Assembly (NCBI GenBank): GCA_022842285.1
Contig: JALHPV010000030.1
Coordinates: forward strand, 1-38,392
Length of the DNA: 38,392 bases
Direction: 5' to 3'
Origin: Kofleriaceae bacterium
Lineage (GTDB): Bacteria; Myxococcota_A; Polyangia; Haliangiales; Haliangiaceae
Shown: piece by piece, positions 1 to 38,392 of the stretch
How the letters are laid out: every line of letters begins with the position of its first letter
How positions within the stretch are numbered: the stretch's first letter is position 1
Notes under the pieces: generated by a model
What the model saw: only the letters and a program-made list of their open reading frames with translations
What the model was told of the DNA's origin: nothing
The model's database searches: none
Made by a program: the position numbers and the translations under genes

Positions 1-1019
1 GCGCATGGCGAGCAGCGTCGACCCGGCCACGCGCCGGGCCGCGACGAACTGCGGCGAGCCGGCCACCACCGTCAGCGCACGCTGCAGGGCCTGGGCGTGC
101 TCGCCGTTCGCCAGCGCGACCTCGGCGTGGACGACCTGTCCGGCGTCGAAGTCGAGCTGCTCGATCTTGGTGGCGAGGGCCCGCGCATCCTCGATCCGAC
201 CGAGCTGGCGCTGGAGCTTGGCGACGATGGCGAGGGCCTCGGCGTCACTGCGCTCGTCGTCGAGGAGCGTCAAGAGATCGATGGCGGCGACGCGATCGTC
301 GGCCTCGCACAGCACCCAGAACAGCTCCTCGGCGATGTCCATCGCCTGGCCACTGCGGTCGAAGGCACTTCGCGTCTGCAACACGGCCCCGGCCATGTCC
401 CCGGCGAGGCGCAACGCGCGCGCGAGGTCCAGACGGGCATCGAGGTGATCCGGATCGCGCTCCAGCACGGTGCGCATCGCGGCGATCGCCGGCGGATAGT
501 CCTTGGCGAGAGCCAGCGCGACCCCGAGGCGGTAGTAGCCCTCGATGCCATCGGGGACGTGCTTCACGAGCGTGCGCAGCGTGGCGAGCTGCTCCGCTCC
601 CTCCTGCACCCGGGCCAGGCCGAGGTAGCCCTTCTCCTCGTCGGGCGCGAGCTCCACGGCGCGCTCGTAGGCGGCGACGGCCCCCTCGTCCGCGGCGTCC
701 TCGAGCAGCTCGCCCGACGCCTGCCACACGGCGGCGTGATCCGGCCACTCCGCGCGCGCCTTTCGCAGCGTCGCGCGTGCCTCCACGGCGCGCTTGCCCT
801 TCGCTTGCGCGTGGGCGAGGGCCACCGCGATCATCGGCTGATCGGGGGCGAGCTTCGCCGCCGCCGCGAAGGCCCGCTCGGCATCGGCCCAGCTCTCGCC
901 GTGCTCGAGGAGCTTGCCCTCCAGATAGTGCGCATACGCCGCCGGCGGCAACGGGGGCAGGGGCCCACGCGGTGCCTTGCTGCCGCACGCGGCGGACAGC
1001 AGCAGCGCGGCGATCCATC

Positions 1020-1023
<4 letters not shown>
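1..1023 (-). CDS. TPR-repeat lipoprotein, 3' part beyond window
   Basis: Only the first 341 codons are visible; the gene leaves the window at its left edge with no stop. A GTG start at 1023-1021 gives a lipoprotein signal ([16 protein letters not shown]) with lipobox S-A-A-C and acylated Cys at residue 13. The remainder is Ala-rich and helical. It repeats about every 34 residues with tetratricopeptide signatures such as [30 protein letters not shown] and [16 protein letters not shown], so it is probably a periplasm-facing scaffold. The GTG overlaps the TGA stop of the upstream carboxyltransferase gene in a GTGA quartet (1020-1023), so translation is likely coupled. No enzymatic motif is visible, and the link to acyl-CoA metabolism is positional only. 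Confidence 0.8.
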
Positions 1024-2576
<1,553 letters not shown>

Positions 2577-2602
2577 GGCCCGATTTATAACCCCTCCGCG
2601 AG

Positions 2603-5600
2603 CTAGCGCATGACGCGCTCGAGACGGAACTGCATCCCGATGTTCACGCGGGCGACGACGGTGCGCGTGCCGCTCATCTCGAAGGGAATCGACTTCTTCG
2701 CGCCGATGGCCGTGATCTCGACCGTGCCGCGGGTCATGCGACCACCGTCCTTGCGCGTCACCTCGACGAGGTAGTTGCCCTTCTTCAGCGTGCGCAGGCC
2801 GAGCTTCTCGGTCGAGGAGCTGGTGACGTCGCTCGCGGTGGCGTCGGCGCGGCCGCCCATCCAGGAGATGCGCGAGCCATCCGGCGCGACGAGCGTGATG
2901 TCGAGGTCCTCGCCGCCCGACCACGTGCCGGTGATGGAGAGGTCCCGGGACGCGGCGGCGGCCGGGGCTGGCGAGGTCGCGGCCTTCTCGGCAGCGGAGC
3001 GCGCCGCGGCATCGGGGAGGGCGCTCAGCACGAGCTCGCTATCGGCCTGACGACCCAGGCTGCGGAGGCAGCGGACGGCCTGGCCCGCGGCCTTCGGATC
3101 CTTCGTCTGGATGGAAGCGAGCGCGATGCGGTGGCTACACGCCTGCGCGAGGCGACCGGCCTGCTCGTAGGCGCGAACCATGCGCTCGTGCATCGGGACG
3201 CCGTCGGCGTTCAGGTCGATGAGACCGGACAGCACGCGGAGGGCGGTCTCGCGGTCGCCGGTGCGACCGATGAGGTCGGCCTGGTAGCCGAGGGCCTGCG
3301 GGTCGAGGCGGTCGCGCTCGAGCCACTGGGCCGCGACGGTCTGGGCGCGCTCGATCTCACCGGCGTAGGAGAGCGCCTGGACGAGGGCGCGGTGCTTCTC
3401 GCGGCTGTCCGGTTGGGCGGCGAGGGCCGCCTCGGCGGTGGCGATCGCCTTCGTGATGTTCGGGCTCGTACCGTCGAAGGTCGAGATCGACGGGACCTTG
3501 TACCAGACCTTGCGCATCGCGATCATGCCGGCGCGGCCTCCACGGCCACGGCTTCCACCCCACTCGTCGTCCATGGCGATGTCGCCGCGACGGTCCGCGC
3601 GCTCGGCCTTCGCACTCTCCTTGTCCTTCGGTTCCGGCGCGGGCGCCTTCTTGGGGGCGCGCGAGGCGACGGTCGCAGGCGCGGGCGGACCCGCAGCCGA
3701 GTCACTCGCCGGTGCGTCGGCATCGCCGAGCAGACCACCGGCCATCGCGGGATCCTGCGAGATCGTGCCGCTCGCGGTGACCTCGTCGATCGACTCCTCA
3801 CCCGTCCAGAGATCCGACGCCTCGCGGCGGTCGACACCGAACGCCTCGAACATCTCGGCCGACTCGAGCACGAGCAGGGAGGTCTCGCGCGACATCACGC
3901 CGTAGCCCTGCGAGAGGGCGACGATGCGGGCGCGGTCCCCATTGGTACCGGCGCGCTCGAGCTGCTCGATGGCGAGCGAGGCCCAGAGGCGCGGCACGAA
4001 GCCGTTGCCCGGCGCCGACGACACGGCGAGCGCGAGCGGATAGCGCTGCTCGAAGGGCTGACCCGCGACGCTGCCGCGGACGACGATGTCGCCCTTCACC
4101 TCGCCGGTGACGCGCGCCGCGACGAGGACCTCTTCGCCGCCCCGGATGGTGGGGAGGATCGTGGGCGCGACATCAGCGAGGCCCGGGGGCAGCTCGACGG
4201 TCGCATCGCGGAGCGCGCTGCCGAGGGTCGACGCGATGGCGACCTGGGCCGCCGTCGAGATCGACTCGCCCGGGCGATACGGGATGAAGCTGCCGCCACC
4301 CCCGCGGGCCACGGCCGCGAGGACCGTGCTGTCCGCGTCGCCGCCGATGCCGATGGTCGCGACGCGCACCCCTTCCGTCGAGGCCGCGATCGCCTTCTCC
4401 ACGTCGGCCTGGCGACGGAAGCCCGTCGTCGTGAAGCCGTCACCGATGTAGATGACCCAGCGCTCGCGCTGCGCATCGGTCTTCATCTCGGCCGCCGCCG
4501 AGCGCACCGAGGAGACGATGTCGCTGGCGCCGGCCGCGGTCTGCGATGCGAGCCACGACGCGGTGTCCTTCAGGTTCGCGGCCGTCGGGGCCTCGAGGGC
4601 CCCCGCGCTGCGGCACTCGGTGTCACACGCGAGGACCGTGAAGCGATCGCGGCGATCGAGCTGACCGACGAGCGAGTCGACGAGCTTGCCGGCGCGGGTC
4701 GCGCGCTCGCCCGTCATCGACTGGCTGGTGTCGACGGCGATCACGTAGTCGCGCGGCTTCGACGCATCCCACTTCGGGAGCTTCGGCTTGAGCGCGATGA
4801 CCGCGGTGGGCCGAACATCTGCCGCCGCCGCGCGCTGCGCGACGAGCACTGCCTCCTCGTTGCCCACGTTCTTGCGGGCCGCGAGCTTCTCGTCGGGCGC
4901 CATGGCGTGGCCGCCGGCGAACGTCCACGCGCGCATCTCCGCGTCGCCCTCGGCGGCGCGGTAGTCGACCACGAGGTCGCCGCGGGGCACGAAGCCCTTC
5001 GCATGGAACGTGTGCGCCTCGACATCGGCGCGCTTCGGATCCGCGACGAGGTCATACGTCGGCGCGCGGAAGCCGCCCTTCTCGGCGCCACGCACCTCGA
5101 CGTCGATGTTCATCTCGTCGGCGACAGTCGAGCCGTCCGCGGAGTGCGGCAGCGGGTACGTGTACTGACGCCACGGACCGCGCGGCGTGACGACCTGCGT
5201 GTACGAGATCTTGATCGTGCGCGAGCCCTTCGCCGGGATCGGGAAGATCTTGAGCTCGAAGCGGCCTCCGCGCTTCCAGTCGAGCAGCGCGGGGTCGCGC
5301 CACGGGCCCTGCACCCAGATGATGTCCTCGGAGGGACGGCGCTTCATCTTCGGCGTTGCCTTCTCGATGACGCCGCGCCAGATCTTGGCCGCGCGCTCCT
5401 TGTCGACGAACGCGCCCGTCTCGAAGCCGTCCTTGACGTCGAGCTGGAGGCCGTCGATCTGCGCATCGGCGGGCAGCGGGAACTGATAGACACCCTCGAG
5501 AACGGCATCGCTGTCGTTGCGGAACGTCTCCGTGATCTCGGTGCGCGCGATCGGGCCGACGATGCGGACCTTCACGTCGTGCTTCGCGAGGGCGAGGTTC

Positions 5601-6730
5601 CAGTCGCGGTCGCGCTTCTCGCCCGGCTTGTACGCGCGGAGCGCGCCGAGGCCCGACGTCACTTCGTCCGACTGCGCGACCGGCTTCGTCCCGAGCTCCG
5701 ACCACTCGACGTCGCGCGCCGCCCCGGGCGCCGCGTTCACCGCAAGCACGCCCTTGTCGATCGTGCCCTCTTCACCGGCGCGCACTTCCTGCTTCGCGCC
5801 CGCGGTCGTGTTCAGGATGATGGCGCCGCGCACGACCTGCACCGAGGTCAGCGTGTCGGCGGCGGCCACGGCGAACCGCGTGCCGACGACATCGATCCGC
5901 CCGTTCGGCGTCGTGATCGAAGCGGGGCGCTGCTCGACATGCGCGACATCGGCGACGAGGCGCCCCGTCGTCATCGTGATCTGCCGCGGCTCCTTCGCTC
6001 CGAGCTTGATGCTCGTGCTGTGGTCGAGGGTGATCTTCGTGCCATCGGCGAACGCGAGGGACACGCGGGTGCGGTCGTCGGTGCGCAGCTCGGCGCCGGC
6101 CGGAATCGGCTCGTTCACCTTCAGCGGCTTGGTGCCGGCGGCGGTGACGACGCTGACGCCATCCACCTTGTCGGCGGCGGCGCGCTCGACGTGCGCGACG
6201 GTCCCGACCGGCGCCGCCGGGTCGATCGCGACCGGACTGGATTCGCCGGTGGTCTGCGTCGCCTGCGACCCCGACTTCTTCAGGGCGACATAGCCGACGG
6301 TGCCGGCCGCGAGGGCCGCCGCACCAGCGGCGATCCACACGATCCGCTTCGGCGCCGTCTTCCGTGACGTGATCGGCGTCGGGGCGTCGACCCGCTTCTT
6401 GTCTGCCGGCGTGGCCGCCGGCTTCGCGAGCTCGCGCGTGGCCTTCTCGATCGCGAGCGTCGACGCTTTCAGCGTCTCCGCGGTCGGATCGACCTGCGGG
6501 GTGGGCTGCTTCTCGAGCGTCGCGAGGATCTTCGCGGCCAGATCGCCCGTCGGCACGTAGTCGTGGCCCGCTACCGCGAGCGACTTCGCGAGCTGCGCCG
6601 CTTCATGGCGCGCATCGCGGCAGTCGTCACACGACGCGAGGTGATCGGCGTGACGCGCGATCGCTTCGGCCTCGCCGTCGACGAGCGCGGCGAGATCATC
6701 TTGAACTTGAGAGCACTGCTGTTCGGTCAT
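2603..6730 (-). CDS. Anti-sigma zinc finger / FecR / VIT / VWA / TPR fusion protein
   Basis: A 1375-residue multidomain membrane protein. The N-terminus has an anti-sigma zinc-finger motif, H30-x3-C34-x2-C37. An Ala/Pro/Lys-rich linker follows, then one transmembrane helix at about 129-150. Outside the membrane come a FecR-like beta domain (about 175-330, with [20 protein letters not shown] and [17 protein letters not shown]), a VIT domain (about 370-500) and a von Willebrand A domain. The VWA domain has an intact MIDAS, D667-T-S669-Q-S671. After an acidic/Pro linker lie TPR-like helices (about 1110-1250) and a C-terminal beta domain. Its ATG overlaps the stop of the ECF sigma gene (ATGA, 6727-6730), which fits a sigma/anti-sigma pair. 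The cytoplasmic zinc finger would hold the sigma factor. The outer domains would sense or bind ligand through metal-dependent VWA contacts. The sensing role is inference. Confidence 0.88.
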
Positions 6731-7302
6731 ACGGCCTCCACATCGGGCATCGAGGTACGGAGGCGACCGAGCGCACGGCTGATGCGCTTGCGAGCGGTGG
6801 CCTCGTCGAGATTGAGAGCAGTCGCGATCTCGCGGTGGCTGAGATCGGCGACGAAGCGCAAGACGAGGGCCTCGCGCTCGCTGGGTTTCAAGGTGGCGAG
6901 GGCATCGCGCACCGCGCGCGCCCGGCGGCGCATGGCGAACGCATCGACCGCTTCACCGGACGTCGGGACGATCTCGAGGAGCTCGCGGCCCTTGCGACGC
7001 GTTTCGAGCGCGTGTGCGCAGACGTGACGAGCAATTCCGCAGAGCCAGGCCTTCACCGAGCCCTCGCCGCGGTACGACGCCATCGCTCGGTGCGCTCGCA
7101 AGAGCGTCTCCTGCGTGGCCTCGTCCGCGTCGGCCTGCGAGCCCAGGAGGGCCATGCACAGCCGTCCGAGGATCGTTCCATAGGTCGTCGCGCAGGCGCT
7201 CACCGCATCGCGGTGGGCCCCTTCGGCGATGAGCTTCGCGATCGGGTCCTGTATGGGTTCATCCACGGTCGCCAAAGCGTGCGCCTGCATTCCGGGCTTC
7301 AT
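6727..7302 (-). CDS. ECF-type RNA polymerase sigma factor
   Basis: A 191-residue sigma-70 family protein of extracytoplasmic-function type. Region 2 covers about residues 33-105, with QADADEATQETLLRAHRAM and VKAWLCGIARHVCAHALETRR. Region 4 covers about 130-185, with LATLKPSEREALVLRFVADLSHREIA and the helix-turn-helix around LNLDEATARKRISRALGRLR. Its TGA stop overlaps the ATG of the zinc-finger/VIT/VWA gene, so the two proteins are made together. An alternative ATG four codons in (MQAHALATVDE) is equally possible; neither start has a strong Shine-Dalgarno. The gene diverges from the kelch lipoprotein across an 81-bp gap that must hold both promoters. No ECF promoter consensus is convincing there. 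The regulon is unknown. Confidence 0.92.
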   Translation of the reverse strand: MKPGMQAHALATVDEPIQDPIAKLIAEGAHRDAVSACATTYGTILGRLCMALLGSQADADEATQETLLRAHRAMASYRGEGSVKAWLCGIARHVCAHALETRRKGRELLEIVPTSGEAVDAFAMRRRARAVRDALATLKPSEREALVLRFVADLSHREIATALNLDEATARKRISRALGRLRTSMPDVEAV

Positions 7303-7383
7303 GTGCGGAGGAACGGCCAGTTCGTGACCGGCGATCTAGAGAATCTTTCAACCGGCTGATTTCGCTCGTGGTACCCAGGGCTC

Positions 7384-8403
7384 ATGCGGACTGCACTCTG
7401 GCTGATGGCCCTGGCGGCATGTGGTGGTGACGACTCCATGCAGCTGCCGATCGATGCTCCGCCCGGCTCCTTCGATGGCCCGCCTGACGGGATGTCCGAC
7501 GGCAGCGGCGCGGCGGAGTGGCAGTCCGAGCCCGCGGTGGTCGGCGGTGCGATCCAGGAGACAGCCGTCGTGGCCGTCGGCGAGCAAGTCTTCGTGATGG
7601 GCGGCTTCAACGCGCAGATCGGCGTCGTGCCCGACGTGCGTATCTTCGACGCAGCTTCGGACGCCTGGTCGAACGGGATCGCGCTCCCGCGCTCGATGCA
7701 TCACCTGAACGCCGCGGTCGTCGACGGCACGATCTACATCGTCGGTGGCATGACGGGCACCAACTTCGCGCCGCAGGGCGACGCGTTGTCGTGGGATCCC
7801 TCGACCGATATCGGCAGCTGGACGCCACGCACCGCGATGCCCGCGAACCTGCGCGGCGCGGCCGTCACGGGGGCGATCGGCACGACGATCTATGTCGCAG
7901 GTGGGCTCGCGTCCGGCGGCGCCGCTTCGTCCGTCCTCAGCGCGTACGACACGCTGACCGATACCTGGAACACGGCGCTGCCCCCTCTGCCGACCGCCGT
8001 CGACCACGGGTGCGGCGGCGTCATCGATGGCAAGCTCTACGTGATCGGCGGTCGCGCCGGCGGTATCGGCACGATCAAGACGACCGTCTACGAGTACACA
8101 CCGGGCGGCGCGTGGGTCGAGAAGACCCCGCTACCGACGGGCCGGGGCGGTACCGCCTGCGCCGTACACGAAGGCACGATCGTCGTCATCGGCGGCGAGG
8201 GCAACGCGGCTGCGGCCTCGGGCGTGTTCCCGAATGTCGAGCAGTATGACGCCGCCACCGACACCTGGCGCACCTTGCCGCCGATGCGCACGCCGCGTCA
8301 CGGCACCGGCGCGGCCGTCGTGAATGGCGTCCTCTACGTGCCGGGCGGCGCGACGACGCAGGCCTTCGGCGCCGTCGACACGCACGAGTCGCTCGCGCTC
8401 TGA
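7384..8403 (+). CDS. Kelch-repeat lipoprotein (six-bladed propeller)
   Basis: A 339-residue secreted lipoprotein. The signal MRTALWLMALAACGG carries lipobox L-A-A-C13. A low-complexity Asp/Gly/Pro/Ser linker follows (about 14-45), then six kelch motifs each ending in a beta strand plus GG: VFVMGGFN, IYIVGGMT, IYVAGGLA, LYVIGGRA, IVVIGGEG and LYVPGGAT. The spacing of about 48 residues and the paired Tyr/Trp positions (AYDTLTDTW, QYDAATDTW) are classic kelch features. Together they predict one closed beta-propeller displayed on the envelope. Such domains bind proteins or glycans; no catalytic residues are evident. It diverges from the ECF sigma gene and could be one of its targets. It ends 2 bp from the convergent FAD oxidoreductase gene. 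Confidence 0.9.
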   Translation: MRTALWLMALAACGGDDSMQLPIDAPPGSFDGPPDGMSDGSGAAEWQSEPAVVGGAIQETAVVAVGEQVFVMGGFNAQIGVVPDVRIFDAASDAWSNGIALPRSMHHLNAAVVDGTIYIVGGMTGTNFAPQGDALSWDPSTDIGSWTPRTAMPANLRGAAVTGAIGTTIYVAGGLASGGAASSVLSAYDTLTDTWNTALPPLPTAVDHGCGGVIDGKLYVIGGRAGGIGTIKTTVYEYTPGGAWVEKTPLPTGRGGTACAVHEGTIVVIGGEGNAAAASGVFPNVEQYDAATDTWRTLPPMRTPRHGTGAAVVNGVLYVPGGATTQAFGAVDTHESLAL

Positions 8404-8405
8404 TT

Positions 8406-9719
8406 TCAGAGGAGCCAGCGATTGCACAGGCGATGCGGATCGAGCGCCGACTTGAGCGCGCGAAAGCGGGGGAGCGCGGCCCCGAACTGTCTCTCGAGCA
8501 GGTCGGCGCGGTCGACGTGGATGCCCATCAGATAGAGCTTCGCGCCGCGATCGAGGGCGAGGTCGGCGAGGGTCCGCAGCACCGGCAACCAGCGGAGGGC
8601 ATCGCCGCGCGTCGGAAGCTGCGGCCGGATCGCGATGAACATGCAGCAGTCGCCTTCGCTCGGTAGCGGCGTCGGTGCGAGCGGCAGGTTCGGCATGATG
8701 CGCGTGGGCGCGATGGCCATGCCGTCGGGCAGGGTGGCCACGAGGCCAGAGGCCACGATCTCGCGCTCGAGGGCGCGCAGGGTGGCGAGGCCGGGCTCGT
8801 CGAAGGGCAGGGCGAGCTCGAGCGCGGGGCAGACGTAGTTCCAGGTGCGCGGCTCGGCGGCGACGAGGTGGCGATCACTGCCGGGGATCGGATCCGCCGT
8901 CGTCGGCGCGAGCGCGGTGAGCCGCGTGTCGCCGAGCGGCGGCATCACGCCCTCGTGCGTCGTGAAGCTCGCGAGGACCGCCCGCACCGCGAGCGAACCA
9001 TCCGCGCGCCACACCAGCGTCGAGCGCACGAGCTCGAAGGTTCGTTCGCGCCGGAGCTCGCGGATCGCGGCGACGTACTGCTCCAGGGAGCTCCACGCCA
9101 CGACGTGACCGGCGAGCAGATGCGGACGATCGAGCGTCGCCAGGGTCACGCTCGCGAACGCGCCGAGCTGCCCGCGTCCAGCGAGCAGATAGCCGAGCTC
9201 CTCGTCGTCACGCGTGATCGTCCGCCGTGTGCCGTCGGGGGCGATCCAGTCGGCGCCGAGCACGCTCGCGATCTGTAGTCCCTCGTGCAGCGCGAGGTCT
9301 CCGACGCCACCGACGGAGAGAGTGCCGCCGACGGTCGTGACGAGGTTGTCGGTGAGCGACACGGGGCGGCGCGACTTGCGCAGCGTCTCCGCGACCGTCA
9401 GCCACGTGGTGCCACCGAGCACGGTGATCGACGCTGCGTCTTGCGTGACCACGCCGGTCAGCTGCCTCATGTCGATCACCACGTCATCGGTGAGCACCTG
9501 TCCGCCGGAGCTATGCGCGGCGCCGCGGAGCACGTACGGGGCACCACGTTCGAAGCAGATCCGCATCGTCTGCGCGAGCTCGGCAGGGTCGCGAGGCATG
9601 GCGACCATCAGCGGTTGCCGCAGGATGTAGCGGCCGAAATCGGTAGCGTAGGCGCGGAGCTGTCGCGAGATGGGTATCCCACCTCCCCGAATCGCCTCCA
9701 AGATCCCGTAGCTACTCAT
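8406..9719 (-). CDS. FAD-binding oxidoreductase, cytokinin-dehydrogenase-like
   Basis: A 437-residue flavoprotein of the FAD_binding_4 / VAO superfamily. The N-terminus resembles plant cytokinin dehydrogenases: TDFGRYILRQPLMVAMPRD, then RGAAHSSGGQ, where H69 matches the histidine that carries covalent FAD in that family. SLTDNLVTTVGGTLSVGGVGD, ending in its GGTLS core, lines up with the FAD cradle. LAGRGQLGAFASVTLATL is the next FAD-contact segment. The C-terminal half (about 230-400) would be the substrate cap. The closing LDPHRLCNRW is the usual family ending. No signal peptide is visible, so it is probably cytoplasmic, unlike the secreted and longer plant enzymes. The substrate is unknown; an amine, sugar-lactone or other alcohol oxidase is equally possible. 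It is a single gene, convergent with the kelch gene and divergent from the Gly-rich orphan. Confidence 0.82.
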   Translation of the reverse strand: MSSYGILEAIRGGGIPISRQLRAYATDFGRYILRQPLMVAMPRDPAELAQTMRICFERGAPYVLRGAAHSSGGQVLTDDVVIDMRQLTGVVTQDAASITVLGGTTWLTVAETLRKSRRPVSLTDNLVTTVGGTLSVGGVGDLALHEGLQIASVLGADWIAPDGTRRTITRDDEELGYLLAGRGQLGAFASVTLATLDRPHLLAGHVVAWSSLEQYVAAIRELRRERTFELVRSTLVWRADGSLAVRAVLASFTTHEGVMPPLGDTRLTALAPTTADPIPGSDRHLVAAEPRTWNYVCPALELALPFDEPGLATLRALEREIVASGLVATLPDGMAIAPTRIMPNLPLAPTPLPSEGDCCMFIAIRPQLPTRGDALRWLPVLRTLADLALDRGAKLYLMGIHVDRADLLERQFGAALPRFRALKSALDPHRLCNRWLL

Positions 9720-9739
9720 GGTTTTCTAAGTCACAAGCA

Positions 9740-9755
9740 GGAAGAAACGTCTTCC
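9740..9755. promoter_or_regulatory. Short inverted repeat in divergent promoter region
   Basis: GGAAGA-AACG-TCTTCC is a perfect 6-bp inverted repeat with a 4-nt centre. It lies in the 58-bp gap between the divergent FAD oxidoreductase and the Gly-rich orphan, which is AT-richer than its surroundings. It could be an operator or merely a small hairpin. Position is its only support. Confidence 0.3.
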
Positions 9756-9777
9756 GAGAGCGTACTACGATGACCCC

Positions 9778-10449
9778 ATGCCGTTCGACGACCTCAGCCG
9801 CGACGTTGCCGGCCGGCACGCGCACAAGGCAGACCCCCGCAATGGCGGCAAGCCCATGGTCAATGGACCGTTCGGCTATGTCGAGTCGACGCGCAGCCCG
9901 AATGGCGACCTGCGGGGCGTCGGGGGTGGCTTCGGCCTGCTCTCGGGCAACATGGGCCAGGGCGCGAGGGGCGACGTCATGCAGGCGCAGGGTCACTTCG
10001 GTGGCTGGAGCGATGCCGACGGCAGGACCCAGTACGGCGCCGAGCTCGACGCCGCCGTCGTGCGCACCGGCATCGAGCGGGGCGGTGCTCTCGGTCCCGT
10101 CGGCTTCAACGTCTCGGCGCTCGATGCGAACGCCAACGCGAGGGTCAGCAACGAGACAGCGTCGATCGGCGCGCAGGCCAACCTCATCGGTGGCTCCATC
10201 TCGGGCGGCACCGACGAGCACAACTTCACGCTCGGTGGTTCGATTGGTGTCGGCGCGGGCGGCCGCGCCCACTACGGCGATGCCGATGGTGACGGCGTGC
10301 GCGAGTATGGGTTCGGCTTCGATGCTGGCCCCGTCTCGTTCGACATGAAGTCCGAGCTCCTCGGGCACGCGGCGAACGGCATCAGCAATGCCTGGAACGG
10401 CGCGACGAACATGGCCAGCAACGCCTGGAACTCGATCACCAGCTGGTAG
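9778..10449 (+). CDS. Glycine-rich orphan protein with Trp-repeat tail
   Basis: A 223-residue protein I do not recognise. It has no signal peptide or transmembrane helix. The body (about 20-190) is rich in Gly, Ala, Asn and Asp, with alternating short strands (GGFGLLSGNMGQGARGDV, GGSISGGTDEHNFTLGGSIG). That pattern suggests a repetitive beta-solenoid or beta-roll. An acidic turn YGDADGDGVREYGFGFDAG (about 163-181) could bind calcium. The last 25 or so residues are amphipathic and contain two copies of an N-A-W-N unit, ending in SITSW. Similar Gly-rich body plus amphipathic tail layouts occur in secreted or membrane-active proteins, but no toxin motif is visible. It starts the plus-strand cluster that continues with the two-helix membrane protein and the YkgJ-like gene. 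Confidence 0.7.
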   Translation: MPFDDLSRDVAGRHAHKADPRNGGKPMVNGPFGYVESTRSPNGDLRGVGGGFGLLSGNMGQGARGDVMQAQGHFGGWSDADGRTQYGAELDAAVVRTGIERGGALGPVGFNVSALDANANARVSNETASIGAQANLIGGSISGGTDEHNFTLGGSIGVGAGGRAHYGDADGDGVREYGFGFDAGPVSFDMKSELLGHAANGISNAWNGATNMASNAWNSITSW

Positions 10450-10466
10450 CCGTGTTCTGGGCTACC
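10445..10466 (+). terminator. Hairpin spanning the stop codon of the Gly-rich gene
   Basis: GGTAGCC (10445-10451) pairs perfectly with GGCTACC (10460-10466) around an 8-nt loop. The stop codon TAG (10447-10449) lies in the left arm. No U-tract follows, so this may be an mRNA processing or attenuation hairpin rather than a true intrinsic terminator. Confidence 0.35.
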
Positions 10467-10474
10467 GTCGCCGC

Positions 10475-10702
10475 ATGGCTGACCGCCCGCCCGCAATCAT
10501 TGGTGCTGCGCCGATTCTCGTCGGTGCGGTCCTGATCATCGTCGGACTCATGCGTCCCGCGGTGTTCTGGGGCACGGGCAAGGTCGAGACGGGACGATCG
10601 TGGTTCGGCGAGAACGGCATGGCTCTCGGCTTCATCGGCTTTGGTGTGCTCCTCGCCATCGTCGGCATCGCAACCATCATGCGTATCGGGAGCAGCAAGT
10701 GA
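10475..10702 (+). CDS. Small two-helix membrane protein
   Basis: A 75-residue protein starting at ATG 10475 (MADRPPAIIGAAPILVG). Two hydrophobic helices are visible, at about residues 8-26 and 48-69. They are joined by a short loop containing WGTGKVETGRSWFGENG. No conserved family is recognised. Its TGA stop overlaps the GTG start of the YkgJ-like gene (GTGA, 10699-10702), so the two are probably translated together. Topology is likely both ends on the same side. The role is unknown; it may anchor or regulate the coupled cysteine-cluster protein. Confidence 0.7.
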   Translation: MADRPPAIIGAAPILVGAVLIIVGLMRPAVFWGTGKVETGRSWFGENGMALGFIGFGVLLAIVGIATIMRIGSSK

Positions 10703-11799
10703 CCACCTCGCCGCTCCCGCCGCTGTACGCGCGCTGGATCGAGGAAGCGCTCGCCGCGCCGATCCCGAACGAGTCGCGAGCCACATGCAACACGTGCGCG
10801 ATGATTCCCGGCCCCGTCGAGCGCGCTGACGATCCGCCGCCAGTGGCGTTCCGACCCGACACGAAGTGCTGCACGTACCAGCCCGAGCTCTACAACTTCC
10901 TCGTCGGCGCGATCCTCGACGATCCGGATCGCGGGACCTCGTGGGCGAAGGAAGTGCTGTCGATGCGCTTCCGCCAGCGCACGGGGGTGACGCCGTTTGG
11001 CGTGCGGCCCGAGGCGTTCGGATCCCTGCTGTACGAGCGCGTCGTCGAGCCATCGCATGGCGGAGCGTTCGGCCGGATGAAGGAAGTGCGCTGCCCGTAC
11101 TTCATCCAGCAGGGCGGGATGTGCGGTGTGTGGAAGCACCGCAATGCGATCTGCTCGACGTGGTTCTGCAAGTATGAGCGCGGCAACACCGGCCTGACCT
11201 TCTGGAAGACGCTGCTCGGCACCCTGCGCTCGATCGAGAGCGCGCTGTCGATGTGGTGCATCCACGAGCTCGACCCAGGCCCTGCGGCAAAGGCGGCACT
11301 GCTCGCGCTCGCGCAGCGACCCGACGGCGTCACGCGCGATCACATCGAGGGCTGGGGCGACGCGACGTACCGCACCCTGTGGGGCACGTGGCACGGCCGC
11401 GAAAAAGAGTTCTTTCGCGCGTGCACCGCACGCGTCGAAGCGCTGGCCTGGGCCGATGTTCGTCGCATCGCGGGCCCCGAGCTCGGTATGTTCGAGAGCA
11501 TCCTGCGCTCGCAGTTCGAGTCTCTGCGCTCGACGGAGTTCCCCGCGCAGGTCACGCCAAACCCCGACGTGCTCGTCCAGATCCATCCGCGGAAGCCACG
11601 CATGATGCGCACGCTCTCCGCGCGGCTCGGTTACGACCCGCTCGATGTGCCGGCCGAGTTGTTCGCCGTGTTGCCAGAGCTCGCGGGCCGCGATCCGCGC
11701 GTGGCCCTCGACGAATTGCATGCCAGTGGGCGCGTTCCGGCGATCGACGACGCGATGCTGCGTCGCCTCCTGGACTATGGCGTGCTGGTGCCGACGTGA
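10699..11799 (+). CDS. YkgJ-like cysteine-cluster protein with long C-terminal extension
   Basis: A 366-residue protein started at the GTG overlapping the upstream stop. Eight cysteines in the first 160 residues follow the YkgJ / zinc-iron-chelating pattern: C30-x2-C33, C57-C58, C132 (CPYF), C142 (GGMCGVW), C152 and C157 (ICSTWFCKYE). Short YkgJ proteins use this set for a metal or Fe-S site. Here the cluster is stretched by a 70-residue insert and followed by about 200 extra helical residues that I cannot assign. The stop overlaps the next gene by GTGA (11796-11799). It has no signal peptide, so it is cytoplasmic. The function is unknown; metal binding is inferred from the cysteines. Confidence 0.75.
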   Translation: MTTSPLPPLYARWIEEALAAPIPNESRATCNTCAMIPGPVERADDPPPVAFRPDTKCCTYQPELYNFLVGAILDDPDRGTSWAKEVLSMRFRQRTGVTPFGVRPEAFGSLLYERVVEPSHGGAFGRMKEVRCPYFIQQGGMCGVWKHRNAICSTWFCKYERGNTGLTFWKTLLGTLRSIESALSMWCIHELDPGPAAKAALLALAQRPDGVTRDHIEGWGDATYRTLWGTWHGREKEFFRACTARVEALAWADVRRIAGPELGMFESILRSQFESLRSTEFPAQVTPNPDVLVQIHPRKPRMMRTLSARLGYDPLDVPAELFAVLPELAGRDPRVALDELHASGRVPAIDDAMLRRLLDYGVLVPT

Positions 11800-12176
11800 A
11801 GCTGCTCTACGAGCCGCCCGAGCTCCCCGAGGGTGCGTGGACCCGCGTCCTGGAGCCAGCCGCCGCCGTCGACATCGGGCCGTGGCTGGCGGCGCAGCTC
11901 GGTCCGCGTCCGAAGCAGCGCTCGAAGAAGGTCACGCAGACCGCGCGCGGCTGGGACGTGACCTTCCACTCCTACGATGTCGACGGCGGGATGGTCGTCA
12001 TCGCCATCTACCAGTGCTTCGATCTGACCGGTGCGATCGCGATCGGTGGCGTCGACTACGACTGGCTCGCCGCGCACGATCTCGAGGTGGCGGCCACCCT
12101 GCGCGCGGTGGAGCCCGACTGGATCAGCGACGAACCGCTCGCGGTGCGTGACCTATGGACCGAGCCCCTCGGGTGA
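11796..12176 (+). CDS. Small conserved-looking hypothetical protein
   Basis: A 126-residue soluble protein started at GTG 11796, which overlaps the stop of the YkgJ-like gene. Sequence features are a Pro-rich start (YEPPELPEGAW), a basic patch (RPKQRSKKV) and a beta-rich core (GWDVTFHSYDVDGGMVVIAIYQ, in which GWDVTFHSYD is the strongest strand). An acidic helical end follows. No cysteine cluster and no membrane segment are present. Coupling suggests that it acts with the YkgJ-like protein. I do not recognise the family. Confidence 0.65.
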   Translation: MKLLYEPPELPEGAWTRVLEPAAAVDIGPWLAAQLGPRPKQRSKKVTQTARGWDVTFHSYDVDGGMVVIAIYQCFDLTGAIAIGGVDYDWLAAHDLEVAATLRAVEPDWISDEPLAVRDLWTEPLG

Positions 12177-12184
12177 CCTGGCGC

Positions 12185-12228
12185 CTCTCGCCGCGGAGAG
12201 CAGGTGTCGCAGGGGTCCGACCCCTTTT
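12185..12228 (+). terminator. Likely intrinsic terminator of the plus-strand cluster
   Basis: Two hairpins lie just after the stop at 12176. The first is CTCTC-gccgcg-GAGAG (12185-12200). The second is AGGGG-tccga-CCCCT followed by TTT (12211-12228). The second looks like a rho-independent terminator, and it is also the core of the REP-like element described separately. Confidence 0.45.
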
Positions 12229-12254
12229 GTCCGGGAGGTGTCGCAGGGGGGGGG
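12203..12254. repeat. REP-like palindromic element with flanking direct repeats
   Basis: The palindrome AGGGGTC-C-GACCCCT (12211-12225) lies inside a unit whose left 13 bases, GGTGTCGCAGGGG (12203-12215), are repeated directly at 12237-12249. The second copy runs into a nine-G tract (12246-12254). Such GGGGTC/GACCCC palindromes occur as dispersed intergenic elements in many proteobacteria. A degenerate match exists at 22764-22789. Mobility is inferred, and no transposase gene is present here. Confidence 0.5.
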
Positions 12255-12265
12255 GCCTGCAGCTG

Positions 12266-13153
12266 CTAGAGCCACTCTTCCGAGATGCCGGCGGAGCGCA
12301 ACGCGGCTCCGGGCAGCGGCTCGATCGTGGCCAGTAGCTCGTCGAAGATCGGGCGCCCGGCGACGATCAGCTCGAACGGCGCATCCATGTACACCGTGTA
12401 GAGATAACGCTCGTCGCGCAGGATCGCCGCCCGGCGCACCATCGGGCGCTGCTTCTCGTCGCGGATCTCGAGCTCCCACAGATTGCCGGTGAGCGGTCCG
12501 AGCTGAACGGGGGTCCGCTCCAGCAGCTCGCCGATCACGTCGGCGGAGGCGGGTGGCCCGATCGGTAGGAGCGCGAAGCCATCGAGGTCGTCGACGCCGA
12601 TCGGCGCGGGCACGGCGGGATAGACGGTGATGGACGTGGAGTCGCGCGGAAACTCTGGTGGAAACCACGTCGTGTACTGCGGGAGGCGCGAGTAGCCGTA
12701 CCAGCCGGACGGGGCCGTGTAGACGAAGCGGCGGCGCCGCGTGCCTAGCAGGAGCTTTTCGTCGCGGAGCACCGTCCGCACCATGCCCGCGATCGGATCG
12801 AACAGATCGGGACGAAACGCGATGCCCGCGACCTCGCTGTACCAGTCGTCGGCGAACACCCAACCGATGGTGCGATGCACGGGACCGAGCGACGAGCCGT
12901 CGGGCGCGGTCTGCTCGCCACGGATGTCGACGAGCGCCCCGTACTCTCCCTCGTGCGTCAGAAAGCGCTCGAGCGGGGCGTGCGAGACCATGCGGAAGCT
13001 GGGGTCCTCACCCTTCGCGCGCAGGATCGCGGCCACCGACAGGAGCGGCCGCAAGCGTTCCCGGTAGCGCAGCGCCGCGCCCCCCGTCGATGGGAGCAGC
13101 GTGACGCCGCCGCCGTGTGGCTCCCAGCTCCATCCCGGGATGCGTGCAATCAC
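12266..13153 (-). CDS. Hypothetical protein, possible two-lobed DcrB/PsbP-like fold
   Basis: A 295-residue soluble protein starting with GTG at 13153, which overlaps the previous stop by GTGA (13150-13153). It reads as two similar mixed alpha/beta halves. The first, about 50-180, contains GEYGALVDIRGEQ and GWVFADDWYSEVAGI. The second, about 205-290, contains NLWELEIRDEKQRPMVRRAA and LYTVYMDAPFELIVAG. The end of the second half (FDELLATIEPLPG) resembles the last helix of DcrB/DUF1795-like domains. I cannot name the family with certainty. It is the last gene of a minus-strand operon headed by an ATP-grasp ligase and a YbjN-like protein. Confidence 0.68.
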   Translation of the reverse strand: MIARIPGWSWEPHGGGVTLLPSTGGAALRYRERLRPLLSVAAILRAKGEDPSFRMVSHAPLERFLTHEGEYGALVDIRGEQTAPDGSSLGPVHRTIGWVFADDWYSEVAGIAFRPDLFDPIAGMVRTVLRDEKLLLGTRRRRFVYTAPSGWYGYSRLPQYTTWFPPEFPRDSTSITVYPAVPAPIGVDDLDGFALLPIGPPASADVIGELLERTPVQLGPLTGNLWELEIRDEKQRPMVRRAAILRDERYLYTVYMDAPFELIVAGRPIFDELLATIEPLPGAALRSAGISEEWL

Positions 13154-13551
13154 GACGTGGGCGCAGCCGGAATCAGCTCGCGCAGACGCGCGGCCTCGTG
13201 GGCGAGATAGGTGAGGGACCGCTCGAAGTAGCGCAGGTCGATCGTCTCGAGCGGCGTGACCGCCTTCATCACGTACCAGCCGTCGCTCGCCGCGATCGAG
13301 CCGACCGCGAGCGTCATGTTGTGCACGAGCATCGCATCGGGGCGGGCACGGGCGACCTCGACGATGTCACACAGGATCATCAGGTGCGGTTCGCCGATGG
13401 CTTGGACGAGCTCGATCCGCTGGCGCTGCAGCACGTCCATGCCCGTCTGTTCTGACTTGAAGGTCCAGCCAAGGCCGATCCAGCTCGCCTCTTCGACCGC
13501 GATCGTGAGCTTCTTGCGCAGGTGCTCGCGGACGTCGTCCCAGGTAGCCAT
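13150..13551 (-). CDS. Small protein resembling YbjN / type III chaperone fold
   Basis: A 133-residue soluble protein. The order helix (TWDDVREHLRKKL), strands (LVQAIGEPHLMILCDIVEV, LAVGSIAASDGWYVMKAV), then a Leu-rich helix (LRYFERSLTYLAHEAARLREL) matches the YbjN/CesT type chaperone-like fold. No named family is certain. It starts 9 bp after the ATP-grasp stop, and its own stop overlaps the next gene by GTGA. It is therefore the middle member of a three-gene operon. A chaperone or partner-binding role is inferred from the fold pattern. Confidence 0.68.
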   Translation of the reverse strand: MATWDDVREHLRKKLTIAVEEASWIGLGWTFKSEQTGMDVLQRQRIELVQAIGEPHLMILCDIVEVARARPDAMLVHNMTLAVGSIAASDGWYVMKAVTPLETIDLRYFERSLTYLAHEAARLRELIPAAPTS

Positions 13552-13560
13552 GGCCGAATG

Positions 13561-14811
13561 CTAGCTCTGTTCAGCGTACATGGTGATGTCGTTCGCGGCG
13601 ATCTCGGCGAGCTTGTTCGCGGTGTTCCAGTCCGGATGTCGGACGATGAGAAACCCGTCGGAGAGGAGCGTGTGCTTCCAGTTGCGGCGCTGGGTGCCGA
13701 CGGGGAGCAGGCGCGACTCGACCACATGCTCGCCGTAGTCGCGAATGAACTCGGTCAGGCCCACGATCTTCGTGATCCGCCCCTGGCCCTTCGCGCGCTT
13801 GAACACGATCGACACGTTCCACTTCCGCTTCGTGGGCGCATCGAAGCGCCCCCAGCACACGGCGCGTGCCCACTCGCGGAACAGATCGATGTCGCACGTG
13901 TAGTTCATCTGGTCGACGAGGTGGGCCCCGCCGGGCCGGCATCCGATCTCGCCGAACACGACCTCGCCGTCGGGCTTGCGGAACCATTCCATGTGCGTGA
14001 AGCCCTCGCCCATCCCGAGCGCCTGCAGCACGCCCCGGCCTAGCTTGATGCCCGCGCGGATCGCCGGCTGATCCATGTCGCGCACCGTCGTGATGATCGG
14101 CGAGATCGACTCCACGGAGCGTGCGATCAGAGGCTTTGGGAGGTACTGGGCGACGTTCTCGAAGGCCGGCACGCCGTTGATGCAGACCGTGTCGTACGTG
14201 AACTCGTCACCCTCGATGAACTCCTCGAGGCTCGCCTCCGAGACGTGGTTCATGCGGGCGAGCGCCTGATCGAGCTCCTGCGGCGAGTCGACCCGATAGG
14301 TATCCGCGCTGCCGGCACCCGAGATGGGCTTGATGACGAGCGGGAAGCCGAGGACCGCGGCCGCCTCGCGCGTCTCTGTCGTGGTGCGTACGCGGACGGC
14401 CTTCGGCACGCGCAGCCCCGCGGCCGCCACGCGCTCCTTCATGAGCTGCTTGTCGCGGAACCCACGCACCGCGTCGACCGACATGCCATGCACGCCGAAG
14501 CGCTCGCGGAGCCGGGCCGCCGTCAGCACCATGACCTCCCAGTTCGCGAGCACGCGGTCGACCTCGCGCCCGCGCATCCACGCGTGCACGCGATTCACGA
14601 CGTCGTCCTCGTCGAGGAGCTTTGGCACCCGGAGGTAGTCCGCGAGGTACCGCTTCAGCGACGCCGGAAGTTGCGACGGATGGGTGTCACCGACGCCATA
14701 GACGGTCGCGCCAACCTCGGCGAGGCCGCGCGTGTACTGCTGCATCTCGGGTGGGTACACCGGAGCGAGGAAGACGACCTTCAAGGGGACAAATGGTACA
14801 ACGCGCGCCAT
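13561..14811 (-). CDS. ATP-grasp family ligase (left paralogue)
   Basis: About 416 residues of ATP-grasp carboxylate-amine/thiol ligase type. The N-domain begins KVVFLAPVYPPEMQQYTRGL. The ATP-grasp part runs from about residue 125, with the ATP-binding Lys in FPLVIKPISGAGSA, the acidic hinge LEEFIEGDEFTYDT and the Mg-binding end HMEWF...GEIGCRPGGAHL. About 90 C-terminal residues carry a VESRLLPVGT strand shared in spirit with its divergent paralogue. Two starts are possible: ATG 14811, which shares a CATG with the opposing gene, or TTG 14784, which gives the more typical beginning MKVVFLAP. Related enzymes join an amino acid or dicarboxylate to another small molecule through an acyl phosphate. 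The substrate is unknown. It heads an operon with two small unknown proteins. Confidence 0.86.
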   Translation of the reverse strand: MARVVPFVPLKVVFLAPVYPPEMQQYTRGLAEVGATVYGVGDTHPSQLPASLKRYLADYLRVPKLLDEDDVVNRVHAWMRGREVDRVLANWEVMVLTAARLRERFGVHGMSVDAVRGFRDKQLMKERVAAAGLRVPKAVRVRTTTETREAAAVLGFPLVIKPISGAGSADTYRVDSPQELDQALARMNHVSEASLEEFIEGDEFTYDTVCINGVPAFENVAQYLPKPLIARSVESISPIITTVRDMDQPAIRAGIKLGRGVLQALGMGEGFTHMEWFRKPDGEVVFGEIGCRPGGAHLVDQMNYTCDIDLFREWARAVCWGRFDAPTKRKWNVSIVFKRAKGQGRITKIVGLTEFIRDYGEHVVESRLLPVGTQRRNWKHTLLSDGFLIVRHPDWNTANKLAEIAANDITMYAEQS

Positions 14812-16024
14812 GCGAAACGTGGTGTTCGTCGCGCCGTTCCCACTCGAGACGACCATGCGCTTCGCGCGCGCCGCGGCCCGACTGCAGGGCGTCCGCTTCC
14901 TCGGAATCGCCCAGGAGCCGCCGGGTGGCGCCGACCGCCAGGTGTTCGCCGATCTGGTGCGGGTCGGCGACGCGCTCGACACCAAGCAGCTCATCGGGGC
15001 CGCGAAGGAGCTCGAGCGTCGCTACGGTCCGATCCACCGCGTGCTCGGCATCCTCGAGCCCCTGCAGGTCCAGCTCGGCCAGATGCGCGACGCGCTCGGC
15101 ATTCCGGGCACCTCGGCGAAGACGGCCGACCTCTTCCGCGACAAGGCTCGCATGAAGGACGAGCTGCGCCGCCATGGCCTGCCGTGCGCGCGCCACAAGC
15201 TCATCCGCCAGTGGTCCGACGCCGAGGCCTTCGCTCGCGAGGTGGGCTTCCCGATGGTGGTGAAGCCGCCCGCCGGCATGGGCAGCAAGGCGACGTGGCG
15301 CATCCACAACGTGGAGGAGCTCCGGGCCGCGTGCAACGCCCTGTCGGCGAGCCCGTCCAACCCGTGCCTCGCCGAGGAGTTCCTCCGCGCTCGCGAGCAC
15401 AGCTTCGAGACGATCACGATCGGTGGCCAGATCCGGTTCGAGTCCGCGACCCGCTACTACCCGACGCCGCTCGAAGTGATGCAGACCCCGTGGATCCAGT
15501 GGGTCGTGGTCCTGCCCCGCGTGATCGACGGCGACGACTACGCGGATGCCCGCGCCGTCGGCCGCAAGGTGGTCTCCGCGCTCGGCCTCGACACGGGCAT
15601 GACGCACATGGAGTGGTTCCGCCGCGACGACGGCTCCCTCGCCATCGGGGAGATCGCCGCGCGTCCGCCCGGTGCGCACATCGTCCTCGGCAACAGCTAC
15701 GCCTACGATACGGACATGTACCGCGCGTGGGCCCGCGCCACCGTCGACGGCGAGTTCGACGGCCCGTGGGAGCGCAAGTACGCCGTCGGCATCGCGTACC
15801 TCCGCGGGCCGGGCAGCGGCCGGGTCACCCACATCCGCGGCGTCGAAGAGGCGAATCGTCAGGTCGGTCACCTCGTCTGTCACTCGAAGCTCCCCACGGT
15901 CGGCACGCCGAAGTCGGATAGCTACGAGGGCGACGGGTTCGTGATCGTCCGCCACCCGGACACCGAAGTCGTGAAGAAGGCGATGACGGTTGTCATCGAG
16001 ACGATCAAGATCGACTACGCGTGA
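14810..16024 (+). CDS. ATP-grasp family ligase (right paralogue)
   Basis: A 404-residue ATP-grasp ligase beginning [23 protein letters not shown]-binding features are [16 protein letters not shown] (Lys and Gly-rich loop), [18 protein letters not shown] (hinge) and GMTHMEWF with [12 protein letters not shown] (Mg ligands and the Arg-Pro loop). The layout matches the divergent neighbour through its whole length, so the two are paralogues from an old duplication. The ATG lies in the same CATG as the start of the opposing gene. The TGA stop overlaps the GTG of dctA (GTGA, 16021-16024), which suggests that the ligase and the dicarboxylate carrier work together. The substrate is not deducible. A dicarboxylate or amino acid imported by DctA is the natural guess. 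Confidence 0.88.
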
Positions 16025-17262
16025 GGTTCTACCAGACGCTGTATTTTCGCGTCCTCGTCGCGATCACCCTCGGCGTGATCCTCGGCGTCGTCGAGCCCGA
16101 TCTCGCGATCCAGCTGAAGCCACTCGGTGAAGGCTTCATCAAGCTCGTCAAGATGACGATCGGGCCGCTGATCTTCTGCACGATCGTCGTCGGCATCGGC
16201 GGCATGAAGAACATGCGCGCCGTCGGGCGATCCGGCGGCCTCGCGCTCCTCTACTTCATCGCCATGAGCACGCTGGCCCTGGTCGTGGGGCTCGTCGTCG
16301 TCAACGTGCTGAAGCCCGGCGAGGGGATGAACATCGATCCGACGAAGCTCGATACGTCGGGGATCGCAAAGTACACCGGGCACACGCTCACGCTGACGTC
16401 GTTCCTGCTCGACATCATCCCCGACACGTTTGTCGGCGCCTTCGTGCACGGCGAGATCCTGCCCGTGCTGCTGCTCGCGATCCTCTTCGGCTTCGCGGTG
16501 CAGGCGATCGGCGACAAGGGCGAGCCCGTGCGCGACATGATCGAGCGGATCGGGGCCGTCATCTTCTCGATCATCGGCATCATCATGAAGCTCGCGCCTC
16601 TCGGGGCCTTCGGCGCGATGGCCTACACCGTCGGCGCCTACGGCCTCGGCACTCTGCGCTCGCTGGGCTACCTGATGGCGTGCTTCTACGGCACCTGCAT
16701 CGTGTTCATCTTCGGGGTGCTCGGCGTGGTGGCGCGCCTGCACGGCTTCCGCATCACGCGCTTCATACGCTTCATCCGCGACGAGCTGTTCATCGTCCTC
16801 GGCACGTCGTCGTCCGAGTCTGCGCTGCCGCGCCTCATGACCAAGCTCGAGAGCCTCGGCGCCTCCAAGCCGACGGTGGGGCTCGTGGTGCCGGCGGGCT
16901 ACTCGTTCAACCTCGACGGCACGGCGATCTATCTGACGATGGCAGCCGTCTTCGTGGCGCAGGCGACCAACACGCCGCTGGGGCTCGCCGAGCAGGCGCA
17001 GCTCCTCGCCGTCCTGCTGCTCTCGTCGAAGGGAGCGGCCGGCGTCACGGGGAGTGGCTTCATCGTGCTCGCGGCGACGCTGCAGACGGTCGGGCATGTC
17101 CCCGTGGCCGGCCTCGCCGTGATCCTCGGCATCGATCGCTTCATGTCCGAGGCGCGCGCTCTCACCAACGTCATCGGCAACGGGGTGGCGACACTGGTCG
17201 TCTCCAAGTGGTGTGGGGAGCTCGATCAGGAGCGTTTACAGTCCATGCTCGACGACCAGTAG
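16021..17262 (+). CDS. dctA: C4-dicarboxylate:cation symporter DctA
   Basis: A 413-residue member of the DAACS family, very close in pattern to E. coli DctA (about 428 residues). It would import succinate, fumarate, malate or aspartate with protons or sodium across the inner membrane. Hallmarks are the start [20 protein letters not shown], the re-entrant serine loop [13 protein letters not shown], the substrate motif [17 protein letters not shown], the second loop [13 protein letters not shown], and the conserved [16 protein letters not shown] with NGVATLVV. About eight transmembrane helices are visible. The GTG start overlaps the stop of the ATP-grasp gene, which argues for a shared mRNA and possibly a shared substrate. 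It lacks the short hydrophilic C-tail of the enteric protein. Confidence 0.95.
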
Positions 17263-17277
17263 CGGTAGGCTCGAGGG

Positions 17278-18120
17278 GTGGTGCGTCGTGCAGTCATGAT
17301 CGCCATCCTGCTCGCGGGATGCGGGCGACTTGGCTTCGACGCGACGGGAGACGAGGTCGCCGACGATCAGCCGGACGACATGGCAGATGACCTGCCCGGC
17401 GACGATGGGCCCGGCGATGACGGCGGACCGATGTTCGACGCAGCGATCGGCTGCGGAAGTGGACACGACGAGGACGGCGACGAGTTCGCCGACGACTGCG
17501 ATCGCTGCCCGCATGTCTCGACGCTCCTCAACGCCGACCGGGACAACGATGGCGTCGGCGACGACTGCGATCCCCAGCCCGATGTGGCCGCCCAGTCGAT
17601 CGCACGCTTCGACGCGTTCGCGTCACTGCCCGCGGACTGGGCCCAGTCCGGCACCGTGGTCAAGCTCGACGACGCCATCCGCCTGTCGGGCGGGGCCAGC
17701 TCGATCTCGCGCCCCTGGGCGAACGGTACGAGCCTGTTCATGATCGGCTTCACGGTGAGCGCGATCGCCAGCGACGAGGCGCTGCTCGCCCTCATCGTCG
17801 GCGAGGGGGGCACGCCGCGCATCTACTACTGCGAGCTCTACGATGACGCGACGAGCATGTTGCTGCAGCTCACGTACACCCTGAACGGAGCCGACTACAT
17901 CCATCCCGGCTTGCAGAGCACGGCGGAGCGGCTCTCGGACCTCTCCGGGACGCTCGCGATGAGCACGGACACGTCCAAGAGCTGCCGCGCCGTGCTCCCG
18001 AGCGGCGCCGTGGGAGCGGAGGGCACCGTCGGCGGTATCACCCCCGACTTCTTTACCCTCTACGCGCAGAACGCCATGGCGACGATCGATTGGATGATCG
18101 AGATCCGCACCGACCCCTGA
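17278..18120 (+). CDS. Lipoprotein with thrombospondin-type-3-like calcium repeats
   Basis: About 280 residues. A lipoprotein signal (MIAILLAGCG, lipobox L-A-G-C) is followed by an Asp-rich linker. Next comes a TSP3-like calcium-binding stretch with DEDGDEFADDCDRCP and DRDNDGVGDDCDPQ (about 63-100). The rest, from about 105, is a beta-sandwich-like domain of lectin/LamG type, including GFTVSAIASDEALLALIVGEG and IYYCELYDD. Three starts are possible: GTG 17278, GTG 17281 or ATG 17296. GAGGGG just upstream favours the GTGs. TSP3-like repeats followed by a jelly-roll domain are common in myxobacterial surface lipoproteins of unknown role. It starts 15 bp after dctA, and a functional link is not evident. 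Confidence 0.8.
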   Translation: MVRRAVMIAILLAGCGRLGFDATGDEVADDQPDDMADDLPGDDGPGDDGGPMFDAAIGCGSGHDEDGDEFADDCDRCPHVSTLLNADRDNDGVGDDCDPQPDVAAQSIARFDAFASLPADWAQSGTVVKLDDAIRLSGGASSISRPWANGTSLFMIGFTVSAIASDEALLALIVGEGGTPRIYYCELYDDATSMLLQLTYTLNGADYIHPGLQSTAERLSDLSGTLAMSTDTSKSCRAVLPSGAVGAEGTVGGITPDFFTLYAQNAMATIDWMIEIRTDP

Positions 18121-18140
18121 ACGTGTTACGCCCGGGCGCG

Positions 18141-20297
18141 ATGCGACGCTGCGCGGTCCTGACGGTCATCCTCCTCGCTGCGTGCCCTGCCAAGCAGGGC
18201 CCGGTCTCCGTGGTGCCGGCGCCGAAGCCGGCCCCCGCCGAGGTCATCGTCATCGACGAGACGGAAGAGGCAGCGCCGCCGCCGACCGCCGACGTCTTCG
18301 CGGTCGCGCCCGAGACGATCGAGAGCGCCATCACCGCGACGGTCGCCAAGCATGGTGAGCCGAATCGCGCCGAGATCACGCGCGGAGTGAAGCAGGTGGC
18401 GGCGCTGTGGCGCAGCACCGACGGCGACCTGACCGAGCTCTGCGTGGCCCAGTACGTACCGCCGGGCCCCGCGCGCGAGAAGCTGTTCGAGCGCCTGCAG
18501 ACGCTCACCGAGCAGATCAAGGGCCATGTCCTCGAGCTCGGCCGCACCACACGCTGGAACGTCGAGGTCGACACCGGGGCGATGGAGCCCGTCGACGCGC
18601 TCTTCGCCCAGTACGACACCGGAGCGCACGTCACCGATGATCTCTTCGCGTCGAAGATCGCCTTCGCCGCGCTCCTGAACTTTCCGCTGACGACGCTGGA
18701 GGATCGGATCCGCGACGGCGCGAGCTGGACCCGCCGCCAGTGGGCCGAAGCGCGCCTCACGGGGATGTTCGACACGCGCGTCCCCGCCGAGCTCGCCGCC
18801 AAGGCCACGCAGGCCGAGGTCGCCGGTGATGCCTACGTTGCCGGCTACAACCTGTGGATGCATCACGTGCTCGGTACGGGCGGCGAGCGGCGCTTCCCGT
18901 CGGGCAAGCGCCTCATCAGCCACTGGAACCTCCGCGACGAGCTGAAGGCGAACTACGCCGACGCCGATGGCCTCGCCAAGCAGCGCACGATCGCGGCCGT
19001 GATGGACCGCATCGTCACGCAGACCATCCCGCAGGCGGTCATCGACAACCCGTGGCTCGACTGGAATCCGGTCTCGAACCAGGTGACCGTGGCCCCACCG
19101 GCCGAGCTCGAGAAGGATGCGCCGGCCGATCGCACGAAGACGGCCGCAGACACCCGCGAGCCCGATCTTCGCTTCGCCCGCGTCCTCGCGCACTTCACCG
19201 CTGCGCGCGAGATCGACAAGGTCTCGCCTGTCGCGCCGTCGTACATCGCCCGGTCGTTCGATCGCGCCGAGATGCCCGAGGAGCGGGTCCGCGCGATGCT
19301 CGTCGAGATCCTCGAGTCACCGCTCTCCGCCCAGGCCGCCGCCGAGATGGTCAAGAAGCTCGGCCGCCCCGCCGAGCCACACGACCTCTGGTACGAGTTC
19401 GGCGCGCCGTCCAAGCCCGAAACGGAGCTCGACGCCGTCACGCGCAAGAAGTACCCGACGGCCGCCGCCTTCGGCAAAGACATGGTGCGCATCTTCAAGG
19501 ATCTCGGCTTCACCGCGGCGCGCGCGAAGTACCTGGCCGAGAAGATCACCGTCGATCCATCGCGCGGTGCTGGTCACGCGATGGGCGCGGAACGCCGGGG
19601 CGACAAGGCCCACCTCCGCACGCGCGTCGAAGCCGGCGGCATGGACTACAAGGGCTACAACATCGCGGTCCACGAGCTCGGCCACAACGTCGAGCAGACC
19701 TTCTCGCTCTACGACGTCGACTACACGCTCCTTGCCGGGGTCCCGAACACGGCCTTCACCGAGGCCCTCGCGTTCCTCTTCCAGGCGCGTGACCTGGATC
19801 TCCTCGGCCGCGGTGGCTCGAAGAAGGGCGCGGCGGCCACCGAAGCGGCGCGGCTGCGCGTCCTCGACAACTACTGGAACACGCGCGAGATCGCCGGCTC
19901 CGCTCTCGTCGAGCTCGACGTCTGGCGCTGGCTCTACGCGAACCCCAACGCGACGGCCACGGAGCTACGCGACGCGACCGTGCGCATCGCGCGGGAGACG
20001 TGGGCCAAGTACTACCAGCCCGTCCTCGGCGGCGAGAACGTGACGCTGCTCGGCATCTACAGCCACACGATCGGTGGCCCGCTCTACCTCTACAACTATG
20101 TCCTCGGTCACCTGATCGCCTTCCAGATGGAAGAGTTCACCGCCGGCAAGGACAAGGCGACCTTCGCCAAGGAGTTCGAGCGGGTCTCGCGCCAGGGCAA
20201 CATCCTCCCTGACCTGTGGATGACCCAGGCGACGGGCAAGCCCGTCAGCACGGCCCCACTCCTCGACGCGACGGCCCGCGCGCTCTCGGCCAAGTAG
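18141..20297 (+). CDS. Gluzincin-like zinc metallopeptidase lipoprotein
   Basis: A 718-residue lipoprotein starting at ATG 18141; an in-frame GTG at 18123 is an alternative. The signal MRRCAVLTVILLAACPAK has lipobox L-A-A-C15, then a Pro/Ala/Glu linker. The body is mostly helical. The catalytic site is H511-E-L-G-H515, in NIAVHELGHNVEQTF. A candidate third ligand, E541, lies in AFTEALAFLF. The HExxH plus Glu about 26 residues on is the gluzincin arrangement. The sequence around it is not a standard M3 or M32 pattern, so the subfamily is uncertain. The envelope location suggests peptide trimming or protein turnover outside the cytoplasm. It is followed immediately (TAG-ATG) by a membrane-anchored protein gene. 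Confidence 0.82.
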   Translation: MRRCAVLTVILLAACPAKQGPVSVVPAPKPAPAEVIVIDETEEAAPPPTADVFAVAPETIESAITATVAKHGEPNRAEITRGVKQVAALWRSTDGDLTELCVAQYVPPGPAREKLFERLQTLTEQIKGHVLELGRTTRWNVEVDTGAMEPVDALFAQYDTGAHVTDDLFASKIAFAALLNFPLTTLEDRIRDGASWTRRQWAEARLTGMFDTRVPAELAAKATQAEVAGDAYVAGYNLWMHHVLGTGGERRFPSGKRLISHWNLRDELKANYADADGLAKQRTIAAVMDRIVTQTIPQAVIDNPWLDWNPVSNQVTVAPPAELEKDAPADRTKTAADTREPDLRFARVLAHFTAAREIDKVSPVAPSYIARSFDRAEMPEERVRAMLVEILESPLSAQAAAEMVKKLGRPAEPHDLWYEFGAPSKPETELDAVTRKKYPTAAAFGKDMVRIFKDLGFTAARAKYLAEKITVDPSRGAGHAMGAERRGDKAHLRTRVEAGGMDYKGYNIAVHELGHNVEQTFSLYDVDYTLLAGVPNTAFTEALAFLFQARDLDLLGRGGSKKGAAATEAARLRVLDNYWNTREIAGSALVELDVWRWLYANPNATATELRDATVRIARETWAKYYQPVLGGENVTLLGIYSHTIGGPLYLYNYVLGHLIAFQMEEFTAGKDKATFAKEFERVSRQGNILPDLWMTQATGKPVSTAPLLDATARALSAK

Positions 20298-20936
20298 ATG
20301 CTGACCGGGGGAGTGATCGGGCTGATCGTGGGCGTGGTGATGGTGATCGCCACCGCCGTGAAGCAGAAGCAGGGCGGCAAGGCGGTCGTGGCCGCGCTCG
20401 CCCACGGCCCCGACGCCGCGCGGCGCGAGCTGGACACGTACGTGAAGCCGCCCGTGGCCGGCAAGAAGACGGAGCTCACCCGCCTGCAACAGCTCCTCGA
20501 GCGCTTCGCCTGGCTCGGCATCCTCGGGGCCTACGACGACCTCGAGCGCGAGGCCGAGCTCGTCAACGGCGCGACCTCACTCGTCGCCCAGCTCCGCGCG
20601 CAGGCGGCCACGTCACTGCTCGCTCACCGCACGGAAGCCCGCGACCTCCAGCTGCTGCTGCGCACGAACGAGCTCATCCACACGGAGGGGGGCGCGCTCC
20701 TCAAGCTCGTGAAGAACGCCATTGCCGATGTCACGACCATGGCCGGGGTCCTCGACGGCAAGCCGTTCGATATCACCGTGGCCCGTCGCATCTACGAACG
20801 GGCGGACAAGTCGGGCCCCGCGATGAAGATCGCGCAGCTCCGCTTCCTGGCGCGCATGGCCGAGGTGGCCAACGTCTCGAGCTCGAACTTCCGCGCGAAG
20901 GCCGACGAGGCCTACGGAAAGCTCGCGCCTCGGTAA
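20298..20936 (+). CDS. Membrane-anchored helical protein
   Basis: A 212-residue protein whose ATG directly follows the TAG of the metallopeptidase gene. An N-terminal hydrophobic helix (GGVIGLIVGVVMVIATAV) anchors it. The rest (about 25-212) is Ala/Leu/Arg-rich alpha helix, with LLERFAWLGILGAYDDLERE and VAQLRAQAATSLLAHRTEARD, and looks like a helical-repeat scaffold. No catalytic motif is visible. Operon position suggests a partner of the peptidase, but this is unproved. The stop TAA overlaps an in-frame ATG (20936) that could extend the next gene. Confidence 0.72.
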   Translation: MLTGGVIGLIVGVVMVIATAVKQKQGGKAVVAALAHGPDAARRELDTYVKPPVAGKKTELTRLQQLLERFAWLGILGAYDDLEREAELVNGATSLVAQLRAQAATSLLAHRTEARDLQLLLRTNELIHTEGGALLKLVKNAIADVTTMAGVLDGKPFDITVARRIYERADKSGPAMKIAQLRFLARMAEVANVSSSNFRAKADEAYGKLAPR

Positions 20937-20992
20937 TGCCGCGCGGCTCGGCTCGCGTTCCCGACGGGTTTCCTGCGAATACTCGGCTCACG

Positions 20993-22231
20993 ATGTCAGT
21001 CTCGACGTGGGCAACCTGCTGCAGCGTAGCGGCCATGCTGGCGCGGCCCGGCGCGGCCCGCGCGGAGGGACCGGAGCCCGCCGAGGAGCCCGCGGCCGCG
21101 AACCACCAGGCCCCCGCGCCCGTTGCCCCCGACGGGATCGAGTTTCGGCCCGGGACCGGACTTCACGTCGAGAGCCGTGACGGACGCTTCTCCCTCGGCC
21201 TTCGGGCACGCATGCAGATCCTCTACGTGCTGCAGGACCAGATCGACGCGGATCCCGAGCAGACGATGAGCATCCGGCGGCTCCGGCTCGTCCTCGCCGG
21301 CAAGGCGTACTTCGAGCATGTCCGGTACTACCTGCAGTTCGGATTCGCGACCCGCGACATGCTGATCGAAGGCGACTCGCGGCGGACCCCGATTCGTGAC
21401 GTTCGTATCGACCTGACACCCTGGCGCGATCTGAGCTTCCGGATCGGAGAGACCAAGGTCCCCTTCAGCCGCGAGCGCCTGACGTCGTCGGGGGATCTCC
21501 AGTTCGTCGATCGGTCGGTGGCCAACGAGGAGTTCAACCTCGATCGCGACGTGGGGGTGCAGCTGTTCTCGAAGGACCTCGGAGGCCGCGGCTGGTTGGG
21601 ATACGCGGGCGGGGTGTTTCTCGGCGAAGGGCGCGGCGCCTTCCAGCCGACAGGGATCGATCTGCTCTACGCGGCGCGCGTCGAGGTCTTCCCCTTCGGG
21701 CCGTTCGAGCACGAGGCCATGGCCGACCTCGATCGCACGGGCCTGCGGGCCGCGCTCGGACTGGCCTACGCGTACCTGCAGGCGGGCAAGCGCGATCGCG
21801 GCCTGCTCGGCGACATTCCCGACGACGGCGGCACGACCGACTCGCACAACGCCGTCGCCGATCTCGTGGTCAAGGCGCGTGGCCTCTCGAGCCTCGTCGC
21901 CGTTCACTACCGGGATGGGACGCGGAACTCCGGCGGCGCCGTCGACGGGATGGGGATGCCGATTCCCGTGGAGCTCCCGCGCTCGGGGTGGGGCCTGCTC
22001 GCGCAGGCCGGGTACATGATCCCTTGCTCGCGCGTCGAGCTATCGGGGCGCTACACGCGGATCCGTGGGGTCGGCGCGACGTCGCTGCCGGATCGCGACG
22101 AGGCCACCGCCGGGTTCAGCTGGTACGTCGCCGACCACATGCTCAAGTTCCAGCTCGACTACGCCCATACGTGGCTGGAGGGGGCGAGCCAGGAGCACCG
22201 GCTGCGCCTTCAGACTCAGCTCTCGCTCTAG
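20993..22231 (+). CDS. Phosphate-selective porin O/P-type outer membrane protein
   Basis: A 412-residue outer-membrane beta-barrel. An export signal ends near GAARA-EGP (about residue 24). An Ala/Pro linker precedes strand-rich sequence: GRFSLGLRARMQILYVLQ, IRRLRLVLAGKAYFEHVRYY, LSFRIGETKVPFSRERLTSS and QFVDRSVANEEFNLDRDVG. These last two blocks are the signature of the OprP/OprO family. The C-terminus ends in L-S-L after an alternating strand, as barrel proteins do. An upstream in-frame ATG at 20936 overlaps the previous stop (TAATG). It would add 19 residues with basic charge to the signal, so the true start is open. The substrate, probably phosphate or another anion, cannot be fixed from sequence. 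Confidence 0.85.
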   Translation: MSVSTWATCCSVAAMLARPGAARAEGPEPAEEPAAANHQAPAPVAPDGIEFRPGTGLHVESRDGRFSLGLRARMQILYVLQDQIDADPEQTMSIRRLRLVLAGKAYFEHVRYYLQFGFATRDMLIEGDSRRTPIRDVRIDLTPWRDLSFRIGETKVPFSRERLTSSGDLQFVDRSVANEEFNLDRDVGVQLFSKDLGGRGWLGYAGGVFLGEGRGAFQPTGIDLLYAARVEVFPFGPFEHEAMADLDRTGLRAALGLAYAYLQAGKRDRGLLGDIPDDGGTTDSHNAVADLVVKARGLSSLVAVHYRDGTRNSGGAVDGMGMPIPVELPRSGWGLLAQAGYMIPCSRVELSGRYTRIRGVGATSLPDRDEATAGFSWYVADHMLKFQLDYAHTWLEGASQEHRLRLQTQLSL

Positions 22232-22246
22232 ACCCGGTCGGAGGGA

Positions 22247-22735
22247 CTAGGTCTCAGCACGAGGCGCTCGATTCGGGAAGAGCAGGGGGGCGGCCCACCA
22301 CACGAAGGCGCTCGCGCCCGCGACAACCACCGCAACCACGACCCCGATGAGCTCGTTGACGATCTCGGACACCGCGAGCTGGGTCGCCAGGGTCACTCCG
22401 AGCCACAGCGGCACGGTCCCGAGCACCATCATGCGCGACACGTAGTTCTTGAACTGGATGCGATTCTTGAGAGGCCGTTGCAACCGATGGTGAATGGCTG
22501 GGGCGGAGAACAGGATCAAGCTCGTCAGCGTCGAGAGCATGGCCGCGAGGAACATGCCCTTCTCGAAGCGAGAGATGCCCGAGAACCGCTCGCTGAACGG
22601 CAGCACGATGAGAAAGCCGGTCAGGAGCTGGGCGCCTTGCAGCACGATCCGGAGCTCCTGCAGGAGCTCCGACATGCTGTTCGGATCGTCGGTAGCGGCA
22701 ACGACGGAGGGATCATTCGCGCGCGGATCAAACAT
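22247..22735 (-). CDS. DUF6328-like four-helix membrane protein
   Basis: A 162-residue inner-membrane protein. It begins with a polar segment ending in LLQELRIVLQGAQLLTGFL, the recognisable start of the DUF6328 family. It continues with VLPFSERFSGISRFEKGMFLA and the conserved APAIHHRLQ. Four transmembrane helices are visible, at about 32-48, 60-80, 100-122 and 128-150. The function of the family is unknown. It is convergent with the porin (15-bp gap) and divergent from the PAS histidine kinase. Confidence 0.75.
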   Translation of the reverse strand: MFDPRANDPSVVAATDDPNSMSELLQELRIVLQGAQLLTGFLIVLPFSERFSGISRFEKGMFLAAMLSTLTSLILFSAPAIHHRLQRPLKNRIQFKNYVSRMMVLGTVPLWLGVTLATQLAVSEIVNELIGVVVAVVVAGASAFVWWAAPLLFPNRAPRAET

Positions 22736-22763
22736 CCCCCCGTGTTTACCTGAACCGGGTCGA

Positions 22764-22789
22764 GGTGCCGCTGGGGCCCGACTCCTTTG
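22764..22789. repeat. Degenerate copy of the 12203 REP-like element
   Basis: GGTGCCGCTGGGGCCCGACTCC plus TTTG matches 21 of 26 bases of the unit at 12203-12228. The palindrome is broken by two changes. It lies in the divergent gap upstream of the PAS histidine kinase. Homology is likely but not certain from one comparison. Confidence 0.35.
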
Positions 22790-22810
22790 GTGCTACCTTG
22801 CCTCACGAAG

Positions 22811-24745
22811 GTGAGTGTCGGGCCAGTCGATATCGCTACGGTGTTCGCGCAGCTGCCGAACGCGTTCATGATCCTCGACCGCGACCTGCGGTACGTGGCC
22901 GCGAACGCCGCGTACCTCGACGTCACCGGGTCGCGGCGCGAGAACTTGCTCGGCCGCTACATCTTCGATGTCTTCCCCGACGACGACAATGCACGGGCCC
23001 TGAAGGCGTCCTTCGAGCGGGTCCTCGCCACCGGGCGTGGCGACGAGCTGGCCGCGTTGAAGTATCACGTGCCGAACGCGCCGGGCGAAGCCCCACAGGA
23101 GCGCGTGTGGAGCGCACGGCACACGCCGCTGCTCGACGATCAGGGATACGTGACTCACGTCGTCCAGGAGACGATGGAGATCACGCACCTCGCGGAGTCG
23201 ACGGTGGAGAGCCCACTCGAGGCGAACGTGGCCGCCCGCGCGCTCCGCGTACAGTCACGGGTCACGCTGCAGGACTCCTACCTTGCCAGCCTCCGTCAGA
23301 TGTTCGCGCAGGCGCCTGGCTTCATGTGCTTCCTGTCCGGACCGGAGCACGTGTTCGCGATCGTGAATGACGCGTACATGCAGCTCGTCGGCCACCGCGA
23401 CGTCGTCGGGATGCGCGTGCGCGACGCATTGCCCGAGGTCGTAGAGCAGGGCTTCATCGGCCTCCTCGACGGCGTGTATTCGACCGGGACCCCGTTCATC
23501 GGCAAGGGGCTCCCCGTGCTGCTCCAGCGCACACCCGGCGCGGCGCGGGAGCAGTCGGTGGTCGACTTCATCTATCAACCCATCCGCGACACCGACGGCT
23601 CGGTGATCGGCATCTTCGTGCAGGGGCAAGATGTCACCGCGCAGCATCACGCGGAGGCCGAGCAGCGACTCGCGGAAGCTCGTCGTGAGTTCCTGATCGA
23701 GGTCGTGCCGAACCAGGTGTGGACGGCCAAGCCCGATGGGCAACTCGACTTCGTCAGCAGCCGCGTGGTGGCCTACTTCCGTCGGCCCGCGGAACAGATC
23801 CTGGGTGAAGGCTGGCTGGCGGTGCTGCACCCCGACGACGTGGAGACGACGGTGGAGCGCTGGACTCGGTCCCTCGCGACCGGTGAGCCCTACGAGGTCG
23901 AGTTCCGCCTGCGCAATGCGGATGGCGAGTATCGCTGGCACCTGGGGCGCGCGAACGCCGAGCGCGACGTACGTGGTGCGATCATGAAGTGGATCGGGAC
24001 GAACACCGACATCCACGAGGCCAAGGTCGCGCTCTCGGAGCTCACGCAGCGCTCGCAGTACGAGCAGCGCCTCATCGGTATCGTCAGTCACGATCTCCGG
24101 ACGCCCTTCGGCGCCATCGCCCTCGGGGCCGACGCCCTCGCTGACTTCGAGCTCCCGCCGGCGGCGCAGCGGATCCTGAGCCGGATCTCGCGCTCCGCCG
24201 AGCGGGCGGCGCGCCTCGTAAACGATCTGCTCGACTTCGCGAAGGCGCGGATCGGCGCCTCCATCCCGATCAACCCCAAGCCGACGAACCTGCGCGAGAT
24301 CGTCGAGCAGGTCGTCGACGAGTGTCAGGCCTCGGCGCCTGGCCGCGTGATCCGGATCGGCCACGAGGGCGACGAGCTCGGCACCTGGGATGCCGACCGC
24401 ATCGCGCAGGTGATCACGAACCTTGTGGGCAACGCGCTCCAGCACGGCACGCCCGGCGCCCCGATCATCGTCGAGTCTCGGATCTCGGGAACCGACGCCG
24501 TGCTGACGGTTGCGAACGAAGGACCGGGCATCGCCTCCGACGAGCTCGCCCGCCTGTTCGAGCCGTATCACCAGGGCTCGAACGCGACCCCGCGCCCCGG
24601 CAGCATGGGGCTCGGACTCTTCATCGCCCGCGAGGTGATCGCGGCCCACGGTGGCTCCATCGAGGTCGAGTCACAGCTACACGCGACGACGCGCTTCACC
24701 GTCCGCCTGCCACGCGTGGCCACCATCAGCAGCGCCGGCTCCTGA
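22811..24745 (+). CDS. Soluble three-PAS sensor histidine kinase
   Basis: A 644-residue kinase with no transmembrane helix or signal, so it is cytoplasmic. Three PAS domains lie at about 8-120 (FAQLPNAFMILDRDLRYVAAN), 158-285 (FAQAPGFMCFLSGPEHVFAIVN) and 290-405 (IEVVPNQVWTAKPDGQLDFVS). The HisKA box has phospho-acceptor H427 (VSHDLRTP). The ATPase domain has the N box NLVGNALQHG, G1 NEGPGIAS, F box LFEPYHQG and G2 GLGLFIARE. GTG 22811 is preferred. The in-frame TTG 22787 and GTG 22790 fall in or at the edge of the REP-like element. No response regulator gene is adjacent, so it is an orphan kinase. It is convergent with a single-PAS protein. Confidence 0.92.
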   Translation: MSVGPVDIATVFAQLPNAFMILDRDLRYVAANAAYLDVTGSRRENLLGRYIFDVFPDDDNARALKASFERVLATGRGDELAALKYHVPNAPGEAPQERVWSARHTPLLDDQGYVTHVVQETMEITHLAESTVESPLEANVAARALRVQSRVTLQDSYLASLRQMFAQAPGFMCFLSGPEHVFAIVNDAYMQLVGHRDVVGMRVRDALPEVVEQGFIGLLDGVYSTGTPFIGKGLPVLLQRTPGAAREQSVVDFIYQPIRDTDGSVIGIFVQGQDVTAQHHAEAEQRLAEARREFLIEVVPNQVWTAKPDGQLDFVSSRVVAYFRRPAEQILGEGWLAVLHPDDVETTVERWTRSLATGEPYEVEFRLRNADGEYRWHLGRANAERDVRGAIMKWIGTNTDIHEAKVALSELTQRSQYEQRLIGIVSHDLRTPFGAIALGADALADFELPPAAQRILSRISRSAERAARLVNDLLDFAKARIGASIPINPKPTNLREIVEQVVDECQASAPGRVIRIGHEGDELGTWDADRIAQVITNLVGNALQHGTPGAPIIVESRISGTDAVLTVANEGPGIASDELARLFEPYHQGSNATPRPGSMGLGLFIAREVIAAHGGSIEVESQLHATTRFTVRLPRVATISSAGS

Positions 24746-24759
24746 CGGCGTGCTCGTGG

Positions 24760-25296
24760 TCAATGAGGGCCGCCCCCGAGCGCATCGAGCGCCTGGCGGT
24801 CGGGCCGCCGGAAGGTCGCGGGCTCCCCGAACGCTTCGGAGGCGCGCTTCTCGGCGGTGATGTCCAGCATGATCCCGCGCAACGAACGCGCGAGGCCGCG
24901 GGGGCCGACGATGACGGTGACGAAGTCGCGGAGCCACACGATCTCGCCGTTGGCGTGACGGGCGCGGTACTCGAACACGTGGTCGGCGCGCTTCGTGGTG
25001 GCGAGGGCGCAGTACGCCACCGCGTCATCGCGGTCAGCGGGCACGATCACCAGATCCGACCAGAACGTCGGCTCGTCGGTCCACCGCCGCACGGGGTACC
25101 CGAGCAGCCGTTCCGCCGACGGCGAGACGTACGAGAACTGGAAGGTCTGGGCATAGCCTTCCCACACGATGGCCCGGTCCACGAGCTCCTTCGGCGTCCG
25201 GTTCTCGACCGCCTCGATCGGCTCGTCGCTCGCGCCCAACCACGCCTCGACCCACCGCTCGAGCGTCGCGCTCACGGGGCCAGCATGCGCGATCAT
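24760..25296 (-). CDS. Single PAS/PAC domain protein
   Basis: A 178-residue cytoplasmic protein started at ATG 25296. One PAS_3-like domain occupies about residues 30-160, with YAQTFQFSYVSPSAERLLGYP, FEYRARHANGEIVWLRDFVTV and the PAC end RGIMLDITAEKRASEAFG. No output domain follows, so it is either a stand-alone sensor or partner, or a remnant of a longer sensor kinase that has lost its transmitter. It meets the three-PAS kinase tail to tail with a 14-bp gap. The nearest upstream minus-strand gene is the ECF sigma (56-bp gap), so it may be a distal operon member. Confidence 0.8.
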   Translation of the reverse strand: MIAHAGPVSATLERWVEAWLGASDEPIEAVENRTPKELVDRAIVWEGYAQTFQFSYVSPSAERLLGYPVRRWTDEPTFWSDLVIVPADRDDAVAYCALATTKRADHVFEYRARHANGEIVWLRDFVTVIVGPRGLARSLRGIMLDITAEKRASEAFGEPATFRRPDRQALDALGGGPH

Positions 25297-25352
25297 GCCC
25301 CGCCTGACCACGGCGCTACCGTGAGATTCCCGGTGGGCGGCGTAACCGATGG

Positions 25353-25889
25353 CTAGCCACAGGTGCAATCGACGCAGCCGTGGGTGGCGCATGTCCCGCA
25401 AGCACGAGCGACCTGCTTGCGCAGCGCCTCACGGGCTCGATGCACCCGGACGCCGGCGTTGTTCGCGGTCACCCCCGCTTCGACGGCGTAGTCCTTGACC
25501 GTGACGCCATCGACATCCACCCGGGCGAGCGCCTCGCTGTACTCCGGCTTGAGGGTCTTCGCGAGCGAGGACACGCAGCGGCACACCACGGCGCTGAGCT
25601 CGCGGTCGTCCGGCTGAGCATCCATCTCGGCCGCGAGCGCCTCGAGTCGAGACGCCTGGACCTTGGCGCGTCGCGCACGATCGATGATCGCGTTGCGCAG
25701 CACGCGGTAAAACCAACCGACCGCGGATTCGCGGATCTCGCCTTCACGCTCGAGGCTCTTCACCAGCGCGTCCTGGACGATCTCTTCCGCGAGCCCGCGG
25801 TCATGGACCCGGCGCTCGACGAACGCGAGGAAGTCGCGGTGATTCGCGACGAGGACCTCGGCGAGGCTGTCGGGGGTCGGGTCCGTCAT
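25353..25889 (-). CDS. ECF sigma factor with cysteine-rich C-terminal tail (CorE-like)
   Basis: A 178-residue sigma factor starting at ATG 25889. Region 2 covers about residues 10-75 (FLAFVERRVHDRGLAEEIVQDA, then GWFYRVLRNAIIDRARRAK). Region 4 covers about 105-160, with LKPEYSEALARVDVDGVTVKD and the recognition helix VTANNAGVRVHRAREALRK. The last 16 residues, ACGTCATHGCVDCTCG, hold five cysteines and a histidine. Two more cysteines lie at the start of region 4 (VCRCVSS). Myxobacterial CorE-type (ECF44) sigma factors use such a tail to sense copper, cadmium or zinc directly, without an anti-sigma factor. None is encoded nearby, which fits. The gene starts 4 bp after the Cys-rich mini-protein. 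Metal sensing is inferred. Confidence 0.88.
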   Translation of the reverse strand: MTDPTPDSLAEVLVANHRDFLAFVERRVHDRGLAEEIVQDALVKSLEREGEIRESAVGWFYRVLRNAIIDRARRAKVQASRLEALAAEMDAQPDDRELSAVVCRCVSSLAKTLKPEYSEALARVDVDGVTVKDYAVEAGVTANNAGVRVHRAREALRKQVARACGTCATHGCVDCTCG

Positions 25890-25893
25890 CGCC

Positions 25894-26019
25894 CTACTCG
25901 AGCTCGTCTTCCTGCTCGAGGGCGCGCTTCTGGCACGCACGACAGTCGCAGGTCTTCGGGTCACAGGTGCAGGGGTTGCACTTGCACGGGGAGGGCTTCT
26001 GGTTCGCTTCGTTCGTCAT
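25894..26019 (-). CDS. 41-residue cysteine-rich mini-protein (metallothionein-like)
   Basis: A small gene from ATG 26019 to TAG 25894. The product has seven cysteines in eighteen residues, in the spacing C-x-C-x2-C-x-C-x4-C-x-C-x2-C (positions 12, 14, 17, 19, 24, 26, 29). Lys and Pro surround them, and an acidic tail EQEDELE follows. The C-x-C pairs are typical of metallothioneins and of small zinc or copper chelators. AAAGGACAG upstream is an acceptable ribosome-binding site. The gene lies 4 bp before the Cys-tailed ECF sigma gene, so they form an operon. The peptide may buffer the metal sensed by the sigma tail or pass it on. An in-frame ATG seven codons upstream is a less likely start. Confidence 0.75.
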   Translation of the reverse strand: MTNEANQKPSPCKCNPCTCDPKTCDCRACQKRALEQEDELE

Positions 26020-26039
26020 GGTCACTGTCCTTTCGCCCA

Positions 26040-26068
26040 TACGACGCAGCCCCCGCCCGGGCATTACA
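26040..26068 (-). promoter_or_regulatory. Candidate ECF promoter of the Cys-rich peptide/sigma operon
   Basis: Read on the minus strand, TGTAATG (26068-26062) and CGTCGTA (26046-26040) are separated by 15 bases. This resembles ECF promoters with TGTAAC-like -35 and CGTC-type -10 boxes. Transcription would begin about 14 nt before the ribosome-binding region of the 26019 start. The match is by eye and the consensus for this sigma class is not certain. Confidence 0.3.
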
Positions 26069-26101
26069 GATCCATGTCGGAGGGACAGCGTAGCGTGGGG
26101 T

Positions 26102-28369
26102 GTGCCCATCGAGGAGGACTGGCTGTTCGGCTGGGACCCGACGCCGGGCATCGTCGCGGTCTGGGCAGAGGGCGATGGGGTCGTGCACGTGTGGCGGCGC
26201 GTGGCGGGCACCCTGGTGTACGAGGTGGAGCGGTCGCGGTCGTGGGTGCTGGTGGACAGCATCGAAGGATTGCGCGGGCTTGCCGGCAAGGCGACCTACC
26301 GGGAGCTCGCGGGGGAGGGCGCCCTGCGCTTCGTGGTGCGCGCCGATGACATGCGGACGCTCGCGGGGGCGATTCCGCGCGATGACCACGCGCTGTACCT
26401 GCCGCCCGAGGAGCAGTACCTGGTCGCGACCGGCCGCACGTACTTCAAGGACCTCACGTTCGCCGAGCTGCGGCGCATGCAGTTCGATCTGGAGACGACG
26501 GGCCTCGATGCCGAGGTCGACCGGATCTTCCTGATCGCCACGCGGCTGCCCGATGGCACCGTCCAGCTTCTCGATGATGCCGACGAGCGGGCGCTGATCA
26601 CGCGGTTCGTCGAGCTCGTCCGCGCCACGGACCCCGACGTCATCGAGAACCACAACCTGCACGGCTTCGATCTGCCGTTCCTCGAGCGCCGGGCGCGCAT
26701 CCTGAACGTCCCCCTCGCGCTCGGGCGCATCGGCCCGCCGGGCTTGCGGCAGCGAGGGGCGAGGCGAGGGGCGGTGGCGCCGCGGCAGCAGGACTCCGAG
26801 GTGACGCGGCGCATCCGGTTCGTGATCCCCGGCCGCGAGCTGATCGACACGATGGATGCAGTGATGCGCCACGACTTCGCCGCGCGGGACCTGCCGGGGC
26901 ATGGTCTCAAGGCGGTGGCGAAGCACCTCGGCGTGGCGGGCCCCGATCGCGAGCACATCCCCGGCTCGCAGATTCACGCCGTGTGGCAGACGGACCCGGA
27001 TCGCGTGCGCCGGTACGCGGCTGCCGATGTCGAGGAGGTCGATGGCCTCGCGCGGCTCCTCGGCGGACCGGCGTTCGCGCTGGCCCGGATGGCGCCGCGT
27101 CGCTACGAGCGGCTCGCCGATGCCGGCCCGGCGACGGGTGTGATCGATCCACTGCTGGTGCGCGCGTACCTGCGATCCGGGCAGGCGCTGCCGGCGCACC
27201 GGCCCGGTGACGGTACGCAGCACACCGGCGCGGCCCTGCATCTGTTCGCCGCCGGCGTCGCGCACCGCGTGGTGAAGGCCGACGTCGCGTCGCTCTATCC
27301 GTCGCTCATGCGCGAGTACAAGATCTCGCCGACGCGCGATCGGCTCGGCGCGCTCCTCGCGGTGGTCGATCAGCTCGTGGTGCGCCGCCTCGAGGCGAAG
27401 GCCGCGGCGAAGCTCGCACCGGTCGGCTCACCCGAGCGCGCCAGTCACGAGGCGATGTCGGCCGCGATGAAGCTCGTCGTGAACAGCGCCTACGGCTACC
27501 TCGGCGCTGGCTCGCTCACTCGCTTCGCGGACGTGCATGCCGCCAACGAGGTCACGCGGCGAGGCCGCGAGGTCCTCGATCTCATGTGCACCGAGCTGGC
27601 CGCGCGGGGCGTCACCCTGCTCGAGGCCGATACCGACGGCGTGTACTTCACGGTCCCCACGTCCTGGACCGAGGCCGACGAGCGCCGCGTGGTCGCCGAG
27701 GTCGCGGCCCTCCTACCCGACCTCGTCCGCCTCGAGTACGACGGCCGCTACGCCGCGATGCTGAGCCACGAGCCCAAGAACTACGCGCTCCTCGGTTACG
27801 ACGGCAAGCTCACCCTCCGCGGCGTCGCCTTTCGCTCGAGTCGAGCCGAACCCTTCGGCGAGGCCTTCCTCCGCCGCGCCATCGGGTGCCTGCTTCGCGA
27901 CGATGTGCCGGGCGTGCGGGCCGCCTACCTCGCCACCGTCACCGCGCTCCGCGGCCGCGAGCTCCCCACACACGAGGTCTCGTCGCTGGTCCGCCTCACC
28001 AAGACGCCCGACGAGTACCTCGCCGTCCGCGAGCAGCGCCACGAGCTCTCGTACGAGGCCGTCCTCGCGGCCGGTCGCACCACCTGGCGCGCCGGCGAGC
28101 GGTATCGGGTCTACCGCACGCGCTCCGGCGGCGGCGCGCTCAGCGTCGAGGACAGCGATCCGCGCGACTACGACGCCGACCACTACGTGCGGCTCCTGCG
28201 CGACACGTACGCCTCGCGCCTCGTCCGCGCCTTCGCCCCCGAGGACTTCGCCGCCGTCTTCGCGGATCCCGATCAGCTCTCCCTGTTCACCCGCTCGCTC
28301 GCCACGATCGTGCCCGTACTCACCCCGATCGTCGCCGACCCGCCGCCGGCCTATAGCGACTTCCACTGA
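26102..28369 (+). CDS. Family B DNA polymerase with 3'-5' exonuclease
   Basis: A 755-residue DNA polymerase. Exonuclease motifs are Exo I FDLETTGLD (D129, E131), Exo II ENHNLHGFDLPFL and Exo III YAAADVEEV. Polymerase motifs are A, DVASLYPSLM (D394), B, KLVVNSAYGYLG, and C, ADTDGVYF (D510, D512), plus KxY as EPKNYALL. All catalytic acids are present, so it should copy DNA with proofreading. The style (LYPS, DTDG) resembles archaeal and proteobacterial family B enzymes, but it is not a clear Pol II. GTG 26102 (PIEEDWLFGWDPTPG) is chosen because the protein-like sequence begins there. It diverges from the Cys-rich peptide gene and overlaps the next gene tail to tail by 19 bp. DNA repair or damage bypass is plausible; no phage genes are nearby. 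Confidence 0.92.
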   Translation: MPIEEDWLFGWDPTPGIVAVWAEGDGVVHVWRRVAGTLVYEVERSRSWVLVDSIEGLRGLAGKATYRELAGEGALRFVVRADDMRTLAGAIPRDDHALYLPPEEQYLVATGRTYFKDLTFAELRRMQFDLETTGLDAEVDRIFLIATRLPDGTVQLLDDADERALITRFVELVRATDPDVIENHNLHGFDLPFLERRARILNVPLALGRIGPPGLRQRGARRGAVAPRQQDSEVTRRIRFVIPGRELIDTMDAVMRHDFAARDLPGHGLKAVAKHLGVAGPDREHIPGSQIHAVWQTDPDRVRRYAAADVEEVDGLARLLGGPAFALARMAPRRYERLADAGPATGVIDPLLVRAYLRSGQALPAHRPGDGTQHTGAALHLFAAGVAHRVVKADVASLYPSLMREYKISPTRDRLGALLAVVDQLVVRRLEAKAAAKLAPVGSPERASHEAMSAAMKLVVNSAYGYLGAGSLTRFADVHAANEVTRRGREVLDLMCTELAARGVTLLEADTDGVYFTVPTSWTEADERRVVAEVAALLPDLVRLEYDGRYAAMLSHEPKNYALLGYDGKLTLRGVAFRSSRAEPFGEAFLRRAIGCLLRDDVPGVRAAYLATVTALRGRELPTHEVSSLVRLTKTPDEYLAVREQRHELSYEAVLAAGRTTWRAGERYRVYRTRSGGGALSVEDSDPRDYDADHYVRLLRDTYASRLVRAFAPEDFAAVFADPDQLSLFTRSLATIVPVLTPIVADPPPAYSDFH

Positions 28370-29838
28370 TACGGCCCCTGCCCCTCGGCGGCCGCCAGCA
28401 GCAGCTGTCCCTGGGGATTCAGCGCGATCACGCGCTCGTCCGGCAGCTTGCCGAAGTTGCCGATGACCTTGCCCTGCTCGAGGTCGATCAGGTTCCAGTC
28501 GCTGTCGAGCACGAACTTCCCGGCTGCGCGCCGCGAATCCGTGGTCTCGAGCTTTGTCCGCTTGCCGGACGCTATGTCGATGACCTCGAACTTGCGCGAG
28601 CTCGTCGTCGCGTGCACGACGTAGATCCAGTTGCCGAACACGTAGGTCGCCACGCCCCCCTGCAGATCGATGCGCTCGTTCGTCTGCACGTTGATGCAGA
28701 ACAGCCCTGCATCGCACACCACGCCCGTTCCGGCCTCGAGCATGCTCGTGTGGTCCGAGTAGAAGCCGTCGCCCTTCACCGTCTCCAGCTCCGTCGCGAG
28801 CTCGCGGCCGAACAGCCAGATCTTGCGCCGCTTGCCTTCGGTGCACTGGGCGACGACGCGGGCCGGATTCTCCAGCACCGCCATGATCATCGCCCGGCAC
28901 GTACGGGGCGCGATCGGGTCGCTATCGATGAAGATGCCGCCGCTCGCCGGCGTGTGAACGAGCTCGTCGCCGATGGCGATCGCGGTGTCGGACGACGTCG
29001 TCTCCGTCCCCGTCGTCAGATCGACGAAGCGTTGCGTCGGTACCGGCCCGCTCTGCCCGTACGTGCCGTACGACATCGGCTGCCCGAGACACTCGCCGCG
29101 CGCCAGCGTCGTGTGCAGCGAGGGGAACTCGTCGCCCAGCCCCACCGTGTACACCGCGAGGCGCCGCGCGCTCTCCGGGGCCATCCGCCACGCCCGCCCC
29201 GTGACCGGCAGCTCCTTCTCCTTCTGCGTCGCGAGGTCGAGCACCACCAATCGATCGTTGGCCTTGTCCGCAGTCCGGACAAACACGAGCTGGTTCCCCG
29301 CGAACACCGCCGCGCGATGCCGCATGCCCGGGCGTCCATCCGCCTTCAGATCTGCGCCCGCCATCACGGAGTAGCCGCCCGTCGTCGTGTCGACCAGCTG
29401 GAGCTCTCCGCCGCGGATGACGGCCACCCACCGCCCGTCCTCCGACTGCGCGACGAGGTAATCGATGGGCGTGCCCTCACCGCCGCCGAGCACGAGGAAC
29501 TGCTCCATGGCGTCGCCGAAGAAGTCGCCGTGGTGGCCGAAGTAGATCTCGACCTTCCCGTCGCCATCGGTGTCCTTGCGGGCCTGACACAAGGCCATCC
29601 AGCGCCCCTGCTCGTCCAGGCCGCGCAGGAGCGTCGGGCCCGGTGTGCCGAAGTCGCCCTTGCCGATCGGCAGCCCATTCGCGACCGGGGCAAGGGGAGG
29701 GGGCGTGGTGGTCGTCACCGGCCTCGCCGCCACGGTTGGCGATCCCGCAGGCGCAGCGACGGCGGGTCCGGCCGGGGGCGCCGCGCCGCATCCAGCGATC
29801 GCGAAGAGCAGCATCGACGTCGCAGCAACTCGAGTCAT
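28351..29838 (-). CDS. Beta-propeller-like lipoprotein of unknown function
   Basis: A 495-residue lipoprotein. The signal MTRVAATSMLLFAIAGCG has lipobox I-A-G-C17, then an Ala/Pro/Thr linker (about 18-60). The body alternates short strands in a WD/YVTN-like pattern (DGRWVAVIRGGELQLVDTTTG, RLVVLDLATQKEKELPV, FEVIDIASGKRTKLET). It ends in LDSDWNLIDLEQGKVIGNFG, so it is probably a propeller. An acidic DTDGDGKVEIYFG loop could bind calcium. The start is fixed by AGGAGA six bases before ATG 29838. The 3' end overlaps the polymerase gene. No family name can be given. Confidence 0.82.
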   Translation of the reverse strand: MTRVAATSMLLFAIAGCGAAPPAGPAVAAPAGSPTVAARPVTTTTPPPLAPVANGLPIGKGDFGTPGPTLLRGLDEQGRWMALCQARKDTDGDGKVEIYFGHHGDFFGDAMEQFLVLGGGEGTPIDYLVAQSEDGRWVAVIRGGELQLVDTTTGGYSVMAGADLKADGRPGMRHRAAVFAGNQLVFVRTADKANDRLVVLDLATQKEKELPVTGRAWRMAPESARRLAVYTVGLGDEFPSLHTTLARGECLGQPMSYGTYGQSGPVPTQRFVDLTTGTETTSSDTAIAIGDELVHTPASGGIFIDSDPIAPRTCRAMIMAVLENPARVVAQCTEGKRRKIWLFGRELATELETVKGDGFYSDHTSMLEAGTGVVCDAGLFCINVQTNERIDLQGGVATYVFGNWIYVVHATTSSRKFEVIDIASGKRTKLETTDSRRAAGKFVLDSDWNLIDLEQGKVIGNFGKLPDERVIALNPQGQLLLAAAEGQGPYQWKSL

Positions 29839-29841
29839 GAA

Positions 29842-29847
29842 TCTCCT
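29842..29847 (-). promoter_or_regulatory. Strong ribosome-binding site of the propeller-like lipoprotein
   Basis: AGGAGA read on the minus strand, 3 nt before ATG 29838, is one of the clearest Shine-Dalgarno sites in the window. It decides this start over longer upstream in-frame codons. Confidence 0.7.
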
Positions 29848-29967
29848 AACGTCCGGCCGGCGCACCCTATTGTGTCCATCCCCCGACGGCAGGTTCCGCG
29901 CGATTCGTGGCCGGCTGCAAGCCCTCGTCATGCCAGCGCTTTGGCGCGGGATCGCGACGTCTCGCCA

Positions 29968-30525
29968 CTACCAGTAGAGGTACACGATCGCGCAGATCGG
30001 GATCGCGAGGCCGCCGGCGACGAAGTACTTGCCGCGACCCATGAGGCCCCGGTCGCCCTTGTTCATGAACAGGCCGGTGATCGCGAGGGCGATCAGCGCA
30101 AACGCGAAGATGTCCGCGATCCAGGTCCACGCGCCCTTCAGGTTGTTCAGGTGCAGCGCGTTGACCTGGAAGAAGACCGCGCGCTCCTTCACGAACGTGT
30201 GCGTGCCGACACCGGTCGCCATGTCGAGGCGCACCTCACTGCCCCCGACCAGGAACACGCGCAGCTCGCGGTCGTTCTCCTGGATGTGGCCGCGGACGCT
30301 ACGCGGATCGATCTGCAGGGACGCGACGACGTGCGCGGCCTTCTCGGCGAGGGTCGCCTCGGTCAGCGGACCCACGCTGACGGACTCCGTCGCGTAGGAG
30401 TACGACGGGTTCCAGTCCTCGATGTGATTGACCGCGATGCCGGAGAGGCCGTACGCGATCGTGAGTGCTACGGCGGCGTAGCCTACGTCCCGGTGGACGG
30501 CGCGGAACGCCTTCCGCCACTTCAC
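29968..30525 (-). CDS. PepSY-associated transmembrane protein
   Basis: A 185-residue inner-membrane protein started at GTG 30525. Helix 1 (VGYAAVALTIAYGLSGIAVNH, core AVALTIAYGLSGIAV) follows the conserved start KWRKAFRAVHRDVG. A periplasmic domain of about 90 residues is next, with VRLDMATGVGTHTFVKER and LHLNNLKGAWTWIAD. Two more helices follow (FAFALIALAITGLFMNKGD, then FVAGGLAIPICAIVYLYW). This is the layout of PepSY_TM_like proteins. The conserved His in VHRDVG and NALHLNN could bind haem or metal. It begins one base after the stop of the DUF4920 lipoprotein (TAA-c-GTG), so the two are coupled. The role of the family is uncertain; links to metal or haem handling are often proposed. Confidence 0.85.
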   Translation of the reverse strand: MKWRKAFRAVHRDVGYAAVALTIAYGLSGIAVNHIEDWNPSYSYATESVSVGPLTEATLAEKAAHVVASLQIDPRSVRGHIQENDRELRVFLVGGSEVRLDMATGVGTHTFVKERAVFFQVNALHLNNLKGAWTWIADIFAFALIALAITGLFMNKGDRGLMGRGKYFVAGGLAIPICAIVYLYW

Positions 30526-30526
30526 G

Positions 30527-31081
30527 TTACTGGAGGATCGCGCCGGTGCCGTCGAGCCGAACGATCGTGCGCGGCTGGGTGATCGACGCCTCGTCGTACG
30601 GCTTGCCGTACTCCTCGGCCTCGTACTTCGCGAACTCCTTCGTCTCCTCGAGCGTGAGCTCGCGGACCGCGACCACGCCCTGGGCGATCGCCGTCTTGCC
30701 CTTCGCGTCGGCGGGGAAGGTCATGACGCCGTCGGTGACCTTGAACTTGAGCTTCTCGCCCGGCTTCGAGCTCGCGAGCTCCATCCAGCACCCACGCTTC
30801 GGGCAGACATCCGTGACCATGCCCTCCACGCGGACGGTCTTGCCGGCGTAGGCCTTGCCGTCGGCGAGGATCGCGTCGATCGACGTCACCTCGGTGACCG
30901 AGATCGCCTCGCCGAACTTCTGGCCTTCGGCCTTGGGGGCTTCGGCCTTGGGGGCCTCGGCCTTGGGGGCCTCGGCCGTCTTCGCCGTCGCGGCGGGCGC
31001 CGACTCGGCCTTCACGGGCGGACCCTTGTCGCAGGCACCGACGACGAGAGCGAGGGCGAGGAGGCTGCCAAGCTTGGACAT
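30527..31081 (-). CDS. DUF4920 lipoprotein
   Basis: A 184-residue lipoprotein. The signal MSKLGSLLALALVVGACDKG has lipobox V-G-A-C17 with Asp at +2, which in enteric bacteria keeps lipoproteins in the inner membrane. A Lys/Ala/Glu/Pro linker made of repeated EAPKA units (about 28-48) follows, encoded by a 15-bp tandem repeat. The DUF4920 domain (about 55-150) has the family motif VRVEGMVTDVCPKRGCWMELA, in which VCPKRGCWM is the core. FKVTDGVMTFPADAKGKTA comes next. The two cysteines and adjacent residues may hold a metal or form a disulfide. It is coupled to the PepSY membrane protein downstream, so both probably act at the inner membrane. Confidence 0.85.
   Translation of the reverse strand: MSKLGSLLALALVVGACDKGPPVKAESAPAATAKTAEAPKAEAPKAEAPKAEGQKFGEAISVTEVTSIDAILADGKAYAGKTVRVEGMVTDVCPKRGCWMELASSKPGEKLKFKVTDGVMTFPADAKGKTAIAQGVVAVRELTLEETKEFAKYEAEEYGKPYDEASITQPRTIVRLDGTGAILQ
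30926..30977. repeat. 15-bp tandem repeat encoding EAPKA linker
   Basis: About 3.5 copies of TTCGGCCTTGGGGGC (plus strand) lie at 30926-30940, 30941-30955, 30956-30970 and part of a fourth to 30977. The first two copies are identical and the third differs by one base. They lie in the linker of the DUF4920 lipoprotein and keep the frame, so copy number could vary without breaking the gene. Confidence 0.85.
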
Positions 31082-31127
31082 CGCGCGAGTTGTGCCGCGC
31101 ATACCCCCTCGTGTCAACGTCGGAGAT

Positions 31128-33371
31128 TCACTTGGCGTCGGCGAGAATATTCAAGCATTCCGCGACCCACGGGTCCTTCGAGAGGGTGTCGCGCCACCGG
31201 GCGGCACGGTCGAGGGGCTTCTTCGGGTCCGCGGCGGTAGGCGCCTTCTTGTCGACGGGCTGCTTGTCGGCCGCCGGCTCGTCGAGGCCGATCACCGTGA
31301 AGGCCGCGGGCTGCTTGTCGAGCTCGGGCGACGCGGCATCGAGGGCGGCCCGCTGGTCGGCGCGGCGCTTCTCCCACGCCGTGCGCTGGAGCGGGACGCG
31401 GGTATCGGCCTGGCGCGCCTTCAGGAGCTCGGTGGTCGTGGCGACCTTGGCGAGGACGGGCTGCTTGGCGATGCGGGCCGCGCTCTTCTTCGCGAGGGCC
31501 TCGCTCGTCCACTTGTCGCTCGACTTCGCGTACTGCTCGGGCTGGATCGAGGACCAGGCGAGCGCGTGATCGAGCGTCTTCTCGCCTGACTCGATGTAGC
31601 CCGCGGGGTCGGGGAGCATCACGTCGGGAATGACGCCCTGGACCTGGGTCGAGGAGCCCGTGACCCGGAAGAACTGCTGGATGGTCAGCTTCAGCTCGCC
31701 GAGCTCGACCTTGCCACCGGTCAGGCGATCCAGATCCACGAGCGTCTGCACCGTGCCCTTGCCGTGCGTCGAAGGGCCCGCGCCCACGATGATCGCGCGG
31801 TGGTAGTCCTGCAGCGCGCCGGCGACGATCTCCGAGGCGGAGGCGCTGAAGCGATCGACGAGGACGAGGAGGGGACCGTCGTACGTCACGCCCCCGGTCT
31901 CGTCGGAGAGCGTCTTGTGCTCGCCGTCGTTGTCCTTCACCTGCACCACGGGACCGCGGTCGATGAACGAGCCCGTCATCGTGACGGCCTCGTCGAGCAA
32001 GCCGCCCCCGTTCGAGCGCAGATCGAGGATCACGCCCGCGATCTTCTTGCCCTTGAGCTTGGTGAGCAGGGCATCGACGTCGGCGCCGGCGGCGCGCGTG
32101 CCGTTGCCGCGCTTGCCGTAGAAGCCGGGGACGTGGATATAGCCGTAGGACGGCTTGCCCTTGCGCTCGAGCACCGCGCCCCGCGCGTACGTGTCCTCGA
32201 TGACGACGATGTCACGCGTGATGGAGATCGTCTTCTCGACGTTCGCCGGCTTCTGCACCCGCAGCTTGACGACGGTGCCCTTCTTGCCGCGGATCATCTT
32301 CACGACCTCGTCGATGCGACGGTCGAAGGTGTCCACCGGCTCGGCGCCCTCCTGCTGCACGGAGAGGATCAGGTCGCCCGCCTCGAGCTCGCCCTGGCGC
32401 GAGCTGGCGCCACCCGGGACGATCTCGCTCACCTCGATGTAGTGGTCCTTCTCGCGTAGCACCGCGCCGATCCCCTCGAGGGACCCGCTCATGCTGATGT
32501 CGAAGTTGGCGCTCTCCGCCGGCGGCAGGTACTCGGTGTGCGGGTCGAGCGCAGCGGCGACGGCGTTCACGACATCGGCGGCCGCATCGAGCGCGCCCGG
32601 GGCCCGCAGGCGGGCGAACCGACCGCTGTACTGCTTGGCCAGATCCTCGCGGGCCTTGGCCTCGCGCAGCTCCGGAGTCGCGGGGATGGCCGACACGGGC
32701 GAGCGATCCTCGTCGGGGTCCGCCGCATCGGTCTTCTTGGGATCCTTCGGCTTGAGCCGGTCTTCCATGCCGGCCACCCGCTCCATCACCTCGAGCTCGA
32801 GGCGACGGCGCCAGCGGTCTGCCAGCTCCTCCTCCGTGGTCGCCGGCTGCACCTTCTTCGAGTCGAGCTCGATGAACTCCTCGTTGGAGAAGTCCATGGG
32901 GGCGGTGAGGATGGACGCGACCATCTTCTCCACCACGGCGACCCGGGCCGCGAAGACATCGGCGCCGTCGTGGGCGAGGTCGATCTTCCCGGCGCGCAGC
33001 TGGTCATCGATCTTCATGGCGTGGTGCGCCAGGCCGTCCCGGTCGGCCTTGAGGAGGAACATCTTCCCGGCGTCGATCCGGTCCATGTAGACGTTGAAGG
33101 CCTCCTGCGAGACCTTGTCGTCGAGCCTGGGGTGGATGAGGTGCTGCTCTTCGAGGAGCTGGACCGTCGCCTCCGCAAGCAGGCTTTCGCGCGGGTCGGC
33201 CGGCGGCGGGGGCGTGGGGACCCCGGTCCCGACCTGCTGGGCCGTCTGCTGCTCGGTCAGGACCGCCGCCGCGTCCCACCCCGTCTTGGGGGCCTCGCCC
33301 GCCGGTGGGGCCTTCGCGGACGAGCAGGCGCCAAGGAAGAGGATCAGGGCCAGGGCGCGAATACGCTGCAC
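31128..33371 (-). CDS. prc: Carboxy-terminal processing protease Prc (Tsp), lipoprotein form
   Basis: A 747-residue S41A protease. It begins with a lipoprotein signal (MQRIRALALILFLGACSS, lipobox L-G-A-C16), whereas the enteric enzyme is a soluble periplasmic protein. The N-terminal helical part has the Prc pattern AFNVYMDRIDAGKMFLLKAD. A DPHTEYLPP segment precedes the PDZ domain (about 280-365). The peptidase domain has the catalytic Ser S511 in FSASASEI, D522 in ALQDY and Lys K538 in HGKGTVQ, matching Ser430/Asp441/Lys455 of E. coli. The C-terminal helical region (about 620-747) is like DUF3340. It degrades or trims envelope proteins from their C-termini. GTG 33371 is the start. It is the first gene of a minus-strand set; the DUF4920 gene starts 46 bp beyond its stop. 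Confidence 0.92.
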   Translation of the reverse strand: MQRIRALALILFLGACSSAKAPPAGEAPKTGWDAAAVLTEQQTAQQVGTGVPTPPPPADPRESLLAEATVQLLEEQHLIHPRLDDKVSQEAFNVYMDRIDAGKMFLLKADRDGLAHHAMKIDDQLRAGKIDLAHDGADVFAARVAVVEKMVASILTAPMDFSNEEFIELDSKKVQPATTEEELADRWRRRLELEVMERVAGMEDRLKPKDPKKTDAADPDEDRSPVSAIPATPELREAKAREDLAKQYSGRFARLRAPGALDAAADVVNAVAAALDPHTEYLPPAESANFDISMSGSLEGIGAVLREKDHYIEVSEIVPGGASSRQGELEAGDLILSVQQEGAEPVDTFDRRIDEVVKMIRGKKGTVVKLRVQKPANVEKTISITRDIVVIEDTYARGAVLERKGKPSYGYIHVPGFYGKRGNGTRAAGADVDALLTKLKGKKIAGVILDLRSNGGGLLDEAVTMTGSFIDRGPVVQVKDNDGEHKTLSDETGGVTYDGPLLVLVDRFSASASEIVAGALQDYHRAIIVGAGPSTHGKGTVQTLVDLDRLTGGKVELGELKLTIQQFFRVTGSSTQVQGVIPDVMLPDPAGYIESGEKTLDHALAWSSIQPEQYAKSSDKWTSEALAKKSAARIAKQPVLAKVATTTELLKARQADTRVPLQRTAWEKRRADQRAALDAASPELDKQPAAFTVIGLDEPAADKQPVDKKAPTAADPKKPLDRAARWRDTLSKDPWVAECLNILADAK

Positions 33372-33512
33372 AGCCCAATGCTAGCGCGGGTCAAGGTCAC
33401 CGCACCCGACTACTGCGCTAGCCGGGGTCGAAAGACGCGGTCCGTTCGACAAGAAAGTCCTCGTTCGCACGGGAATAAATCCCTGGCACACGGGCTGCTC
33501 TAGGGGCAGGGC
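33372..33512. other. Divergent intergenic region, promoter-bearing
   Basis: This is the longest non-coding stretch in the window (141 bp), between the divergent prc and AgmX-like genes. It is AT-richer than its surroundings in the GTTCGACAAGAAAG and GGGAATAAATCCC parts and must hold both promoters. TGGCAC and CTGCT (33484-33499) have the GG-N10-GC spacing of a sigma-54 site, but too close to the start codon to be convincing. No small gene or RNA is seen. Confidence 0.5.
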
Positions 33513-33926
33513 ATGAAGACCATCCTCGCCGCCGTCGCCCTCACCCTCGCCTCGTCGTCGGCGTTCGCCGAGGGCGTCCACACCCGCGAGCAAATCGTCC
33601 CCGACGACGAGGAGGAGACGCCCGTCGTCGTCGAGAAGACCGGCCGCGGGCTCACCGCCCAGCAGGTCGATGACACCATCGAGACCGAGTACGCTGACGA
33701 GCTCGAGTACTGCTGGCTCCGCGTCCCGCCCGAGCTCCGCACGGCGACCATCGCCAATCTCCACCTCTCGATCGAGACCGATGGCGCCGTGTCCGGCCTG
33801 AAGCTCACCGGCGAGCTTCCCGACACCGTCGGCGCGTGCATCACGGACGTCGGCTCGCGCTGGACGTTCCCGGCGGCGACCGCGAAGTCCGAGATCGACC
33901 ACGCGCTGCACCTCACCTCGATCTAG
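33513..33926 (+). CDS. Secreted protein with AgmX/PglI-TonB-like C-terminal domain
   Basis: A 137-residue exported protein. The signal MKTILAAVALTLASSSAFA is cut before EG. An acidic linker (VPDDEEETPVVVEKTGRG) precedes a domain of about 75 residues with YCWLRVPPELRTATIANLHL, then IETDGAVSGLKL and ACITDVGSRWTFPA. This is the pattern of the AgmX/PglI C-terminal domain: strand, DG turn, CI, then W-x-F-P. Two cysteines could form a disulfide. Related domains are periplasmic parts of TonB-like machines in myxobacteria, but here the domain stands alone. GGGGCAGGG upstream serves as the ribosome-binding site. Confidence 0.72.
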   Translation: MKTILAAVALTLASSSAFAEGVHTREQIVPDDEEETPVVVEKTGRGLTAQQVDDTIETEYADELEYCWLRVPPELRTATIANLHLSIETDGAVSGLKLTGELPDTVGACITDVGSRWTFPAATAKSEIDHALHLTSI

Positions 33927-33996
33927 TAAGCAGACGCGGCGGTTCGCGACTCGTTACGAGAACGGAACTTCTAGTCGATCCCGTCAGGGCACCCCA

Positions 33997-35430
33997 TCAG
34001 GGCACACCCGCCATCTTCTTGAAGATGGCGACAGGGGCGGCGACGTAGAGCTGCATCGCGCGATTCTTGAACCCGACGGAGACGAGGATGTCCGAGCCCG
34101 CCGGCAGCGGGATCGGGACCGACGAGCCAAGGGTCGCGCCGAGATCGAGCGTCATCGCCAGGCTGTCCTGCCGCGCGGTGGCCAGGTCGAACAGGGCCTG
34201 CTGCGTCGCCGAGACCTTGAGGGACGTGCCCTTGTTCCGCGCCGCATCGATGGTGCGCGGGGCATCGCCGTCCGTGACGAACGCGATGTAGTTGTCGACC
34301 ACGGCAAAGTGCGTGCGTTGCACGGCCGGACCGACGGCAGGTGTGGTGGTCGTCTCGTACGCGCGGATCGTGACGCCGTCGTGGGAGGTCAAGCCAGGGA
34401 CGGCGACCGTCGTCGTGGACACGCCGCCGATGTTGGCCGTCGAGGCTTGCGCCATGGCGGCGTGGATCTCCTTCGTCGCGGTTTCGGCGGCCTTCGGGTC
34501 GAGCAGGCCATAGAGGCCACGTGCCTGCACGCCTGTCGTCGCCGAACCGCTCGCGGCCAGCATCGCCTCGCCCGTCATCGCCCCGAGCAGGGCATCGTAG
34601 GACACCACGGTTCCCGCCGAGCCGGATGTGATCAGTTGCTGCGCGAGAGAGAGCAGGCCGGTGCGATACGGACCGGCGGTGATCCGCGCACCGAGCAGGT
34701 ACGCCGCCGGTCCGTCGGCGAGGCGCTTGAACTGGGTGAAGTCGGCCGGCTTCTGAGCGCGCACGAGCTCGGCGAGCTTCGTCTTCGCCTTGGGTGTGAC
34801 CGTCGTGACGAGCCCGAGGCGGTCCGCCGACGCGTCGATCCGGATCGTGACCGAGAGCGTGTCGGTCGCGACGCCGACGATCCCATCGAACAGCTGGCCG
34901 AGCGACGCGCCCGACCCGCCCGCGAGGCCGACCACCTGCGTCCGCAGCGCCGGGAGATCGAGCGACGTGATCATCGAATCGGGATAGACGGTGGCCACGA
35001 GCTCCGCCGGGACCTTGCCCGTCAGCGCCGAGAACGCCCACTTCGAGACGAGCGTCGTCAGCTCCGGGTCGCCGAGTAACGCCCACTTCTTCTTCACGAC
35101 CGCGCTGGCGGGGAGGGCGCCTGTATCACCGACCTTGCCGAACGCGACGAAGCCCGCGCTCGTCGCGCCGTTGACGTACAGCACGTGCAGCGGGCCGGTC
35201 GCGTCGAGGCCGCTCGTCGCGACGCCGAGGGCCCCGGTGATCATGCTGCCGGTCAGCATGCCGCCCGCGCCGGGGGCGACGGCGTTCGCGGCCTGGCGGA
35301 TTCCGTCGAGCCCACTGTCGGCACCGAGGGTGATCTTGGCGAACACCGCCTTCGGCCGGGCGACACCTGCGGCTACCGCGTCCCCCTGAATTCCGACGAC
35401 AACCAGCAGCGCGATGAGCAGCCGAGTCAT
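33997..35430 (-). CDS. Secreted protein of unknown function
   Basis: A 477-residue exported protein. The signal MTRLLIALLVVVGIQGDAVA is cut before AGVA; no lipobox is present. The mature part is Ala/Gly/Thr-rich with mixed strands and helices (VVSYDALLGAMTGEAMLAAS, FDGIVGVATDTLSVTIRID, YIAFVTDGDAPRTIDAARN). It resembles large periplasmic substrate-free shell proteins of the DUF3352 type, but this is weak. No catalytic motif is visible. Its start is 39 bp from the divergent M3 peptidase gene, so the promoters overlap. Confidence 0.72.
   Translation of the reverse strand: MTRLLIALLVVVGIQGDAVAAGVARPKAVFAKITLGADSGLDGIRQAANAVAPGAGGMLTGSMITGALGVATSGLDATGPLHVLYVNGATSAGFVAFGKVGDTGALPASAVVKKKWALLGDPELTTLVSKWAFSALTGKVPAELVATVYPDSMITSLDLPALRTQVVGLAGGSGASLGQLFDGIVGVATDTLSVTIRIDASADRLGLVTTVTPKAKTKLAELVRAQKPADFTQFKRLADGPAAYLLGARITAGPYRTGLLSLAQQLITSGSAGTVVSYDALLGAMTGEAMLAASGSATTGVQARGLYGLLDPKAAETATKEIHAAMAQASTANIGGVSTTTVAVPGLTSHDGVTIRAYETTTTPAVGPAVQRTHFAVVDNYIAFVTDGDAPRTIDAARNKGTSLKVSATQQALFDLATARQDSLAMTLDLGATLGSSVPIPLPAGSDILVSVGFKNRAMQLYVAAPVAIFKKMAGVP
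34009..34030. repeat. Perfect 10-bp inverted repeat near the 3' end of the secreted-protein gene
   Basis: CGCCATCTTC (34009-34018), TT, then GAAGATGGCG (34021-34030) form a 22-bp palindrome. It lies inside the coding sequence for AIFKKMAG. It may be coincidence from codon choice or a 3'-end hairpin; no U-tract follows. Confidence 0.4.
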
Positions 35431-35469
35431 CGCAAAACGCTAGCACCGATCGGGTAGAGTCCGGCCCCT

Positions 35470-37704
35470 ATGTCGCGTTTCGGCTCCGTGCTCCTCGGTC
35501 TGCTCCTCACCGGTAGTTGCTGTCCGCCCAAGAAGTCGGCCACCACGACACCGACGCCCGTCGAGCCCGTGGTCGACGTGGCGCCCCCGCCGGTCAAGGA
35601 TCCGGCGCTGGTGGCGTACGAGGCGGCGCAGGCCGAGGTTGTGCGTCTGCGGGCGCTGGCCGACCAGGATCCGCTCCTCGCGAAGTGGACCGGGCCCTAC
35701 GACGGCGTGCCGCCGTGGGACAAGGCGAAGCCGGCCCTCGTCGGTCCGGCGTTCACCCTCGGGCTGCAGCTCCTGATGGCGGAGATCGACGTCATCGTGA
35801 AGAACCCGGCGCCGGCGACGTTCCAGACGGTGTTCGTGCCCCTCCAGGACGCCGGTCGCCACGAGGACCGCGCCGAGACCATCTTCTCGGTGTTGACGAG
35901 CAGCCTGAACGGCCCGGAGGTCCAGGCCGTCGATCAGGAATGGTCGCCCAAGCTCGCCGAGGCCTACGACCGGATCACGTTCAACTCGGGGCTCTTCGCG
36001 AAGATCAGCGCCGTGTACGAGGCCCGCATGTCGGCGGGGCTCACGCCCCAGGAGCAGCGCCTCGTGGAGCTGACGTACGCGCGCTACGTGCAGAGCGGCG
36101 CCAAGCTCGACGCGCAGGGCAAAGCCCAGCTCGGCGCGATCAACCAGCAGCTCGCGGGCCTCTTCACCGAGTTCTCGCAGAAGGTGCTGAAGGACGAGGA
36201 GACGTGGATCGTCCTCGAGACCCAGAAGGACCTCGCGGGGCTCTCGCCCGGTCTCATCGCCTCGATGAAGGCCGCCGCCGACGAGCGCAAGCTCGCGGGC
36301 AAGTGGGTCGTCGTGAACACGCGCTCGAGCGTCGACCCGTTCCTCACGAGCTCGTCGCGACGCGACCTGCGCGAGAAGGTGTGGAAGGCGTTCAAGGGCC
36401 GCGGTGACAACGGTGGCGCGACCGACACCAACGCGATCATCAGCAAGATTGTCGCGCTCCGCACCGAGCGCGCGCAGCTCCTCGGCTACGCGACGCATGC
36501 GCACTGGCGCATGTACGACTCGATGGCGAAGGACCCGGCCAAGGCGCAGGACCTGATGATGCGGGTGTGGCCGGCGGCGACGGCCCGCGTGAAGCAGGAG
36601 GTCTCCGACATGGCGGCGATCGCCAAGAAGGACAAGGTCAAGGCGATCGAGGGCTGGGACTACCTCTACTACGCGGAGAAGGTCCGCAAGAAGAAGTACG
36701 ACCTCGACCAGGAGCAGCTGAAGCCGTACTTCGAGCTGAACAACATGATCGCCGCCTCGATGTACATGGCGGAGCAGCTCTACGGCCTGACGTTCAAGGA
36801 GATCACGGGCACGGTCCCGGTGTTCCACCCCGACGTGCGCGTCTGGGAAGTGAACGGCAAGGACGGCAAGTACGTTGGCCTCTTCTACGGTGACTACTTC
36901 GCGCGCGGGGGCAAGCGCTCGGGCGCGTGGGCGTCGGGCTATCGCGGCCACGAGACGTTCACGGGCAAGGAGGTCACCGCGATCACGTCGAACAACAACA
37001 ACTTCGTGAAGGGGGCGCCCGGCGAGCCGGTGCTCATCTCTCTCGATGACGCACAGACGCTCTTCCACGAGTTCGGCCACGGCCTCCACGGCCTGCTCTC
37101 CGAGGTGAACTTCCCGGGGCTGTCGAACACCCCGCGCGACTTCGTCGAGTACCCGTCGCAGGTGCACGAGATGTGGGTGCTGACGCGCCCCATCCTCGAC
37201 AAGTACGGCCTGCACTACCAGACGAAGGCGAAGATGCCGCAGAAGCTCCTCGACAAGGTCGAGGCGAGCAAGCAGTTCAACCAGGGGTACGCGACGGTCG
37301 AGTACCTGTCGTCGGCCCTCGTCGACATGGCGCTACACACGTTGCCGGCGGGCACGACCGTCGACGCCGACGCCTTCGAGCGCGACACGCTCACGAAGCT
37401 CGGCATGCCGAAGGAGATCGCGATGCGGCACCGCCTGCCGCAGTTTCTCCACCTGTTCTCGAGCGACTCGTACTCGGCGGGTTACTACAGCTACCTCTGG
37501 AGCGAAGTGATGGACGCCGATACGCGCCAGGCCTTCAAGGAGGCCGGCAACGTGTTCGACCCGACGGTGGCCGGCAAGATGAAGCAGTTCATCCTCGCGC
37601 CCGGCAACACCACGGACCGGGCCGAGGCGTACCGGCAGTTCCGAGGTCGTGACCCCGAGGTGAAGGCGCTCCTCGAGAAGCGCGGCTTCCCGACGACCAA
37701 CTGA
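35470..37704 (+). CDS. M3-family oligopeptidase/peptidyl-dipeptidase, probable lipoprotein
   Basis: A 744-residue thimet-type metallopeptidase (M3; Dcp/OpdA/PrtD relatives). The N-terminus MSRFGSVLLGLLLTGSCC has a hydrophobic core and a weak lipobox (T-G-S-C17), then a Pro/Thr/Val linker, so it may be anchored in the envelope. Most M3 enzymes are cytoplasmic. The catalytic site is H533-E-F-G-H537, in TLFHEFGHGLHGLL. The third ligand E560 lies in DFVEYPSQVHEMWV, the diagnostic M3 block. SDSYSAGYYSYLWSEVMDAD near the C-terminus is another M3 signature. It would cut short peptides, perhaps from cell-wall or protein turnover. The start at ATG 35470 diverges from the secreted unknown gene. Confidence 0.9.
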   Translation: MSRFGSVLLGLLLTGSCCPPKKSATTTPTPVEPVVDVAPPPVKDPALVAYEAAQAEVVRLRALADQDPLLAKWTGPYDGVPPWDKAKPALVGPAFTLGLQLLMAEIDVIVKNPAPATFQTVFVPLQDAGRHEDRAETIFSVLTSSLNGPEVQAVDQEWSPKLAEAYDRITFNSGLFAKISAVYEARMSAGLTPQEQRLVELTYARYVQSGAKLDAQGKAQLGAINQQLAGLFTEFSQKVLKDEETWIVLETQKDLAGLSPGLIASMKAAADERKLAGKWVVVNTRSSVDPFLTSSSRRDLREKVWKAFKGRGDNGGATDTNAIISKIVALRTERAQLLGYATHAHWRMYDSMAKDPAKAQDLMMRVWPAATARVKQEVSDMAAIAKKDKVKAIEGWDYLYYAEKVRKKKYDLDQEQLKPYFELNNMIAASMYMAEQLYGLTFKEITGTVPVFHPDVRVWEVNGKDGKYVGLFYGDYFARGGKRSGAWASGYRGHETFTGKEVTAITSNNNNFVKGAPGEPVLISLDDAQTLFHEFGHGLHGLLSEVNFPGLSNTPRDFVEYPSQVHEMWVLTRPILDKYGLHYQTKAKMPQKLLDKVEASKQFNQGYATVEYLSSALVDMALHTLPAGTTVDADAFERDTLTKLGMPKEIAMRHRLPQFLHLFSSDSYSAGYYSYLWSEVMDADTRQAFKEAGNVFDPTVAGKMKQFILAPGNTTDRAEAYRQFRGRDPEVKALLEKRGFPTTN

Positions 37705-37823
37705 TCGGCGGTCGCTACCGCGGCGCTACCCCGCGTTTCACAAACGTTGCACATCAAGCGCTGGACTCGGCGCAACCGTCTCGCCGATTGTGACGCTCTC
37801 TATCCCCGGGGAGACTCCGTCAC

Positions 37824-38392
37824 ATGTCGAAGAACGTGCTGCTGCGCTTTGCTCTCTGTGCGCTGATCGCTGCTTGCGGCGACAACCTTCCAGAGCCCGA
37901 GGACTCGATCGGCTTCCCCGACGACACCACGGGCGAGCAGGGGCCCCCGGGGGAGCAGGGCCCGGCCGGTCCGGCGGGTGAAACGGGTCCGGCGGGTGCC
38001 GACGGAGCGAACGGCGCCAACGGTGCCGACGGACTGAACGGCATCAGCTGCTGGGATCGCGACGAAGATCGCGTGTGCGACGCCGAGGAAGACACCTCTG
38101 GCGACGGCTCGTGCTCGGTCGTGGACTGCGCTTCGACGGCGGGTCCGCAGGGTCCACAGGGCGAGCAGGGTCCGCAGGGCGTCGCGGGTCCGATGGGCCT
38201 CATGGGGCCGATGGGCCCGGCGGGTCCGCAGGGGCCGATCGGTCCGGTGGGTCCGGCGGGGCAGACCGGTCCGGTGGGTCCGGCGGGTCCGGTCGGGGCG
38301 ACCGGCGTGGCGGGCCCGGTGGGTCCGGCGGGACCGGCGGGGCCGACTGGCGGCGTGGGCCCGGCAGGTCCGCATGGTGTGGCGGGACCGGC
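37824..38392 (+). CDS. Collagen-like lipoprotein, C-terminus beyond window
   Basis: The first 189 codons are visible; the gene leaves the window at the right edge. The signal [21 protein letters not shown] has a lipobox I-A-A-C18. An acidic stretch leads to a first collagen-like block ([19 protein letters not shown], about residues 38-66). Then comes an acidic Cys-rich insert, [20 protein letters not shown] plus CSVVDC (about 75-102), with EF-hand-like Asp spacing. From about residue 107 (38142) Gly-X-Y triplets run to the edge ([26 protein letters not shown]). It is a secreted triple-helix-forming lipoprotein, probably a surface filament. GGGGAG lies 11 nt before ATG 37824. Whether a C-terminal head domain follows cannot be seen. 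Confidence 0.88.
38142..38392 (+). repeat. Collagen-like Gly-X-Y repeat region
   Basis: A run of at least 83 Gly-X-Y triplets' worth of nucleotide sequence, rich in GGTCCG and GGGCCG, reaches the right edge. The low-complexity repeat is a likely site of length change by slippage. Confidence 0.75.

Follow-up and report, generated by a model that had tools for sequence, protein, structure and literature searches.

A metallothionein-like mini-protein encoded next to a CorE-type ECF sigma factor: a probable autoregulated metal-stress operon in a Kofleriaceae bacterium

The tail of CorE, a sigma factor of Myxococcus xanthus, carries six cysteine residues (Cys181, 184, 189, 192, 194 and 206; PMC3107203). 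Four of them, Cys181, Cys184, Cys192 and Cys194, are invariant across the CorE-type sigmas, and copper activates CorE mainly through Cys189 (PMC3107203). A CxC motif in the linker is also essential in the CorE-like sigmas (PMC8999054). The targets named for CorE are cuoB, copB, copA and MXAN_3427, and a metallothionein is not mentioned in the text of that study, which also lists a CorE-type sigma, NIDE1902, for Candidatus Nitrospira defluvii (PMC3107203).

The DNA stretch analysed here as a whole (the window, 38,392 nucleotides) comes from a draft genome of a Kofleriaceae bacterium (7.9 Mb, 96.65% complete, 550 contigs). It contains a small ORF with an ATG start, encoding the peptide MTNEANQKPSPCKCNPCTCDPKTCDCRACQKRALEQEDELE, in which cysteine makes up 17% of the residues (7/41) and CxC occurs three times. 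An ECF sigma ORF, also with an ATG start, follows after 4 bp (25890-25893; Table 1). A previous sequence-only reading of this DNA had described a 41-residue, seven-cysteine peptide 4 bp before a Cys-tailed ECF sigma without giving a strand, and had found no anti-sigma gene. Both observations were confirmed, with the two genes lying on the minus strand; no linked anti-sigma gene is present, as the neighbours encode a single-PAS-domain protein on the same strand and a divergent family-B DNA polymerase. Since the ribosome site of the sigma gene would overlap the stop region of the peptide gene, the two genes are probably translationally coupled. No terminator-like site was found between the sigma gene and the PAS gene, which is possibly co-transcribed with it; the PAS protein is not known to be part of the module. 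The polymerase gene (26102-28369, plus strand), with exonuclease and polymerase domains, has its start region abutting the predicted promoter. Elsewhere in the window, at 29968-31117 (minus strand), a PepSY_TM-like protein and a DUF4920 lipoprotein-like protein are encoded side by side. This pair may also be relevant to metal handling, since in Bordetella the function of heme-copper oxidoreductase is supported by a PepSY_TM protein (PMC13038864).

Table 1. Positions in the window of the peptide-sigma operon, its predicted signals and the gene behind it
Feature	Coordinates	Strand	Remarks
Promoter-like motif TGTAATG-N15-CGTC, predicted sigma target	26043..26068	-	-35-like TGTAATG 26068..26062; -10-like CGTC 26046..26043
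Shine-Dalgarno-like AAAGGA, 5' of the peptide start	26028..26033	-	Read in the sequence; (A)AGGAG-like sites ahead of nearly all peptide homologs
Metallothionein-like Cys-rich mini-protein P0001, 41 aa, 7 Cys, CxC-rich	25894..26019	-	Related peptides behind the same motif in homologous loci
CorE-type ECF sigma P0002, 178 aa	25353..25889	-	Linker CxC C103, C105; tail C164, C167, C172, C175, C177
Single-PAS-domain protein behind the sigma gene	24760..25302	-	PAS_3, E 7.3e-11

The sigma factor is matched by the Pfam profiles Sigma70_r2 and Sigma70_r4_2 and has no domains besides sigma2 and sigma4, which are followed by a short C-terminal extension. A CRC sequence at residues 103-105 provides the CxC motif of the sigma2-sigma4 linker, and the tail, CGTCATHGCVDCTCG, holds five cysteines, with the C-terminal end reading ACGTCATHGCVDCTCG. 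These five residues are placed at +0, +3, +8, +11 and +13 (C-x2-C-x4-C-x2-C-x-C), exactly the spacing of Cys181/184/189/192/194 in CorE, the one sigma with which the tail was compared. The equivalents of CorE Cys181, 184, 192 and 194 are residues 164, 167, 175 and 177 (+0, +3, +11 and +13), and C172 (+8) is equivalent to Cys189, the residue of the copper-type tail. All seven cysteines of linker and tail are invariant among 44 homologs down to approximately 45% identity. Judged from its linker CxC, its tail spacing and the lack of a linked anti-sigma, the window sigma is of the CorE type (former ECF44), and the earlier assignment to this type holds on the same three grounds. The best NCBIfam match is SigZ (TIGR02959, E 1.5e-24); however, its 86.8 bits are far under the cut-off of 168.65, and membership in SigZ was therefore rejected. 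An AlphaFold model gave the usual two helical domains with a low-confidence tail; residues 173-178 have pLDDT values below 50, and the model is thus uninformative about any metal site. Homologs of the sigma are present in Myxococcota, Acidobacteriota, Nitrospirota (Candidatus Nitrospira defluvii among them), Gemmatimonadota and Planctomycetota.

As for the peptide, its GC content by codon position (0.52/0.48/0.88) is coding-like and follows the pattern of the window's genome. No match to it was found in Pfam or NCBIfam, and a scan of 24 members of the class to which it belongs gave one weak match, to PF00131 (E 0.0093), and no confident one. The peptides of this class are 22-76 residues long, vary widely between loci in length, cysteine number and cysteine spacing, and are nearly all preceded by a strong ribosome site. 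The nearest relative of the window sigma (L003, about 72% identical) has a peptide of 76 residues with 18 cysteines at the same place. This 76-residue peptide (L003 and L020) contains near-repeats of GCGCGGAA, a pattern that internal duplication could have produced. Within the class, the window peptide with its seven cysteines stands toward the divergent, Cys-poor end, so that the evidence for the class comes mostly from relatives. In Nitrospira, the peptide is uniformly 53 residues long with 12 cysteines, all 12 of them invariant, and with a dN/dS of about 0.19 these homologs are under purifying selection; with a Nitrospira homolog as the query, nothing was found in plasmids. The window peptide is probably a small metallothionein-like protein that binds metal.

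To look for such peptides elsewhere, an ORF was counted as metallothionein-like when it had 20-90 residues and a minimum of 6 cysteines, 14% Cys and 3 CxC motifs. An ORF of this kind is present near the sigma gene in 43 of 108 non-redundant loci, from Myxococcota, Gemmatimonadota, Acidobacteriota and Nitrospirota, and none was found in the scanned flanks of the other 65. Since the shortest of these flanks measured only tens of bases and the longest 5 kb, the count of 43 is a lower bound. As a control, 457 kb of strand yielded a single metallothionein-like ORF, itself a genuine Nitrospira member. The window ORF is short, lies under the usual gene-calling length and belongs to no database family, as a chance GC-rich reading frame would; even so, we give this explanation next to no probability, since such ORFs are nearly absent elsewhere, since the window ORF has a ribosome site, a promoter motif and a coding GC pattern, and since its relatives are under selection. 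It was rejected on the control-strand count and on a comparison with random positions given below.

The arrangement of the two genes is variable. Among the 43 linked loci, the peptide gene is directly upstream and co-directional in 13, as in the window, divergent in 22, downstream in 6 and otherwise placed in 2. On a tree of the sigmas, the linkage is clustered yet has changed many times, suggesting a mobile member of the regulon rather than a fixed fusion. Searching near homologous sigma genes was the check that the sequence-only reading had proposed, and the 43 loci, with 13 in the window's own order, speak for its sensor-plus-buffer pairing: the pairing recurs and shares its motif with copper-efflux genes. 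Strict co-transcription, on the other hand, is not general, because most homologs have the peptide gene in divergent orientation, downstream or at another place, or have none. The loci were compared by motif-based and ATPase-motif searches; an all-against-all clustering of ORFs was abandoned on account of overlapping GC-rich frames. Plasmid-borne sigma relatives of Alphaproteobacteria and Manganitrophus lie near Cu-ATPase or stress genes, with no metallothionein-like ORF within about 5 kb. In one locus (L209), two different metallothionein-like ORFs stand in tandem before a single CorE-type sigma gene (at about -556 and -272 relative to it), each with a motif of its own. In another (L091), on a contig labelled Bryobacterales (Acidobacteriota), both sigma and peptide are nested within Nitrospira, and the contig is probably mis-binned.

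The variable arrangement also bears on a different role for the small ORF, namely a regulatory leader (uORF) in which translation of the Cys-rich stretch would stall or couple with cysteine or copper and thereby set the expression of the sigma, the peptide itself being inert. The 4-bp distance and the overlap of the sigma ribosome site with the peptide stop region would suit such a leader, and leader ORFs of copper genes do exist, for example CruR (PMC9426467). However, peptide genes that are divergent from the sigma gene (22 of the 108 loci) or downstream of it (6 of 108), in the latter case with their own motif, cannot lead the sigma. Moreover, residues other than cysteine are also conserved, as the dN/dS value indicates, and the region showed no terminator-like site. 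We consequently regard a leader-attenuator role as improbable.

A promoter-like motif connects the two genes further. The TGTAATG-N14-GCGTC sequence upstream of the window peptide was generalised to TGTAA-N17-CGTC, and across the sigma loci the spacing of 17 occurs at 78 sites, whereas every other value between 5 and 30 has 0-5 sites (about 2). Control motifs that were reversed, half-swapped or given a wrong spacing are rare in these loci, and base frequencies extend the motif to roughly TGTAA[TG]G-N15-CGTC[AT]GC. The first genes behind it encode metallothionein-like peptides, Cu-ATPases (with a YHS or CPMHPE-type N-terminus), HMA chaperones, cupredoxin-like proteins, multicopper oxidases and the sigma, where those other than the peptides and the sigma were named by reading their sequences rather than by profile search. 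A metallothionein-like ORF follows within 130 bp at 31 of 85 motif sites, compared with 0.42% of random positions. In a set of 56 related genomes, the strict motif is present in 14 of the 15 that bear the sigma and in 10 of the 41 that lack it (Fisher P 4e-6), with reversed-motif controls totalling 12 against 52 for the motif itself. The sigma is thus predicted to use a TGTAA-N17-CGTC promoter.

Additional observations concern the genes behind this motif. A second class of small proteins, of about 50-60 residues (for example, MQSPCNPRGTLVHAGVTTLIKEILERFEARRRAKPKRCQCTSCPCAVSTPEVRP), is encoded directly behind it in relatives' genomes (L113, L114, L122, L125, L134, L171 and L184), ahead of a copper ATPase gene in the cases examined; one member was scanned and had no Pfam match. 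One genome (G027; loci L124 and L183-L185) has five strict copies of the motif, several of them before copper genes, but gave no match to the sigma at E 1e-20. Either this draft assembly lacks the sigma or the motif is used by a different one. On a plasmid of Phenylobacterium zucineum (NC_011143.1, L103), a CorE-type relative lies among universal-stress-protein genes, one of which is preceded by a motif-like TGTAATG...GCGTC site, hinting at a broader stress regulon.

Within the window's own genome, the strict motif (TGTAATGN{13,15}GCGTC) has one match in 7.9 Mb, the site ahead of the peptide gene. A looser form gave two further matches only, at other spacings, and no motif lies near the copper ATPase genes that this genome carries. 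With their own operon as the only strict target, the sigma and the peptide would mainly face each other. Together with the tight linkage and common regulation, this would be expected if the peptide were a direct modulator of the sigma, acting as a mini anti-sigma or as a metal donor or acceptor that loads or strips the Cys tail, and not as a bulk buffer. We consider such a modulator fairly unlikely, since many sigmas have no linked peptide, and since the peptides vary widely in length (22-76 aa), cysteine number and spacing while the sigma tail is fixed, a pattern that suits a metal sink better than a specific binding partner.

The most probable metal for this sink and its sensor is copper, both because the equivalent of Cys189 is present in the sigma and because a P1B ATPase with a CPC motif is encoded within 5 kb of about 30 sigma homologs, although copper-handling genes do not adjoin the window's own sigma gene. 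Many metallothioneins bind zinc or cadmium, and the module might respond to these metals, or to thiol or redox stress, instead of copper. CorE2 of M. xanthus, similar in layout, responds to Cd and Zn (PMC8999054). We think such a response unlikely, however, given that Cys189 is tied to the copper activation of CorE, that the CPC motif marks Cu(I)/Ag(I) pumps, and that multicopper oxidases and copper chaperones belong to the predicted regulon.

Taken together, the two genes probably form a metal-stress operon that regulates itself and most likely responds to copper, in which a metal-sensing CorE-type sigma would be combined with a metal-buffering peptide. In the proposed mechanism, metal would bind the tail cysteines of the sigma, plus the linker CxC, so that the sensor is built into the sigma and no anti-sigma is needed. 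The metal-bound sigma would then bring RNA polymerase to the TGTAAKG-N15-CGTC promoter (Table 1), and a single transcript would carry the peptide and, 4 bp on, the sigma. The peptide, as a small metallothionein, would take up cytosolic metal and protect the cell, and this uptake would lower the signal again, an instance of negative feedback. Cu-ATPases, copper chaperones and oxidases of relatives may be driven by this promoter as well. The analysis itself established the gene anatomy, the conservation of the cysteines, the recurrence of the pairing, the fixed-spacing motif and the purifying selection on peptide homologs; from what is known of CorE (PMC3107203) and, in general, of metallothioneins we infer that the sigma uses the motif, which metal is involved, that the peptide binds it and that feedback results. 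The sensor-plus-buffer reading fits better than had been anticipated, since the promoter motif of the peptide is common to copper-efflux genes. More tentatively, and with somewhat less than even confidence, we propose that CorE-type sigmas of at least four phyla control unannotated metallothionein-like mini-proteins, and that the window holds the core module, the only strong predicted target of the sigma being its own operon and the peptide serving as both effector and off-switch by removing metal from either the cytosol or the sigma.

CorE-type sigmas and metallothioneins are both already known; what appears to be new is that a known sensor has a widespread, linked and co-regulated buffer peptide. 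The sequence-only reading had suggested that this pairing is undescribed, and our literature search, which covered few subscription papers, likewise retrieved no paper in which a metallothionein-like gene is connected with a CorE-type sigma; the novelty thus stands on absence of evidence only. A cytosolic buffer would become a recurrent member of the predicted targets of CorE-type sigmas, and the class of 22-76-residue metallothionein-like proteins is unnamed in Pfam and NCBIfam, with members likely to be overlooked in gene calling. Because the motif is shared, the regulon of such sigmas should be predictable from the DNA in Myxococcota, Acidobacteriota, Gemmatimonadota and Nitrospirota, including the nitrite-oxidising Nitrospira. 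The module would also be a compact sensor-plus-buffer part, the feedback of which is directly testable.

In comparison with known systems, the window sigma resembles CorE and CorE2 of M. xanthus (former ECF44, now partly ECF238) in being an ECF sigma with a linker CxC, a Cys-rich tail and no linked anti-sigma (PMC3107203, PMC8999054); a genomic tie to copper handling is seen in its homologs. It differs from M. xanthus CorE in its motif, TGTAAKG-N15-CGTC against the AAC-containing -35 described for CorE, and in that its predicted regulon in the window's genome is its own operon. The peptide is like the bacterial metallothioneins (SmtA/BmtA, Pseudomonas MT and mycobacterial MymT) in being very small, CxC-rich and a predicted cytosolic metal-binding protein. 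Unlike the curated metallothionein families, it has no Pfam or NCBIfam match, and it lacks the His residues of SmtA-type metallothioneins. Expression of the known bacterial metallothioneins is under a metal sensor (SmtB/AzuR, Zur or RicR), whereas that of the window peptide would be under a metal-sensing sigma, with no repressor or Zur. Finally, the locus recalls the Cys leader ORFs (CruR and the mycobacterial poly-Cys leaders), which are also small Cys-containing ORFs just before a regulated gene; unlike them, however, the peptide gene is also found divergent from or downstream of the sigma gene, and it has the predicted promoter ahead of it.
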